64,000 nucleotides of DNA from Hippea alviniae EP5-r. GTDB taxonomy: Bacteria > Campylobacterota_A > Desulfurellia > Desulfurellales > Hippeaceae. Below the pieces are notes generated by a model. That model was not told where the DNA came from. It did not search any database and saw only the letters and a list, made by a program, of their open reading frames with translations. The position numbers and the translations under genes are program-made. The stretch covers positions 496,001 through 560,000 of the forward strand of contig NZ_ATUV01000001.1 in assembly GCF_000420385.1 (NCBI RefSeq), given 5' to 3'. Below are positions 1 through 64,000 of this stretch, one piece after another (the stretch's first letter is position 1; each line of letters begins with the position of its first letter).

Positions 1-363
1 TATTATCTCAAAATAAATCCCTAAATCTTTTAATCTTTCTGATAGATAGTTGAATGTGCTATAGATTGATACATCGCCTATTGTCGTATAACTTACCGTT
101 TTTCCTTCGTTTAGCAGCTTTTCTATCATGAGAGCTTGAGAGTCGTAAGCTCTTTTAAGTTCATCCTTGTCGTTTGTTGTTGGAAAAGAGAAAAATTGAA
201 TCTTATCTTTATCGACAAAGTCTTTTATCACATTAAAAGCCACGCTTCTTGAAGACTTCTTAGACTTTGGAACTATTACTATATCGCTCTTTCTGAGCTT
301 CTCTAAAGCTTCAAGTGTTAAAAATTCTGGCTTTCCTACTCCTACACCTATTACATAGAGCAT
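1..363 (-). CDS. cbiL: Precorrin-2 C20-methyltransferase (cobalt-factor II type), partial
   Basis: Transfers a methyl group from S-adenosylmethionine to C20 of (cobalt-)precorrin-2 in the cytoplasmic anaerobic cobalamin pathway. The first 121 codons are present and the frame is still open at the left edge. The N-terminus MLYVIGVGVGKPEFLTLEAL is the typical start of tetrapyrrole methylases, and the VPKSK stretch near residue 37 fits the CbiL/CobI branch. The ATG at 363 lies 53 bases inside the preceding SUMT gene and has an AAGG-type ribosome site 9 bases upstream. It is the last visible gene of the riboswitch-controlled cobalamin operon. The family is clear; the exact subfamily rests on the N-terminal half only. 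Confidence 0.85.
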   Translation of the reverse strand, partial: MLYVIGVGVGKPEFLTLEALEKLRKSDIVIVPKSKKSSRSVAFNVIKDFVDKDKIQFFSFPTTNDKDELKRAYDSQALMIEKLLNEGKTVSYTTIGDVSIYSTFNYLSERLKDLGIYFEII

Positions 364-1075
364 CAAAAACACCTTCCCTTCTTAGGATTTCTCCTATAAC
401 AATAATCGCAGGTGGCTTTATTAGGCTTATACACTCTTTGTTCTTCAGCTCAAAACAGATTATTTTTTCGTTTTCAAAACCCAAACTTTCACCCGCACAT
501 ACAGGTGTATTTTTGTCCATTCCGCATTCCAAAAGTTTTTCTGCTATCTTTTCAAAATTCAGCACACCCATATAGATAACTATCGTCATATTCAATCTCA
601 CAATAGCTTCAAAATCGTAATAGTTCTCTATATCTGTATCTGCACTGTGTCCTGTTATAAATATAACGCCTTTTGATATATTTCTTGCCGTTAGCGGAGT
701 TTTTAGAATTGAAGAGAATAGAGAAGCTGTTGTGATGCCGGGTATTATCTCTATTTCTGCATTGAGCCTTTCTGCTGTTTCTATCTCTTCTATAACTCTG
801 CTGAAAAAAGCCGTATCACCACCTTTCAATCTTCCAACTGTTAAACCTTTCCTTAGGCTATCTTCGATAAGCGAATTTATTAAAGACTGGTCTGTGTGAT
901 GAGCTTTAGCCCTTTTGCCAACATATATATTCTTTCCTTTTGAGAATGAGAGTATCTTTTTGTCTATAAGGTCATCATATAACACTATATCGCACACCTT
1001 TAAAGCTTCTATGGATTTTAGGCTGAGCAGTTCATAGTTTGATGGTGCAGATATTATAAAAAGCTTGCCCTTCAT
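311..1075 (-). CDS. cobA: Uroporphyrinogen-III C-methyltransferase (SUMT)
   Basis: Methylates uroporphyrinogen III twice with S-adenosylmethionine to give precorrin-2, the branch point to siroheme and cobalamin. Family motifs are visible: RLKGGD (near residue 83), IIPGITTAS (near 111), TPLTARN (near 126) and a late TGH. An upstream ATG at 1093 is in frame, but the ATG at 1075 forms the usual ATGA overlap with the stop of the preceding gene and has a GGAG upstream, so it is preferred (254 aa). The gene carries only the methylase domain; the dehydrogenase function is the separate gene at 6038. The 3' end overlaps the next gene by 53 bases. Confidence 0.9.
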   Translation of the reverse strand: MKGKLFIISAPSNYELLSLKSIEALKVCDIVLYDDLIDKKILSFSKGKNIYVGKRAKAHHTDQSLINSLIEDSLRKGLTVGRLKGGDTAFFSRVIEEIETAERLNAEIEIIPGITTASLFSSILKTPLTARNISKGVIFITGHSADTDIENYYDFEAIVRLNMTIVIYMGVLNFEKIAEKLLECGMDKNTPVCAGESLGFENEKIICFELKNKECISLIKPPAIIVIGEILRREGVFDALCNRCRSRKARIFNT

Positions 1076-1869
1076 TTTCTGTTTTTGCTCCATTCGTAAA
1101 ATAGGTTATTTAGATATACAACACTATCGAATGATACCGTATTGCTCCTTAAGAATTTTGACTCATCAACCTTCACTATAAGCATGCTTGTATCTTTAAA
1201 GATAGCTCTTTTGTTTGGCGGTGTTGGATTCTTATTCATAGGCCCAACTTCGTATATATAAATATCAGGCTTTTTTAGGAGAATGTTCTCTTGCAGGGTT
1301 CTCACAAACATTCTGTTTTTGTTTATTATGTTTATTCCACCTGCAGTCTGAATGATATCGTTTACTATGCATTTTTTGCCCGCAACAAGATACGGCGTTT
1401 GCATAATTTCAAATACAACCTTAGGTTTGTGTTTTATTGGTTTTAGTTGTTTTATCTTATCAAGGAGATTTTTTGTGAGTTCTTCAGCCTTCTTTCCCCT
1501 ATTAAACATTTTACCTATGAGTTTTATCTCTTTTATTATTCCTTTTAAGGTATGTGGGTTATATATCAAAATTTTTACGCCCTTTAATTTTGATGCGTCA
1601 AATTCAGTTTTTCTTCGAGCAACTATCAAGTCTGGCTTAAGGGAGATTAATATCTCTGTATTCACACTCAAGTGCGTGCCTACGATTTTAGCGTTTTTGA
1701 ATAATTTAACATTCTTGGTTTTCCCAACAACAACATTGTCAAGGTTCAACTTATGAAATATATCTGCTACATCTGGAGCAAGCAGAACAACCCTTTTGTA
1801 TGCAAAGGAGAGATTAAAAGAAAATAAAACGATTAGAGCAGCTAATACTGTTGATTTCGTAAGCTTCAT
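1072..1869 (-). CDS. Periplasmic substrate-binding protein of a B12/cobalamin-type ABC transporter (BtuF-like)
   Basis: Likely captures a corrinoid or metal chelate in the periplasm and delivers it to the adjacent permease. A signal peptide covers residues 1-23 (hydrophobic core LAALIVLFSFNL, cleavage after SFA). The mature part has the class III fold pattern of the BtuF/FecB family, including ILISLKPDLIVA near residue 75. The start at 1869 has a perfect AAGGAGG six bases upstream that lies inside the ATPase gene, so the 56-base overlap with that gene is real. The signal peptide is thus encoded in the frame opposite the ATPase C-terminus. Substrate is inferred from the riboswitch and neighbouring cobalamin genes; siderophore or haem cannot be excluded. 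Confidence 0.85.
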   Translation of the reverse strand: MKLTKSTVLAALIVLFSFNLSFAYKRVVLLAPDVADIFHKLNLDNVVVGKTKNVKLFKNAKIVGTHLSVNTEILISLKPDLIVARRKTEFDASKLKGVKILIYNPHTLKGIIKEIKLIGKMFNRGKKAEELTKNLLDKIKQLKPIKHKPKVVFEIMQTPYLVAGKKCIVNDIIQTAGGINIINKNRMFVRTLQENILLKKPDIYIYEVGPMNKNPTPPNKRAIFKDTSMLIVKVDESKFLRSNTVSFDSVVYLNNLFYEWSKNRK

Positions 1870-2536
1870 CTATTACCTCCTTAGTTATTTTGTTTGGGCT
1901 ATCATCAAATATTATCCTGCCGTCTTTTAAAATTATTACTCTATCAAAATAAGCTAAAGCTAAATTAATATCGTGAACAGAAGATATTATAGTTTTTCTT
2001 AGGCTCTTTAAGTACTCTGCCACGATTTTTGAGTATTTTATATCCACAGATGATAACGGTTCGTCAAAAACCATAACCTTTGAATCTTGATTAATGGTTT
2101 TTGCTATCAGAATAAGTCTCTTTTGTCCACCAGAGAGAGCTTTAAACTGCTTTCTTGCCAAGTGTTTCATCTTAAGTTTTTCCAATATCTCTTCTGTGTT
2201 CTTTAAATCTTCTTCGTCAAAGAGACCATTTTTTATGTGATACCTGCCGAGTAAAACAACCTTAAAGGCAGTACTGTTCAAAGAAAAATCACTGAATTGT
2301 GGCAAAAAAGAGAGAATGGATGCTTTATCTATCGGTTTAAGGTTTGATATATCTTTTGAAAATACCCTTATGTTTGACTCTATAAATCCTGCTATTGCAA
2401 GCAATAGTGTCGTTTTTCCACTGCCGTTTTCTCCAAGAATTGCTACTTTTTGCCCTTCTTCTATGGTTAGTTTCTTTATCTTTAAACTAAAGCTCTCCCT
2501 TTCTATTGAAAGATTCTCTATCTCAACCGCTTTCAT
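1814..2536 (-). CDS. ABC transporter ATP-binding protein (BtuD/FecE-like)
   Basis: Cytoplasmic ATPase powering the neighbouring FecCD-type permease. Walker A GENGSGKTT at residues 35-43, ABC signature LSGGQ at 134-138, Walker B VMVFDEP at 154-160 and the switch histidine at 188 (SVHDI) are all present, so it should be active. Length (240 aa) is normal for the family. It overlaps the permease by 14 bases and the binding protein by 56 bases, consistent with translational coupling within the operon. Confidence 0.92.
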   Translation of the reverse strand: MKAVEIENLSIERESFSLKIKKLTIEEGQKVAILGENGSGKTTLLLAIAGFIESNIRVFSKDISNLKPIDKASILSFLPQFSDFSLNSTAFKVVLLGRYHIKNGLFDEEDLKNTEEILEKLKMKHLARKQFKALSGGQKRLILIAKTINQDSKVMVFDEPLSSVDIKYSKIVAEYLKSLRKTIISSVHDINLALAYFDRVIILKDGRIIFDDSPNKITKEVIDEAYEINSISCSNRFIFF

Positions 2537-3473
2537 TCCAGTTGTCTTTTCTTTTGAGCATTAGATAAAAGAAAAATAGCCCGCCCACGATTGAAGTTAA
2601 GATACCAACAGGCAGCTCTTCTGTCTTTATAATTGTTCTTGCCAATGTTTCGCTTAAAAGCATAACCAAAGCTCCCAGAATCGTTGATAAAATAATCAAC
2701 TCTTTGGATTCAAAACCGCCAATAAACCTTGAAATGTGTGGAACTATAAGCCCAACAAACGGTATAATTCCAGAAAAACTAACGGCTATGCCAACCAAAA
2801 ACGCAGAGATAAAATAGTTTATACTCCTAAAAGCTTTTACATTTATACCCATTGAGCTTGTTGTAAAGAAGTCAAAACCCATTATGTCTAATTTTATTGA
2901 GTTCTTAACAAAAAAGATAAAGCTAAAAATCAAAGCAACAAAGAGAATAGTAGACTTGATATAATTTGGATTAAAAAATCCGCCCATAAGCCAAAACACA
3001 ATACTGCCAACACTCTCTTCGTAATAGTATTTCAGAAAACCTATGATTGCCGTTGCAACGATATTTACCACTATTCCTGCGAGTATCAATGTTGTATGTT
3101 TTAAAGAGTCTTTTGACAGAAGAATTGCAAAGCTTATACCAAGCATACCGAACACACTTGCGAATACAGGAACAAAAAAATACGGCAAGCCAATACAAAT
3201 AACCAAAACTCCGCCTAATGCAGCCGTTGAAGCCGCTCCAGTGGTAAACCCATCTGCAAGCGGATTCTTTAGTATTATTTGAAGTATTGCGCCGGACAAT
3301 CCAAGTATTGAACCAATGAAGGCTGCCTCTAAGGATAAAGGCAGCCTGTAATTAAAAATTATGGTTTTTTCTATCTCGCTCATCTGAAAAATGTTTATGT
3401 TTACAGAACCCGTTGTGATACTAATCAAAAATGCTATCAGTGTTGCGAAAAATAGAAAAAGATAAATTTTCAT
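2523..3473 (-). CDS. FecCD-family ABC transporter permease (BtuC-like)
   Basis: Inner-membrane permease of the iron-chelate/B12 import family, expected to work as a dimer with two ATPase subunits and the periplasmic binding protein encoded next. The 316-residue protein is strongly hydrophobic with about 8-10 membrane segments and the family stretches YRLPLSLEAAFIGSILGLSG and GIIPFVGLIVPHISRFIGG. The start overlaps the cbiK stop by 4 bases. Located between an exported cobaltochelatase and the ATPase under a cobalamin riboswitch, it most likely imports a corrinoid, though cobalt chelate or haem remain possible. Confidence 0.9.
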   Translation of the reverse strand: MKIYLFLFFATLIAFLISITTGSVNINIFQMSEIEKTIIFNYRLPLSLEAAFIGSILGLSGAILQIILKNPLADGFTTGAASTAALGGVLVICIGLPYFFVPVFASVFGMLGISFAILLSKDSLKHTTLILAGIVVNIVATAIIGFLKYYYEESVGSIVFWLMGGFFNPNYIKSTILFVALIFSFIFFVKNSIKLDIMGFDFFTTSSMGINVKAFRSINYFISAFLVGIAVSFSGIIPFVGLIVPHISRFIGGFESKELIILSTILGALVMLLSETLARTIIKTEELPVGILTSIVGGLFFFYLMLKRKDNWNESG

Positions 3474-4438
3474 CTTAGTTTTATGCCGTTATCTCTTGCA
3501 ACATCCTTTATATGTTGTATGTATATATTTACCCATTCTGGATTCTCTCCAAGTCCATGAATGGAGCAAACAACATTTATCCCCTCCTTTTTAAATGCAC
3601 TCTTCCAAGAATCTTCGTCTCCACACATGTCGTTGTTTGCATGGTCGCCAGCAACAACCATCAAAGGTTTGAGTAAAACTTTCTTTATACCCGCTCTTTT
3701 TACTTCACTCAAAACATCTTCTAAAGAAGGGAATCCTTCAACTGTTCCAACAAATATTTTATCGGTGTGATACATCTTTCTTAGCTCTTTCTGAAGCTCA
3801 GCATATACGCCTGTTGAGTAATGCTCGTTTCCATGTCCCATATAAACCAAAGCAGCCTTATTCTTTTTTGCAAGCTCAATATCGTTTTTTAGGGCTTTTG
3901 CTGCTATCTCTATATCTTTGTGATAATCGTATTTCCAAACATTTCTTCCTAAGGCTGGTCTTCCGATAACGAGCTTTTTGAATGGCATATACTTCTTTTT
4001 CATTGTTTTTATAGAGTTTAAACCGTTTACATAAGATAGAAGGTCTGTAAACTCTTCGCCATCATAAATGTGGGTTGGCTGAACAATAATCGTTTTGTAT
4101 CCTTCGTCCTGCAAGTCGGCTATTGTTGCAAGTGGTCCTTTAACATAGAGAAAATCTTTTAGTTTTGAGTTGTTCTCAAACTTCTTGTTGTGCTGTCTTT
4201 TGTGCCAAATGTTTCTTATAATGTTGGAAGTGAATGTAAAAACAACTTTTTCGTGCGGAAATGCTTTCTGCACGGCTTCTTTGATGTTTTCAATATCAAC
4301 AAACCCTGTTGAATAAGTCGTTCCGAAGTCTGCAAGAACTATAGCCACCTTGCCCTTATGTTGGGCTTTTCCGAAAGATTGAAGATGAACACCAAAGGTC
4401 AAAACGAAAACGATGAGAAAGCTTAAGAAAACTCTCAT
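3470..4438 (-). CDS. cbiK: Sirohydrochlorin cobaltochelatase, exported form (CbiK)
   Basis: CbiK inserts Co2+ (or Fe2+) into sirohydrochlorin in the early-insertion (anaerobic) cobalamin pathway. Core motifs are visible: VLADFGTTY (35-42), QPTHIYDGEEF (120-130, His123 likely catalytic), GHGNEH (201-206) and AGDHANND (263-270, His266 likely the second catalytic histidine). Unlike the cytoplasmic enzyme, residues 1-23 form a signal peptide (FLSFLIVFVLTFGVHLQSFG), so the protein should be periplasmic like the CbiK-P described in Desulfovibrio. Its position between cobB and a BtuCDF-like importer suggests a role linked to uptake of metal or tetrapyrrole rather than only to synthesis. Confidence 0.9.
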   Translation of the reverse strand: MRVFLSFLIVFVLTFGVHLQSFGKAQHKGKVAIVLADFGTTYSTGFVDIENIKEAVQKAFPHEKVVFTFTSNIIRNIWHKRQHNKKFENNSKLKDFLYVKGPLATIADLQDEGYKTIIVQPTHIYDGEEFTDLLSYVNGLNSIKTMKKKYMPFKKLVIGRPALGRNVWKYDYHKDIEIAAKALKNDIELAKKNKAALVYMGHGNEHYSTGVYAELQKELRKMYHTDKIFVGTVEGFPSLEDVLSEVKRAGIKKVLLKPLMVVAGDHANNDMCGDEDSWKSAFKKEGINVVCSIHGLGENPEWVNIYIQHIKDVARDNGIKLR

Positions 4439-5754
4439 AAAACACCTCCACAGAGATTTTTTAAAAACTTTTTAGAGAATAGAAAGTGTACATAACTTGC
4501 TATGGCTCTATTTTTCATAAGTCCATCTTTATAAACTGTTCCATCGGTCAATTTTTTAAGCTCAAAGCTGAACTGTTCATCTATCTGGGTATAGTATGAG
4601 TAATGAAACTCATGCCCAAATACAGGCCCTTCTAAAAATGTCTTTGTTAAGTCTTTTACCTTAACATAACCAAGAGCTTTTCTTCTCTTGCTCATTTTTA
4701 TTTTTACATTGAAAACTTTAGCCATTTTGTAAAATTCATCGTCTATGTATATACCTTCTGATAAAAGCATCATTCCGCCACATTCGGCTATCAGTGGCTT
4801 ATCTGAGTTTATATGTTCTGCTATACTTTTAATGGTTTTTACACTCTTAGATAGCCGTTCTGCGTATAACTCTGGATATCCGCCGCCTAAATACACAAAG
4901 TCGGCGTTGTCCACCGTTTCGTTTTTAAGCGGCGAGAAAAATTTTAAATTATATCCCATTTTCTCAAGTTCTCTTAAATTGTTTTGATAGTAAAAGTTGA
5001 AGGCTTTATCGTAAGCTATGAGTGCTGTTTTGCTTTTTATGGTTGTGGCATGCTTAATTTCATATTCAAACTCAATCTCAGAGAGCCTTATTATTTCATC
5101 TATATTTGCATATTTGCCTATGTGTTCTGCGATTTTTTCATACTCTTCTTTCTCTGTCTCTTCTGCAACCTTAAGTCCAAGATGCCTTGAGCGTAATGTC
5201 AACTCTCTATTCTTTGGGATTATTCCTAAAATTTTCAGAGACGAGTGGTTTCTTATAGCATCCCTTACCAATTTTTCGTGTATCGAGCTTCCTATGTTGT
5301 TTATAATGACGCCATTTATTTTTATTTCTCTTGCTAACTCTTCAAAACCTTTTACTGAAGCCACAATAGATGCAGAACATTTAGAAGCATCAATTACTAT
5401 AACAACTGGCAGATTCAATATCTTTGCAATGTCGTATGTGCTTGCTTTGAATGTGTATGACTCTATTCCGTCAAATAGTCCCATAACGCCTTCTACAATG
5501 CCTATATCCGCTTGTATGAGATTCTCAAAAAAGGTGTCTTTAAGCTCTGCTCTGCTTAGCATTATGCTGTCAAGGTTATAGGCAAAAGAACCAGATGCAC
5601 AAGTCAAATGGGCAGTGTCTATATAGTCAGGGCCGCACTTAAATGGCGCTATAGAATAACCCTTTTCTTTAAGAGTGTGAAGCAATCCAACTGTTATAGT
5701 TGTTTTACCAGAACCGCTTCTGTCTGCGGCTATGATGAAGGCTGGCTTTCTCAT
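4435..5754 (-). CDS. cobB: Cobyrinate a,c-diamide synthase
   Basis: ATP- and glutamine-dependent amidation of the a and c carboxylates of cobyrinic acid (CbiA/CobB). The N-terminal dethiobiotin-synthetase-like domain has SGSGKTT at 13-19 and FKCGPDYID near 38-46. The C-terminal glutamine amidotransferase domain has the nucleophile in AECGG (Cys325) and the partner histidine in SYVHF (His423). Length of 439 aa is normal. It is the first full gene behind the cobalamin riboswitch and its ATG overlaps the stop of a 14-codon leader frame (ATGA). A modest AGGG lies five bases before the start. Confidence 0.93.
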   Translation of the reverse strand: MRKPAFIIAADRSGSGKTTITVGLLHTLKEKGYSIAPFKCGPDYIDTAHLTCASGSFAYNLDSIMLSRAELKDTFFENLIQADIGIVEGVMGLFDGIESYTFKASTYDIAKILNLPVVIVIDASKCSASIVASVKGFEELAREIKINGVIINNIGSSIHEKLVRDAIRNHSSLKILGIIPKNRELTLRSRHLGLKVAEETEKEEYEKIAEHIGKYANIDEIIRLSEIEFEYEIKHATTIKSKTALIAYDKAFNFYYQNNLRELEKMGYNLKFFSPLKNETVDNADFVYLGGGYPELYAERLSKSVKTIKSIAEHINSDKPLIAECGGMMLLSEGIYIDDEFYKMAKVFNVKIKMSKRRKALGYVKVKDLTKTFLEGPVFGHEFHYSYYTQIDEQFSFELKKLTDGTVYKDGLMKNRAIASYVHFLFSKKFLKNLCGGVL

Positions 5755-5795
5755 GCAGCCCTAATCGGTGGGTTGAAAAAGAAAAAAGAGCACAT
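5751..5795 (-). CDS. Possible 14-residue leader peptide between riboswitch and cobB
   Basis: An ATG at 5795 preceded by GGGAGG (5800-5805) opens a 14-codon frame (MCSFFFFNPPIRAA) whose TGA overlaps the cobB ATG. The ribosome site is much stronger than that of cobB and lies in the 3' arm of the downstream hairpin. Translation of this frame would carry ribosomes straight onto cobB. Seen in sequence: strong SD, start, stop overlap. Not shown: that it is translated. The spacing (4 bases) is short. Confidence 0.4.
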   Translation of the reverse strand: MCSFFFFNPPIRAA

Positions 5796-5830
5796 AGAAC
5801 CTCCCAATACCCGGGGAATTCTAAGGCTCT
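5787..5830 (-). terminator. Hairpin expression platform of the cobalamin riboswitch
   Basis: Reading the minus strand, AGAGC (5826-5830) pairs with GCTCT (5787-5791), TAGAA (5819-5823) pairs with TTCTA (5795-5799), and a CCC of CCCCGG pairs with the GGG of GGGAGG (5800-5805). Two T-runs follow (5774-5786 region, TTTTTT C TTTTT). The structure therefore both buries the SD and start of the leader frame and looks like an intrinsic terminator. Its outer AGAGC is also part of the riboswitch P1 3' strand, so the two outer stems compete. Whether control is transcriptional or translational cannot be decided from sequence. Confidence 0.65.
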
Positions 5831-5973
5831 ATAGGTCTTCTGGCTTACGGGCAAAAACCTACTCCTCCCGCCTTCCCATCGGCAATAGCCGACAGTGGCT
5901 TTCTGGGAGTTTCGTTCCCGAATACAGCTGCGGGTACAGCGTGGGATTCTCACCCAACTTCCCTGATAGAGCC
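5825..5973 (-). promoter_or_regulatory. Cobalamin (adenosylcobalamin-type) riboswitch
   Basis: On the minus strand the conserved core elements appear in order: GGGAAG..GGTGAGAATCCC, CGCTGTACCCGCAGCTGTA, GAAAGCCACTG, GATGGGAAGGCG and AAGCCAGAAGACCT (the B12 box). The closing P1 stem is GGCTCTAT (5966-5973) with ATAGAGCC (5825-5832), eight perfect pairs. It lies directly upstream of cobB and should repress the cobB-cbiK-btuCDF-cobA-cbiL operon when cobalamin is plentiful, as is known for this class. Confidence 0.95.
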
Positions 5974-5980
5974 CAATTTA

Positions 5981-6009
5981 ACTTTAGCAAATAATTTTTA
6001 ACTTTTCAA
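5981..6009 (-). promoter_or_regulatory. Probable sigma-70 promoter of the cobalamin operon
   Basis: On the minus strand TTGAAA (6004-6009) and TAAAGT (5981-5986) are spaced by 17 bases. The predicted transcript start falls a few bases before the riboswitch P1 stem, which is where it should be. Sequence match only. Confidence 0.55.
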
Positions 6010-6037
6010 TATAGTGTGCAAAATATAAAATAAAAGC

Positions 6038-6487
6038 ATGTGCTATCCCTTATTTTTCAAGTTTAGTGGCAGAAATATTTTAGTCTTTGGAGCAGGTAAA
6101 GTTGCTTTAAGAAAGGTAAAATCCATTTTGTCTTTAACAAAACCCAACATGACAATTATCTCTTTAGACTTTGAAGATGGGTTTTACAGTCTGCCTGTTA
6201 AATTGGTAAAAAAGAAAGCTTCAATCTCAGATATAACAGCTGATTACGACTTTATCTTTATCTGCACAAACGATAGAAAACTAAACCACACTCTATTTTT
6301 AAAAGCAAAAGAGCTCTCTATTCCCGTTAATGTTGCAGATAACCAAAATGAGTGCGACTTTTTTACCTCGGCTACGATAAAGTTTGGAGATATTGTAATA
6401 GCTATCTCGACGCAGGGCAAAAACCCATCAAAAAGCAAAGAATTCAAAGAAAAGCTTCTAAAGGCTCTAAAAAGTATTGATTTTTAA
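6038..6487 (+). CDS. sirC: Precorrin-2 dehydrogenase (SirC / CysG N-terminal domain)
   Basis: NAD-dependent oxidation of precorrin-2 to sirohydrochlorin, the substrate for the CbiK chelatase and for siroheme. The Rossmann motif FGAGKVALRK lies at residues 17-26, and the VNVADNQNECDF segment carries the likely catalytic Asp101. At 149 aa it is a stand-alone dehydrogenase domain, shorter than Met8p or CysG, so ferrochelation must come from another protein. It is divergent from the riboswitch-controlled operon and may escape B12 control, which makes sense because siroheme needs it too. No ribosome site is visible before the ATG; a TATAAA at 6024-6029 could give an almost leaderless mRNA. Confidence 0.9.
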   Translation: MCYPLFFKFSGRNILVFGAGKVALRKVKSILSLTKPNMTIISLDFEDGFYSLPVKLVKKKASISDITADYDFIFICTNDRKLNHTLFLKAKELSIPVNVADNQNECDFFTSATIKFGDIVIAISTQGKNPSKSKEFKEKLLKALKSIDF

Positions 6488-6538
6488 TGTAAAATTATAT
6501 ATTTTAAAATAACTTAGATTAAAACTTGGAGAAAGAGT

Positions 6539-7219
6539 ATGAACTTTTACTTTCTAAAAAAGACATTTAACTATATGTTTGAAGAACTTGTGTTGTTTGT
6601 TCCTCCATTGCTTGTATTTCTTATTCTGTTCTCTGTTGCCATTGTTTTTGGTATTGGTATGAGTGCAAACATCTTGATAAACCATCCGCCTACAAAACCC
6701 ACAGCGTATCTGATTGCCTTTCTGTTCTCTTTTTTCTCCTTCTTTTTATCCGTCATATCAGGTTCGTTAGTTATCTATATGACTTATGAGAAAGAAGAAA
6801 GCGGCAGAGCAAATTTAAGCACGAGCTTTTCAGAAGTTATGAACAGAATAGGAGCTGTAATTTTGGCTTCTCTGTTGGTAAGCATCGTCGTAAGCATCGG
6901 TTTCGCTCTGTTTGTGATTCCCGGTTTTATAGCTTTGCTGTTTTTTATGTTCACACTTCAGGAAATCTTGCTCTCAGAAAAAGAGATAGGAGAATCTATA
7001 AAAGGAAGCTTTAATCTTGTAAAAGACAACTTCGGCGAAGTGTTTATCTGTTTTTTGGCTGTAATCATTATCGATATGTTAATCTCTACAGTTTTAAAAT
7101 TCGTTCCACTGTTTGGTGGAATATTAGCCCAAATGTTCAGCGTCGTATTCGCAAATGTTAGCTTTACTTTGATATACATAGAGCTCAAAGATAAAGAGAC
7201 GGAATTCAGCCACCAATAA
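6539..7219 (+). CDS. Polytopic membrane protein of unknown function
   Basis: 226 residues with about five membrane segments and a GGAG ribosome site before the ATG. The pattern FVIPGFIALLFFMFTLQEIL followed by a charged SIKGSFNLVKDNF segment resembles the membrane domain found fused to glycerophosphodiester phosphodiesterases and related YciC-like proteins, but the catalytic domain of those enzymes is absent. It follows sirC by 51 bases on the same strand; no functional link is evident. Function not recognised. Confidence 0.75.
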   Translation: MNFYFLKKTFNYMFEELVLFVPPLLVFLILFSVAIVFGIGMSANILINHPPTKPTAYLIAFLFSFFSFFLSVISGSLVIYMTYEKEESGRANLSTSFSEVMNRIGAVILASLLVSIVVSIGFALFVIPGFIALLFFMFTLQEILLSEKEIGESIKGSFNLVKDNFGEVFICFLAVIIIDMLISTVLKFVPLFGGILAQMFSVVFANVSFTLIYIELKDKETEFSHQ

Positions 7220-7293
7220 CCTTTATAAGTGTTTGTAAATATAACCACCTTATTAAAGCTAAAATTTACTGATTACAAAATTGGGATTCAAGC

Positions 7294-7381
7294 TGGTGCC
7301 GGGGGCGGGAATCGAACCCGCACGGAGCATGGCTCCAAGGGATTTTAAGTCCCTTGCGTCTACCAATTCCGCCACCCCGGC
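7294..7381 (-). tRNA. tRNA-Leu (anticodon TAA)
   Basis: Acceptor stem GCCGGGG (7375-7381) pairs with CCCCGGC (7298-7304) followed by ACCA, which is encoded. The anticodon loop reads CTTAAAA with TAA. The 88-base length with a long variable arm fits a class II tRNA-Leu. Confidence 0.95.
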
Positions 7382-7392
7382 TGAATAAAAAA

Positions 7393-7468
7393 TGGAGGCG
7401 GCACCCGGACTCGAACCGGGGATCAGGGTTTTGCAGACCCGTGCCTTAGCCAGCTTGGCTATGCCGCC
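7393..7468 (-). tRNA. tRNA-Cys (anticodon GCA)
   Basis: Acceptor GGCGGCA (7462-7468) pairs with TGCCGCC (7397-7403), then TCCA with encoded CCA. The anticodon loop contains GCA between CT and AA. Length 76. Confidence 0.95.
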
Positions 7469-7493
7469 TTGTTGATTTCAGCATAAATAAAAA

Positions 7494-7569
<76 letters not shown>

Positions 7570-7663
7570 TCTTGCAGTGCTTATGATAGTCAAAATCGCC
7601 CATTTGTCAATAAAAAAATTACACTGCTAAAAATCCTTATAGAAACTGAAAATCCACTGTTTC

Positions 7664-7692
7664 TTGACAAAGAAATTTAATTAAAATACATT
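7664..7692 (+). promoter_or_regulatory. Probable sigma-70 promoter of the purH-glmU operon
   Basis: TTGACA (7664-7669), a 17-base spacer and TACATT (7687-7692) lie 28 bases before the purH ATG. The next gene upstream on this strand ends at 7219, so a promoter is expected here. Confidence 0.6.
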
Positions 7693-7720
7693 TAATAAAA
7701 ACAAGATTTAAGGAGGCAAG

Positions 7721-9229
7721 ATGGAAAAAGCGGCGCTTATTAGTGTTTCAGACAAAAAGGGTGTTGTTGATTTTGCTAAATTCCTTCAGGATAAGGGCTA
7801 TAGGATATTATCGACAGGTTTAACAGGCAGACTGCTTAAAGATAACGGCGTTGATGTAATTTTCATAGAAGATTACACATCTTCAAAGGAGATTTTGGGT
7901 GGCAGGGTAAAGACACTTCATCCGCTTGTTCATGCTGGTATCCTTTTCAAAAGAGACGATAATGAGCATGTAGAGACTGTTAATAGTCTTGGTGCTTTTT
8001 CAATCGATATAGTTGTGGTTAATCTTTATCCGTTTGAAGAAACGGCTCTATCAACGGATGATTTAGATAAGCTTATAGAGAATATAGATATTGGTGGGCC
8101 TACACTTCTTAGAGCTGCAGCGAAGAATTATAGGCATGTGCTTGTTGTCTCAGATCCAGACGACTATAAGGCAGTTATGGAGAACTTTGACAAGATAGAT
8201 GAAGACTTCAGAAAGAGAATGGCTTTAAAGGTTTTCTCTTTGACATCGTACTACGACGGCGTAATTGTTGATAAGTTATCAGAAAATAGATTCTCGTTTT
8301 TCAATAATTCTATATCGTTGAAAATTTTAAACAGGTTAAGATACGGAGAAAATCCGCATCAGGAAGCATTTTTTGCTAAAAATCCGCTGTTTGAAGGTTT
8401 GGCAGACCTTATTCAGCTTAATGGCAAGGAGCTCTCATACAATAACATTCTGGACATAGATGTTGCATACAGGATGATGCTTGAAAGAGAAAATACAATG
8501 TGTACTATCATAAAACACAATACGCCGTGCGGTGTTGCTGAAAATGAAGATGTTTTAAAGGCTTATGGGAATGCTTTGGCTTGTGATCCTGTAAGTGCAT
8601 TTGGCGGGATAATAGGCATAAATACGACTGTTAACGAAGAGCTTGCAAAAAGGATAGCTGAAAGATTTTACGAAGTTGTTGTTGCTTTTGATTACGACGA
8701 GAAGGCTTTGGAGATACTGAAAACAAAAAAGAATTTAAGAGTTATAAAGGTTCCAAAGGTAAAAAGTGAATTCTGGGAGATAAGAACTGTCGTTGGTGGC
8801 TATCTGATTCAGCAAAACGATGCTTTGAGTGAGTTTAAATACGAAGTTGTTAGTAAAAAACAGCCGACAGAAGAGCAGCTCAAAGACCTTGAGTTTGCGT
8901 TCTTTGTTGCCAAATTCACCAAATCCAATGCCATCGTGTATGCTAAGGATGGTATGACAAAGGCGATTGGTGGTGGTCAAACATCAAGAATAGACTCGGC
9001 AAAATTCGCAGCTGCAAGGGCTAAAGAGTTGAATATAGATTTGAAAGGCTCTGTTATGGCATCTGATGGCTTTTTCCCATTTAGGGATAGTGTTGATTTT
9101 GCTGCAGGCTTGGGTGTTGAAGCGATAGTTGAGCCTGGTGGTTCTATAAGGGATAAAGAGTCGATAGAAGCAGCAGATGAGCACGATGTAGCGTTAATAT
9201 TCACACATACAAGGCACTTTAGACACTAA
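7721..9229 (+). CDS. purH: Bifunctional AICAR formyltransferase / IMP cyclohydrolase
   Basis: Last two steps of de novo IMP synthesis. N-terminal cyclohydrolase domain (roughly 1-190) with GRVKTLHP at 61-68, and C-terminal formyltransferase with LRYGENPHQ at 206-214 and the catalytic KHNTPCG at 265-271. The 502-residue length is normal. AAGGAGG sits 9 bases before the ATG. It heads a ten-gene plus-strand run; glmU begins 12 bases after its stop. Confidence 0.97.
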   Translation: MEKAALISVSDKKGVVDFAKFLQDKGYRILSTGLTGRLLKDNGVDVIFIEDYTSSKEILGGRVKTLHPLVHAGILFKRDDNEHVETVNSLGAFSIDIVVVNLYPFEETALSTDDLDKLIENIDIGGPTLLRAAAKNYRHVLVVSDPDDYKAVMENFDKIDEDFRKRMALKVFSLTSYYDGVIVDKLSENRFSFFNNSISLKILNRLRYGENPHQEAFFAKNPLFEGLADLIQLNGKELSYNNILDIDVAYRMMLERENTMCTIIKHNTPCGVAENEDVLKAYGNALACDPVSAFGGIIGINTTVNEELAKRIAERFYEVVVAFDYDEKALEILKTKKNLRVIKVPKVKSEFWEIRTVVGGYLIQQNDALSEFKYEVVSKKQPTEEQLKDLEFAFFVAKFTKSNAIVYAKDGMTKAIGGGQTSRIDSAKFAAARAKELNIDLKGSVMASDGFFPFRDSVDFAAGLGVEAIVEPGGSIRDKESIEAADEHDVALIFTHTRHFRH

Positions 9230-9241
9230 GAAGGGGGAATT

Positions 9242-10597
9242 ATGGAAGCTGTTATTTTAGCTGCTGGTAAGTCAACAAGAATGAGGTCAAAAACAAGTAA
9301 GATATTTCACAGTATATGTGGCAAACCTATGATTTTTTATGTCGTTAATGCACTTAAGAGTTATAAAATTCACATAGTTTCCAATCAATCAAGTAAAGAG
9401 ACACTTCAAGAGATGTTTCCTAATGCTAAGGTTCATGTGCAAAAGGAACAGAAAGGCACAGCCGACGCCTTAAAAAGTGCTATAGATTACATAGAAGATG
9501 ATGAGTTTGTCGTTGTAAATGGTGATATGCCGTTAATAGATAGAGATGATATAGAAGCTGCAAGGGCACTTATGAAGTTAAACAATTTAGATGCTGTTAT
9601 ACTTACTGCTGTTTTGGATAATCCCAAAGGATATGGCAGGATTGTTAGAAAGGATAACTGCATAGAGATTGTTGAAGAGAAGAATGCAGATGAAGAGACA
9701 AAAAAGATAAAAGAGATAAACAGCGGTATCTATCTGTTTAAAACCAAAAAAGCTAAAGAAGCCTTGCCAAAGATAGAAGAGAACCAGCTCACAGGCGAGT
9801 ATTATCTTACAGATATAATATCATTTCTTGATAGTGTTGATACAATGGTCGTCGATTTTGAAAATATACTTGGTGTAAATACGAGAAAGCAGCTTCAGGA
9901 AGCAAGAAAGATTATTCAAAGGCGTATTATAGATAGGTTTGAATATGTTACATTTGTTGACAGTGATAATACATATGTGAATTATGATGTTGAAATTGGT
10001 GAAGATACGATTATATATCCCAATGTTCATCTGCGTGGCAAAACAAAAATAGGTAAAGGTTGCATAATAGAGAATGGTTCTGTAATAGAGAATTCTGTAA
10101 TAAAAGATAATGTTCATATAAAACCCTACAGCGTTATAGAAGAAAGCATTATAGGAGATTGTTGTGAAATAGGTCCATTTGCACATCTAAGGCCGTTTAG
10201 TGAGCTTGATAAATATGTAAGAATAGGAAATTTTGTTGAAACAAAGAAAGCAAGGATAGGAAAAGGGACAAAGGCAAGCCATCTAACATATCTTGGCGAT
10301 GCAGAAATCGGAGAAGATGTAAATGTCGGATGTGGGACAATAACATGTAATTACGACGGATACAGAAAGAATCAAACGATTATAGGTGATAGAGTGTTTA
10401 TAGGCTCTGATGTTCAGCTTGTTGCACCTGTTAAGGTCGAGCATGACGCTTTAATAGCTGCTGGAACAACTGTAACGAAGGATGTGGAAGCCTTCTCTCT
10501 TGCCATCTCACGCACACCACAGGTTAACAAACCGGGATGGGTAAAGAAATACAGAAAAGCAATGGAGAAGAAACTCAAAGAAGATAAAAAATCTTAA
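9242..10597 (+). CDS. glmU: Bifunctional UDP-GlcNAc pyrophosphorylase / glucosamine-1-phosphate acetyltransferase
   Basis: Makes UDP-GlcNAc for peptidoglycan and lipid A. N-terminal nucleotidyltransferase with LAAGKSTRM at 6-14 and VNGDMPLID for metal binding. The C-terminal half has left-handed beta-helix hexapeptide repeats and the acetyltransferase core HLRPFSEL, NFVETKKARIGKG and GCGTITCNYDG. Length 451 is normal. Located two genes before glmS, the first enzyme of the same pathway, so amino-sugar flux genes are kept together here. Confidence 0.97.
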   Translation: MEAVILAAGKSTRMRSKTSKIFHSICGKPMIFYVVNALKSYKIHIVSNQSSKETLQEMFPNAKVHVQKEQKGTADALKSAIDYIEDDEFVVVNGDMPLIDRDDIEAARALMKLNNLDAVILTAVLDNPKGYGRIVRKDNCIEIVEEKNADEETKKIKEINSGIYLFKTKKAKEALPKIEENQLTGEYYLTDIISFLDSVDTMVVDFENILGVNTRKQLQEARKIIQRRIIDRFEYVTFVDSDNTYVNYDVEIGEDTIIYPNVHLRGKTKIGKGCIIENGSVIENSVIKDNVHIKPYSVIEESIIGDCCEIGPFAHLRPFSELDKYVRIGNFVETKKARIGKGTKASHLTYLGDAEIGEDVNVGCGTITCNYDGYRKNQTIIGDRVFIGSDVQLVAPVKVEHDALIAAGTTVTKDVEAFSLAISRTPQVNKPGWVKKYRKAMEKKLKEDKKS

Positions 10598-10600
10598 TTA

Positions 10601-12361
10601 ATGCTTTCGGAAGATGCCCTAAAACAGGGCAAATTGCTGTTTTATGCAACCATAGTTGGTGTTATAACGGGTATAGGTGCTGTATCGTTCCTTGTTACAA
10701 CGCATTTTTTCAGCATCAATCTTCTGCATAATATAGCAGGATATCCAATACATGAACCAAAGGGTGAACCTGTACTATTTAGGCAAATTCATAAGGAGTT
10801 TTCTCCTTTTCTGCTTGTTTTGATAACAACAGTTGGCGGGCTGTTGTCTGGTATTTTGGTTTACACATTTGCACCAGAAGCCGAAGGACACGGAACGGAT
10901 GCTGCAATAGAAGCATATCATAGAAAAAATGGCATAATAAAACCAATTGTTCCAATTGTTAAAATGATAGCATCTGCCATAACGCTTGGTAGTGGTGGCT
11001 CGGGTGGAAGAGAAGGTCCTATAGCTCAAATAGGTGCAGGTTTTGGCTCATTTTTTGCAACAAAGCTAAATTTATCGGCAAAAGAGAGAAGAATCCTGCT
11101 TGCAAGCGGTATGGGTGCTGGCGTTGGTGCCATATTTCATGCTCCTATGGCTGGCGCTATATTTGCAAGCGAAGTGCTTTACAAAGAGCCAGAGATGGAA
11201 GGTGAAGTATTTATATATACTGTTGTTGCTTCTATCGTTGCATACTCTATATTTAGTATGTTTTTTGGCTGGAAACCGCTTTTTTTCACTCCCGTTTTTG
11301 AGTTTACAAATCCTGTTGAGCTAATTTCTTATGCTGTTTTAGCTGTTGTCTCTGGTGTTTTTGCCATTTTTTATATAAAGGTGTTTTACAGGGTAAGGGA
11401 TATATTCAAAAAGATACCAATAGTTCCACATATAAAACCTGCTATTGGTGGTTTTATAGTTGGGCTTATTGGAATAGCAGTGCCGCAGGCTATATCAACG
11501 GGTTATGGTGTTATTCAGGGTGCTATTGATGGGACGGCAACCATTCAGCTTCTTATCCTTGTTGCGTTTTTGAAGGTGTTTGCAACTTCGTTTACAATAT
11601 CAAGTGGTGGAAGTGCGGGTGTGTTTGGGCCTTCTATGGTTATAGGTGGCTCTTTGGGCGGTGCTGTTGGTCTTGCTCTGCATTATGTATCCGCTATACT
11701 TGTTAGCCAGCCAGCAGCATTTGTTCTGGTTGGAATGGTTAGTTTTTTCTCTGCTGCAGCCAATACGCCGTTTTCAACTATTGTAATGGTTACTGAGATG
11801 ACGGGTAATTACCATTTGATTGTGCCTGCTATCTGGTCTGCAACTATCAGCTATATCATTGCTCAGAAATGGACGATATATGAGAAGCAAGAAAAAAATA
11901 GAAAATTGTCAGATGCCCACAGAATTGAGTTTGCAAGAGACATGCTTGAAGAGATAAAGGTTCAAGATATTTTGAAAAAGGATTTTCACTATGTTCTGCC
12001 AGATGCACCTATAGATAAGATATTCTCGCTGCTCTCCGAAATTCAGGATGAAGATTTACTTGTTATCGACAGAAGCGACAGGTTGAGAGGCATAATAACA
12101 ATGAGGGTTTTAAAGTCTATGCTGGCAGAGAGTGAGATACCAAACATATTGATAGCTGAAGATGTTGCAAATACGAGACTCATAACTACAACAGTAGATG
12201 AGAATCTTCATACTCTTATGCACAAGATAGGTTTTAAAGAGATAAATACAATACCTGTTGTTGATATTCGTTATAAAGATAGGGTTATAGGTGTTGTGAA
12301 AAGAACTGACATAATCAAGAAATACTCTGAAATTCAAGAAGAAATTTACAAGAATGTTTGA
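10601..12361 (+). CDS. ClC-family chloride channel/antiporter with CBS pair (copy 1)
   Basis: Voltage-gated ClC-type membrane protein followed by two cytoplasmic CBS domains (about residues 445-586). The anion-pathway motifs GGREGPIAQIG (with the gating glutamate) and SAGVFGPSM are visible. The usual GSGIP selectivity motif is replaced by GHGTDAA, as in a known bacterial subgroup. Whether it is a channel or a Cl-/H+ exchanger cannot be told from motifs alone. It starts 3 bases after the glmU stop with only a weak ribosome site, suggesting coupling. A second homologue lies on the other side of glmS. Confidence 0.92.
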   Translation: MLSEDALKQGKLLFYATIVGVITGIGAVSFLVTTHFFSINLLHNIAGYPIHEPKGEPVLFRQIHKEFSPFLLVLITTVGGLLSGILVYTFAPEAEGHGTDAAIEAYHRKNGIIKPIVPIVKMIASAITLGSGGSGGREGPIAQIGAGFGSFFATKLNLSAKERRILLASGMGAGVGAIFHAPMAGAIFASEVLYKEPEMEGEVFIYTVVASIVAYSIFSMFFGWKPLFFTPVFEFTNPVELISYAVLAVVSGVFAIFYIKVFYRVRDIFKKIPIVPHIKPAIGGFIVGLIGIAVPQAISTGYGVIQGAIDGTATIQLLILVAFLKVFATSFTISSGGSAGVFGPSMVIGGSLGGAVGLALHYVSAILVSQPAAFVLVGMVSFFSAAANTPFSTIVMVTEMTGNYHLIVPAIWSATISYIIAQKWTIYEKQEKNRKLSDAHRIEFARDMLEEIKVQDILKKDFHYVLPDAPIDKIFSLLSEIQDEDLLVIDRSDRLRGIITMRVLKSMLAESEIPNILIAEDVANTRLITTTVDENLHTLMHKIGFKEINTIPVVDIRYKDRVIGVVKRTDIIKKYSEIQEEIYKNV

Positions 12362-12395
12362 AAGATAAGAGAAAAAGTGCTATAAGGAGCAGGCG

Positions 12396-14207
12396 ATGTG
12401 TGGAATTGTTGGATATTCAGGAGACAAAAAAGCCCTTCCTATACTTCTTGAAGGCTTGAAATCCTTAGAGTATAGGGGGTATGATTCTGCTGGTATCTCT
12501 TTAAAGACGCAAAACGGTATTCAAACGATAAAAACAAAGGGTAAAATCATAGATTTAATAACACTAATCACAGAGAGCAAGATAGACACTTCAGCGACTG
12601 TTGGTATAGGTCATACGCGCTGGGCAACTCATGGTATGCCGAACACGAAGAATGCCCATCCACATACAACCGAAAATGTGGCATTAGTTCACAACGGTAT
12701 TATTGAGAATTACAGAGAGATTGAGGCATTTTTAAAAAGTAAAGGGTTTAAAAAGCAAACAGACACAGACACAGAGACGATAGCTATTCTTGTTGAGTTC
12801 TATTTAAAAGAAGGAATGGGTTTTAAAGATGCTTTTGTTGAAGCAGTAAAGAGATTAAAGGGCAGCTTTGCTATTGCATCTATAAGTGAAACAGATGATT
12901 ATATAATGATTGCAAAGCATGAGAGCCCACTTGTCATTGGCGTGTCAAATGGTGAAACATTTATAGCAAGCGATGTTACGGCTCTCATTGAATACACAAA
13001 CGAGTTTATATTCTTAAATGATGGCGACATAGCAATAATAAACAAAGGTGATTTTGAGATATTCGATGCAAACTTAAATAGAGTTAAAAGGAATACAGAG
13101 AAGATAGAGTGGTCAAAGGAAAAGGCTCAAAAGGGTGGCTATAAGCATTTCATGATAAAAGAGATTGCAGAAGAAGATGAAGCCGTAAGGAATACAATTC
13201 AATCAAGGATAGATGAAGATGGTAATGTGATTCTCGATGAGCTCAAAGCTGAAACAGATTTTCTAAAAAACATAGATAGAATAACGATTGTTGCTTGTGG
13301 AACGAGTTATTATGCAGGATTGTCTGCAAAGCCAATTCTTGAGAAATACACAGGCGTTAAGGTTGATGTTGAGATAGGCAGCGAATTCAGATATTATGAC
13401 TATATCTATTCAAAGAACAATCTGTTTATTGCCATATCTCAATCTGGAGAAACAGCAGATACAAAAGAACCCTTAAAAATGGCAAGAGATAAGGGAATAA
13501 AGACAGTCTCGATAGTCAATGTTAAAGAGAGTGCTATAGCCCGTATATCTGACCATTGTATTTATACGCTTGCAGGTCCAGAGATAAGCGTTGCTTCAAC
13601 AAAAGCTTTTGTCAGTCAGTTAGCGGTTTTGTATCTTCTTGCATTCTATATCGGTAGCCTGAAAGGTAAAGACACAAGGGATAAAGCAAAGTATCTGCTT
13701 AAAATCCCATCAAAAATCAAGGAAGCATTTGAATTAACAGAACCAAAAACAAAACAGATAGCAAAAGATTACCATATTTATAAAAACTTTCTCTACTTAG
13801 GCAGAGGCCTAAACTATCCTATAGCATTGGAAGGTGCTTTGAAGCTAAAAGAGATATCCTATATCCATGCAGAAGGATATCCAGCTGGTGAGATGAAACA
13901 TGGCCCTATCGCTTTAATTGATGAGAAGACACCAACGGTTATTGTTGCCCACTCTTTAGAGCCTTTATACTCAAAAAGTCTGTCGAACTGCGAAGAGATA
14001 AAATCGAGAATGGGTAAGATTATACTCATAAGCGACAAAGTCAGCCCTTTGGCTGATGAAACCGTAAAGATGCCCGAGATAGACTATGAGTTTTTGCCGT
14101 TTACATTTGTCGTTCCGTTGCAACTTTTGGCATATTACATAGCCCTATTCTTGGGTAATGATATAGACCAACCAAGAAACTTGGCAAAAAGCGTTACGGT
14201 AGAATGA
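12396..14207 (+). CDS. glmS: Glutamine-fructose-6-phosphate aminotransferase (isomerizing)
   Basis: First committed step to amino sugars. The N-terminal nucleophile MCGIVGYSG (Cys2), the glutaminase domain to about residue 240, two SIS sugar isomerase domains, and the C-terminal DQPRNLAKSVTVE are all present. Length 603 is typical. Its stop overlaps the next ATG (ATGA). No glmS ribozyme is apparent: only 34 bases separate it from the preceding gene. Confidence 0.97.
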   Translation: MCGIVGYSGDKKALPILLEGLKSLEYRGYDSAGISLKTQNGIQTIKTKGKIIDLITLITESKIDTSATVGIGHTRWATHGMPNTKNAHPHTTENVALVHNGIIENYREIEAFLKSKGFKKQTDTDTETIAILVEFYLKEGMGFKDAFVEAVKRLKGSFAIASISETDDYIMIAKHESPLVIGVSNGETFIASDVTALIEYTNEFIFLNDGDIAIINKGDFEIFDANLNRVKRNTEKIEWSKEKAQKGGYKHFMIKEIAEEDEAVRNTIQSRIDEDGNVILDELKAETDFLKNIDRITIVACGTSYYAGLSAKPILEKYTGVKVDVEIGSEFRYYDYIYSKNNLFIAISQSGETADTKEPLKMARDKGIKTVSIVNVKESAIARISDHCIYTLAGPEISVASTKAFVSQLAVLYLLAFYIGSLKGKDTRDKAKYLLKIPSKIKEAFELTEPKTKQIAKDYHIYKNFLYLGRGLNYPIALEGALKLKEISYIHAEGYPAGEMKHGPIALIDEKTPTVIVAHSLEPLYSKSLSNCEEIKSRMGKIILISDKVSPLADETVKMPEIDYEFLPFTFVVPLQLLAYYIALFLGNDIDQPRNLAKSVTVE

Positions 14208-15994
14208 AAGTATCTATATTTTCAGAGATTGGCTTTATTATAAAGAATCTAAAACATTCGCAAACAAGCAAGATGCTTATATATGCTTCTATTGTAGGTG
14301 TATTAGCTGGACTTGGGGCTATAGTGTTTTTTGTGCTGCTTGATTTAACAAGTGTGATGGTTATGAATCACCTTGCTGGATTTCCACTTACTCATCCGAC
14401 AAATGAAGAACCGCTTATTCCTCTTGTGCATAAGCCTTTTAATAGGGTGATATTTCTTATAGTTATAACTGTTGGTGGATTTCTAAGCGGTTTGCTTATG
14501 CAGTTGCTTGCAGAAGAGACAAAAGGTGGTGGCACCGGAGAAGTTGTAAAAGCTTACCACAACAACAAACCGATAAGAAAAAGGGTGCCATTTGTGAAAC
14601 TTTTGGTGTCTGTAATCTCTTTGGGTGTTGGTGGTGCAGGCGGAAGGGAAGGACCAGCGGCACAAATTGGTGCAGGTTTTGGTTATCAGATAGGAAGGTT
14701 ATTCCATTTAACAGACAAAGAGAAACGCATACTGATGCTTGCAGGACTTGCAGGTGGTGTTGGCGCAATCTTTAGAAGTCCGATGGGTGCTGCAATCTAT
14801 GCATCCGAGGTTCTATATAAAGATATCGATTTTGAGTATGAAGCTCTGCTTCCTGCTGCAATCTCGTCAATTATAGCATACTCTATATTCTCTGCTAAGT
14901 TTGGTTGGGTTCATATGTTCTCAACGCCGCCACTAATGTTTCACAACCCGATAGAGCTTATCTCGTACACTATCCTTGCCTTCATCTGTGCAATAAGTGC
15001 TATTCTTTTTATAAACATATTCAATACGACGGCAGATACATTTGAGAAACTAAAAACGCCCTTGTATATAAAGACGGCTCTTGGCGGGTTTATAGTTGGT
15101 TTGTTTGCTTTTTTATTGCCGAACAGTGCTGGTATGGGATACGGCATCATGCAGAATGCGTTTTTAAACAAGACAAGTTTTACAATTCTGCTTCTGCTTG
15201 GATTTGTTAGGATGATAACAACATCTGTAACATTGGGAAGTGGAAACTCCGTTGGCTTGTTTGCCCCAACGCTTGTTATAGGCACGGCTATAGGTGGTGG
15301 AATAGGCGGGCTTTTAAAAACCATAGCACCGTCTATGGTTGTAAATCCTGCATCATTTGCCATTGTTGGTATGGCTGGTTTTTTTGCCGCAACAAACAAA
15401 ACACCGCTTTCCATCATTATTGTAGTTGCAGAAATAACAGGTAATTATGAGCTTATAGTCCCGTCTATGTGGGTTGTTGCCATAAGTTTTCTTCTGACAA
15501 CAAGATACAGCATAGAGAGACATCAGGTTAAAAACAGGGCTCACTCACCCATTCATAAATACGAATATGTCCGTGATGTTTTAGAAGGTATAAAGGTTAA
15601 GGATCTAATGAAGAAAGATTTTATCAGCGTAAACAACTCGACCAATTTGGCTAAGATTTATGAGATTCTATCTGATGCAAAGCAGACGGATATACCTGTT
15701 CTTGATGAGAATGACAAGCTTCAAGGGATAGTAACCTTGCATGTGCTTAAATCTATTCTTGGTGAAAGTGAGATAGCGGACTTTCTTGTTGCTGAAGATG
15801 TGGCAAATAAGGATGTTGTTACAACAACTGAAATGGAAAACCTAAACACCCTGCTCCACAAGATAGGCTTTAAGGAGATAAATACAGTTCCGGTATTAGA
15901 CCAGAACGGCAAAGTTGTGGGCATAATTACGAGAAGGGATATAATAAAGGCATACAACGATGCAACAGAGCAATTACATAATCAATCCACTTAA
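14204..15994 (+). CDS. ClC-family chloride channel/antiporter with CBS pair (copy 2)
   Basis: Paralogue of the protein at 10601 with the same architecture: ClC membrane domain, then two CBS domains (about 465-596). GGREGPAAQIG keeps the gating glutamate; the filter position reads GGGTGEVV and the later motif NSVGLFAPT. The CBS region shares whole phrases with copy 1 (LHKIGFKEINT, ESEI..LVAEDVAN), so the pair probably arose by duplication and diverged. The start overlaps the glmS stop by 4 bases and the end overlaps the helicase start by 35 bases. Confidence 0.92.
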   Translation: MKVSIFSEIGFIIKNLKHSQTSKMLIYASIVGVLAGLGAIVFFVLLDLTSVMVMNHLAGFPLTHPTNEEPLIPLVHKPFNRVIFLIVITVGGFLSGLLMQLLAEETKGGGTGEVVKAYHNNKPIRKRVPFVKLLVSVISLGVGGAGGREGPAAQIGAGFGYQIGRLFHLTDKEKRILMLAGLAGGVGAIFRSPMGAAIYASEVLYKDIDFEYEALLPAAISSIIAYSIFSAKFGWVHMFSTPPLMFHNPIELISYTILAFICAISAILFINIFNTTADTFEKLKTPLYIKTALGGFIVGLFAFLLPNSAGMGYGIMQNAFLNKTSFTILLLLGFVRMITTSVTLGSGNSVGLFAPTLVIGTAIGGGIGGLLKTIAPSMVVNPASFAIVGMAGFFAATNKTPLSIIIVVAEITGNYELIVPSMWVVAISFLLTTRYSIERHQVKNRAHSPIHKYEYVRDVLEGIKVKDLMKKDFISVNNSTNLAKIYEILSDAKQTDIPVLDENDKLQGIVTLHVLKSILGESEIADFLVAEDVANKDVVTTTEMENLNTLLHKIGFKEINTVPVLDQNGKVVGIITRRDIIKAYNDATEQLHNQST

Positions 15995-17969
15995 CGAAGA
16001 ACAGAAGCAGGCCGTAATAACCTGTGATTGCAATCTTCTTATAATTGCCGGTGCAGGCAGCGGCAAGACAAAAACATTAACACACAAGATAGCATACATA
16101 CTAAACGAAGGTTTGGCAAAACCGCACCAGATACTTGCCTTGACATTCACGAATAAGGCAGCTGGCGAGATGAGAGAGCGTATAGAAAAACTCATAGGCA
16201 GCTCATCATCGAGCATGTGGATAGGCACATTTCATTCTATAGCTTTAAGGATTTTGAGAAACGAAGGCATAAAACCGACAATATACGACACAAAGGATTC
16301 GGAATCTCTGATAAAAGAGATATTGAAACGATTAAACATAGATTCAAAAAAATACACACCACGCTCTTTCTTAAGCAAGATATCGCTGTTTAAGTTGAAA
16401 CTGAAGAAGCCTGAAGATATAGAGATAACAAGACCTTTTGATAAGATATTGAAAAGTGTTTATAAGAGTTATGAAGAAGAGCTAAAAAAAGCAAATGCCG
16501 TTGATTTTGATAACATCATATTAAAAACCATTGACCTGCTTGAGAATAACAGCGAAATAAGAGAGAAATACTCCAATAGATTTAAATACATATTTATCGA
16601 TGAGTATCAAGATACGAATTACCCGCAATACCTGATGGTTAGGTTGTTGTATAACGGGTTAAACAGGGTTTGTGCTGTTGGTGATGAAGATCAGTCCATT
16701 TACAGCTTTAGAGGGGCAGAAGTAGAAAACATAATGAAGTTTGATAAGGATTACGATAACTGCAAAATAGTAAAGCTTCAGAAAAATTACAGGTCGGCTC
16801 AGGAGATTTTAAACATAGCAAATACGCTCATATCAAAAAACAGCTTCAGAAACGAAAAACAGCTATACTCAGATAAAACAGGCGGCAGGATTACTATTAA
16901 AGGCTTGCCAACGGATTCAGACGAAGCAGACTTCGTAGCAAGAAAAATACTTATTTTGAGAGAAAACGGCGAAAGTCTTTCTGATATTGCCGTTTTATAT
17001 AGAACAAACTCCCAATCAAGGGCAATTGAAGAAGCGTTGATAAGATACTCCATACCTTACAATATAATAGGCTCAAAGAGATTCTTAGAGAGAAAAGAGA
17101 TAAAGGATATACTCGCATACTTAAGGCTTCTGGTAAACAGAGACGATAATGTATCGTTTTTAAGGGCTATAAACTCTCACCCGCGCGGCATAGGTGCAAA
17201 GCTCATTGAAAAGATACAAAAAAGAGCAGAAGAAGATAATATTTCACTGTTTGAAGCAAGCAAGAGATTGATTGATGACAATCTTTTGGCGGCAAAGCAG
17301 AAAAAGGCTTTGGGCGATTTTTTAAGTATCTTTGATGCTGTTGATACAACAAAAAGGGTTGATTTGATAATCGATGAGATTTTGAGTGTAAGCGGCTATA
17401 AAAATCATCTTGAAGATAAAGCAAATTCTGATAGAATTGAAAATGTTATGGAGCTTAAAAACAGCGGCTCTTTGGATAGCTTGGATGAGTTTTTGGAAGG
17501 CTTGTCTCTGCTGGATTACTCAAGCGACCTTGAGAAGGAGACAGAGAGTGTAAAGCTTATGACGATACACGCTGCAAAGGGCCTTGAGTTCAACTCTGTT
17601 TTTGTCGTTGGGTTGGAAGAAGGATTGTTCCCAAACGAAGGATTAAAACAGAGTGAGCTTGATATAGAAGAAGAACGCAGGTTATTTTATGTTGCTATAA
17701 CCCGAGCCAAAACGAACCTGTTTATCACATACGCTCAGGCAAGAAAAAAATCTGCTCAATACTCATATACGAAACCTTCAAGGTTTTTAAAAGAGCTAAA
17801 CGAGAACAGAAAAAACCCAGAAGAGCTAAAAAGAGGCGATAAGGTAAAACACTCCATTTTTGGAGAAGGTGTAATATTGAGCAAGGATAGTGATTTTCTG
17901 CTTGTAAAATTTGGTGATAATCAGATAAAAAAGATTCTGCCGAGAGATAGGAATCTAATGTTGCTTTAA
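15960..17969 (+). CDS. UvrD/PcrA/Rep-type DNA helicase
   Basis: Superfamily 1A 3'-5' helicase for repair and replication restart. Motif I AGAGSGKT (30-37), motif Ia LTFTNKAAGEM, motif II FIDEYQDTNYPQ, motif III GDEDQSIYSFRGA, motif V TIHAAKGLEF and motif VI VAITRAK are all intact. 669 aa fits PcrA/UvrD/Rep; the C-terminus has a short basic Tudor-like segment (KRGDKVKHSIFGEG). The ATG at 15960 lies inside the ClC gene with an AAGG nine bases upstream. Confidence 0.93.
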   Translation: MQQSNYIINPLNEEQKQAVITCDCNLLIIAGAGSGKTKTLTHKIAYILNEGLAKPHQILALTFTNKAAGEMRERIEKLIGSSSSSMWIGTFHSIALRILRNEGIKPTIYDTKDSESLIKEILKRLNIDSKKYTPRSFLSKISLFKLKLKKPEDIEITRPFDKILKSVYKSYEEELKKANAVDFDNIILKTIDLLENNSEIREKYSNRFKYIFIDEYQDTNYPQYLMVRLLYNGLNRVCAVGDEDQSIYSFRGAEVENIMKFDKDYDNCKIVKLQKNYRSAQEILNIANTLISKNSFRNEKQLYSDKTGGRITIKGLPTDSDEADFVARKILILRENGESLSDIAVLYRTNSQSRAIEEALIRYSIPYNIIGSKRFLERKEIKDILAYLRLLVNRDDNVSFLRAINSHPRGIGAKLIEKIQKRAEEDNISLFEASKRLIDDNLLAAKQKKALGDFLSIFDAVDTTKRVDLIIDEILSVSGYKNHLEDKANSDRIENVMELKNSGSLDSLDEFLEGLSLLDYSSDLEKETESVKLMTIHAAKGLEFNSVFVVGLEEGLFPNEGLKQSELDIEEERRLFYVAITRAKTNLFITYAQARKKSAQYSYTKPSRFLKELNENRKNPEELKRGDKVKHSIFGEGVILSKDSDFLLVKFGDNQIKKILPRDRNLMLL

Positions 17970-17990
17970 AAATAGTTGGAGGTAAACTTT

Positions 17991-18440
17991 ATGGCAAGTT
18001 TGGAAGAGAGATTTAATCAGTTCAATCAAAATCTGGCAATGATAAACATTAGACTAAAAAAACTCAATTGCGAATTTGATGATGAGAAGCTGGATGTATC
18101 ACCAGATACTCAGAAGGTCTATATTGATAAAAATTCATACTATCAGGTGTTGGGTGATAATTTCGTAAGGGTTTTTCAGGATTATACGCTCAAGATAGCA
18201 AACAAAGAAGACGAGAACGATGTGTTTGTCAATATTGAAGCCACATTTCTGTTGGATTTTCAGACAGGTGGGCCTATAGACGATGAAGTGTTCGATATAT
18301 TTGCACAATCAACTGTCTTGATAGATTCGTGGCCTTACTTTAGAGAGTTGGTTCAAAACTCTCTTTTGAGAATGGGCCTTGCACCAATACTTATTCCACC
18401 TATACATTTTACACCACCACAGCCACCGCCACAGCAGTAA
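17991..18440 (+). CDS. SecB-like export chaperone
   Basis: 149 residues. The C-terminal segment WPYFRELVQNSLLRMGLAP and LIPPIHF match the conserved SecB segment (FPYARE.., ..LAPVNF), and the tail is Pro/Gln-rich. SecB holds precursors unfolded for SecA. The start at 17991 (ATG) has GGAGG seven bases upstream; an in-frame TTG at 17976 contains that ribosome site and is rejected. The N-terminal 40 residues look unlike classical SecB. Next to tsaB with one base between. Role in export is inferred from the C-terminal motif only. Confidence 0.7.
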   Translation: MASLEERFNQFNQNLAMINIRLKKLNCEFDDEKLDVSPDTQKVYIDKNSYYQVLGDNFVRVFQDYTLKIANKEDENDVFVNIEATFLLDFQTGGPIDDEVFDIFAQSTVLIDSWPYFRELVQNSLLRMGLAPILIPPIHFTPPQPPPQQ

Positions 18441-18441
18441 G

Positions 18442-19005
18442 ATGCAGCTTGCAGTTGACGGAAGTGGCAATTTTTTGGATATAAGTCTGTTTAACAAAGA
18501 AGGAGAGCTTGTCTATTCTCTGTTTCTAAAAAGCAAAAAGACACACTCAAAACAGCTTGTTGATGTGATAGATACAGTTCTCAAACAGCTTGACATATCT
18601 CTTGGCGATATAGATACGCTTTTCTGTGTTGTGGGTCCTGGCAGATACACATCGATAAGGGTTGTTATATCAACACTTAAAGGTTTGTTTTTTCAAAAAA
18701 GTATCAGTGTCTTTAGTTTGAATAGTTTGGATATCACGGCGGCTTCGGTTTGCGATATTGAGATGTTTAGGGTTATTGGTGATTTTTTCTCAAAAGAAGC
18801 CTATTACTGCGATTACGAGAGAAAAAGTGGCCAACTAAAAAGAGTATCACAGATAAAAAAGGGCACAGAAGAAGATGTAAATGATACAGGCTTACCCATA
18901 ATAAGAAGCACGGATGTTAAGCTATTTCCAAAGACAAAGCATGTGTTAGAATTGGAGCAATTTTTTGAAAAGGTTGAGCTGTTTGCTTTAAATCCATTCT
19001 ATTAA
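18442..19005 (+). CDS. tsaB: tRNA threonylcarbamoyladenosine biosynthesis protein TsaB
   Basis: Partner of TsaD in t6A37 formation on ANN-decoding tRNAs. The ASKHA-fold signatures MQLAVDGSG and VVGPGRYTSIRVVISTLKGL are visible; length 187 aa is somewhat short of typical TsaB. The ATG at 18442 is one base after the preceding stop; an earlier in-frame ATG at 18379 would run through the SecB-like gene and is rejected. TsaD, TsaC and TsaE are not in this window. Confidence 0.85.
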   Translation: MQLAVDGSGNFLDISLFNKEGELVYSLFLKSKKTHSKQLVDVIDTVLKQLDISLGDIDTLFCVVGPGRYTSIRVVISTLKGLFFQKSISVFSLNSLDITAASVCDIEMFRVIGDFFSKEAYYCDYERKSGQLKRVSQIKKGTEEDVNDTGLPIIRSTDVKLFPKTKHVLELEQFFEKVELFALNPFY

Positions 19006-19018
19006 AGGAGTGAAACTG

Positions 19019-20212
19019 ATGGCAGAAGTTTTTCCATTCAAAGGCGTTGTGTATGATAGAGACTATGCGAAAGAAGAGATAATGGCGCCACCTTACGATG
19101 TTATAAACGACAAAGAGAAAAAGATGCTTAAAGAGAAAAGTCCATTTAACATAGTAAGACTCACGCTTCCAGACTCATACGATAAAGCAAAAGAGACGCT
19201 GAGTAAATGGTTGAACGATGGAGTTTTGAAGTTTGATGAGCAGTGTTGTTTTTACTCCTATCAGTGCGATTATGAGTTTGAAGGTAAAAATATAAGGTTG
19301 AATGGATTTATAGCTGCTCTTAAGGTTGAAGAGTTTGGCGGTTCTGTAAAACCGCACGAAAAGACGCTCAAAGGCCCAAAGATAGATAGGTTTAACCTTA
19401 TAACAAAGACAAACGCCATGTTCTGCCCGATAATGGGTTTATACAACCACAACAAAGAGATAGAAGAGATATTAAACATTGACAGAGAGTCGTTCTTTGA
19501 AGAAGAGTTTGAGAATATAAAGCATAGAATAGCAAGGATAACGGATAAAGACCAGATTAGAACAATTCAGAATGCATTGAAGAGTGAATCAATAATCATA
19601 GCCGATGGACACCACAGGTATGAGACAGCTTTAATGATTAAAGAGTATTACAACAAACAGGGTATAAAAGAAGGCGGTTTTGACTATATCATGATTCTCC
19701 TGTTAGATGCACAAACGGGTGGTTTAAGCCTAAATCCCATTCACAGACTCGTAAAGAAGATCGATGATTTTGATGCCTTTTTAACTGAGCTTAAAAGATA
19801 TTTTGTAATATATTCTGAAGATGACGGCAATTGGGATTTTGCCATGTATGATGGAGAAGGGTTTGTCTATTTAAGATTTAAAGAGAACAAGCCTTCTGAC
19901 TTGTTAAAGAGATTAGATGTAAGCATATTTGAAGATTACATTTACAAGAAGATTTTAAATCTAACAGATAAAGATATCAAAAATCAGCGTGTTGCAGGAT
20001 ATGCCCACTCAAAAGACGAACTTATTGAGCTTGTAAACTCAAAGAAGGCAAGGTTAGGGTTTGTTTTAAAGCCTATGAGTTTTGAAGAACTTGTTGAGAT
20101 TACAAACAAGGGCTTAACAGTTCCACAAAAATCGACATTTTTCCATCCAAAGATACCATCTGGCCTTGTTGGATATCACTTCAAGAGTATTGAAGGATGC
20201 AGAGATGTTTGA
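19019..20212 (+). CDS. DUF1015 family protein
   Basis: Conserved protein of about 400 residues with the family start AEVFPFKGVVYD and MAPPYDVI, and the signature IADGHHRYETALM about half way. Members are widespread and of unknown biochemical function; proximity to serine/phosphoserine metabolism has been noted for some. The ATG at 19019 follows AAGGAG by 9 bases; an in-frame GTG at 19010 overlaps that site and is rejected. Its end overlaps queD by 8 bases. Confidence 0.85.
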   Translation: MAEVFPFKGVVYDRDYAKEEIMAPPYDVINDKEKKMLKEKSPFNIVRLTLPDSYDKAKETLSKWLNDGVLKFDEQCCFYSYQCDYEFEGKNIRLNGFIAALKVEEFGGSVKPHEKTLKGPKIDRFNLITKTNAMFCPIMGLYNHNKEIEEILNIDRESFFEEEFENIKHRIARITDKDQIRTIQNALKSESIIIADGHHRYETALMIKEYYNKQGIKEGGFDYIMILLLDAQTGGLSLNPIHRLVKKIDDFDAFLTELKRYFVIYSEDDGNWDFAMYDGEGFVYLRFKENKPSDLLKRLDVSIFEDYIYKKILNLTDKDIKNQRVAGYAHSKDELIELVNSKKARLGFVLKPMSFEELVEITNKGLTVPQKSTFFHPKIPSGLVGYHFKSIEGCRDV

Positions 20213-20582
20213 GATTACAATAACAACGGATTTTGCAGCTGCCCACAGGCTTAAGAATTACAACGGTGCATGTGAGAATTTACACGGACACAACTTCATC
20301 GTTGAAGTGAGTGTTGTATGTAAAGAGTTAGACGATGCATACATAGCGATAGATTTCAAGGTGCTTAAATCAATAGTTGCAGAGATAGTTGATAAATTAG
20401 ACCATAGATACCTAAACGACATAAACTATTTTGATAAAACAAACCCAACAAGCGAGATGATAGCAAAATACATTTATGAAGAGCTAAAAGAGAAGCTAAA
20501 AAACAGAAACAGAAGCTGCAAACCATCGAAGGTAAGTGTTTTTGAATCCTTAAAAGCCAAGGCAACATATTTTGAAGATTAA
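20205..20582 (+). CDS. queD: 6-carboxy-5,6,7,8-tetrahydropterin synthase (QueD/PTPS)
   Basis: Converts 7,8-dihydroneopterin triphosphate to 6-carboxytetrahydropterin for queuosine. Zinc histidines are visible in AAAHRL and LHGHN, and the catalytic cysteine in CENLHGHN. 125 residues from the ATG at 20205, which lies in the end of the DUF1015 gene. QueC, QueE and QueF are not in the window. The stop shares TTAA with the convergent tonB stop. Confidence 0.92.
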   Translation: MFEITITTDFAAAHRLKNYNGACENLHGHNFIVEVSVVCKELDDAYIAIDFKVLKSIVAEIVDKLDHRYLNDINYFDKTNPTSEMIAKYIYEELKEKLKNRNRSCKPSKVSVFESLKAKATYFED

Positions 20583-21403
20583 TAGATAAAATAATAACCT
20601 AAGGTATATTCAAAAGTTGCATATATGTTTAAAACATCAACACCAAACCTTTTTGGCAGTGGTGGAAATGGTGCAGCATCTTTAACAGCCTGCAGTGCTG
20701 CCTTGTCAAGCAGTGGATAACCACTTGACCTTAAAAGCTTTAGTTTAACCAAAGAACCATCTTTGCCTATACTAAATAGGATTAACAACCTGCCCTGCTG
20801 ACCCGTCTGTATCGCTTCTTGTGGATATATCCATACATTTTGAATCTTGTGTTTTATATGTTGCATGTATGATGCGTATTTTATTGATTGAGTGCCTATG
20901 CTTACGGTTGCTTCTCTTTTTACATTTTTAGACTTATACTCCTTTGATTTGCCCGCAGTAAAACCGCTTTTTGGTATTGTTTTAAACAATCCGCCTTTTA
21001 TCTTAACTAAGCTTGGTTTTTTCTCTCTTTTTACTTCTGCTTTTGTTTTGCCCGTTAGTGATGGTTTGACTCTCTTTTTCGATACGGTTTTCTCTTTCTG
21101 TTTTGAAGGTTTTGTGCCTATAGTTTTTGGTTTGTTTGAGCCGAAGGGCAGTTTCTCTTCTTTTGAGTATATTTTGGATGAGCCTTTTCTTGAGATATTT
21201 GCAGCAATCTTGTGTTTTTCCTTTATCTTTGGTTTCTCTTTCTGCTTTGGCAGTGTTATTATGTCAACAATAATGGGTTTTTTCTCTTTTGGTTTTTGTG
21301 GCGTTTCAATTTTAAATAAGTCAACAAAAAGCAGAAAGAGAGAAAGATGTAGTAAAAGAGATATAAAAAAACCTATCCACAAGAATCGTTTGAATTTGCT
21401 CAT
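20579..21403 (-). CDS. tonB: TonB energy-transducing protein
   Basis: Links the inner-membrane proton gradient to outer-membrane TonB-dependent receptors. One N-terminal membrane segment (about 8-30), a long Lys/Pro-rich periplasmic linker (about 35-185), and a C-terminal TonB domain (YPQEAIQTGQQGRLLILFSI, PFPPLP). ExbB and ExbD are not adjacent. It is the last gene of the 22-gene minus-strand run and begins 41 bases after the previous stop. Confidence 0.9.
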   Translation of the reverse strand: MSKFKRFLWIGFFISLLLHLSLFLLFVDLFKIETPQKPKEKKPIIVDIITLPKQKEKPKIKEKHKIAANISRKGSSKIYSKEEKLPFGSNKPKTIGTKPSKQKEKTVSKKRVKPSLTGKTKAEVKREKKPSLVKIKGGLFKTIPKSGFTAGKSKEYKSKNVKREATVSIGTQSIKYASYMQHIKHKIQNVWIYPQEAIQTGQQGRLLILFSIGKDGSLVKLKLLRSSGYPLLDKAALQAVKDAAPFPPLPKRFGVDVLNIYATFEYTLGYYFIY

Positions 21404-21444
21404 CGCAAGAAGATATAAAAAAGCTTAAAAAATTACAAGATTGA

Positions 21445-21639
21445 CTAAAACTCTGCAAAGAATGGGAAAAGAATCAGAATAACAGAGATGCCAACAATGT
21501 AAAAAAACTTCAAAGGAACAAAGCTTACAACCGTTAATGCGGCACCGCTTATGGCAAACGATAGTCTTGTGCTCTTTTTTGCATATACCATGTAAGCTAT
21601 TCCTATGATGCTTACTATAAAACCAAAAATTAAAGTCAT
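21445..21639 (-). CDS. Small two-segment membrane protein, unknown
   Basis: 64 residues with two or three hydrophobic stretches (IFGFIVSIIGIAYMVYA, FAISGAALTVVSFVPL, FYIVGISVILILFPF) separated by KKSTR. It starts one base after the aroA stop, so it is probably translationally coupled. No family recognised. Its placement and composition support a real gene, but nothing indicates function. Confidence 0.6.
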   Translation of the reverse strand: MTLIFGFIVSIIGIAYMVYAKKSTRLSFAISGAALTVVSFVPLKFFYIVGISVILILFPFFAEF

Positions 21640-21640
21640 C

Positions 21641-22912
21641 TTACAGGCTCACATAACTTAAATGGTCTAAAAAGTTTGGATAGCTTACTGAGATAGATTT
21701 TGTCTCTGAGATATTTATATCGACGCCGCTCACAGCTTTCAAGATTGAAAAGCTCATTGCTATTCTATGGTCAAACTGCGTATCGATGACGGCAGGTCTT
21801 AGTTTTATGTTTCTGTCGCCTTTTATTGCAAAACCATCTTCAAACTCTTCAACTTCAACACCCACCCTTCTTAGATTTGTGCAGATGGCGGCAATCCTAT
21901 CACTCTCTTTTTTTCTTAACTCTGATGCATTCCTTATATAACTCGCACCGTCGCAGAACACGGCAAGGATTGAAAGTATAGGTATCTCATCAATCAGCGT
22001 TGGTATAAGCTCACCTTCAATCGTAAATGGAGACAGTTCCTTTGTGTGTCTAACGAGAATATCACCAACCTTTTCAAAGTTTTCAACTCTTTCGTTTATA
22101 ATTTCATAATCAACCGAAGCCATGTCAAATACACGCAGTATGCCGCTTCTTGTCGGGTTTAGGACGACATCGCTTAAGATTATCTCTGAATTCTCCTTAA
22201 GTGCCGCATAAACCATAAAGAAAGCGGCAGATGAGATATCAGCTGGAACATTTATGCTAAAATCACCAGTAAGTTCCCTATTTCTCCCAAGCTCTATGCT
22301 GTTTTTGTCAACGATAACATCAACGCCGAATGCTTTAAGCATGTTTTCTGAATGGTCTCGTGATTTATACGGCTCTTCGATTCTAACTGTATCATGAGAG
22401 TATAACCCTGCAAGCAGAATAGCTGATTTAACCTGAGCAGATGCAACAGGGCTTTTATAGATGATTCCAGTTGTTGGGTTTGTGCCCTTTATAGCCATAG
22501 GCAGAAGGTTGTTGTTTCGTGCGAGTATTGTTGCACCCATCTGAGAGAGTGGTTTTACCACCCTTCCCATAGGCCTTTTTCTTAACGATTCATCACCCGT
22601 TATTACGCTAAAGAAGTTTTGAGCTGATAAAAGTCCACTGATGAGTCTTGCAGAAGTGCCAGAATTTCCCATGTCTATAACATTGTTTGGCTCTTTCAGG
22701 GAGTATTTACCTGCTCCATTTACGATTACATGCTTTGATGATATCTCTATCTCGACGCCAATAGACTGCATGGCTTTTATTGTCCTTAGCGTATCGTCAG
22801 AAAAGAGCATGTTGCTTATCTTGACCCTTCCTTTTGAGATTGACGAGAATATTACAGCCCTGTGTGATATGGATTTATCCGAAGCAGGCCTTATTCGTTT
22901 TACTTTAGCCAT
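21641..22912 (-). CDS. aroA: 3-phosphoshikimate 1-carboxyvinyltransferase (EPSP synthase)
   Basis: Joins shikimate 3-phosphate and phosphoenolpyruvate. SDKSISHRAVI near residue 12, NSGTSARLISGLL near 83, PGDISS-like PADISSAAFF and the C-terminal DHRIAMSF are present. 423 aa. It overlaps lptC by 13 bases; no other shikimate genes are nearby. Confidence 0.95.
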   Translation of the reverse strand: MAKVKRIRPASDKSISHRAVIFSSISKGRVKISNMLFSDDTLRTIKAMQSIGVEIEISSKHVIVNGAGKYSLKEPNNVIDMGNSGTSARLISGLLSAQNFFSVITGDESLRKRPMGRVVKPLSQMGATILARNNNLLPMAIKGTNPTTGIIYKSPVASAQVKSAILLAGLYSHDTVRIEEPYKSRDHSENMLKAFGVDVIVDKNSIELGRNRELTGDFSINVPADISSAAFFMVYAALKENSEIILSDVVLNPTRSGILRVFDMASVDYEIINERVENFEKVGDILVRHTKELSPFTIEGELIPTLIDEIPILSILAVFCDGASYIRNASELRKKESDRIAAICTNLRRVGVEVEEFEDGFAIKGDRNIKLRPAVIDTQFDHRIAMSFSILKAVSGVDINISETKSISVSYPNFLDHLSYVSL

Positions 22913-23436
22913 ATATCCACCCTTTTTGCCTTTAGAATGTCGCTGTTAATCAGGTAAACAAACGATTCTCCCTTGAATTTTGACTTTTTGTTGAACCCAT
23001 TGAAGGCATTTTTGCTTGATAAGGTTGAATCTTTGCTGTTGTAAAATACATCAGAGCCTTTTATGTTTAAATCTTCCCTTTTTAAATAAACATTGCCTTT
23101 TGCCAGAACACTGTTGTTGGGATAGACATAAGCCTTGTCAGACTTTATGTAAACATCGGGTTTGTTCTTCTCTATTATCCACAGGTTTGGTTTAAACAGC
23201 TCTATAACGCCATCTTTTCTTTTAATCATATCAGCTGCGATGAGATGATATCGCTTGTTATTTGCAACTCTCCATAAATCAACGCCCTTTGCCTTCTCTT
23301 TGACTTCAAACCTTACCTTCTGCTGTGGTGCAACTTCACGCTGAACAAAGCCCAAAAACAGAAACGCCAAGACTCCAAAAAATAGAAAAAAAGCAAGATA
23401 GCCAACAAGAAGTGTAAGTTTCTTAAACGATATCAT
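22900..23436 (-). CDS. lptC: LPS export protein LptC
   Basis: Bitopic inner-membrane protein passing lipopolysaccharide from LptB2FG to the LptA bridge. One membrane segment near residues 10-30, then a beta-rich periplasmic domain with repeated short strands such as LAKGNVYLKREDL and the family stretch MIKRKDGVIELFKP. 178 aa. Sits between kdsC and aroA with 13-14 base overlaps on both sides, the classical kdsD-kdsC-lptC order. LptA and LptB are not in the window. Confidence 0.85.
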   Translation of the reverse strand: MISFKKLTLLVGYLAFFLFFGVLAFLFLGFVQREVAPQQKVRFEVKEKAKGVDLWRVANNKRYHLIAADMIKRKDGVIELFKPNLWIIEKNKPDVYIKSDKAYVYPNNSVLAKGNVYLKREDLNIKGSDVFYNSKDSTLSSKNAFNGFNKKSKFKGESFVYLINSDILKAKRVDIWLK

Positions 23437-23944
23437 ATCTGTCTAAGAGCAGGTATTTCTCCATCATCTTATCCCACAATCCCTGCTGTTTCATTATGTA
23501 TTCGATGATGTCTCTTACTGCTCCCCTGCCGCCTTCGTATTTTGATATGTAATCGCTGACCTTTTTCACTTCTTCGTGTGCGTCTGATGGACAGGCAGAA
23601 AAACCTGCTAATATCATAGGTGGTATGTCGATGACATCATCGCCTATGTATGCTATCTCATCGTTTGATAGTTTATATTTGTTTTTAAGCTCTTTAAATG
23701 CATCTAATTTGTTGTGCTGATTTTGGAAACAGTCGTCAACTTCTAACTGTTCTGCTCTTATTTGAGTTACTTTTGAGTATCTGCCGCTTAAAAAGGCAAG
23801 TTTTATACCAAAACCCTTTATGATATGAAAGATATGCCCATCTTTGACATCAAAGAACTTGTATTCTATTCCGTTGTCGTCTAATATAATTCTGCCATCT
23901 GTAAGAACACCGTCAACATCCATAATAATAAGCTTTATCTCCAT
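23423..23944 (-). CDS. kdsC: 3-deoxy-D-manno-octulosonate 8-phosphate phosphatase (KdsC)
   Basis: HAD-superfamily enzyme removing phosphate from KDO 8-phosphate. Motif I DVDGVLTDG (9-17), motif II FLSGRYS and motif IV AYIGDDVIDIP are visible. 173 aa with no cap, as in KdsC. Starts directly after kdsD, one base apart from its stop. Confidence 0.94.
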   Translation of the reverse strand: MEIKLIIMDVDGVLTDGRIILDDNGIEYKFFDVKDGHIFHIIKGFGIKLAFLSGRYSKVTQIRAEQLEVDDCFQNQHNKLDAFKELKNKYKLSNDEIAYIGDDVIDIPPMILAGFSACPSDAHEEVKKVSDYISKYEGGRGAVRDIIEYIMKQQGLWDKMMEKYLLLDRYDIV

Positions 23945-24916
23945 TTATAAAACTCCTGCTTTGAGTATATCGTGCAGATGAATTACACCTTCAACACAAT
24001 TGTTTGAATCTATAACGACAAGGCTTGTTATAGAGTGTTTCTCCATGATGTTTGCAGCCTTTGCGGCAAGTGAGTATCTATCTATAACCTTTGGGTTTCT
24101 TGTTGCTATATCTTTTGCCTTTATTTTGAAAAGCCTGTCGTTGTATTTCTCTATAGCCCTTCTTAGGTCTCCATCTGTTATAACGCCCGTCAGCTTGCCG
24201 CTTTTATTTAATACGACGGTCATGCCCAATCTTTTTGACGATATCTCATAGACAAGTGAGCTAAAATCACACTCTTCATTGACTGTTGGTATCTCATTAC
24301 CTGTGTGCATTAAGTCTTCAACCCTGACAAGAAGTTTTTTGCCTATGGAACCGCCCGGATGAAAGAAGGCAAAGTCTTCTTCCTTAAAATCCCTTTTTAC
24401 TATGAGACCTGCAGCCAATGCATCGCCTATGACGAGCGCAACAGTTGTCGATGATGTGGGAACAAGGCTGACTGGCGTTGCTTCTTTTTCTACCGACGCG
24501 TCAAGCACAACATCGCTTCTTTTTGCAAGCTCTGAATTTATGTTGCCCACTATTGAGATAATCGGTATTCCGAATCGTTTAAGCATAGGCAAAAGAAAAA
24601 GTATCTCTGGAGTTGTCCCTGAGTTTGAAAGGAGAATGGCGACATCTTCCCTTCTTATTGCTCCCAAATCGCCGTGTGCTGCTTCTGATGGATGAACGAA
24701 TATAGAAGCTATACCTATACTTGAGAATGTTGACGATATCTTCTTTGCAACAAGACCAGATTTACCCATCCCGCTGAAAATTACCCTGCCCTTGCAGTTG
24801 TCTATTATCTCAACTGCCTTAAAAAAAGACTCATCTATCCTTTTGCTTAACCTATCAATACTATCTTTTTCTATCCTTACAGCTTCTTCTATGGCGTTAA
24901 GAACATTACTTCTCAT
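23945..24916 (-). CDS. kdsD: D-arabinose 5-phosphate isomerase (KdsD/KpsF)
   Basis: Supplies arabinose 5-phosphate for KDO synthesis. N-terminal SIS domain (about 35-175, with FSGMGKSGLVAKKIS and SNSGTTPE) and two C-terminal CBS domains (about 205-323). The length of 323 aa matches the family. Begins 11 bases before the stop of the TPR gene. Confidence 0.94.
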   Translation of the reverse strand: MRSNVLNAIEEAVRIEKDSIDRLSKRIDESFFKAVEIIDNCKGRVIFSGMGKSGLVAKKISSTFSSIGIASIFVHPSEAAHGDLGAIRREDVAILLSNSGTTPEILFLLPMLKRFGIPIISIVGNINSELAKRSDVVLDASVEKEATPVSLVPTSSTTVALVIGDALAAGLIVKRDFKEEDFAFFHPGGSIGKKLLVRVEDLMHTGNEIPTVNEECDFSSLVYEISSKRLGMTVVLNKSGKLTGVITDGDLRRAIEKYNDRLFKIKAKDIATRNPKVIDRYSLAAKAANIMEKHSITSLVVIDSNNCVEGVIHLHDILKAGVL

Positions 24917-25460
24917 CGCTGTTTTTCTTCTTGTTGACTATGTTAAACAACTCTTTTCTTAAATTCTCATCAAACGGCTTCATTCTTACGGCTTTTGCTA
25001 AATAATCAATCGCCTTTGAATAGTCGCCCATCTTCTCATACACCCTGCCAAGCAGCATGTTTGTGTTGACGCCTCTGTTTCTGTCTGGTTCGACTTTTGA
25101 AAGGTAAAGGTCTTCGCCTACGCTTGTTGCTTTAACATTGTAAAGTGATAGCAAGTCGTAAAGATAATCCACATCTCCATCAACATAAGATGAGCCGTCT
25201 TGATACTTCTCAAACAGCTCTTCTATTGCTTTCTGTTGCTCTTCTGACGAAAATACAAATACGCTAAACATATCCTTTGCTTCAATCATGCCATCTTCTA
25301 TTGCATCTATACAGACAACGCCAAATCTTGCTATCCTGTTTGTTGGCTCTTTTGACAAAACCAAAGAGAAAAACATCTCTGCCTTATCAAATCTGTTTTT
25401 TAGAAAACTCTCTATGCCGTATTGCAATAACTCTTCTGTTTTCTTTTTGCTTACATCCAT
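24906..25460 (-). CDS. TPR-repeat protein, unknown
   Basis: 184 residues. A TPR-like helical repeat near residues 8-45 (FLKNRFDKAEMFFSLVLSKE) and a clear one near the C-terminus (GRVYEKMGDYSKAIDYLAKA). No signal peptide, so cytoplasmic. Overlaps acylphosphatase by 10 and kdsD by 11 bases. Likely a protein-binding scaffold; partner unknown. Confidence 0.75.
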   Translation of the reverse strand: MDVSKKKTEELLQYGIESFLKNRFDKAEMFFSLVLSKEPTNRIARFGVVCIDAIEDGMIEAKDMFSVFVFSSEEQQKAIEELFEKYQDGSSYVDGDVDYLYDLLSLYNVKATSVGEDLYLSKVEPDRNRGVNTNMLLGRVYEKMGDYSKAIDYLAKAVRMKPFDENLRKELFNIVNKKKNSDEK

Positions 25461-25720
25461 ATTTCAAACCCCTCTTTAGGTTGAAAATCTATATCAAACG
25501 CTTCAACATTCTTCACCACGCTTGCGGCAGGGCCTTTCTTTGCTGCATTTATCATAACATTCACTATCTTCTCATCAGCACAAACAACCATCTCAACACT
25601 GCCATCGGGCATATTTCTAACATATCCTTTAACATTAAGCATATCGGCAAGCCTTTTTGCCCATGCTCTATATCCAACACCTTGCACGACGCCGGTTATT
25701 TTCAATCTTTTGCATTGCAT
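25451..25720 (-). CDS. acyP: Acylphosphatase
   Basis: Hydrolyses acyl phosphates such as carbamoyl phosphate. GVVQGVGYRAWAKRLA (10-25, substrate-binding Arg18) and GYVRNMPDGSVE (32-43, catalytic Asn36) are diagnostic. 89 aa, normal. Overlaps the preceding dehydrogenase gene by 19 bases. Confidence 0.95.
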   Translation of the reverse strand: MQCKRLKITGVVQGVGYRAWAKRLADMLNVKGYVRNMPDGSVEMVVCADEKIVNVMINAAKKGPAASVVKNVEAFDIDFQPKEGFEIWM

Positions 25721-26679
25721 AGCTGACCTCCGTTAACTGCAAAATCAGGACACTCACCTTCATACACTTTGACTATATTTTCTGCAACTATTTCTGCCAT
25801 TTTCTCTCGTGCTTTAAAAGTGGCAGAGCCTATATGTGGAAGCAGGATGCAGTTTTTAAGATTTAAAAGTCTTTTGTCGAAGTTTGGCTCATTTTCATAT
25901 ACATCAAGGCCGACTTTAAAGTCTGGATTCTTTTGGGCTTTATCTATTAAAGCGTCTGTGTTTACTATCTCTCCTCTGCCTATGTTTACGAAGATTGCAT
26001 CGTTTTTCATTAGTTTAAACTCATCGTAAGACAACATGTGTTTGCTTTTCTCGTTTAACGGAGCAGATACAACAATTACATCGCTTCTTTTTAATAGCTC
26101 TTTGAGTTCAACCCTTTCTGCGTCAACGAGATTGTCGTAAGGGTTCCTGTTTCTATTGTAATAGATGACTCTCATGTTAAACCCAAAACGAGACATTCTT
26201 GCTATTTGAGAGCCAATCCTTCCCATTCCTATAATTCCAATTGTTTTTTCATATAGCTCTTTACCCAAAAACAACACAGGGTCAAAGCCGACAAATTTTC
26301 CTTCTCTGACGAATCTATCGGCAGCTGTTATATTCCTTGCTAATGAGATAATAAGGGCAAAACCAAGCTCAGCCGTTGCTTGAGTTAGAACATCAGGCGT
26401 GTTTGTAAACAGAATACCTTTTTTAGTTGCAGCTTCTATATCGACATTGTTTATTCCAACACCGTAATTGGCTATGATTTTTAGATTTTTTGCATTTTCT
26501 ATAATCTCTTGATCTATTCTATCTGAAACCATACTTACTATGCCAAATACATCTCTGCTTAGCGCTTTTATCTCTTTATGTGTTAGGTTTCTGTTTTCTT
26601 TATTCAGTATAACTTCAAATTTTGACTTTAATATGTTTATGCCGTTTTCTGGTATCCTTCGTGTTATTAAAACCTTCAT
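25702..26679 (-). CDS. D-isomer-specific 2-hydroxyacid dehydrogenase (glyoxylate/glycerate type)
   Basis: NAD(P)-dependent reductase or dehydrogenase of 2-oxo/2-hydroxy acids. Cofactor motif GIIGMGRIGSQIA near residue 150; the catalytic Arg (SAPLN region), Glu (VYENEP) and His (LLPHIGSAT) are present. 325 aa resembles glyoxylate/hydroxypyruvate reductases more than SerA, because no ACT domain is present. Substrate cannot be fixed from sequence. Confidence 0.9.
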   Translation of the reverse strand: MKVLITRRIPENGINILKSKFEVILNKENRNLTHKEIKALSRDVFGIVSMVSDRIDQEIIENAKNLKIIANYGVGINNVDIEAATKKGILFTNTPDVLTQATAELGFALIISLARNITAADRFVREGKFVGFDPVLFLGKELYEKTIGIIGMGRIGSQIARMSRFGFNMRVIYYNRNRNPYDNLVDAERVELKELLKRSDVIVVSAPLNEKSKHMLSYDEFKLMKNDAIFVNIGRGEIVNTDALIDKAQKNPDFKVGLDVYENEPNFDKRLLNLKNCILLPHIGSATFKAREKMAEIVAENIVKVYEGECPDFAVNGGQLCNAKD

Positions 26680-26681
26680 CT

Positions 26682-27032
26682 TTAAGCCTTTAGGTTAACA
26701 TTATATCCTACAAGATTATCAGGCAGCCTGCAGGCTCTGTTGAGTATGCTGCAGACCGTCTCATAATCCTGATAAACGCATCTGCCACTTCCTTTGTGGC
26801 ATATCTCAATCATCCACCTGCCTTCCCGTTTTATCAAATTAATCGAGAACTTCTCTTCATCAAGTCCAAACCGCTTTAAGAACTCTTCCTTGAAGTTGTC
26901 TTTTTTCTTCTCTTTCTTCTGCTTCTCTTGGCCGCTGTTTTGTTTCTGTTGAAACTTTTTAAATACTTCTATCTCTTTTACTTCTGGCGTCTGTCTTACT
27001 TTGTAAATAGACAGCTCGTCATACTCGTCCAT
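26682..27032 (-). CDS. Hypothetical protein with charged linker
   Basis: 116 residues in two parts: a hydrophilic Lys/Gln/Glu-rich N-terminus (about 20-50) and a small folded-looking C-terminal part (LIKREGRWMIEICHKGSGRCVYQDYE). Three cysteines lie in the C-terminal part. It starts one base before accD ends its reading (accD stop at 27033) and two bases lie before the dehydrogenase, so it is part of the run. Not recognised. Confidence 0.6.
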   Translation of the reverse strand: MDEYDELSIYKVRQTPEVKEIEVFKKFQQKQNSGQEKQKKEKKKDNFKEEFLKRFGLDEEKFSINLIKREGRWMIEICHKGSGRCVYQDYETVCSILNRACRLPDNLVGYNVNLKA

Positions 27033-27860
27033 CTATCTCTTTTTCACATTGTTTGAAAAATACCTTAAAAACTTGCCTATGTATTTTGGAATCTCCTTTC
27101 GTTCAACAACTATATCCACAAATCCCTTTTCGAGCAAAAACTCAGACCTTTGGAATCCTTCTGGTAAGCCGTGTCCTATTGTCTGCTCGATAACTCGTGG
27201 CCCTGCAAAACCTATGAGTGCGTTTGGTTCTGCTATTATTACATCACCGAGCATAGAGAAGCTTGCAGCAACGCCGCCCGTTGTCGGGTCTGTTAGAACG
27301 GATATGTAAGGTAAGCCCTGTTTTCCTAAGAAACTCAAAGCTGCAGCTGTTCTTTCCATCTGCATCAGAGAGAGTATACCTTCCTGCATCCTTGCACCAC
27401 CAGATGCACTGATGATAACAAGTCCTATCTTTAGCTTTATCGCCTTTTCTATCGCCCTTATGATTTTTTCACCCGTTGCATATCCCATTGAGCCGCCAAG
27501 AAACGAGAAGTCCATAACGCTTAAAACACACGGTTCACCATCAATTGTGCATACACCGTTTATAACGGCTTCCTTCTGGCCGCTTTTTTCTATGGCTTCT
27601 TTGAGTCTATCTTTGTAAGGTTTAAGGTCAACAAAGTTCAGCGGGTCTTTTGTTGTTATCTTTGAGTCAAACTCTTTAAATGTTCCTTCATCTGCTGTTA
27701 TCTTTATTCTGTTTCTGGCAGAGATCCTAAAATAATTGCCGCAGTTTGGACAGACCCAGAAGTTCTTCTCAAGCTCTTCAACATAGAATGTCTCATTACA
27801 CTTCTTGCATTGAATCCACTTCTTGTCTTCCTTTTTCTTTTTTCTTCTAAACAAACCCAT
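27033..27860 (-). CDS. accD: Acetyl-CoA carboxylase carboxyltransferase beta subunit
   Basis: Carboxyltransferase half of acetyl-CoA carboxylase, first step of fatty acid synthesis. N-terminal zinc ribbon with Cys18, Cys21, Cys37, Cys40 and the carboxyltransferase core SGGARMQEG and GGVAASFSMLGD. 275 aa. AccA is not in the window. In some genomes accD is followed by folC or trpF-like genes; here it is followed by an unrecognised gene. Confidence 0.96.
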   Translation of the reverse strand: MGLFRRKKKKEDKKWIQCKKCNETFYVEELEKNFWVCPNCGNYFRISARNRIKITADEGTFKEFDSKITTKDPLNFVDLKPYKDRLKEAIEKSGQKEAVINGVCTIDGEPCVLSVMDFSFLGGSMGYATGEKIIRAIEKAIKLKIGLVIISASGGARMQEGILSLMQMERTAAALSFLGKQGLPYISVLTDPTTGGVAASFSMLGDVIIAEPNALIGFAGPRVIEQTIGHGLPEGFQRSEFLLEKGFVDIVVERKEIPKYIGKFLRYFSNNVKKR

Positions 27861-27862
27861 TT

Positions 27863-29140
27863 TTAGTCTCCCTTATATACAACCCTTCCTTTGTAAAATG
27901 TCTTTACAACCTTCCCTTTTAGTTTTTTTCCGTGAAATGGCGTGTTTTTGCCTTTCGATATAAACTTAAATCTATCGACAACCCACTCTGTATTCTTATC
28001 AATCAGAACAATGTTGGCATTTTTGCCTTCGTCGAGTGTTCCAGCATCCAAATTAAACAATCTTGCTGGTTTTACAGTCATTAGTGTAATGGCATCAGCC
28101 AAAGATACAATACCCTTCTCAACAAGATAGGTATTCACAACAGCAAATGCCGTCTCAAACCCGCTTATTCCGAATGCTGCTTTCTGCATCGTGCAGCGTT
28201 TTGAATCTTCATCGTGCGGTGCATGGTCTGTTGCTATTGCATCAACAATGCCAGATGCAAATGCTGAGTGTATGGCTTCAACATCTTCAAAAGACCTTAA
28301 TGGCGGATTGACTTTAGCAAATGTGTTGTAATCTTTTATCTCTTCATCTGTAAGGGATAGATGGTGTGGTGTAACTTCAAATGTAATATTTGATGAGTCG
28401 AGTTTTGCCCTTTTTAGAACTTCTACAGATTCCCTTGTGCTTACATGACATATATGCATTCGTGCATTTGTGCTTTTTGCTATCTCAACATCCCTTGCAA
28501 TAATTGAAGACTCAGACACATTGGGTATGCCTTTCAAACCAAGCTCAAAAGCGATTTTGCCATCGTTTACAACACCATCGCCAGAGATGTTTAAATCTTC
28601 TTCGTGAAGCGTAAGCACAACACCCAAATCTTCAGCGTATATCAGAGCTTTTCTTAAGATTTCAGCATTCATCACAGGTCTGCCGTCGTCTGAAAACGCA
28701 ACACAGCCTGCTTCTTTCAAACTTATCATGTCACTTAGCTCTTCGCCTAATTCAGACTTTGTGATTGTTCCTATCGGATACAAATCGCAAATATCTAATT
28801 TTTCTGCTTTTCTTTTTATATACTCAACTGTCTGGACATTGTCTATTGTTGGCGTTGTATTGGGCATGCAGCAGACCGTCGTAAATCCACCTTTATTGGC
28901 TGCTTTAAGGCCTGTCTCTATGGTCTCTTTGTGCGTTTGGCCTGGGTCTCTTAGGTGTGCGTGTATATCAACAAAACCCGGTGCAGCAATCAGGCCAGTT
29001 GCATCAATCTCTTCATCAATCGATACACCAACAACATCGCCAACAGACTCAATCTTGCCATCAACAATTGAGATGTCGGCAAAACCTTCAAAGTTATTTG
29101 CTGGTGCTATTACATAAGCATTTCTTATTACTGTTCTCAT
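27863..29140 (-). CDS. pyrC: Dihydroorotase (class I)
   Basis: Third step of pyrimidine synthesis. [14 protein letters not shown] carries the zinc histidines, and ATDHAPH the catalytic aspartate and histidine motif. 425 aa fits the class I (PyrC-type long) dihydroorotases. No pyrB directly next to it. Starts within the gatB stop (4-base overlap). Confidence 0.95.
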
Positions 29141-30564
29141 ACTTCCCCCAGTTTTTCTATTAGTATCTCGTTTACTATTTTTGGATTGGCCTTACCCTTC
29201 GTTCTCTTCATAACCTGACCAACAAAGAATCCAATCGTGTTTTTCTTGCCGGACTTATACTGTTCAACTGCCTTTGGGTTGGCTGCTATTATCTCATCAA
29301 CAATCTTTTTAAGTTCACCCTTGTCTGTTATCTGGATAAGTCCTTTCTCTTTTACTATCTCTTCTGGCTCTTTGCCTGTCTCATACATCTCTTTGAATAC
29401 GCTTTTTGCTATCTTGCCACTGATTGTGCCTTTATCTATGAGTTCAACAAGTTTTTTTATCTGTTCTGGTTTGATTAGTGTCTGTTTTATCTCTTTGTTG
29501 TCCCTGTTTAGATAGCCTAAAAGCTCGCTCAATATCCAGTTTGCTATAGTTTGAGGGTTATTATATCCTTCTGTTGCCTTTTCAAAATAGTCTGCAAGCT
29601 CCTTCTCTTCAACTAAAACCCTCGCGTCTTCTTCTTTTATACCATAATCTTTTATAAATCTGTTAAGCTTATCCTTTGGGAGCTCTGGTAAGTCCTTTTT
29701 AACCTTCTCTATCCAGTTGTCGTCTATCAAAATCGGCACAAGGTCTGGGTCTGGGAAGTATCTATATTCAAAAGCTTCTTCTTTGCTTCTCATTGGTTTT
29801 GTTATACCCTTGTTTTCGTCCCACAGTCGTGTTTCCTGAATAATCTTGCCACCATCTTCAAGTACTTCTATCTGTCGTTCTATCTCATATTCGAGCGCCT
29901 TTTCGACATGTTTAAATGAGTTCATATTTTTAAGCTCTGTCTTTGTGCCGAGTTTTGTTTCACCTTTAGGTCTTACAGAGACATTGGCATCGCACCTTAG
30001 TGAGCCTTCTTCCATGTTGCCATCACAGATGCCTAAGTATCTGACAATTCTCCTTAGTGAGCGTAAGTATTCACCAGCTTCTTTTGGTGAGTGCATCACT
30101 GGTAAAGATACTATTTCAAGCAGCGGAACACCTGCCCTGTTTAAATCGACATAACTGCCATCTGGCTTGTGTATTGTTTTTCCTGCATCTTCTTCCATGT
30201 GTATTCTTTCAAGACCAATCTGCTTATATTCACCATCAACGAATATCTCAACATACCCGCCTTCGAGAATGGGCAGCTCGTATTGTGATATCTGGTATCC
30301 TTTTGGTAAGTCTGGATAGAAGTAATTTTTCCTTGCAAATCTTGAGAATCTGTTTATCTTGCAGTTTAGAGCAAGACCAAGCTTTATAGCGAACTCAACA
30401 ACCTGCTTGTTTAAAACAGGTAAAACACCCGGCATACCCAAACAGACAGGACAGACATGGGTGTTTGGTGGTGCTCCAAAGTCCGTTGAGCATGAACAGA
30501 AAATCTTTGTTTTTGTTAGAAGTTGTATGTGAACTTCTAAACCTATGACAGCTTCATATTCCAT
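29137..30564 (-). CDS. gatB: Aspartyl/glutamyl-tRNA amidotransferase subunit B
   Basis: Kinase/tRNA-binding subunit of GatCAB, converting Glu-tRNA-Gln and/or Asp-tRNA-Asn. [23 protein letters not shown] and [16 protein letters not shown] are diagnostic; the C-terminal YqeY-like domain (about 330-475) is present. The ATG at 30564 is preferred over an in-frame TTG at 30576 that contains the GGGGG ribosome site. 475 aa. GatA and GatC must be elsewhere. Confidence 0.95.
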
Positions 30565-31222
30565 CTTCGCCCCCAATTAACGGATTGGTTATAAAAAAGT
30601 TCTCATCAGGCACTTCTGCATTCTTTATTTTAACCCTGCCATTTTCGACTAAAAGTTTATCTTCGCATAATAGCTTTACAGCTAAAGGGTATATTTTATG
30701 CTCTGTTTTTAGGATTCTTGCACTTAGAGACTCTTCATCATCGTTGTCAAATACGGGAACAATAGATTGAACAATGATGGGTCCATCGTCTAACTCTTCT
30801 GTAACAAAGTGCACCGTTGCACCTGCAAATTTAACACCCTTCTTTAAAGCCTGCATTTGGGCGTGAAGTCCTTTAAACGAAGGTAGAAGAGCAGGATGTA
30901 TGTTTAGTATCCTATTTTCAAAGCTTCTAATGAAATAGCTTGAAAGAATTCTCATATAGCCTGCGAGTATAACAAAATCAACTCTGTAATCTTTTAGTTT
31001 TGCAACGACTTCTTTATCGTAATCTTCCCTGTTTTTGCCGTTTGGGTCGATGAAGTATGCGTCGATCTTGTTCTCTTTTGCTATGTTGAGTCCATTTGCA
31101 TCTGCTTTGTTGCTTATTACAACAACGATTTCAGCATTCTTGATAAATCCAGATTTTATTGAGTTGAGAATGTTTTTGAAGTTTGAGCCCCTGCCTGAGA
31201 GAAGAACGCCTAACCTATACAA
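30554..31222 (-). CDS. purN: Phosphoribosylglycinamide formyltransferase (PurN)
   Basis: 10-formyl-THF-dependent transfer to GAR in purine synthesis. [13 protein letters not shown] at the N-terminus, [15 protein letters not shown] with the catalytic Asn/His, and the later D of ELDDGP are visible. 222 aa, slightly longer than E. coli. Overlaps purM by 8 bases. Confidence 0.95.
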
Positions 31223-32213
31223 TTTTTACTTCTCCTTTACCCTTTGTGATATAACCTATTTTGTAAAATTTCTCACCTGCAACATTTTCTATATTTGCAA
31301 TATCTTTTTCGTCAACTATTACGACAAAACCTATGCCCATGTTGAATGTTCTATACATCTCATGTTCGTCTATCTTTCCAAGTTCCTTTACAAACTCAAA
31401 AATATCAACCTTTGGCAAGCTATTCTTTTCTATTACTGCATCGAACTTATTATTCAAAACACGCGGTATATTGTCATAAAAACCGCCACCTGTTATGTGG
31501 ATGCAAGCCTTGACGAATGGTTTTATCTTTTCAAAGAGTTTTACATAAATACGCGTGGGTTTAAGCAGAATCTCAGCAACGCTTTTGCCCAAAACGAGAC
31601 TGTCAATCTTGTATCCACCAATCTCAAAAAAGAGTTTTCTCAAAAGTGAGTATCCGTTTGAGTGAAAACCGCTCGATTCAAAACCTAAAATTGCCATTCC
31701 ATCTTCCAATTTTTTGGGCAAAAGCTCTTCTTTTTTGCCAATTCCGACACAAAAACCGGCAAGGTCGTATTCACACTTCTCATACATCGAAGGCATCTGA
31801 GCTGTTTCACCACCAACCAGTGCGCAGTTTGACTCTTTTAAACCATCAACAATGCCTTTTACTATATCAACAAGCACATTATCTTCTAATTCAGAGTAGG
31901 CTATATAATCCAAAAAGAACAAGGGCATTGTGCCGCTTGTGATTATATCGTTAACATTCATTGCAACAAGGTCTATGCCGACAGTATTGTGGATGCCAGC
32001 CATTTGGGCGACTTTTAGTTTTGTTCCAACGCCGTCTGTGGCAGACGAAAGCACAATATCACAGCCGAACTTGTTTAACTCAAACAGTGAAGAGAATCCG
32101 CCAATCGAAGAGATGATGCCATCTTTTGGCAAAACTTCAACCAGCTCTTTTATCTTTTTGGCAAACCTGTTGCCTTTGTCTATGTCAACGCCTGCAGACT
32201 TGTAATCTATCAC
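31215..32213 (-). CDS. purM: Phosphoribosylformylglycinamidine cyclo-ligase (AIR synthetase)
   Basis: ATP-dependent ring closure in purine synthesis. DYKSAGVDIDKGNRFAKKI, SATDGVGTKLK and VGGETAQMPSMY are family signatures. 332 aa. Overlaps the AI-2E transporter gene by 4 bases and purN by 8. Confidence 0.96.
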   Translation of the reverse strand: MIDYKSAGVDIDKGNRFAKKIKELVEVLPKDGIISSIGGFSSLFELNKFGCDIVLSSATDGVGTKLKVAQMAGIHNTVGIDLVAMNVNDIITSGTMPLFFLDYIAYSELEDNVLVDIVKGIVDGLKESNCALVGGETAQMPSMYEKCEYDLAGFCVGIGKKEELLPKKLEDGMAILGFESSGFHSNGYSLLRKLFFEIGGYKIDSLVLGKSVAEILLKPTRIYVKLFEKIKPFVKACIHITGGGFYDNIPRVLNNKFDAVIEKNSLPKVDIFEFVKELGKIDEHEMYRTFNMGIGFVVIVDEKDIANIENVAGEKFYKIGYITKGKGEVKIV

Positions 32214-33265
32214 ATGCTTCTCCTTTTTATGAGAATTGGCACGAGTTTTTCATAGCTCACAACAATAATGCCCAACAACGGCACAGATAAAATCACACCC
32301 CACACGCCTAAGAGCTTACCAAAAAATAGGATTGCAAGCAATACAGCTAATGGGTCAAGTTCAAGCTGTTTTGAGTATATATACGGTGCTATGATGTTGC
32401 CAGAGATAAAGTGAATAAACAGAAGAACAACCAACACTTCAACGCTCATAAGAAAACTGTGATGAACAACGAGTGCGACTATTATTGGTGGGATAAAGCT
32501 TATTATCGCTCCAAGATACGGAATAATGTAAAGCACACCACCCAAGACGCCAAAAAGCAGAGCATAATCAACGCCAACAACATACAATCCCGCAACGCTT
32601 AGTGCGGATACGACTATCATTAGAATAAGCAACCCAACTATGTATCCGATTATCACATTGTGTATGTCCTGAAAGACGGAGAGATAATCTTCTCCAAGAA
32701 CGGTTAGGATGATGCTTCTTACAATGGCTTTGTATTTATCCCTGTATATAATCATAAAAAACGAGATAATGGGCATAAGAAGGAATACAGCAAGCGCAGA
32801 TACGCCCTTTAGGAGTCCTGTGACGGAGTTTACAGCAAACGAGACTAAATAACCTTTGACTGACTCAAGCGCACTGTTTGTTATCATGTAAATCTCTTTG
32901 TTGTGAGCCAGTTTTGAACCTAAATAGGCATAGAGTTTTCCTATCTCTCTGTTTATACCGTTTATTAGGTCTGGTATCTGTTTTTCTATGCCTGCTATCT
33001 GGTTGATAAGGGCTGGCACGGCTATGATGAAGATTAAAGCCATGCCGCCCATAATTATACTCAATACTAAAAGGCCTGTAATCCAGCGTGGAATCTTGAA
33101 TTTTAAAAGCATATTTTCAAACGGATAAGATATCTGAGCTATAAGATAAGATAAAAAGACGATGATTGTGATAAATGTAAGCTTGAAAAATAAAAGATAT
33201 ACTCCGCCTATGAGAAACACTAAGAATATAAAATACTCAAACAGACCAGAGTGGCTTTTTGTCAA
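32210..33265 (-). CDS. AI-2E/PerM family transporter
   Basis: Polytopic inner-membrane protein of 351 aa with about seven or eight segments. The family stretches IISFFMIIYRDKY, LFGVLGGVLYIIPYLGAIIS and FFGKLLGVWGVILSVPLLGI are present. Some relatives export AI-2, others are cation/proton exchangers; the substrate is unknown. Sits between a YtxH-like protein and purM. Confidence 0.88.
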   Translation of the reverse strand: MTKSHSGLFEYFIFLVFLIGGVYLLFFKLTFITIIVFLSYLIAQISYPFENMLLKFKIPRWITGLLVLSIIMGGMALIFIIAVPALINQIAGIEKQIPDLINGINREIGKLYAYLGSKLAHNKEIYMITNSALESVKGYLVSFAVNSVTGLLKGVSALAVFLLMPIISFFMIIYRDKYKAIVRSIILTVLGEDYLSVFQDIHNVIIGYIVGLLILMIVVSALSVAGLYVVGVDYALLFGVLGGVLYIIPYLGAIISFIPPIIVALVVHHSFLMSVEVLVVLLFIHFISGNIIAPYIYSKQLELDPLAVLLAILFFGKLLGVWGVILSVPLLGIIVVSYEKLVPILIKRRSM

Positions 33266-33267
33266 GG

Positions 33268-33639
33268 TTAAATGACCTCTTCATCTTCTGGGTTGTCGAG
33301 CCTTGCCCTAATCTCTTTTAATCTTTCTCTTTCTTCCTGTATGGCTTTTTTGGCATCTTCTATAAGTTCAACAAGAGCCTGCTTTTTGTCGTTTGCAAGC
33401 TCTGAGCCTTTTTCTATCAACTCTTTTGCTGTGTCTGCTATCTTTGTTGCAAGCTGAGTTATTCTCTCTTCAACTTCTTCTTTTTGCTTGAATATATTCT
33501 CTTTTACTTTTCCTGTTTCTATTTTTGGGAGTTTTTCCTTTAAGTCAGAAATCTTTTCAGAATCAACCTTCTTGCTTGCAAGGTAAGCTGCAACACCTAC
33601 GGATGCTATCACTCCGACAGCTAAGATTTTTTTAAGCAT
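33268..33639 (-). CDS. YtxH-like single-pass membrane protein with coiled coil
   Basis: 123 residues: a short N-terminal hydrophobic segment (ILAVGVIASVGVAAYLA) followed by a long charged amphipathic helix rich in Glu/Lys (about 30-115). This layout is that of YtxH/DUF883-like gas-vesicle-P-type envelope proteins of unknown role. It is immediately followed by the transporter gene, two bases apart. Confidence 0.7.
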   Translation of the reverse strand: MLKKILAVGVIASVGVAAYLASKKVDSEKISDLKEKLPKIETGKVKENIFKQKEEVEERITQLATKIADTAKELIEKGSELANDKKQALVELIEDAKKAIQEERERLKEIRARLDNPEDEEVI

Positions 33640-33641
33640 AA

Positions 33642-34133
33642 TTATGCCTCCTTTTTAAAGAATTTAGATGTGAATTTTGTAATTCCAACCAGAAATGCAT
33701 AAACATCATCCAATTTCTCTTCAATCGATTTGATTCTGTCAAATACATAATTGGTATGATTTTCAACCCTTTTCTTTGTATCTACAACGAGAGAAGAGAT
33801 TTCGTTAACAGACATCTTTGTCTTATCCATAACTTCGAAGGAAGTCTCTTTTGCCTTATCCATCACTTCAATACCCGTCTCTTTTGCTTTAGAAGAGAGC
33901 TCTTTCACATCGTTTGCAAGGCCTTCAGCTATGTCCACCATCTGTTGAACTTTATAGAGCATATCATCTACTTTTGACTGATACGGTTCGACCTGTTTTT
34001 TTAGCTCTTCGACCTTCTTTTTAAGGTCGCCGTAGAGTTTGATTAAAATTACAATGCCCACAAGACCACCTAAAGCCAATCCTGCATACACAAGTGCAAT
34101 TACTACCAGAGAGATAGCAGCTAAATTCTCCAT
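33642..34133 (-). CDS. DUF948-like membrane protein with coiled coil
   Basis: 163 residues from the ATG at 34133, which follows a perfect AAGGAGG at a spacing of 9; the longer in-frame start at 34172 lies within the upstream gene and is rejected. One N-terminal membrane segment (LAAISLVVIALVYAGLALGG) and then a long coiled coil containing a repeated unit AKETGIEVMDKAKETSFEVMDK. Paired with the YtxH-like protein, two bases apart; the two may form one membrane-anchored complex (inference). Confidence 0.7.
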   Translation of the reverse strand: MENLAAISLVVIALVYAGLALGGLVGIVILIKLYGDLKKKVEELKKQVEPYQSKVDDMLYKVQQMVDIAEGLANDVKELSSKAKETGIEVMDKAKETSFEVMDKTKMSVNEISSLVVDTKKRVENHTNYVFDRIKSIEEKLDDVYAFLVGITKFTSKFFKKEA

Positions 34134-34155
34134 TTTTAAAAACCTCCTTAAACAG

Positions 34156-34974
34156 TTATAATTTTCTTCCAAACAGTTTTGATACTATTTCACTTGCCGA
34201 CTCTTCAACAGACCTGTTTGTTACATCTATCACAAGCCACTTTGGATGTTGCCTAAACAACGAGTTTGCATACTCCACTTCTTCGTATATACGGCTCAAA
34301 GAAGCATACGATGAGTTTTCTATACCCAACTTCTTAGCTCTCTGCTTTCTTATCTCATACAGTCTCATCGGGTCTATAGTTAAACCAACAATCTTGTTCT
34401 GGTCAACCTTAAAAAGAGCATCAGGCAACTTCTCGCCCTTAACTATAGCAAAATTTGCAACCTTATATCCACCTTCTTGTGCAAGGTATATGCTTAAAGG
34501 TGTTTTGCTTGTTCTTGAAAGTCCGACAAGTATGATGTCTGCTTCATCTAAGTTTCTTACGCTTCTGTTGTCATCATGTTCAACTGTGTATTCTATTGCT
34601 TTAACCTTCTCAAAATACTGGTCGCTTATCTTATGTAAAAGTCCTGAGACATTCCTTGCCTTCTGGCCAAAGAACTGCTCAAACTGTCCAATAAAGTATC
34701 CGAATATATCAATTACCATTAAGCCATTTTTTGAGAAGACTTCGTTTGCATAGTCTCTCAAGTTTTTATCTGCTATTGTGCTTACAATGAGCGGTTTTTC
34801 ATAAAGTGCCTTTTGCAGTATCTCATCTATCTGCTCTTTTTCTCTTATCTCTATGAATTTTCTCTGCCTTACATTTACATTTCTAAATTGAACTAAAAAG
34901 GCTCTAACTATTTTTGACGCTGTCTCACCCGTTCCATCCGATATTATGTAAATAAATTTCTCTTCCATAGACAC
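34156..34974 (-). CDS. ppsR: Bifunctional PPDK / PEP synthetase regulatory kinase-phosphorylase
   Basis: Controls pyruvate,phosphate dikinase or PEP synthetase by ADP-dependent phosphorylation and Pi-dependent dephosphorylation. ISDGTGETASKIVRAFL at the N-terminus and LVGLSRTSKTPLSIYLAQEG (P-loop-like) are DUF299 hallmarks; DEAD-box-like features are absent as expected. 272 aa. The target enzyme is not in the window. Confidence 0.93.
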   Translation of the reverse strand: MSMEEKFIYIISDGTGETASKIVRAFLVQFRNVNVRQRKFIEIREKEQIDEILQKALYEKPLIVSTIADKNLRDYANEVFSKNGLMVIDIFGYFIGQFEQFFGQKARNVSGLLHKISDQYFEKVKAIEYTVEHDDNRSVRNLDEADIILVGLSRTSKTPLSIYLAQEGGYKVANFAIVKGEKLPDALFKVDQNKIVGLTIDPMRLYEIRKQRAKKLGIENSSYASLSRIYEEVEYANSLFRQHPKWLVIDVTNRSVEESASEIVSKLFGRKL

Positions 34975-34975
34975 C

Positions 34976-36016
34976 TCAAATACCCAATTTTAAAAGATTA
35001 TACAATGAAAAAGCCACCCAGAAAAGCACAAAAACAACAATAGAGATTATTGGATTGACCATTGAGTATTTTCCCATCGAGCTAATCATCTCAAATCCGC
35101 CAATATACACAAGAAAGACTATGCCACCAACAAACACATTCCTTATAAAGCCGCTCTTTCTTGGAGTTATTCTTAGAACAAACACAAAAGACAGAAGCGT
35201 TAAGATAAAACAAGACAATGGATAGACAACCCTAAAAGTAACCATCGAAAGGTAATAATCCATATCCTTTTTCTGTTTGAGTTTTTTTATAAGATATGAG
35301 AAAGAAGGCTCTTTGAACTTTGATAATGAGAGCAGAGAATAAAAGTCGCCTTTAAAGTCTATCTTTTTGCTTTTTATGCTATTTTCTGTCATCGAAGGAA
35401 GCTCAATCCTTAAGCACTCATGCAACTTAATGCTTTTTCTTTTTATTGTTAACTTGCTGCACTTGAGTATCTCTGAAACGCCGCTAAAATCCTTTTTCAC
35501 CTTGTATGCCGTGATGTCAAAAGCAGACCTGTTTTGAATGTTTATATCTCCAACCTTTATAAAATAATCTGAAACCTTTATCCACTCGATACTCTTTTTG
35601 TTTTTGAAGTAATAGTGTCTTATAAAGGAAGAGCGTTGAAGCCCGTAATTAACCAGTTTCTCTTTGCCAACGAACATAATTAATCCGACGAGAAATGAGA
35701 GCAACAGGATTGGCATAGCAATTTTGAATATACTTAAACCGCTTGAACGCATGACGATTATCTCGTTTCTCATTGATAAATAGCCTAAGCTTATTAAGGC
35801 TGAAAGTCCGAATATTAACGGCATACTGAGATAAACAACATAAGGCAAGAAAAATATATAATACTCTGCAATGTATTTAAGCGACACATCGTTTTTTAAG
35901 ATAAGCGACAAGGAGCCAAAAAAATCAGAAAGGATAAACAGAAGAGAGCTGAATAACAAGGATATTAAAAAAACCAGCAGGAAGTTTTTTGTTATGTATT
36001 TATGAATTTTTTTCAT
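34976..36016 (-). CDS. LPS export permease of the LptF/LptG family
   Basis: 346 residues: about three membrane segments at each end and a periplasmic jellyroll domain between (about 125-265). EIIVMRSSGLSIFKI is the conserved coupling helix segment and RKSGFIRNVFVGG is typical. The length is closer to LptG. Only one copy is in this window; the partner subunit and LptB must be elsewhere. Overlaps kdsA by 17 bases. Confidence 0.85.
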   Translation of the reverse strand: MKKIHKYITKNFLLVFLISLLFSSLLFILSDFFGSLSLILKNDVSLKYIAEYYIFFLPYVVYLSMPLIFGLSALISLGYLSMRNEIIVMRSSGLSIFKIAMPILLLSFLVGLIMFVGKEKLVNYGLQRSSFIRHYYFKNKKSIEWIKVSDYFIKVGDINIQNRSAFDITAYKVKKDFSGVSEILKCSKLTIKRKSIKLHECLRIELPSMTENSIKSKKIDFKGDFYSLLSLSKFKEPSFSYLIKKLKQKKDMDYYLSMVTFRVVYPLSCFILTLLSFVFVLRITPRKSGFIRNVFVGGIVFLVYIGGFEMISSMGKYSMVNPIISIVVFVLFWVAFSLYNLLKLGI

Positions 36017-36791
36017 AGGAATCTGTTATTTCCCAGTGATTCAGAATCACAGGTATGATTTCTTCAAACTCTTCAAGCGAGAGCATCACAGAAGCATCAG
36101 ATAGAGCATCTTCGGGTTTTGGATGGACTTCAAGAAACAGGCCATCAACACCGACGCTTGCTGCAGCAAAGGCAAGCCATTTAGCATACTGCTTTGTTCC
36201 GCCGCTGACATTTGAAGCAGAAGGCATCTGCATTGAGTGTGTAACATCGTATATCACTCTATCTGCAAATTCTCTCATTATCCTTAAAGACCTGAAATCC
36301 ACAACTAAGTTATTATATCCGAAGCTAACGCCTCTTTCTGTTAGCCAAACTTCACATTGTTTGGTTTTTTTGGCTTTTTGAACAGCATGTTTCATATCCC
36401 ACGGTGCCATAAATTGACCCTTTTTTATATTTACAATTTTGCTGTTTTTTGCTGCTTCAACAATCATATCTGTCTGTCTGCATAAGAAGGCTGGAATCTG
36501 AATAACATCGACTATCTCTGCAACTGTTTTAGCCTGAGCAGGTATGTGTATATCCGTTATTATTTGAAAACCAAAGCTTTCTTTTACCTTTTTTAGAATA
36601 TTTAGACCTTTCTCTATGCCGGGACCTCTGAATGAGTCGATAGAAGTTCTATTGGCTTTATCAAAGGAAGATTTGAATATAATCTTTATTTTAAATCTCT
36701 CTGATATTTCCTTTAGCTTTTCAGCGGTATATAGCGTTATTTTTTCGTTTTCTATAACGCAAGGACCTGCAATAAAGAAATGCTTATTCAT
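36000..36791 (-). CDS. kdsA: 3-deoxy-D-manno-octulosonate 8-phosphate synthase (KdsA), metal-dependent type
   Basis: Condenses arabinose 5-phosphate and PEP. FIAGPCVIEN has Cys11, the metal ligand that marks the metallo class (as in Aquifex; E. coli has Asn), with further ligands in DVTHSMQ, LEVHPKPEDA and LSDASV. SSFDKANRTS and FRGPGIEKG bind substrates. 263 aa. Part of the KDO gene set with kdsC/kdsD 11 kb downstream in the same run. Confidence 0.95.
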   Translation of the reverse strand: MNKHFFIAGPCVIENEKITLYTAEKLKEISERFKIKIIFKSSFDKANRTSIDSFRGPGIEKGLNILKKVKESFGFQIITDIHIPAQAKTVAEIVDVIQIPAFLCRQTDMIVEAAKNSKIVNIKKGQFMAPWDMKHAVQKAKKTKQCEVWLTERGVSFGYNNLVVDFRSLRIMREFADRVIYDVTHSMQMPSASNVSGGTKQYAKWLAFAAASVGVDGLFLEVHPKPEDALSDASVMLSLEEFEEIIPVILNHWEITDSYEKNS

Positions 36792-36811
36792 ACCTTTGAT
36801 AATACCACAAG

Positions 36812-38089
36812 CTATATCATCTCGTAAAGACCCTTGATATTTTTAACATTTAAGGCACTAAAAACATTAAAGCCCAACTCTTCAAGTTTTTGTATGACAC
36901 TTATGTCTTTTTCAAAGAGTCTGAGATTGCCTGATAAGTCGACTTCTGAGAGAACAACGGTTTTCTCTTTTAAAGCCCTTCTTTTAAACGAAGAGATAAC
37001 TGCACAGCAGACAGCAGCATCAAACAGCGTTGAAGATGCCTTTATGCCGCCAGCCACATTTACATATACATCGTATTTAAAAAGCGGCATGTTCAATCTC
37101 TTCTCTAAAACGGCAAGCAGCATGTGGAGTCTATTTAAGTCAAACCCGACAGAGACCCTGCGTGGAATACCCAAAGGCGTTTCAACACATAAAGCTTCAA
37201 CTTCAAGCACTATAGGGATTCTGCCTTCCAAAACGGCACCGTATGCAACACCATCAACAGGCTTTTCTATCTTGACAAATTTAAGTGTCGGGTCTTTAAC
37301 TTCTTTTAAGCCATCTTCTCTCATCTCAAGAATCAAGGCTTCATCTGTAGGCCCAAACCTGTTTTTTGTAAACTTCAACACCCTTAAATTGGTGTTTTTA
37401 TCACCTTCCATCATTAAAACGACATCAACCATATGCTCAAGTGTTTTTGGCCCTGCAATAACGCCACCCTTTGTTATATGAGCAACAACAAATATTGCAA
37501 CGGATAGTCTTTTTGCTGCATCTATTAGCTTTTCTGAGCAGTGTTTGACCTGCTGTATTCCACCAATTACATAGTCTAAGCTGTCGTCAAAAACCGTATG
37601 TATGGAGTCGATAATTGCCACATCGGGCTTTTCGCTCTCGATCAGAGAGACTATCTCGTCAATTTTGTTTGTTGTTATAGCTTCTATATCTTCTGCTGAT
37701 AATCTCTTTGCACGCTGAGCAATCTGGGATAGAGACTCTTCTGCGGATATATAGATAACCCTGTTTTTTGAGTTTGATATGTCTTTTGCAAGTTGAAGAA
37801 GGAATGTGGATTTTCCGACACCCGGCGTGCCCGAGATTAGATACACACCACCTTTTGTAAGTTTTCTTAGGAATATCTTTGAAAACTCACCGTTGAATTT
37901 CAACTCGCTTTGTAAAGATTCTACGGTTGCTAATTTAACAGGCTTTTTGTGAGAGATGCTTTTTGCAGTTGGCGTATTTGAGATTTCTTCAAATGTTCCC
38001 CACTCGCCACAGTTTGGACACCTGCCCATCCATTTAGCAGAAGTATATCCACAATTTTTACAAATATAAGAGACTTTGCTTTTTTTCAT
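36812..38089 (-). CDS. radA: DNA repair protein RadA (Sms)
   Basis: RecA-like branch-migration helicase for recombination. N-terminal zinc ribbon with Cys10, Cys13, Cys24 and Cys27; Walker A GTPGVGKS at 87-94; the RadA-specific TKNRFG motif; and a C-terminal Lon-like domain. 425 aa. It heads the 22-gene minus-strand run; a TTTAGT-N17-TATAAT promoter lies at 38117-38145, and no clear ribosome site precedes the ATG. Confidence 0.96.
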   Translation of the reverse strand: MKKSKVSYICKNCGYTSAKWMGRCPNCGEWGTFEEISNTPTAKSISHKKPVKLATVESLQSELKFNGEFSKIFLRKLTKGGVYLISGTPGVGKSTFLLQLAKDISNSKNRVIYISAEESLSQIAQRAKRLSAEDIEAITTNKIDEIVSLIESEKPDVAIIDSIHTVFDDSLDYVIGGIQQVKHCSEKLIDAAKRLSVAIFVVAHITKGGVIAGPKTLEHMVDVVLMMEGDKNTNLRVLKFTKNRFGPTDEALILEMREDGLKEVKDPTLKFVKIEKPVDGVAYGAVLEGRIPIVLEVEALCVETPLGIPRRVSVGFDLNRLHMLLAVLEKRLNMPLFKYDVYVNVAGGIKASSTLFDAAVCCAVISSFKRRALKEKTVVLSEVDLSGNLRLFEKDISVIQKLEELGFNVFSALNVKNIKGLYEMI

Positions 38090-38097
38090 ATTACAAT

Positions 38098-38126
38098 TTT
38101 ACAAAAATCAGAAAAAATTATAAACT
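38098..38126 (+). promoter_or_regulatory. Possible promoter of the ATPase gene
   Basis: TTTACA (38098-38103), 17-base spacer, TAAACT (38121-38126); a second A/T-rich TATAAA lies at 38126. The two divergent promoters overlap, so the two genes could compete for polymerase. Confidence 0.4.
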
Positions 38127-38145
38127 ATAAAATAAAAACACTAAA
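38117..38145 (-). promoter_or_regulatory. Probable promoter of the radA run
   Basis: Minus strand: TATAAT (38117-38122), 17-base spacer, TTTAGT (38140-38145). Overlaps the divergent promoter of the ATPase gene. Confidence 0.45.
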
Positions 38146-38155
38146 GGAGCAACCC

Positions 38156-39229
38156 ATGAACACAAGAACCTTCAGAAACAAAAAACTCATAGATAGAGAT
38201 AAAGAGATAAACTTCTTCCTTGACTGGTTCAATCAATTACCAGAGTTAATCCTTTGGGTTTATGGCCCAAAATCTTCAGGCAAAACAACACTCATTGAGT
38301 ATGTCGTTGAAAAGGAGCTGTTTGAAGATTTTGAGAACTTAAAACCCAAAGGTAATTGGTGGGTGAAGTATATAAACCTAAGAGGATATTTGGTAAGCAA
38401 TTACAACAGTTTCCTTGAAGCCATACTTACACCACAAAAGGAAGGCAAGAAAGAAGAGAAACTCTCAGCAAGCTTCAACATTGGAGTATTCAACATAAAA
38501 GCAGAACTGCTAAATGAAGTAAAAAACAAAGAGAAAGACTTATTCAAAGTTCTAATGGAAGAGATACAAAACAGAACAAAGAAAAACAGACAACCTATAA
38601 TCATCATTGACGAAATTCAAACACTTGAAGATATATACATAAACGGAGATAGAGAACTGCTCAAAGAGTTTCTAAACTTCTGTGTGAGACTAACAAAAGA
38701 GACTCATCTGTCTCATGTTGTTATCCTAAGCTCAAACACTGTGTTTATAGATAGGATTTATAATGATGCAAAATTGAAGAAGACAAGTAAATTCTTCAAG
38801 GTTGACCATCTTGATAAGAGTATAGTTGTAGAGTGGTTAAGTTCTGAAGGATACACAGAAGAAGAGATAAATCTTATCTATGACTATCTTGGTGGTTGTA
38901 TTCCAGATATACAAAGAATGATGTTTGAGAAGAAAGAGTTTAAGACATTGAAAGAGTATTTAGAGCATAGGGCGTTTTTGGCATATACTGAGATGGTTGA
39001 CTTACTCACAAACGAAGAAGACTTCAACAAAAGAAAGATATTTAAAGAGATAGCAAAAGAGATAGTAAAAAACGGCAGATTTATAGCAAAAGAAGAATTA
39101 CCAACGCAGGTGAAGAAGATTATAAATTTTTACGCTGAAAAAGAGATACTCTTTTATGACCCGCTTACATTGGAAGTTAAAGGAAATAGCAGGATTTATG
39201 AGAAAGGGATGGAGAAGCTAAAGCTTTAG
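38156..39229 (+). CDS. Archaeal-type AAA ATPase (PF01637-like)
   Basis: 357 residues. Walker A VYGPKSSGKTT (35-45) and Walker B PIIIIDEIQTLED (147-159), with the N-terminal KLIDRDKEINFFLDWF typical of the STAND-related archaeal ATPase family common in thermophiles. C-terminal part is a winged-helix-like region (about 270-357). AAGGAG lies 7 bases before the ATG. It stands alone between radA and a reverse-strand antitoxin; members are often strain-variable and of unknown function. A shift in neighbourhood from tightly packed operons to loose spacing supports a transferred segment (inference). Confidence 0.85.
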   Translation: MNTRTFRNKKLIDRDKEINFFLDWFNQLPELILWVYGPKSSGKTTLIEYVVEKELFEDFENLKPKGNWWVKYINLRGYLVSNYNSFLEAILTPQKEGKKEEKLSASFNIGVFNIKAELLNEVKNKEKDLFKVLMEEIQNRTKKNRQPIIIIDEIQTLEDIYINGDRELLKEFLNFCVRLTKETHLSHVVILSSNTVFIDRIYNDAKLKKTSKFFKVDHLDKSIVVEWLSSEGYTEEEINLIYDYLGGCIPDIQRMMFEKKEFKTLKEYLEHRAFLAYTEMVDLLTNEEDFNKRKIFKEIAKEIVKNGRFIAKEELPTQVKKIINFYAEKEILFYDPLTLEVKGNSRIYEKGMEKLKL

Positions 39230-39313
39230 GCGATAAAAAAGATATCTGTGAAGTTTTAAAGAGAAAGAGATAAAATTGGAGAAGACAAAAAAGAAGCCTT
39301 CAGGATAGGAAAG

Positions 39314-39562
39314 TTATTTGGTTTCAGATAGCTTCTCGGCTATCCACATCTTTATTAAAGACTGTCTTGTTACGCCTATTTTCTTTGCTTCTAAGTCTAA
39401 TTTGTTGACGATATAAACGGGAAAGTCCACATTGACCCTTTTGGTTTTCAAACTCTCTTTTAGTTGTTTTGCGGGTATTGCATTGGAAATGTCTAAATAA
39501 TCTGATATGTCTTCACCTTTATCAAACATCTCATCAAACTCTTTTGTTAATATTTTTTTCAT
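39314..39562 (-). CDS. BrnA-type antitoxin, without BrnT partner
   Basis: 82 residues. KKILTKEFDEMFDKGEDISDYLD and the ribbon-helix-helix-like RVNVDFPVYIVNKLD...VTRQSLIKMWIAEKL fit the BrnA family of DNA-binding antitoxins. In brnTA operons the toxin gene precedes brnA; here the upstream 39563-39765 has no frame resembling BrnT. It may be an orphan transcriptional regulator or the remnant of a lost module. Confidence 0.75.
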   Translation of the reverse strand: MKKILTKEFDEMFDKGEDISDYLDISNAIPAKQLKESLKTKRVNVDFPVYIVNKLDLEAKKIGVTRQSLIKMWIAEKLSETK

Positions 39563-39639
39563 AGATTGCTTCCCATTACAAGAGTATTATTTTCAGGTAA
39601 TAAGAAAATAAGTGACCAAGAAGATAGGTTAAAAAAGCA

Positions 39640-39674
39640 GGAGTGGTGAGCTTGGATACTCACCTTCACACTCC
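39640..39674. repeat. Interrupted inverted repeat
   Basis: GGAGTGGTGAG (39640-39650), an 8-base loop, CTCAC (39659-39663), a 5-base bulge and CACTCC (39669-39674): 11 pairs in two blocks. No T-run follows on either strand, so it is not a standard terminator. It could be an operator, a structured RNA or a relic of a mobile element. The rest of 39563-39765 contains only A/T-rich sequence and the short tandem repeat listed separately. Confidence 0.5.
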
Positions 39675-39708
39675 CGCATTGGAAAGACGACATATTTTAT
39701 AACTATTA

Positions 39709-39743
39709 AAAAGTAAATACATAATAAAAGTAAATACATAATA
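39709..39743. repeat. Tandem duplication of a 17-base unit
   Basis: The unit AAAGTAAATACATAATA occurs twice head to tail with a period of 17 bases, downstream of the Ser/Gly-tail protein. Confidence 0.75.
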
Positions 39744-39765
39744 TAAGAATAAAAATATATAAAAT

Positions 39766-40396
39766 TTATTCATGACCACCAGATACTCCTCCACCAGAAC
39801 TTCCGCCACTACTTCCGCCAGCAGAACCAGAGGAGGAACTTGCGGAAGAAGAGGAACTTATTAGTACCTACTCCTCCACCGCCGTATTGGTGGTTTTGAA
39901 CAAATCTAAATAATACATCTGTTAATGGTTTTAAGTTCATGTCTTTATTACCATTGTCTATAATGTAACCTAAAACAGAATTCTCAAACATTCTTGGGTA
40001 ATTTTTATTTATAACTTTTCCATCTTTTACAAAGTAACAATTTGCACCACCACAGAATACAATCTTATTAATTGCATTTTGGTTGTAAGTTACACCACCA
40101 AAGTATGAATCTATACCAAAAATAAATGGATTTCCTAAATCTCCAAATTTTTCATTAAACTCCCTAATATCTTTACCGTCATAATTTGACATGTAAACAA
40201 AAGTTGGCATATCTACTTCTGCTGTGTAATTTTTAACAATTTTAGAAACATCTACCTTTTTTCCATTAGGAAAAACTGCATAAATGTCTCCTGCATTAGC
40301 CTTTGATACACCAATTCCTAACACTGCAACAACAGAGACAGAAAACAACAACTTCTTCCCTGCAAATGAAAAAGAACTTCTCCTTTCCTTTTTCAT
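39766..40396 (-). pseudogene. Secreted protein with Ser/Gly-rich tail, apparently frameshifted
   Basis: The frame from the ATG at 40396 (SD GGAG nearby) has an N-terminal signal peptide (residues 12-35, ending NANA-type AKANAGD) and a roughly 130-residue secreted domain with two cysteines (FCGGANC). It runs into YGGGGVGTN and then reads an unlikely KFLFFRKFLLWFCWRK to a stop at 39809. Shifting by one base near 39858 opens a Ser/Gly-rich tail (SSSSSASSSSGSAGG...GGVSGGHE) ending in TAA at 39766-39768. A single-base change, sequencing error or programmed shift would explain this. The family is not recognised. Confidence 0.65.
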
Positions 40397-40486
40397 CTTT
40401 CTCTCCTTCTCCCTTAATTATTTTTTGGCATTCTAACTCGGGGGGTGATGTCAAGGGAAAATTGACTAATTTCGCAGAACAAAAAC

Positions 40487-40515
40487 TTGCTTTTTATCTG
40501 CTGTTGTGAGATAAT
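40487..40515 (+). promoter_or_regulatory. Weak promoter candidate for slyD
   Basis: TTGCTT (40487-40492), 17-base spacer, GATAAT (40510-40515), 31 bases before the ATG. The -10 is good, the -35 poor. Confidence 0.4.
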
Positions 40516-40545
40516 TATTTAATTTAGTTTTTTGGAGGATTTTTG

Positions 40546-40968
40546 ATGAAAGTCGAGAGTGGAAAGACCGTCCAGATGCATTATGTTGGAAGACTGGACG
40601 ACGGGACAATCTTTGACTCAAGTGAAGGCAAAGAGCCGCTTGAGTTTGTTTTTGGAGAAGGAAGCATTATTCCTGCGCTTGAGAGAGAGCTCGAAGGAAT
40701 GGAAGAAGGCGAGAAAAAACAGGTTGTTGTAAAGGCAGAAGATGCTTATGGGCAAAGAAACCCTGAAGCTGTCCAGAAGGTTTCTAAAGACCAGCTGCCA
40801 CCAGAGATTGAGCCAAAAGTGGGCATGCAGCTTTTAGCTCAGACACAGACGGCAAATATTCCTGTTACGATTATTGAAGTTGAAGAAGATACGATAACGA
40901 TAGATTTTAACCATCCATTGGCTGGTAAAGACCTTATCTTTGATGTTGAGATAGTAAAGGTTAGCTGA
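40546..40968 (+). CDS. slyD: FKBP-type peptidyl-prolyl isomerase (SlyD-like)
   Basis: Prolyl isomerase with chaperone insert domain, cytoplasmic. VQMHYVGRLDDGTIFDSS and the SlyD-type pattern EGSIIPALERELEGMEEGEK with the inserted-in-flap domain about residues 68-125. 140 aa, without the histidine-rich nickel tail of E. coli SlyD. The ATG at 40546 follows GGAGG by 7 bases; an adjacent TTG at 40543 is in frame but less likely. Confidence 0.92.
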   Translation: MKVESGKTVQMHYVGRLDDGTIFDSSEGKEPLEFVFGEGSIIPALERELEGMEEGEKKQVVVKAEDAYGQRNPEAVQKVSKDQLPPEIEPKVGMQLLAQTQTANIPVTIIEVEEDTITIDFNHPLAGKDLIFDVEIVKVS

Positions 40969-40973
40969 TTTTA

Positions 40974-40994
40974 CAGGGCAGATACTCTGCCCTG
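40974..40994. terminator. Bidirectional terminator between slyD and the SMR gene
   Basis: CAGGGCAGA (40974-40982), loop TAC, TCTGCCCTG (40986-40994): 9 perfect pairs. It sits between convergent stops at 40968 and 40997. The flanking T-runs are short and broken, so termination may be moderate. Confidence 0.75.
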
Positions 40995-40996
40995 CT

Positions 40997-41317
40997 CTAT
41001 TTTGCCTGCAGATGTAAGCCTATTATCCCGATAACTATAAGCAGAAGCGATAAGATTTTTATAAAGTTTAAGCTCTCTTTGAAAAAGAAGAAGCCTATAA
41101 GTGTTATAAGTGCTATTCCAACACCCGACCAGACGGCATAGGCAACACTAACATCAATCGTTTTTAATGCAAGCGTCATAAAATAGAAGCTTGCTATATA
41201 GAATACAAACAGCAAAACAGAAGGCAGAATGTGTGAAAACCCTTCTGATAGCTTCATGCATGTTGTTCCACTAACTTCAAGTAGTATGGCTATAAATAGA
41301 TAAATCCACCCACTCAT
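40997..41317 (-). CDS. Small multidrug resistance (SMR) family transporter
   Basis: 106 residues with four membrane segments; the essential Glu14 (IAILLEVSGTTCMK) is present. EmrE/SugE-like, so export of cationic compounds or guanidinium. Preceded by a response regulator with a 4-base overlap, and the last gene of the five-gene run. Confidence 0.9.
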   Translation of the reverse strand: MSGWIYLFIAILLEVSGTTCMKLSEGFSHILPSVLLFVFYIASFYFMTLALKTIDVSVAYAVWSGVGIALITLIGFFFFKESLNFIKILSLLLIVIGIIGLHLQAK

Positions 41318-42468
41318 TCTAAATTGTGCAAAAATATGTCATCTTTTGTAATTGTGTCTCCTTCGCATAAGACAACAGCTCTTTCTATCACATTTTGAAG
41401 CTCTCTGACATTGCCATGCCACGGATAATTCAAAAGCAACTCTTTTGCATCTTCTGAAATCTGTGTGATATTTTTCTTAAATTTTGCTGAGAACTTCTTT
41501 AAAAACAGCTCAGCCAATGGGATTATCTCTTCTTTTCTCTCTTTTAATGGCGGTATTTTTATTGGAAATACGCTTATTCTGTAATACAAATCTTCCCTAA
41601 AGTTGCCCTTTTTTACTTCTTCTTCTATGTTTCTGTTTGTTGTGCAGATTATTCTAACATCAACGCTTATTGATTCGGTTGAGCCTATTCTGTCTATGGT
41701 TTTCTCCTGAATTACACGCAATAGTTTTGCCTGAAGTTCAAGCGGCATCTCGCTTATCTCATCAAGCAGAATTGTGCCCTTGTTTGCCTGCTCAAACTTG
41801 CCCGGGTGGGATTTTACTGCTCCGCTGAACGCTCCCTTTTCGTATCCGAACATCTCGCTTTCAAGCAGGTTTGATGGGATAGCAGCGCAGTTTACAGCGA
41901 CAAACTTACCCTTAGACCTTCTGCTTAATGAGTGAATGTATCTTGCTAAAACTTCCTTTCCCGTTCCGCTTTCGCCTATTAAAAGCACCGTTGCGTCTGT
42001 TTTTGCCACCTTTTGAGCAAGTTTTACTATGTTTTGCATCTTTGGGCTTGTGAATATGAACTCTTCAGTTTCTGAATCTTGGTTTATTTCGGTTTCTGGT
42101 TGAATAGAACTGTGGGATATGGCAAGGTCTAACACCTTCTTTAGAGCCTGTTGTGAAAATGGTTTTAATATGAAATCAAACGCTCCAAGCTTCATCGTCT
42201 CAACGGCAGTTTTCACATCGCCAAATGCTGTTATCATAATAAATGGCGATGAGATACCCAACTTTCTTACTTCCTTTAAAAACTCAACGCCGTCCATCTT
42301 GGGCATCTTCAAATCGCTCAATATAACATCAAACTTCTCTTTTTTTAGTATTTTTAGCGCTTCTTTTGCGTCTTTTGCCACTTTTGCGTCGTAATTTAGG
42401 TGTTTCAATGTGGCAGACAAAGCCACTCTCATCTGCTCGTCATCATCAACAACTAAAACCCTATACAT
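41314..42468 (-). CDS. Sigma-54-type response regulator lacking the C-terminal DNA-binding domain
   Basis: 384 residues. Receiver domain (1-120) with Asp52 as phosphorylation site and Asp8/Asp9; AAA+ domain with IGESGTGKE (164-172), GAFSGA (212-217, the usual GAFTGA with Ser) and LLDEIS (234-239). The protein stops at DIFLHNLE, immediately after the AAA+ lid, so no Fis-type HTH follows. Such a layout is known in FlgR of Helicobacter pylori, which activates flagellar genes without DNA contact. Overlaps metH by 8 bases. Cognate kinase not seen in the window. Confidence 0.92.
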   Translation of the reverse strand: MYRVLVVDDDEQMRVALSATLKHLNYDAKVAKDAKEALKILKKEKFDVILSDLKMPKMDGVEFLKEVRKLGISSPFIMITAFGDVKTAVETMKLGAFDFILKPFSQQALKKVLDLAISHSSIQPETEINQDSETEEFIFTSPKMQNIVKLAQKVAKTDATVLLIGESGTGKEVLARYIHSLSRRSKGKFVAVNCAAIPSNLLESEMFGYEKGAFSGAVKSHPGKFEQANKGTILLDEISEMPLELQAKLLRVIQEKTIDRIGSTESISVDVRIICTTNRNIEEEVKKGNFREDLYYRISVFPIKIPPLKERKEEIIPLAELFLKKFSAKFKKNITQISEDAKELLLNYPWHGNVRELQNVIERAVVLCEGDTITKDDIFLHNLE

Positions 42469-44881
42469 GTTCCTTTGCCAACCTTACAGCTTCTATTGCA
42501 TCTTTTGCATACATATCTGCGCCAATCTTTTTGGCAAAATCTTCTGTAACAGCGGCGCCACCAACCATTATTTTAACTTTAAGCCCCTTCATTTTTATCT
42601 TATCTATCACATTTTTCATATTTATCATCGTTGTTGTCATAAGAGCCGATAAACCAACGGCATCTGCATGATACTCTTCTATCGCTTTAAGAATCGTCTC
42701 GTCGTCAACATTTTTGCCCAAATCTATCACATTAAAGCCGTTTGTTTCAAATAGAAGCGATACGATGTTTTTGCCTATGTCGTGTATGTCTCCTTTGACT
42801 GTTGCCATGACGATTGTTTTGCCTGTTTTCTGTTTTGTTGCCTTTTTCTTTATCTCTTCCTTTAGGATATTAAACGCCTTTTTCATCGCATTTGCCGATT
42901 TTATCATCTGCGGCAGAAAGTATATGCCCTTATCGTAAAGCTTGCCCACAACATCTAAGGCGGGTATTAGAATCTCGTTGCTTATTGCAAGTGGCTCTTT
43001 GTTCTTTAGCATCTCTTTTGTAAATCCTTCAATCTCTTCTTCGTTGCCTTCTATGACGCACATAAACAGCTTATCTTCAAGACTGCCCTTTTCAAATGGC
43101 GAGCTTATCAGCTCTAATTTACTTTTTTTTTGAGTTTGGTTGGAGAGTGTAATATCAGCTGAATTGTTTATGTATATTGATGCATCTTTGTCTCTATCAA
43201 CGATTAAATCGCTTGCGTATTTTATCTGCCAGAGCAACTCGTCATAAGGATTAACGATTGCACTATCAAGTCCGTTGTATATAGCCATTGCCATGTATGA
43301 TGCGTTTATCAATTTTCTGTTTGGTAAGCCAAACGAGACATTGCTCAAGCCAAGCACGGTTGTTATGCCGTATCTCTCTTTAATGAGTTTTATTGCCCTT
43401 AGGGTTTCGAGTGCCCTTTTTTTGTCGCTTCCGACTGTTAAGGCTAAAGCATCAGCAACTATGTCTTCTTTTCTTATACCGTATTCTTCTGCCTTTTTTA
43501 CAATTCTTTCCAGGATTTTTACTCTCTCTTCGGCAGTCTCTGGTATGCCTGTCTCATCAAGCAGAAGCGCTAAAACAGCCGCTCCATATTTTTTTGCCAA
43601 AGGCAGGATTCTGTCCATGCTTTCCTTAGAGCCATTTACAGAATTTATCAACACCTTACCGTCTGCTGCTTTTAGGCCTTCTTCTAAAGCGTCTATGTTT
43701 GATGAGTCTATTACAAGCGGCACAGAGACGACACTCTCAACAGCCAAGACGCATTTTTTCATCATAGCGGGTTCGTCTATCATCGGGACGCCAACATTGA
43801 TATCGAGTGCCTTTGCTCCGTGTTCAACCTGCTGTATCGCTTCTTTTCTGTAAAGGCCTGTTTTTCCTTCCTTTAACTGCTCTTTTAGATGTTTTTTGCC
43901 TGTTGGATTGAGCCTTTCGCCGATAAACAGAAACGGCCTTCCATAGCCGAACTCAACAAGCTCTGTTCTGCTTGTGAGCACAGTTGATGGCTCTATTTTT
44001 CTTTTTTTGACTGGCTTGTCTTTTAGCTTTTTGGCAAGCAGTTTTATGTGTTCTGGAGATGTTCCGCAGCAGCCTGCAACGATTGCGGCATACTCTTCGA
44101 AATCGTCTGTATAGCTTGCAAACTCTTCAGGGCCTACAGGGAATATCGTTTTTCCGTCAACGAGTCTTGGTATGCCTGCGTTTGGCTGAATAATTAGCGG
44201 CATCTCTGTAACTTTTGCCATCTTTTTAACAAACTCGTTTAAAAGATCTGGGCCTACTGAACAGTTTGCACCAATAACATCAACATCCATGCACTCAATT
44301 GTCTTTGCGAACACTTCGGGTGATGTGCCGAGTATTGTTCTTCCGTCTTCTGCAAATGTCATCATTGCTATGATTGGCTTGTCCGTAAGCTCTCTGATTG
44401 CAATTATTGCGGCTTTTAGTTCTTTTATGTCCATAAATGTTTCAAGAGAAAACAAATCAACATCGGCATCGACGGCCGGTTTTATCTGTTGTTTGAATAT
44501 CTCTTTGATGTAGTCGAACTCTGCTTCTCCTACTGGTTCTATAAACTTACCCGTTGGGCCTACGGATAAAGAGACAAAGCCTTTATCTTTCACAACTTCT
44601 TTTGCGAGTTTTACAGCTTCGTAATTTATCTTATACACTTCCTTTTCAAGGCCGAACTCTGCAAGCTTTATAGGGTTTGCGCCAAATGTGTTTGTTACGA
44701 TTATGTCTGCACCTGCATCAAGGTATGCCTTGTGAATCTCTGCTATCTCCTTAGGATGCGTTATGTTTAAATAATCCGGACAATCTCCGGTTTTTAGAAT
44801 GTTTTTTTCCTGAAGCTGGGTGCCCATTGCACCGTCGAGTATCAGGATTTTCTTGCCGAGCTCTTCTCTAAAGTTTCTCAT
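42461..44881 (-). CDS. metH: Cobalamin-dependent methionine synthase, without reactivation domain
   Basis: Homocysteine + methyltetrahydrofolate to methionine. 806 residues: homocysteine domain (about 1-300, zinc cysteines Cys207, Cys271, Cys272), pterin-binding domain (about 310-560), cap domain, and B12 domain with the axial histidine in DIHDIG (His700). The C-terminal AdoMet reactivation domain of the E. coli enzyme (about 330 residues) is absent. It is not preceded by any cobalamin or SAM riboswitch; the gene begins right after the AsmA-like stop. Reactivation may need a separate protein. Confidence 0.95.
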   Translation of the reverse strand: MRNFREELGKKILILDGAMGTQLQEKNILKTGDCPDYLNITHPKEIAEIHKAYLDAGADIIVTNTFGANPIKLAEFGLEKEVYKINYEAVKLAKEVVKDKGFVSLSVGPTGKFIEPVGEAEFDYIKEIFKQQIKPAVDADVDLFSLETFMDIKELKAAIIAIRELTDKPIIAMMTFAEDGRTILGTSPEVFAKTIECMDVDVIGANCSVGPDLLNEFVKKMAKVTEMPLIIQPNAGIPRLVDGKTIFPVGPEEFASYTDDFEEYAAIVAGCCGTSPEHIKLLAKKLKDKPVKKRKIEPSTVLTSRTELVEFGYGRPFLFIGERLNPTGKKHLKEQLKEGKTGLYRKEAIQQVEHGAKALDINVGVPMIDEPAMMKKCVLAVESVVSVPLVIDSSNIDALEEGLKAADGKVLINSVNGSKESMDRILPLAKKYGAAVLALLLDETGIPETAEERVKILERIVKKAEEYGIRKEDIVADALALTVGSDKKRALETLRAIKLIKERYGITTVLGLSNVSFGLPNRKLINASYMAMAIYNGLDSAIVNPYDELLWQIKYASDLIVDRDKDASIYINNSADITLSNQTQKKSKLELISSPFEKGSLEDKLFMCVIEGNEEEIEGFTKEMLKNKEPLAISNEILIPALDVVGKLYDKGIYFLPQMIKSANAMKKAFNILKEEIKKKATKQKTGKTIVMATVKGDIHDIGKNIVSLLFETNGFNVIDLGKNVDDETILKAIEEYHADAVGLSALMTTTMINMKNVIDKIKMKGLKVKIMVGGAAVTEDFAKKIGADMYAKDAIEAVRLAKEHV

Positions 44882-47800
44882 TTACTTCACCCCAAAAATC
44901 TTAAGCGGTATCATGAGTGTTCTTTTTACAACACCAAGCACACCTTTTGCAAGATTTTTAAACGGTATCGGTTTAATTTTTGGGTCATTTATATTGCCTT
45001 TTACATGGAAGGATAGCCCTGTAAAACTTTTCTCTTTGCCACCTATTATCCATCCAATTACAGGAATGCTTGAGATGGTCTTGTTGATGGCAGAGAATGT
45101 TATGAATGTTATGTATGCGTCTATTCTGCTTTTTAATATCTCGTATTTGCCGTATGCGAATATGTTGAGATTGCCTTTAATCATTATCGGGTCGTTCTCT
45201 TCTGCTTCTATTATACCGCTTTTTAATTTTAGATTGCCGTGAAATTCTGAGTAATCTATTCTTGATTTAACCATGCCTTTGGTGAAGCTTTCAAATGGAT
45301 TGAGAATTGAGAATATCTTTATAGCTGAAGGTGTTTTGTTGAAGCATCCGTCTTTTGCTGTGAATATCAAATCCCCATAAATCGTGCTTAAATCAAAAAG
45401 GTCTTTCTTTTTGTTGAAAAATGTTCCCTTGATAAGCATCAAAAGGTTTTTGTTGTTGCATTTTGTTATAGCATTCCAGATTGCCCTATCCCTTACATAC
45501 AGAAGCGTTTTGTTTCTTTTTTTTGTGTAATTTATCTTTATTATCGTTTTTTTGGAAGATAAGCTTGCTTTTAGAATGTCGGTGTTGTTTAAAATATCTA
45601 TCTTAGTTGAGCCGATAGGTATTACCATCTCTTTGTTTTTTACTGTTAGGTTGTTTATTGAAGCAGAGATGTCCAAGCCGTAAGGTGGGATTTTGAAGCT
45701 GTATGATGGTTTCTTCTCCTTTGATGGTTTAATTTTGTCAAAGTCAAGTGTGAAATTATCTGCAAACAGCTTGAGTTTTATATGGTTTGAGAGTGTATTG
45801 AATGAACCTTTTGCTGTTATCCTGTTTGATAGAATGTCGAATGTTGCACCTTTTAGGGTTAGATTTTCATTCTTTAGCGAGATTATCGCATTTATATCTT
45901 TGATTGCTCCTATTCTGCCGTTTTCTATTAACAGATTGCCGTTTTTGAAGATTGGCTTTGAGTTTTTTATTTTAAAGTTTACCGCTCCTGTGATTTTGCC
46001 GCCTATCTCTTTTGGTATATGGACAAACTCTTTTAATGAATCTATATCTAAATTTTTTGCTTTGGCTTCTGCAAGCAGTATCTTCTCTTTCTTTAAGTCA
46101 ATCTCTCCAGAAAGCGTTAAGTTTCCTATACCCTTTAGCTTTAGATTGTATATATCGATAGTTGGATAGTTTAAGAAAGCCTTAAAACTTGCGTCTATCT
46201 GTCTGTTTTCTGTTTTTACCGTTGCAGATGTTCTTATGTTTAGACTGTCCTTTCTTCCTTTTAGATTTCCCTTTAGGATTACCCTTTTGGCGGTGAATAT
46301 TTCCTTAAGGCCTAATAGCCTTTTTTGTAAATCTTCCAAATCTTCTTTTGATAAAGAGATGTCGTAATCTCCGTAAAACGCAAGCTTTGGTTTAATGATT
46401 AATTTTAAATTTTTGGTTTTTACAGTTGAATTTTCTGTTGTTGCTTTGAAGTTTTTAAACATTATAAACACTGAGCTTACCTTAGATTGCTTCACAATCC
46501 TTTTTATGATAAGGTTGCCGTATGCCTTCACATACTCGTTTGGTATGTTTGGGTTTTTAAATGTTATGCCTTTTGAGAAGATGTTTACTGTGAAGTTAAA
46601 GTATGGTTTTGCTGCCCATCTGTATCCATAAACATCTATTTTTGCTTCAACACTGCCTGATAGCTCCCTTGTTTTTCCTAAAACCATCAGGTCTTCTTTT
46701 GAGAATATATTTTCTTCTAAGAAAATTCTTACAAACTCGCTTGCTTCTCCATAGAAGTTTAGGTGCATGTCGCATGGAAAACCCTTTTTCCTGTAAACTA
46801 TAAAGGTTGAGATAGGCGTTTTTATCTTGTCAAAAGAGCCCTTTGCTTCGGCTTTTATAAATGTTGGCGTTATTTTTATCTCTGCCCTTTTTACAAGAAA
46901 AAACGGGCTTTTTTTGTCAATCCTGAATCTTACGGATTTTGCGTACATTCTGCCGTTTTTTACAGATTCTAAAGATGGTTTGCCTATGATTTTAATGTCT
47001 GATAATCGTATTTTACCTGCGATTATGTAATCCTTTATGTTGTTAGGGATATTAAACCTGCCTATGTCTAAATAACCGCTGCTTATGTCTGCTTCTATGT
47101 TTGACTCTTTAAGATTTTTTGTGTTTATACTGCCTTTTAAACTCACTTTAAAGCCGTTGCTTGAGTCTAAATTTAGATTTTTGACGGTTATAATCGGCAA
47201 TCTGTTTAGGTTTAAGACTGCTTCTAAATTGGGTTTATCTATGGAGAACTGCTTCAGGATTAACTTTTCTGCTTCTATTTTTGCTTTTAAAAGGCCGTCT
47301 GTTGAATAGTATAGATAGACTTTTGGGAGATTAGCTTTGGCATTTTTGAGTGTTAAATAGTTTGCTGTTGCCGTTAGGGTTAAATGTTTTTTGCCTGTTT
47401 TTAGAATAAGTTGGACAGCTGTGTTGTTTATCTCTCCTTCAAATGTTGTTATATTTGAATTGCTTACAAGTTTATAGTTTTCTTTGAGTTTTCCTTTAGC
47501 TTTTATGTTGAAACCATTTATGCTTATGAATTTTGTCTCTATATCGATGGGTATTATGGGTAATTCTATCTCTTTGAAGTTAAATGGCTTTTTGTTTGAC
47601 TGTTTTTCTGGTTTTATGTTTACAAAGATTGCATCGCTGGTTAGTTTGCCTATGTAGGTTTTGCCAAATATCTTTGAGACTGCAATTTTTAGAATAGGTA
47701 GGACTATTTGGGTGTTTTTTATGTCTGCATCTGCTTTTTTTGAGTTTATCTGGATTGATTTTGCCTGTATTGTTAATGTTGGAAAGTCTTTATAGACTTT

Positions 47801-47974
47801 TAGTTCTGTTATCTTTGTGCTTATACCGTTTTTTTTAAGTAAAACCCTTTTTTGTGCAATTATGTTTAGTATGCTGTTTGCATTTATGCTTCTCCATGTA
47901 AAAAAAATAGCCACCACACTTGCAACAAGTATGATGGCTAAAAGAATTCCTGAATACTTTAGCGCTTTTTTCAT
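44882..47974 (-). CDS. AsmA/DUF748-like periplasmic protein
   Basis: 1030 residues with one N-terminal membrane helix (SGILLAIILVASVVAIFF) and a very long beta-rich body of repeated strand patterns, typical of AsmA-family bridges for outer-membrane lipid transport. Near the C-terminus, KGNINDPKIKPIPFKNLAKG matches the AsmA/TamB-like closing motif. Lipid transport is a family-level inference. It is linked to a Dsb-like protein upstream (4-base overlap), perhaps because both act in the periplasm. Confidence 0.75.
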   Translation of the reverse strand: MKKALKYSGILLAIILVASVVAIFFTWRSINANSILNIIAQKRVLLKKNGISTKITELKVYKDFPTLTIQAKSIQINSKKADADIKNTQIVLPILKIAVSKIFGKTYIGKLTSDAIFVNIKPEKQSNKKPFNFKEIELPIIPIDIETKFISINGFNIKAKGKLKENYKLVSNSNITTFEGEINNTAVQLILKTGKKHLTLTATANYLTLKNAKANLPKVYLYYSTDGLLKAKIEAEKLILKQFSIDKPNLEAVLNLNRLPIITVKNLNLDSSNGFKVSLKGSINTKNLKESNIEADISSGYLDIGRFNIPNNIKDYIIAGKIRLSDIKIIGKPSLESVKNGRMYAKSVRFRIDKKSPFFLVKRAEIKITPTFIKAEAKGSFDKIKTPISTFIVYRKKGFPCDMHLNFYGEASEFVRIFLEENIFSKEDLMVLGKTRELSGSVEAKIDVYGYRWAAKPYFNFTVNIFSKGITFKNPNIPNEYVKAYGNLIIKRIVKQSKVSSVFIMFKNFKATTENSTVKTKNLKLIIKPKLAFYGDYDISLSKEDLEDLQKRLLGLKEIFTAKRVILKGNLKGRKDSLNIRTSATVKTENRQIDASFKAFLNYPTIDIYNLKLKGIGNLTLSGEIDLKKEKILLAEAKAKNLDIDSLKEFVHIPKEIGGKITGAVNFKIKNSKPIFKNGNLLIENGRIGAIKDINAIISLKNENLTLKGATFDILSNRITAKGSFNTLSNHIKLKLFADNFTLDFDKIKPSKEKKPSYSFKIPPYGLDISASINNLTVKNKEMVIPIGSTKIDILNNTDILKASLSSKKTIIKINYTKKRNKTLLYVRDRAIWNAITKCNNKNLLMLIKGTFFNKKKDLFDLSTIYGDLIFTAKDGCFNKTPSAIKIFSILNPFESFTKGMVKSRIDYSEFHGNLKLKSGIIEAEENDPIMIKGNLNIFAYGKYEILKSRIDAYITFITFSAINKTISSIPVIGWIIGGKEKSFTGLSFHVKGNINDPKIKPIPFKNLAKGVLGVVKRTLMIPLKIFGVK

Positions 47975-48783
47975 TTCTTCTTAATAAACTTATCTACATT
48001 GCTTAATCCCATAAGCATATAACCTTTGCCGTCTGAATACATGACGACTGTTGCAGGTGTTCCGTTTATGCCGTGTTGTATTGCCGCTTTTGCTATTTTA
48101 TCGATAATTGGGGAGTATTTCTTTTTTAGTTCTTTTAGATTTTTTGTGTTTTTGATGATGTTCTCAACATCTTTAAAGCTTGCACTCTCAACCTTATCTA
48201 TAGCAGCTTTTAAGCCCTCTTTTTTCTCTATGTCTAAAAAGATGGCGGAAGCTTCATTTGCCTTTTTGCCGTGAACATCAAATGGGAGTATGTGGAGTTT
48301 TATTTTGCCTTCTTCGGCAAGTTTTACAAGTTGTGGCAGTTGTCTTTTACAAAATGGGCATAACGGGTCGCTAAACATATAGACATCTGTCCCTTTTCCA
48401 TATGATTTTTTTGCACTTTCGGGAAGCTCTTTTAGAAGTTCCTTTAACCATTTAAGGTCAACCTTTACTCTCTCTATCTGTTTTTTGGGCTCAATCCTTT
48501 TTAGCTTTCCATTCTCGTATGTAAGCAGAACAGGAATTATCTCTTTTTTGTCTTTTGATATCCATAGATATCTGTGGACTATTACTCCAAACTTCTTGTT
48601 TTCTATGGCTACATTGAGTTGGTTGAAACCTTTTATCTTGCTATTTTTCTCAACTTTTACGGTGTAATTAATGTTTGGTGGTATCATCTTCTTTAATATC
48701 TCATCATACGGCGTTTTTGAAGCAAATGCCGTTGAACTCATGAATGCTATGGACAGACCAGCAATGAGCAGTTTTGCTCTCAT
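47971..48783 (-). CDS. Periplasmic thiol:disulfide interchange protein (DsbC/DsbG-like)
   Basis: 270 residues. Signal peptide to about residue 21, an N-terminal beta domain (about 35-105), and a thioredoxin-like domain with the redox motif CPFC (142-145) and a GTPATVV cis-proline. Likely a disulfide isomerase. First gene of the minus-strand run with the sigma-70 promoter at 48814-48841. Confidence 0.85.
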   Translation of the reverse strand: MRAKLLIAGLSIAFMSSTAFASKTPYDEILKKMIPPNINYTVKVEKNSKIKGFNQLNVAIENKKFGVIVHRYLWISKDKKEIIPVLLTYENGKLKRIEPKKQIERVKVDLKWLKELLKELPESAKKSYGKGTDVYMFSDPLCPFCKRQLPQLVKLAEEGKIKLHILPFDVHGKKANEASAIFLDIEKKEGLKAAIDKVESASFKDVENIIKNTKNLKELKKKYSPIIDKIAKAAIQHGINGTPATVVMYSDGKGYMLMGLSNVDKFIKKK

Positions 48784-48813
48784 CCCTTTCCTCCTTTTTC
48801 CTTATTTAACTTA

Positions 48814-48841
48814 ATTATATAGTTTTTTAGGCACTTTACAA
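48814..48841 (-). promoter_or_regulatory. Promoter of the Dsb-AsmA-metH run
   Basis: Minus strand: TATAAT (48814-48819), 16-base spacer, TTGTAA (48836-48841). Strong -10 and a ribosome site GGAGG before the gene start. Confidence 0.6.
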
Positions 48842-48860
48842 GTTTAAATTTATAGTTTTG

Positions 48861-48890
48861 TTGACAACGGGTGTAGTTTCCTTGTAAAAT
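48861..48890 (+). promoter_or_regulatory. Promoter of the YbgF-LysM-cysS run
   Basis: TTGACA (48861-48866), 18-base spacer, TAAAAT (48885-48890), 23 bases before a GTG start. The 129-base divergent region holds both promoters. Confidence 0.7.
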
Positions 48891-48912
48891 CCAACACACG
48901 GGAGGGCAAACA

Positions 48913-49695
48913 GTGTTTAAACGGCTGATAGTTTTGAGTTTTATAGTGGCTTTTTTGTCGTCCTGCTCCACTGTCTCTACCTTTAGAAAAAATGACGACA
49001 CGCTTCTTAAAAGGATTAGGTTGCTTGAGGCAAGGGTTGAGTTCAACTCTCAATTAATAAAGATAAACAGTCAGCGAATAGACTCTGTAGCACTTCAACT
49101 TGAGAAGATAAAAGAAAGATTAGCAAAAGAGAGAAAAGAAGCATCTCTTGATGATATTCCACCGGCTTCTGTGATTGATAGTTTGGCAAGTTCAGAGTCT
49201 CAAAACAAAGAGAAGAAGCAAGCAAAAAAGATTAAAACTGAGCCAAAAATAGCAGAAAATCTTGTTCCTACTCCTGTTGAAGTCTCAAAGCTCACAATTC
49301 AAAAGCCACAACAGGAATTAAATTATAAGTCTCTTTACAACCAGGCCTTAAAAGAGTATAAAGAAGGCAATTATTTAGAAGCAGCCAAACTATTTGAAGA
49401 GTTTACAAAGGAGTTTAAAAATACGGATTTGTATGATAACTCTCTGTATTGGTTGGGATGGAGTTATTTGCATCTTAACGAGAAAGATAAAGCCGTCGAG
49501 CTGTTTAACAGGTTGATTAAAGAGTTTCCTTATGCATCGCTAAAACAAGGTGGAAAAACGGATGCTGCTATTTTTACTCTAATCAGGCTATTTAAAGATG
49601 ATAAGAGGAAGAAAGGGTATTATAAAAAATTGTTGTTTGAAAGGTTTCCTAAAAGTGTTTATGTAAAAAAAATAAAGGCAAGGAGTAAAGAATGA
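48913..49695 (+). CDS. CpoB/YbgF-like TPR lipoprotein
   Basis: 260 residues from a GTG with GGGAGGG upstream. Lipobox FLSSC with Cys18, a coiled coil at about 25-75, then a Lys/Gln-rich linker and C-terminal TPR repeats (EYKEGNYLEAAKLFEEF and YWLGWSYLHLNEKDKAVELF) as in CpoB/YbgF of the Tol-Pal system. tolB, pal and tolA are not in view, so the Tol link is by homology only. Confidence 0.85.
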   Translation: MFKRLIVLSFIVAFLSSCSTVSTFRKNDDTLLKRIRLLEARVEFNSQLIKINSQRIDSVALQLEKIKERLAKERKEASLDDIPPASVIDSLASSESQNKEKKQAKKIKTEPKIAENLVPTPVEVSKLTIQKPQQELNYKSLYNQALKEYKEGNYLEAAKLFEEFTKEFKNTDLYDNSLYWLGWSYLHLNEKDKAVELFNRLIKEFPYASLKQGGKTDAAIFTLIRLFKDDKRKKGYYKKLLFERFPKSVYVKKIKARSKE

Positions 49696-50657
49696 GAAAG
49701 ATTGTATTAGTTATTTTGTTGATAGGTTTAATGACCGTTAACTCTTACGGTTGGGAGAAGCTTTATATTGTTAAGAAAGGTGATACTTTGTGGGATATAT
49801 CGAAGAAGTTTTATAAAAACCCATTCTATTGGGGCAAACTCTGGTATAACAACACATATATCAATGACCCAGACCTTATCTTTCCTGGTGAGATCCTGCT
49901 TGTTGGTAAGCATGGGCTTGAGATATACTCTCTTAAAAAGAAACCAACAAAAAAACCAAAGCCCGTATTAAAGGAGAGAAAGTATGTCTCTGCTGTCTGG
50001 TTTGAAAAAGACAAGTTCTATTCAACCTGTGGAAATCATCTATGTGTCTGGGAGAAAAAGCAGTTTGAAGTTGCCAAGATGAAGTTTGACACATACTCTC
50101 ATGTTGAAGTATCTCAAGGTGATACGATCTATCTTGTTGCATCAAAAGAATCTCTTCCTGAAAAGCTTTATGTCTATAGAAAAAATGAAGATTTAAGCCA
50201 CTATAACCACAATTTTGACCCTGTATATCTGCCTATTGGTGAGATAAAGGTTGAAAAAAAGATAAAAGATGGCGTGTTTAAGGCTAAAATTGTTAGTGCA
50301 TTTGCTGAAATAACACCAGATGATGTTGTAAGCAGCGTCTATCCTTTTATCAGCGTTAAGGATAATCCACCTGTTGAGAAAGTTGGAGATATTAAGGTTA
50401 AAGAGATTCTTGTAGCAAACAATGAGTTTCAGAGTGGTATGGGCATGTTTCTATTCTTTAAAGCATCTAAAAAATTACCCATAGTTTTAGGTAAAAAGGT
50501 TATACTTGCAAGACTGAATGAGAATGCTTATGAGCCTATAGATATTGGAGAAGGTGTTGTTGTGTCTCAGTATGATGAATATATCGGTATATTCTTCCCT
50601 GCTTCTAATGGATTAAAGGAGATGCCAGATAGAACACAAGAATATGTATTGAGGTGA
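49692..50657 (+). CDS. Exported LysM-domain protein
   Basis: 321 residues. Signal peptide to about residue 21 (VNSYG), then LysM at about 23-72 (YIVKKGDTLWDISKKF...FPGEILLV), binding peptidoglycan. The rest (about 100-321) is a beta-rich region with no recognised enzyme motif; it may be a LysM-plus-unknown protein of the kind often paired with YbgF-like proteins. Overlaps the preceding gene by 4 bases. Confidence 0.85.
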   Translation: MRKIVLVILLIGLMTVNSYGWEKLYIVKKGDTLWDISKKFYKNPFYWGKLWYNNTYINDPDLIFPGEILLVGKHGLEIYSLKKKPTKKPKPVLKERKYVSAVWFEKDKFYSTCGNHLCVWEKKQFEVAKMKFDTYSHVEVSQGDTIYLVASKESLPEKLYVYRKNEDLSHYNHNFDPVYLPIGEIKVEKKIKDGVFKAKIVSAFAEITPDDVVSSVYPFISVKDNPPVEKVGDIKVKEILVANNEFQSGMGMFLFFKASKKLPIVLGKKVILARLNENAYEPIDIGEGVVVSQYDEYIGIFFPASNGLKEMPDRTQEYVLR

Positions 50658-50664
50658 TAAAAAG

Positions 50665-52092
50665 ATGCTAAAGATTTACAACACTGCATCAAGAAGTCTT
50701 GAAGAGTTTAAGCCCTTAAAAGACGGCAAAGTTGGAATGTATGTGTGCGGCGTTACGGTGTATGACTTCTGCCATATCGGACATGCAAGAAGTGCCGTTG
50801 CGTTTGACATTATTTACAGATATTTGAAGTTTAAAGGATACGATGTTGTTTTTGTTAAAAATTTTACCGATGTTGATGATAAGATTATCAAGCGGGCAAA
50901 TCAGGAAGGTGTAAGCTGCGATGAGATAGCATCAAGATACATTAAAGAGTATTACGAAGATATGGAGAAGCTCAGCATAGAAAGGCCTACAGTTGAGCCA
51001 AAAGCCACAGAGCACATAAAGGAAATCATAGAGCTTGTAAAGAAGCTGATAGATAAGGGATATGCTTATGAAGTTGATGGTGATGTCTATTACAGCGTTG
51101 AGAAGTTTAAGGATTACGGCAAACTGTCGCATAAAAACATTGAAGAGTTAAAAAGTGGTGCAAGGGTTGAGATAAACGATAAAAAGAGAAATCCGCTTGA
51201 TTTTGCCCTGTGGAAGAAGTCAAAGGAGAATGAGCCTGCCTGGGATTCACCGTGGGGCAAGGGAAGACCCGGCTGGCATATAGAATGCTCTGCAATGAGT
51301 ATGAAGTATTTGGGTGAGTCATTTGATATTCACGGCGGTGGAGAAGATTTAATATTCCCACATCATGAGAATGAGATAGCACAGTCTGAAGCAGCAACAG
51401 GCAAAGAGTTTGCTCGATATTGGATACACAACGGCTTTGTTAGGATTAATAAAGAGAAGATGAGTAAATCACTCGGCAATTTCTTTACAATTAGGGATGT
51501 GCTTAAGCAGTTCAACGGTGAGACATTGAGATATTTTCTCCTTCTAACACATTACAGAAGCCCGATTGATTTCTCTTTTGAAGGTTTGACGGCAGCAAAA
51601 GAAGCCTTAAACAGATACTATAACCTTATTCAGAGAATAGAGAATGCGCCGTTTGATAAAAACACAGAAGAAGATAAAGAGCTTGAAAGTTCTATTGATA
51701 CTCTTCTTGATAGGTTTGAAAATGCGATGGATAATGATTTTAATGCGCCAAAGGCTATAGGTGAAGTGTTTGCCACTGTAAAACTGTTCAATCAGTATTT
51801 GGACAGTGTCGAAAAGTCGAATAAACCAGCGTTAAAGAGATATAAAGATGCGTTTCTTGATGCTATGGATAAGATATCGAAGGTTTTGGGTGTGTTTGGC
51901 ACATCGTCCGCAAAGTGGTTTATACCTGAAGATATTGATGTTGAGTGGGTTGAAAGCAAGATAAAAGAGAGAGCTTCAGCACGAAAGAGAAAGGATTACA
52001 AAACGGCTGATGCGATAAGAGACGAACTTGCCGAAAAAGGCATAATACTTGAAGATGCGAAGGATTATACCAGATGGAAAGTGAAAAAATAG
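50665..52092 (+). CDS. cysS: Cysteinyl-tRNA synthetase
   Basis: Class I aminoacyl-tRNA synthetase. HIGH motif in CHIGHAR, zinc-binding in CGVTVYD and HGGGEDLIFPHHENE, and KMSKS in EKMSKSLGN. 475 aa. Its end overlaps the sigma factor gene by 19 bases. Confidence 0.97.
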   Translation: MLKIYNTASRSLEEFKPLKDGKVGMYVCGVTVYDFCHIGHARSAVAFDIIYRYLKFKGYDVVFVKNFTDVDDKIIKRANQEGVSCDEIASRYIKEYYEDMEKLSIERPTVEPKATEHIKEIIELVKKLIDKGYAYEVDGDVYYSVEKFKDYGKLSHKNIEELKSGARVEINDKKRNPLDFALWKKSKENEPAWDSPWGKGRPGWHIECSAMSMKYLGESFDIHGGGEDLIFPHHENEIAQSEAATGKEFARYWIHNGFVRINKEKMSKSLGNFFTIRDVLKQFNGETLRYFLLLTHYRSPIDFSFEGLTAAKEALNRYYNLIQRIENAPFDKNTEEDKELESSIDTLLDRFENAMDNDFNAPKAIGEVFATVKLFNQYLDSVEKSNKPALKRYKDAFLDAMDKISKVLGVFGTSSAKWFIPEDIDVEWVESKIKERASARKRKDYKTADAIRDELAEKGIILEDAKDYTRWKVKK

Positions 52093-52937
52093 AAGACCAA
52101 AAGATTATTATAGACGATGAGATAGATGCTGCAGAAAGCAGCGCCCTTGCAAACTATCTTAAGGAGATTTCTCAAATTCCTGTTCTTTCTCAAGAAGAAG
52201 AAAAAGAGCTTGGGTATAGAATAAAAAAGGGTGATAAAGAAGCTTTAAAGAAACTTGTCAAGCATAATCTTAGGTTTGTTGTTAGTGTTGCGAAGAAGTA
52301 TAGGAATTTAGGAATACCGCTGCTTGACTTGATAAACGAAGGAAATCTTGGGCTTATCAAAGCTGCTAAGAAGTTTGACCCTGACAGGGATATAAAATTC
52401 ATCTCTTATGCTGCATGGTGGATAAGACAGTCTATAATGAAATACATAACCGAGCAGGGAACTCCGATTAAAATACCGCTAAAGGCAAAGAATAGAATAC
52501 AGAAGCTTGAAAGTCTAAAAGAAGATTACAAGAGAATGTTCAACGAAGAGCCATTGGAAGAAGAGTTAATGGAGATGGCAGATATAAGCGAGAAGGAGCT
52601 CAAAAACGCTGAGTTTGCCCGTTTTAGGTTTGATTCGTTAGACCAGTATGTGAATGATGATAAGGATGTGTCGCTTGGTGATTTGATAAGCCTTGAAGAA
52701 GAATCCGTTGAAGATAAACACATACATGACTCTCTGATTGAAGAAGTCAATAAGTTCATAGAGACATTACCAGAAAGAGAAAAAGATATCATAAAGCTAA
52801 GATACGGCTTGTATGATGGAAGACCAAGAACATTAAGGGAAATTGGTGAAAAATATGGTATAAGTAAAGAGAGGGTTAGGCAGCTTGAAAACAATATAAT
52901 GAATAAACTTAGAAGGAAGTTTAAGAATTACAGATGA
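52074..52937 (+). CDS. Sigma-70 family RNA polymerase sigma factor (group 2/3)
   Basis: 287 residues with regions 1.2 (ANYLKEISQIPVLS), 2 (NLRFVVSVAKKYRN, NEGNLGLIKAAKKFDP, FISYAAWWIRQSIMKYI), 3 and 4 (LREIGEKYGISKERVRQLE). There is no region 1.1, so it is smaller than housekeeping RpoD. Region 2.4 (YAAWWIRQSI) is close to RpoD. Whether it is the main or a stress/alternative factor cannot be decided here. Confidence 0.9.
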   Translation: MESEKIEDQKIIIDDEIDAAESSALANYLKEISQIPVLSQEEEKELGYRIKKGDKEALKKLVKHNLRFVVSVAKKYRNLGIPLLDLINEGNLGLIKAAKKFDPDRDIKFISYAAWWIRQSIMKYITEQGTPIKIPLKAKNRIQKLESLKEDYKRMFNEEPLEEELMEMADISEKELKNAEFARFRFDSLDQYVNDDKDVSLGDLISLEEESVEDKHIHDSLIEEVNKFIETLPEREKDIIKLRYGLYDGRPRTLREIGEKYGISKERVRQLENNIMNKLRRKFKNYR

Positions 52938-53542
52938 ACCCTTATGAAGTTTTGGGTGTATCAGAGAATATAACAGAAGAAGAGCTAAGAAAGGTATTTT
53001 TACAATTCGCAAAGAAACTGCATCCAGATACTGCAACAAACGAAGAAGAGAGAAGGATAAAGGAGCAAAAGTTTAAGGAGATAACTTATGCCTATAACCT
53101 TCTTAAAAGTAGTGGTTATCTTCAGAGTAAATCAAAATCTTCAGAGAAAACCGTATCTCCAGATGAGATTTTGATAAAGAAAGCCCATGTTTATATCTCA
53201 AAAGGCGATTACAATACTGCATTTGAGACATTGAGACAGGTTAAGGATGCCGATAATTACGAAGTGAACCTGCTTAAAGGGTTAGCTTTATTTAAAAAAG
53301 GGAAGCACCATGAAGCGTTGAAGTATTATAAAAGGGCTACCGAGCTCAATCCATGGGACCCTGATGTGTATGCCTTTATGGGTGAAGTTTACGAAGAGAT
53401 AAATCTTAAGGAGACGGCAAAAAAGTTTTATAAAAAAGCTTTAGGTATAGACCCTAACAACAAAAAAGCATTAAAGGGTTATGAGAGAGTTAGTAAAGCG
53501 TCAAGCGGATTTTCGCTCTTGAAGAAAATAATAAAAAGGTAA
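52934..53542 (+). CDS. J-domain protein with TPR repeats
   Basis: 202 residues. An N-terminal J domain (1-65) with the HPD motif in KKLHPDTAT, needed to stimulate DnaK, followed by tetratricopeptide repeats at about 85-190 (GDYNTAFETLRQVKD, GKHHEALKYYKRATELNPWD). No zinc domain. It overlaps the sigma factor gene by 4 bases. Confidence 0.85.
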   Translation: MNPYEVLGVSENITEEELRKVFLQFAKKLHPDTATNEEERRIKEQKFKEITYAYNLLKSSGYLQSKSKSSEKTVSPDEILIKKAHVYISKGDYNTAFETLRQVKDADNYEVNLLKGLALFKKGKHHEALKYYKRATELNPWDPDVYAFMGEVYEEINLKETAKKFYKKALGIDPNNKKALKGYERVSKASSGFSLLKKIIKR

Positions 53543-53545
53543 GAT

Positions 53546-54001
53546 TTGGCTAAGGTTTCATATAGGGAACTTTTAAGGAAACTCTTTTCTTTAAACGATA
53601 CGCCACACAAAATAGCCCTATCGTTTGCCGTTGGTGTTTTTATCTCCATCTCTCCATTTTTCGGCTTTCATACGATATTGGCTATCGTACTTTCGATTAT
53701 CTTTGGCCTGAATAAAGTTGCAACAATAACGGGTTCTTGGTTGAATAACCCTTGGACAACGCCGATTGTTTACTATGTTGACTATAAAATAGGAGCAATT
53801 ATCTTAAACGACACCCGTCCTTTTAATCTTAGGCCGTTTACATTTGAGCATTATATTCATGATGGCAAGTATGCTATATGGGATATTTTTGTTGGCAGCG
53901 TGATTTTTGGCATTTTTATGTCAATTTTAAGTTATTTTGTGATAAAATATTTTGTTGAGAAATATAAAGGGAGAAGAGCGTATGATTCCACTGAAAGATG
54001 A
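53546..54001 (+). CDS. DUF2062 membrane protein
   Basis: 151 residues with three hydrophobic segments. The family stretch PHKIALSFAVGVFISISPFFGFHT and NNPWTTPIVYY is clear. Function unknown. The start is a TTG at 53546 four bases after the preceding stop with AAGG upstream; no nearer ATG gives the conserved N-terminus. Confidence 0.8.
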   Translation: MAKVSYRELLRKLFSLNDTPHKIALSFAVGVFISISPFFGFHTILAIVLSIIFGLNKVATITGSWLNNPWTTPIVYYVDYKIGAIILNDTRPFNLRPFTFEHYIHDGKYAIWDIFVGSVIFGIFMSILSYFVIKYFVEKYKGRRAYDSTER

Positions 54002-54640
54002 CAATCCATCGTCTTCAAGACCTATTATTAACTATCTGCTTATTGCTGTTAATATCATCGTGTTCATGCATGAGATTAGCCTGCCGTATAAAGAGAGAAG
54101 CGTATTTCTGCTTAACCATGCGTTTATACCTTCGATGATGTTTGTTTATCATGATTTCTTTCACTCGATTGTAAGAATGTTTGAGTCGATGTTTTTGCAT
54201 GGTGGATTTCTGCATATAGGCGGCAATATGCTATTTTTGTGGATTTTTGGTGATAATGTTGAAGATAGATTAGGACATGTTAATTATCTCTTTTTCTATC
54301 TTGCAGGCGGTTTTCTTTCATTTTTGGCTCAAGGAGTTGTAAATCCAACTTCAGAAATACCTATGATAGGTGCAAGTGGAGCAATAAGTGCTGTTATAGG
54401 TGCTTATGCTGTGTTTTTTCCTTCGGCAAGGATTTTGACACTTGTCCCAATCTTTATCTTCATCACATTTATAAGAATTCCTGCGTGGCTGTTCATAGGA
54501 TTCTGGTTTCTTATGCAGTATTTCAACGGTATGATTTCTATTGCTGCAAACTATACAGGCGGTGTTGCATGGTTTGCACATATTGGCGGATTTGTGTTTG
54601 GTTTTGTCGTTGCAAAGATTATACTGGCTCGTGAGTTTAG

Positions 54641-54644
<4 letters not shown>
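53982..54644 (+). CDS. Rhomboid-family intramembrane serine protease
   Basis: 220 residues, about six or seven membrane segments. Catalytic serine in IGASGAIS (Ser132) and histidine in WFAHIGGFVFG (His200); the loop 1 pattern GGFLHIGGNMLFLWIFG is canonical. The ATG at 53982 lies within the DUF2062 end and has GGGAG upstream; an earlier in-frame ATG at 53952 is less likely. Substrate unknown. Confidence 0.93.
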
Positions 54645-57345
<2,701 letters not shown>

Positions 57346-57669
57346 GTGGAAAAAGACGAACTCTTGCTTGACCCTAAGTGGATTTCTTCTTTTTATGCTC
57401 TTGTTGCAACCGCCGTTTGCACACTTATCTTTACATATAAAGGTGTTGATTTTTTTGAAGCATTTATAAAGACATTTTTCACTGTTATATCGTTTTACCT
57501 GTTTGGTGTTGCAACGGCAGCGGTGGTTAACTATTTTAGCTTAATGTTTAGAAAAGAAGAAGAGCACGAGCAAGAGCAAGAAGAAGAGTCTCAGCAAGAA
57601 GAGGGCGAATCTGAAAGTGAAGAGACAGAGAGCCAAAAAGAGCAAAAAGAAGCCACTGAAGGTGCATGA
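57346..57669 (+). CDS. Small membrane protein with acidic tail
   Basis: 107 residues from a GTG directly after the ligA stop. Two membrane segments (about 13-30 and 40-65) and a Glu/Gln/Ser-rich cytoplasmic tail (about 70-107). No family recognised. Its stop overlaps fliA by 4 bases, so it may be coupled to the motility sigma factor (inference). Confidence 0.65.
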   Translation: MEKDELLLDPKWISSFYALVATAVCTLIFTYKGVDFFEAFIKTFFTVISFYLFGVATAAVVNYFSLMFRKEEEHEQEQEEESQQEEGESESEETESQKEQKEATEGA

Positions 57670-58388
57670 TAGATAAAGAAGAGATAATAAAAGCCTATTA
57701 TCCCATAGTAAAAAGGATGGTGAAGAAGTTAGTCGTAAGAATGCCCGAAGGATACGATGAAGAGGACTTTATTCAAATAGGTATGATGGGCCTTCTTAAA
57801 GCTATTGAGAATTGGGACGAGAGCAAAAGTCTATCTGAATTTAAATCCTATGCAAACACAAAGATAAGGGGATATATCTTAGACAAACTCAGAAGCGTTG
57901 ATACGGTATCTCGATACTCTCGCGATAAGTTAAAAAAGATTCACTCTGCCTATAAGGAGCTTATGGATGAAGGAAAATTTAACCCAACAGACGAAGAAGT
58001 AGCTCAAAGAGCCGGAATGGATATAAACGAATTCAACGAACTTATTTATAAGCAGTCAAATGCCACGATGTTGAGTATTGATGAGACTGTTAAAGATACC
58101 GACGCCGTGCTTATCGAATCGATAGATAGCCATGCAAAAAGCCCGCTTGATTTACTTGAAGGTGAAGAGATGGAAGAGCTGCTTAAAGAAGGCTTGAAAC
58201 ATTTAAGTGAGATTGAGCTTACAGTGTTGAGTTTGTATTACTATGAAGATTTAAATATGAAGGAGATAGCTTCAATAATAGGTAAGACAGAGTCAAGGGT
58301 TTCTCAAATAAAAACAAAAGCACTTTTAAAACTGAGAGCATTTGTTCAAGGGAGGATAGAAAGTGAATCTGGTAAAAGAAGCGCTTGA
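57666..58388 (+). CDS. fliA: Flagellar sigma factor (sigma-28, FliA)
   Basis: Directs RNA polymerase to late flagellar genes. 240 residues with region 2 (DFIQIGMMGLLKAIENWDES, SYANTKIRGYILDKLRS), region 3 and region 4 (MKEIASIIGKTESRVSQIKTKALLKL). Start at 57666. No FlgM or other flagellar gene is adjacent here. Confidence 0.93.
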   Translation: MIDKEEIIKAYYPIVKRMVKKLVVRMPEGYDEEDFIQIGMMGLLKAIENWDESKSLSEFKSYANTKIRGYILDKLRSVDTVSRYSRDKLKKIHSAYKELMDEGKFNPTDEEVAQRAGMDINEFNELIYKQSNATMLSIDETVKDTDAVLIESIDSHAKSPLDLLEGEEMEELLKEGLKHLSEIELTVLSLYYYEDLNMKEIASIIGKTESRVSQIKTKALLKLRAFVQGRIESESGKRSA

Positions 58389-58887
58389 GATAGTATCGAA
58401 ACTTTTGATAGCTGATGCCATAACGGCGCCAAAGAGTGTTGGAAGAGACGATGTCGTCGTTGATTTGATAACAGATGAGAGTATCAAAGAGAAGATTTTT
58501 GAGAAGATGGCAGAGATTACCCAAAGAAGTGGTTTTACATTTTACAAAAGAGACGCTATAAATTGCGAAAACATAGATTACATTATTTTGATTGGCTTTA
58601 AGCTGTTTTGTCATAACTTCAACTGCGGTTTCTGTGGTTTTAAGAGTTGTGATGAGTGTAAAGAAAAAGGCGGCGTGTGTGCTGTTTCTGCAACAGATTG
58701 TGGTATAGCTATAGGAAGCGTGGTCAAACTTGCATCAATCTTTGGTATAGATAACCGTATAATGATTTCTATTGGACAAGCAGCAAAAGAGATAGGTTAT
58801 TTTAAAGAAGAGATTGGTGGTGCCTACGGCATTCCGCTTTCAGCAACCACCAAAAATCCGTTTTTTGATAGAAAGATAAAGGTTTAA
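58363..58887 (+). CDS. DUF2148 ferredoxin-domain protein
   Basis: 174 residues with a cysteine cluster (FNCGFCGFKSCDECKEKGGVC) that may hold an iron-sulfur cluster; members are annotated as ferredoxin-domain proteins of unknown role in anaerobes. Starts with a GTG at 58363 overlapping fliA by 26 bases with GGGAGG just upstream. Its TAA shares TTAA with the rpmB stop. Confidence 0.8.
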   Translation: MNLVKEALEIVSKLLIADAITAPKSVGRDDVVVDLITDESIKEKIFEKMAEITQRSGFTFYKRDAINCENIDYIILIGFKLFCHNFNCGFCGFKSCDECKEKGGVCAVSATDCGIAIGSVVKLASIFGIDNRIMISIGQAAKEIGYFKEEIGGAYGIPLSATTKNPFFDRKIKV

Positions 58888-59078
58888 TGGACAGCTTTCT
58901 GCACTTTGCCAGCCTTTAGGCACTGGGTGCAGACATTCATTCTCTTTACTTTTCCGTCAACTACCACCCTAACCTTCTGTATGTTTGGATACCATTTTCT
59001 CTTGGTTCTAATGTGCGAGTGGCTGACTTTATACCATACTTGGGACTTCTTGCCGCAGATTTCACATCTTCTTGCCAT
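58884..59078 (-). CDS. rpmB: 50S ribosomal protein L28
   Basis: 64 residues from the ATG at 59078 (GGGGG upstream). MARRCEICGK, HSHIRTKRKWYPN and MNVCTQCLKAG are typical, with the zinc-type CEIC and CTQC pairs. An earlier in-frame start at 59117 is not supported. Confidence 0.95.
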   Translation of the reverse strand: MARRCEICGKKSQVWYKVSHSHIRTKRKWYPNIQKVRVVVDGKVKRMNVCTQCLKAGKVQKAVH

Positions 59079-59143
59079 TTTCTCATTCCCCCTTACTTCT
59101 CTTTTCTTTAACCGCAAACTTATATCAAAAATGATGCTTCAAC

Positions 59144-59344
59144 TCAAGAGTTATCCGCCGTATTTACACCCAGCAGATCGTAAAAAATGCATTTTCTTGC
59201 TATGCCTGTAATGAGAAAAACACATCCGGCACTCTTTATTGCCCAGTTTTTTGTCAAACACCCAACAAGCGTTAAAGCAGCACCGCCCAAAAGCCTTAGC
59301 TCTCTGTCTTTGCCACCAATGTTTGGTTTTGTAGAAATTCGCAT
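59144..59344 (-). CDS. DUF2892 small membrane protein (YgaP-like)
   Basis: 66 residues with two hydrophobic stretches, starting RIST..NIGGKDRELRLLGG and containing LTLVGCLTKNWAIKSAGCVF. Similar to the membrane part of YgaP. Two cysteines in the membrane stretch and one after it. Function unknown. Confidence 0.7.
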   Translation of the reverse strand: MRISTKPNIGGKDRELRLLGGAALTLVGCLTKNWAIKSAGCVFLITGIARKCIFYDLLGVNTADNS

Positions 59345-59355
59345 CCTTTTCCTCC

Positions 59356-59910
59356 TTATAAAAGACTATTTCTTTCTCTATACTGATTTACATATGATAT
59401 TAGAGAAATGATTGATAAAACTATGGCTGAATACACGGTTATGTTGAAGACCGTCTTGTTTGAATAAATTTCGAAGACTTTTAAAAATATCAAAAATACT
59501 ACTAAAACCTGAAAAAATGTTGCTGTTTTACCGCTAAGTGAAGCTTTTATCCTTATTTGGTCTATCTGCTTTGCTGATAAAACTTCAACAACACTGCCGG
59601 ATATGAGTATTAAATCCTTAAGCAGAACAACTCCCAAAAGTAGTTGCGGAATAAAGCCCTTTACCGTAAGAACGATAAAGGTGTAATTTAAAAGAAGTTT
59701 GTCCGCTAATGGGTCTAATATTGCACCGAGTTTTGTTGTTTTATTGAAGTTTCTTGCTATGAAACCATCAAGCATATCACTTAAGACTGCAACGATAAAA
59801 AGCACAGTTGCTATTTTAAATTTCTCGTCTATTAGAGATAAGACTACAGGCAAAACAAGAAAGATTCTAAATATGGTTATTATGTTTGGTAAAGTTAGTA
59901 CACTATTCAT
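59356..59910 (-). CDS. pgsA: CDP-diacylglycerol-glycerol-3-phosphate 3-phosphatidyltransferase
   Basis: Makes phosphatidylglycerophosphate. The CDP-alcohol transferase motif is complete: DMLDGFIAR, eight residues, G, three residues, D, three residues, D (AILDPLAD). 184 aa with about five membrane segments. Starts 3 bases after the lepB stop region. Confidence 0.93.
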   Translation of the reverse strand: MNSVLTLPNIITIFRIFLVLPVVLSLIDEKFKIATVLFIVAVLSDMLDGFIARNFNKTTKLGAILDPLADKLLLNYTFIVLTVKGFIPQLLLGVVLLKDLILISGSVVEVLSAKQIDQIRIKASLSGKTATFFQVLVVFLIFLKVFEIYSNKTVFNITVYSAIVLSIISLISYVNQYRERNSLL

Positions 59911-59913
59911 CTG

Positions 59914-60585
59914 TTAATCTAATAATTTGAAAAATCTGTTAAATCTTATGTCGAAAGGACTCCATGTCCAAGAACCGTAAATAATAAAAGCCTTACCGAC
60001 AATGTTTTTCTCTGGAACAAAACCCCAATATCTTGAGTCGTAGGAGTTGTCTCTGTTGTCTCCCATCATAAAATACTCATGTGGCGGAACTTTTATAGGT
60101 CCCCAGTTGTCTCGTGAACCCCATCCAGTTGGTAAATTAAAAGGGCTTGATGCGGGTATATTTCTTGGATATATTGTCGGGTCATTATGAATAACATATG
60201 GTTCTTTTACTTTTTTACCATTTCTGTACAATGTTTTGTTTCTCATCATTAGAACATCGCCGGGGACACCAACACATCTTTTGATAAAGTAGATTGATGG
60301 GTCTTTGGGAAATCTGAATATTACTATATCGCCATCTTTTGGATGTGATATAGGTATTATAATTTTACCGCCGTCCGGAATTATTTCACTTTTTCCTATA
60401 TACATGCTTGGAATTCTTATGCCATATATAAATCTATTTGCAAGCACATGGTCTCCAACGAGCAGTGTAGGAACCATTGAAGTTGATGGAATTACAAATG
60501 CTTCAACAAAGAATGCCTTTATAAAAAGTGCTATTAAGAGTGCTATAAAAATTGATTTAATCCAATCAACGGCCTTGTCTTTCAT
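59914..60585 (-). CDS. lepB: Signal peptidase I
   Basis: Membrane-bound Ser/Lys protease removing signal peptides. Catalytic Ser36 in PSTSMVPT and Lys102 in YFIKRCVGVPGD; GDNRDNSYDSRYWGFVP near the end. 223 aa, one N-terminal membrane segment (about 10-28). Confidence 0.96.
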   Translation of the reverse strand: MKDKAVDWIKSIFIALLIALFIKAFFVEAFVIPSTSMVPTLLVGDHVLANRFIYGIRIPSMYIGKSEIIPDGGKIIIPISHPKDGDIVIFRFPKDPSIYFIKRCVGVPGDVLMMRNKTLYRNGKKVKEPYVIHNDPTIYPRNIPASSPFNLPTGWGSRDNWGPIKVPPHEYFMMGDNRDNSYDSRYWGFVPEKNIVGKAFIIYGSWTWSPFDIRFNRFFKLLD

Positions 60586-60588
60586 TCT

Positions 60589-62385
60589 CTAATCTCCCTT
60601 TATCTCAACAAGTTTAATAAACGCTTCTTTTGATATGCTTACGTTTCCAAGTTGTTTCATCTTCTTTTTGCCCTCTTTCTGTTTCTCAAGTAATTTTTTC
60701 TTTCTTGTTATATCACCACCGTAGCATTTTGCAAGAACATCTTTTCTTAATGCACTTATCTGCTCTTTCGCTATGATTTTACCGCCCACCTTTGCCTGTA
60801 ATCTTATCTCAAATAGCTGTTTCGGTATGTATTGACGCAGATTTTTTAAAACCTCCCTTGCTATTCTGTAGGCTTTTTCTTTCGGCACGATTAATGAGAA
60901 TGAATCTATCTCTTTTGAGTTTACAAGAATCGTTAACTTGGTTAAATCACTCTTTTCAAAGCCCAAAAAGTCATAATCAAAAGATGCATACCCTTTAGAA
61001 TAGGATTTTAGTTTATCATAGAAATCCACTAAGATTTCTGCAAGCGGCACTTTGTATTTTATCAATACCCTATCTGCTGCTATGTATAGTATCTCTTTTT
61101 GTTGTCCTCTTTTGTCTTGAAGTAATTTTAATAGGTTGCCAACGAACTCTGCGGGTGTGATAATCTCTGTTTCAACAAATGGCTCATAGATCGCCCTTAT
61201 CTTCTGCGGTGGTGGTAAATCGGAAGGGTTTGAAATCTCTATTATCTCTTTGTTTGTAAGCTCAACTTTATAGAGAACGCTCGGCGTTGTCATTACTATG
61301 TCAAGTCCAAATTCGCTTTCGAGTCTCTCCTTTGTTATGTTCATACTCAAAACGCCCAAAAAACCACATCTAAAACCGAAACCCAAAGATTCTGACTTCT
61401 CTTTTTCAACCGTCAAAGATGCATCGTTTAATTGAAGCTTCTCTAAGGCTTCTTTTAAATCATTGTAATCTTCTGGATCTGTCGGATAGACGCCTGCAAA
61501 CACAAACGGCTTGGGCTTTTTGAACCCTTCAAATGGCTTATCGGTTGGGTTTTTAGCCAGTGTTATCGTATCGCCAACCGTTGCATCTTGAATATTTTTT
61601 ATATTTGCTATGACATATCCGACTTCGCCTACTCCAAGCGTGTCGGTTTTTTTGTTTTTGGGCGTAAAATAGCCCATCTCTTCAACTTCATACTCCTTTT
61701 TCGTCGAATACATCATAATTTTGTCGCCAACTGACACCTTACCGTCAAACACCCTTACGATAAATATAACACCGCGATAGTTATCATACCACGAATCTAT
61801 TACCAAAGCCCTTAGGCTTTCATCTTCTTCTCCCTTTGGCGGTGGTATCTTTTCTATTATCGCTTCAAGCACTTTATCGACATTTGTTCCATTTTTGGCT
61901 GATATCTCTATGGCATCTGTTGCATCTATGCCAAGAGCATCTTCTATCTCCTGCTTTGTTTTTTCAACATCTGCACTGGGCAAGTCTATTTTATTTATCA
62001 CTGGAATTATCTCTAAATCGTTATCTATGGCTAAGTATGCGTTTGCTATTGTTTGTGCTTCAACACCTTGAGTTGCATCGACAACCAGCAGGCATCCTTC
62101 GCAGGCTTTTAAGCTCTTTGAAACTTCATATCCAAAATCGACATGTCCGGGTGTGTCTATCATGTTCAAAATATACTCATCACCCTTATATTTGTATGTC
62201 AGTCTTACGGTTTGAGCTTTTACTGTTATACCATGCTTTCTTTCAACTTCTAATGTATCTAAGATTTGTTCTTTCATCTCCCTTTTGCTTAAGGCACCTG
62301 TTAGCTCTATCAATCTATCCGCAAGAGTGCTCTTGCCGTGGTCTATGTGAGCTATTATCGAAAAATTCCTTATATTCTTACTCAT
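60589..62385 (-). CDS. lepA: Elongation factor 4 (LepA)
   Basis: Translational GTPase. AHIDHGKSTLADRL (G1), DTPGHVDF (G3) and NKIDLP (G4) are intact, with the LepA-specific C-terminal domain. 598 aa is normal. Ends 3 bases before lepB starts. Confidence 0.97.
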   Translation of the reverse strand: MSKNIRNFSIIAHIDHGKSTLADRLIELTGALSKREMKEQILDTLEVERKHGITVKAQTVRLTYKYKGDEYILNMIDTPGHVDFGYEVSKSLKACEGCLLVVDATQGVEAQTIANAYLAIDNDLEIIPVINKIDLPSADVEKTKQEIEDALGIDATDAIEISAKNGTNVDKVLEAIIEKIPPPKGEEDESLRALVIDSWYDNYRGVIFIVRVFDGKVSVGDKIMMYSTKKEYEVEEMGYFTPKNKKTDTLGVGEVGYVIANIKNIQDATVGDTITLAKNPTDKPFEGFKKPKPFVFAGVYPTDPEDYNDLKEALEKLQLNDASLTVEKEKSESLGFGFRCGFLGVLSMNITKERLESEFGLDIVMTTPSVLYKVELTNKEIIEISNPSDLPPPQKIRAIYEPFVETEIITPAEFVGNLLKLLQDKRGQQKEILYIAADRVLIKYKVPLAEILVDFYDKLKSYSKGYASFDYDFLGFEKSDLTKLTILVNSKEIDSFSLIVPKEKAYRIAREVLKNLRQYIPKQLFEIRLQAKVGGKIIAKEQISALRKDVLAKCYGGDITRKKKLLEKQKEGKKKMKQLGNVSISKEAFIKLVEIKGD

Positions 62386-62763
62386 GACTTTTTAGTAATT
62401 CCCTTTCTAAGGTGTAGGTTTTGTATCTTAGCTGCTTAAATTTAGCGGATACTTTTATGTCAAACAGCTTAAAAATCTCTTCAAGCACCCTTTCTGACTC
62501 TTCTGCCCTTTTTAGGTTTGCGGATATTATCTCGTTGATGTTTTCTCTCTTTTTCTCTATATCACTTGAAAGTGTTGTTCCAGTGTCGTTTGGCGTGTCT
62601 CTAAAATCCAAAAAGTCATACTCTTTTTGCAGGTTTCCAACTTCAGAGCGCATGTTTTTAATCTCTTCGGTTAATCTCTTGTTGTCAAGAACGAAACGGG
62701 CTATATCTTCAACAACACGCAAGCCTTCTCTTAATCTGTTGAAGTTGGCATCAATTAGACGCT

Positions 62764-62788
<25 letters not shown>
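62378..62788 (-). CDS. ThiD2-type HMP-phosphate kinase domain protein
   Basis: 136 residues. IKRLIDANFNRLREGLRVVEDIARFVLD and the later SANLKRAEESERVLEE are the signature of the domain often fused in front of ThiE (ThiD2-like, PF17792-type). Here it is stand-alone. Known examples phosphorylate the HMP phosphate for thiamin. No thi gene is adjacent; function is by family only. Overlaps the PLD gene by 25 bases. Confidence 0.75.

Positions 62789-64000
<1,212 letters not shown>

Follow-up and report, generated by a model that had tools for sequence, protein, structure and literature searches.

The cobB leader of Hippea alviniae EP5-r carries a class-I-type cobalamin riboswitch that probably (probability about 0.7) serves as a translational OFF switch, acting on a short leader open reading frame (uORF) to which cobB would be coupled. 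The window, i.e., the whole stretch of DNA analyzed, comprises 64,000 nucleotides, and the relevant features are listed in Table 1.

Table 1. Features of the cobB leader and operon (positions in the window) and the second cobalamin riboswitch of the H. alviniae genome (G000; position on its contig).
Feature	Position	Strand	Remarks
Cobalamin riboswitch aptamer	5814..5995	-	RF00174; class-I-type P6 extension present
P1 5′ strand GGGCUCUAU	5966..5974	-	9 bp with 5832-5824; duplex energy -12.7 kcal/mol
L5 kissing-loop half, UACCC in GCUGUACCCGC	5932..5936	-	5-nt complement of L13, read directly
P1 3′ strand AUAGAGCCU	5824..5832	-	5830-5825 common to outer hairpin stem
P13 regulatory hairpin (expression platform)	5795..5823	-	-10.5 kcal/mol at 37°C, -6.1 at 55°C
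L13 kissing-loop half, GGGUA	5808..5812	-	In 7-nt P13 loop GGGUAUU
Leader Shine-Dalgarno sequence (SD) GGGAGG	5800..5805	-	P13 3′ arm; anti-SD pairing -10.9 kcal/mol; ATG 4 nt on
Leader ORF (uORF) MCSFFFFNPPIRAA	5751..5795	-	14 codons; ATG 5795-5793; TGA overlaps cobB ATG (ATGA)
GCUCU, outer-stem 3′ strand	5787..5791	-	Pairs with 5830-5826 AGAGC; H. alviniae genome only
T6-C-T5 run	5776..5787	-	3′ of hairpin; read as Phe codons within uORF; doubtful as terminator
cobB, cobyrinic acid a,c-diamide synthase	4435..5754	-	NF002204, 442.7 bits (cut-off 254); ATG 5754-5752
Rest of operon: cbiK-like, btuC-like permease, ABC ATPase, btuF-like, cobA (SUMT)	311..4438	-	Successive genes overlap
Second cobalamin riboswitch, before nrdD	G000:C1:170110-169923 (L135, G000:C1:168500-171500)	-	nrdD: NF006126, 709 bits

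The covariance model RF00174 matched positions 5995-5814 of the reverse strand over 189 of 189 model positions (84.9 bits, E 1.8e-19, gathering score 31.5). The identity of the aptamer is certain, and the RNA is expected to bind cobalamin. Because UACCC in L5 exactly complements GGGUA in the loop of the hairpin 3′ of the aptamer, this hairpin was assigned as P13, the usual regulatory hairpin; the role of the kissing loop in cobalamin riboswitches has been described (PMC9600662). An earlier note on this DNA had located the riboswitch core and the hairpin 5787-5830 correctly, leaving the P13 and L5-L13 identity unnamed. Its other readings were confirmed as well, namely GGGAGG in the 3′ arm, the ATG of a 14-codon frame with ATGA overlap to cobB, the T-run after the hairpin (T6-C-T5 at 5787-5776) and an outer pairing that touches the P1 3′ strand (AGAGC at 5830-5826). 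The long hairpin 5830-5787, which includes this outer pairing, has two small interruptions and a folding energy of -18.5 kcal/mol at 37°C and -11.0 kcal/mol at 55°C, the latter temperature being chosen since the host, Hippea, is a moderate thermophile. The stability of the leader stretch overall was not exceptional (z -0.89).

The uORF encodes the peptide M C S F F F F N P P I R A A, followed by the stop codon. In H. alviniae the leader SD lies 45 nt upstream of the cobB start and is thus too far away to serve cobB directly, and an SD of cobB itself is unclear (anti-SD pairing -3.0 kcal/mol). As the five downstream genes overlap in turn, ribosome entry at the uORF may feed the whole chain and set its translation once. 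Upstream, a divergent gene resembling precorrin-2 dehydrogenase and the N-terminal part of CysG (window 6038-6487, forward strand; TIGR01470, 73 bits) points away from the riboswitch.

A genome search yielded riboswitch-cobB pairs in five further genomes of the same family (G001, G004, G008, G010, G013), which were compared with that of H. alviniae (G000). The CobB proteins of these relatives share 50-56% identity with that of H. alviniae and 51-73% with each other. The 20-nt P13 core ATTCCCCGGGNATTGGGAGG is kept in all six with variation in a single loop column, and L13 reads GGGNAUU throughout. Every P13 holds a leader SD with an anti-SD pairing energy of -10.2 to -10.9 kcal/mol and an AUG 4-9 nt later, and the SD at the cobB start is weak in each case (-1.1 to -3.0 kcal/mol). 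The earlier note had proposed that the switch sequesters the SD of a leader frame to which cobB is coupled, and had named lack of conservation of this frame in relatives as a finding that would refute it. The frame reaches the cobB start in six of six genomes, and the SD borne by P13 together with the leader ORF, likewise in six of six, supports the proposal. The junctions are tight in four genomes, with ATGA (G000), GTGA (G004, G008) or abutting TAGATG (G001), and in the other two the uORF stops 24 nt (G013) or 34 nt (G010) inside cobB. These two late stops count against coupling, because late uORF stops lowered coupling in Mycobacterium tuberculosis (PMC11260477). Taken alone, P13 of the relatives is weak (-3.0 to -4.2 kcal/mol at 55°C), which fits a switch that depends on the kissing loop.

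The peptides encoded by the cobB uORFs are unrelated (MCSFFFFNPPIRAA, MFFNFSGIS, MCIELKPSPLVL, MFIDIDSSSLAL and longer ones). Selection thus seems to preserve the ribosome entry site and the extension of the frame to cobB rather than the peptide. A leader that senses through its peptide was considered and rejected, as these peptides have little in common beyond the start. A CobB scan of the genome contigs returned distant homologues only (best 46% identity). Among 20 distant CobB loci checked with Rfam, a riboswitch was present at one alone, on the opposite strand, and a consensus-motif riboswitch search at all 80 distant CobB loci found none.

Another explanation would be a plain P13 riboswitch in which a leader frame is present by chance and ribosomes start on cobB independently. 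With the frame taken as given, about half or more of the shuffles per genome (0.72 in G000) also stayed open as far as the cobB start, the peptide is unconserved, and weak SDs are frequent in the window (13 of 56 genes). Within the window, a weak SD was not linked to the presence of an ORF shortly upstream (Fisher P 0.75). Statistical support from the junctions is modest: with the frames given, P was 0.025 for four tight junctions of six and 0.046 for all six uORFs reaching the cobB start, and the junction test gave 0.058 when G000 was omitted and G004 and G008 were merged. The case is carried by conservation, that is, by a strong P13 SD in six of six genomes that has no other start to serve, together with an SD-poor cobB. 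This conserved SD, the AUG that follows it and the SD-less cobB in all six genomes would be left unaccounted for by a chance frame, as would the recurrence of the P13-SD-uORF layout at the nrdD and TonB-receptor riboswitches of the same group, and we therefore consider this explanation unlikely.

In the translational OFF switch that we favor, binding of B12 would shut P1, and the L5-L13 kissing loop would keep P13 closed. Closed P13 would conceal the leader SD and AUG, so that the uORF would stay untranslated and re-initiation at the SD-less cobB would fail. Without B12, P13 would be only marginally stable, the more so at the temperature of a thermophile, and ribosomes could load at the leader SD, read 14 codons, halt at UGA and re-initiate at the overlapping AUG of cobB. 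The peptide itself would not be the signal. By analogy with M. tuberculosis, where expression of PPE2 dropped severely once the SD or start of the uORF was removed (PMC11260477), the uORF might be needed for cobB expression. Translation of the uORF might instead shield the mRNA, in which case B12 would cut mRNA rather than re-initiation, via Rho-dependent or decay-based polarity. Untranslated leaders may reveal Rho sites, as suggested for the M. tuberculosis metE switch (PMC11260477), but polarity of this kind leaves the stop/start overlap and the weak cobB SD unexplained, and the ppe2 stop-codon mutants argued against Rho (PMC11260477). We regard it as very unlikely.

The earlier note had combined SD sequestration with transcription termination. 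Of this combination the SD part stood, whereas the putative terminator is found in G000 only and is exclusive with P1. Under such dual control, the long hairpin 5830-5787 with its T-run would also be a B12-controlled intrinsic terminator. The outer stem adds 8 kcal/mol to the hairpin (from -10.5 to -18.5) and adjoins T6-C-T5, the energy of the long hairpin was attained by 1.25% of tail shuffles, and most of the Cbl riboswitches that functioned in a B. subtilis reporter study had predicted terminators (PMC9600662). However, outer stem and T-run occur in G000 alone and are absent in the five relatives, and a consensus terminator scan returned the short core stem alone, at chance level. The outer stem takes 5830-5825 from the P1 3′ strand and requires P1 to be open, so that the full terminator belongs to the ligand-free state, the wrong direction for an OFF switch of B12 synthesis and uptake; if P1 is closed, the T-run begins several nucleotides past the stem. 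A conserved terminator compatible with the bound aptamer, as in the intrinsic-terminator class, was thus not found. Dual control appears quite unlikely to us, and we count the long hairpin with its T-run as an oddity of G000.

With neither ligand nor kissing loop in the calculation, the long hairpin was the preferred fold (outer stem 0.98 at 55°C). Imposing P1 raised the energy by about 5 kcal/mol at 55°C, an amount that ligand binding and the kissing loop could supply. In the ligand-free in silico fold of G000 the leader SD was paired 0.8; as the long hairpin conceals the SD, an unbound state with a free SD is not predicted in G000. This is the main weak point of the OFF-switch model.

The nrdD leader of H. 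alviniae has a related layout. The SD in its P13 is followed by an 8-codon uORF (MRKESPPD and stop), and nrdD has a strong SD of its own with the start about 50 nt further on. This nrdD SD was predicted to be paired 0.99 with CCCC right after the uORF stop (shuffles 0.71, 0.5% as high), and the value dropped to 0.38 with a ribosome modelled over the stop. According to this modelling the leader is likely a riboswitch-uORF-hairpin relay. In other genomes, nrdD leaders likewise carry a uORF (7-11 codons) at this place. Masking of the nrdD SD above the level of shuffles was clear in G000, G001 and G008, weaker in G002, G003, G005 and G007, and not seen in G004, G010, G011, G013, G014, G015 and G022. 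G001 has CCUCC/GGAGG instead of CCCC/GGGG, one compensatory change that was read directly. In the nrdD leader of G024 (L166, G024:C69), uORF and nrdD are separated by an insertion of about 160 bp that is bounded by terminal inverted repeats (ATGAGATTATTGCACAATAA...TTATTGTGCAATAGTCTCAT) and may be a small mobile element.

In two leaders of TonB receptors with a Plug domain (L151, G014:C21; L153, G011:C45), a 12-codon uORF ends with AATACCTCT. This motif in the last uORF codons complements the SD of the receptor gene, which was predicted to be paired 0.97-0.98 (G011, G014); in G011 a ribosome modelled at the uORF stop reduced this merely to 0.82. The TonB-receptor riboswitches L161-L163 of a sister family (G016-G018) have a P13 with GCAGCGGGAGUUCUGC, no leader AUG and the gene SD about 30 nt on, and thus represent a different platform. 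In the distant genome G042 (L195, G042:C445), a riboswitch is followed by an SD and a 25-codon uORF with ATGA overlap to a histidine-phosphatase gene (start 1741), perhaps cobC. Among 18 other distant sites inspected, one clear P13 uORF was seen (G039), so the design is not a general one. A motif survey of the phylum to which G029 belongs recognized eight riboswitch sites, one of them with a 47-codon frame but without a convincing relay. Tentatively, the B12 riboswitches of the group may commonly gate a short uORF rather than the gene, with two relays, the overlap at cobB and, at nrdD and TonB-receptor genes, a hairpin at the uORF end that would hide the gene SD until it is opened by a ribosome on the uORF. 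The design would seem to have arisen separately elsewhere (ppe2; G042).

The layout had been called unusual in the earlier note, which holds, with the qualification that M. tuberculosis ppe2 provides an experimental precedent (PMC11260477). This is the one demonstration, in the literature searched, of a riboswitch gating a uORF that a gene requires; other uORF-gating riboswitches were not found in this search, whose coverage was incomplete, nor was a paper treating Hippea and riboswitches together. At cobB, six diverged species keep the same layout in front of an ordinary B12 operon. This conservation suggests a regular expression platform overlooked by gene-centred annotation, and the six species offer a simple test of whether coupling or peptide sequence is the target of selection.

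In cobalamin riboswitches of the E. coli btuB type, P13 hides the SD of the regulated gene itself. Aptamer, P13 and L5-L13 are as in the cobB leader, where the hidden SD is that of the leader ORF instead. In translational attenuators of the erm type, a hairpin that holds a downstream SD is opened by ribosomes translating a leader ORF, and the trigger is ribosome stalling. The nrdD and TonB-receptor leaders resemble them in that the end region of the uORF pairs with the gene SD, but entry into the uORF would be set by the riboswitch and would not depend on stalling. The intrinsic-terminator Cbl riboswitches (many of them studied in PMC9600662) share aptamer and L5-L13 with the cobB switch, and G000 also has a hairpin with a T-run; unlike theirs, this terminator is unconserved and exclusive with P1. 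The closest counterpart is ppe2 of M. tuberculosis, with a B12 switch that buries the uPPE2 SD in an L13-bearing hairpin (Kipkorir et al., 2024, PMC11260477). There, an AUGA overlap joins uPPE2 to ppe2, which has no SD, and termination-reinitiation was demonstrated with reporters (PMC11260477). The cobB leader shares the uORF SD in the L13 hairpin (six of six genomes), the AUGA overlap, the SD-less gene, the operon with cobalamin genes and, as we infer, the OFF direction; translation of the uORF was shown for ppe2 and is probable for cobB. The authors speculated that their layout arose via insertion of ppe2 into a cobalamin locus (PMC11260477). In contrast to the ppe2 aptamer, which is Class IIb-like with a truncated P6 and no P8-P12, the cobB switch has a P6 extension, a uORF of 9-25 codons and cobB as its direct target.
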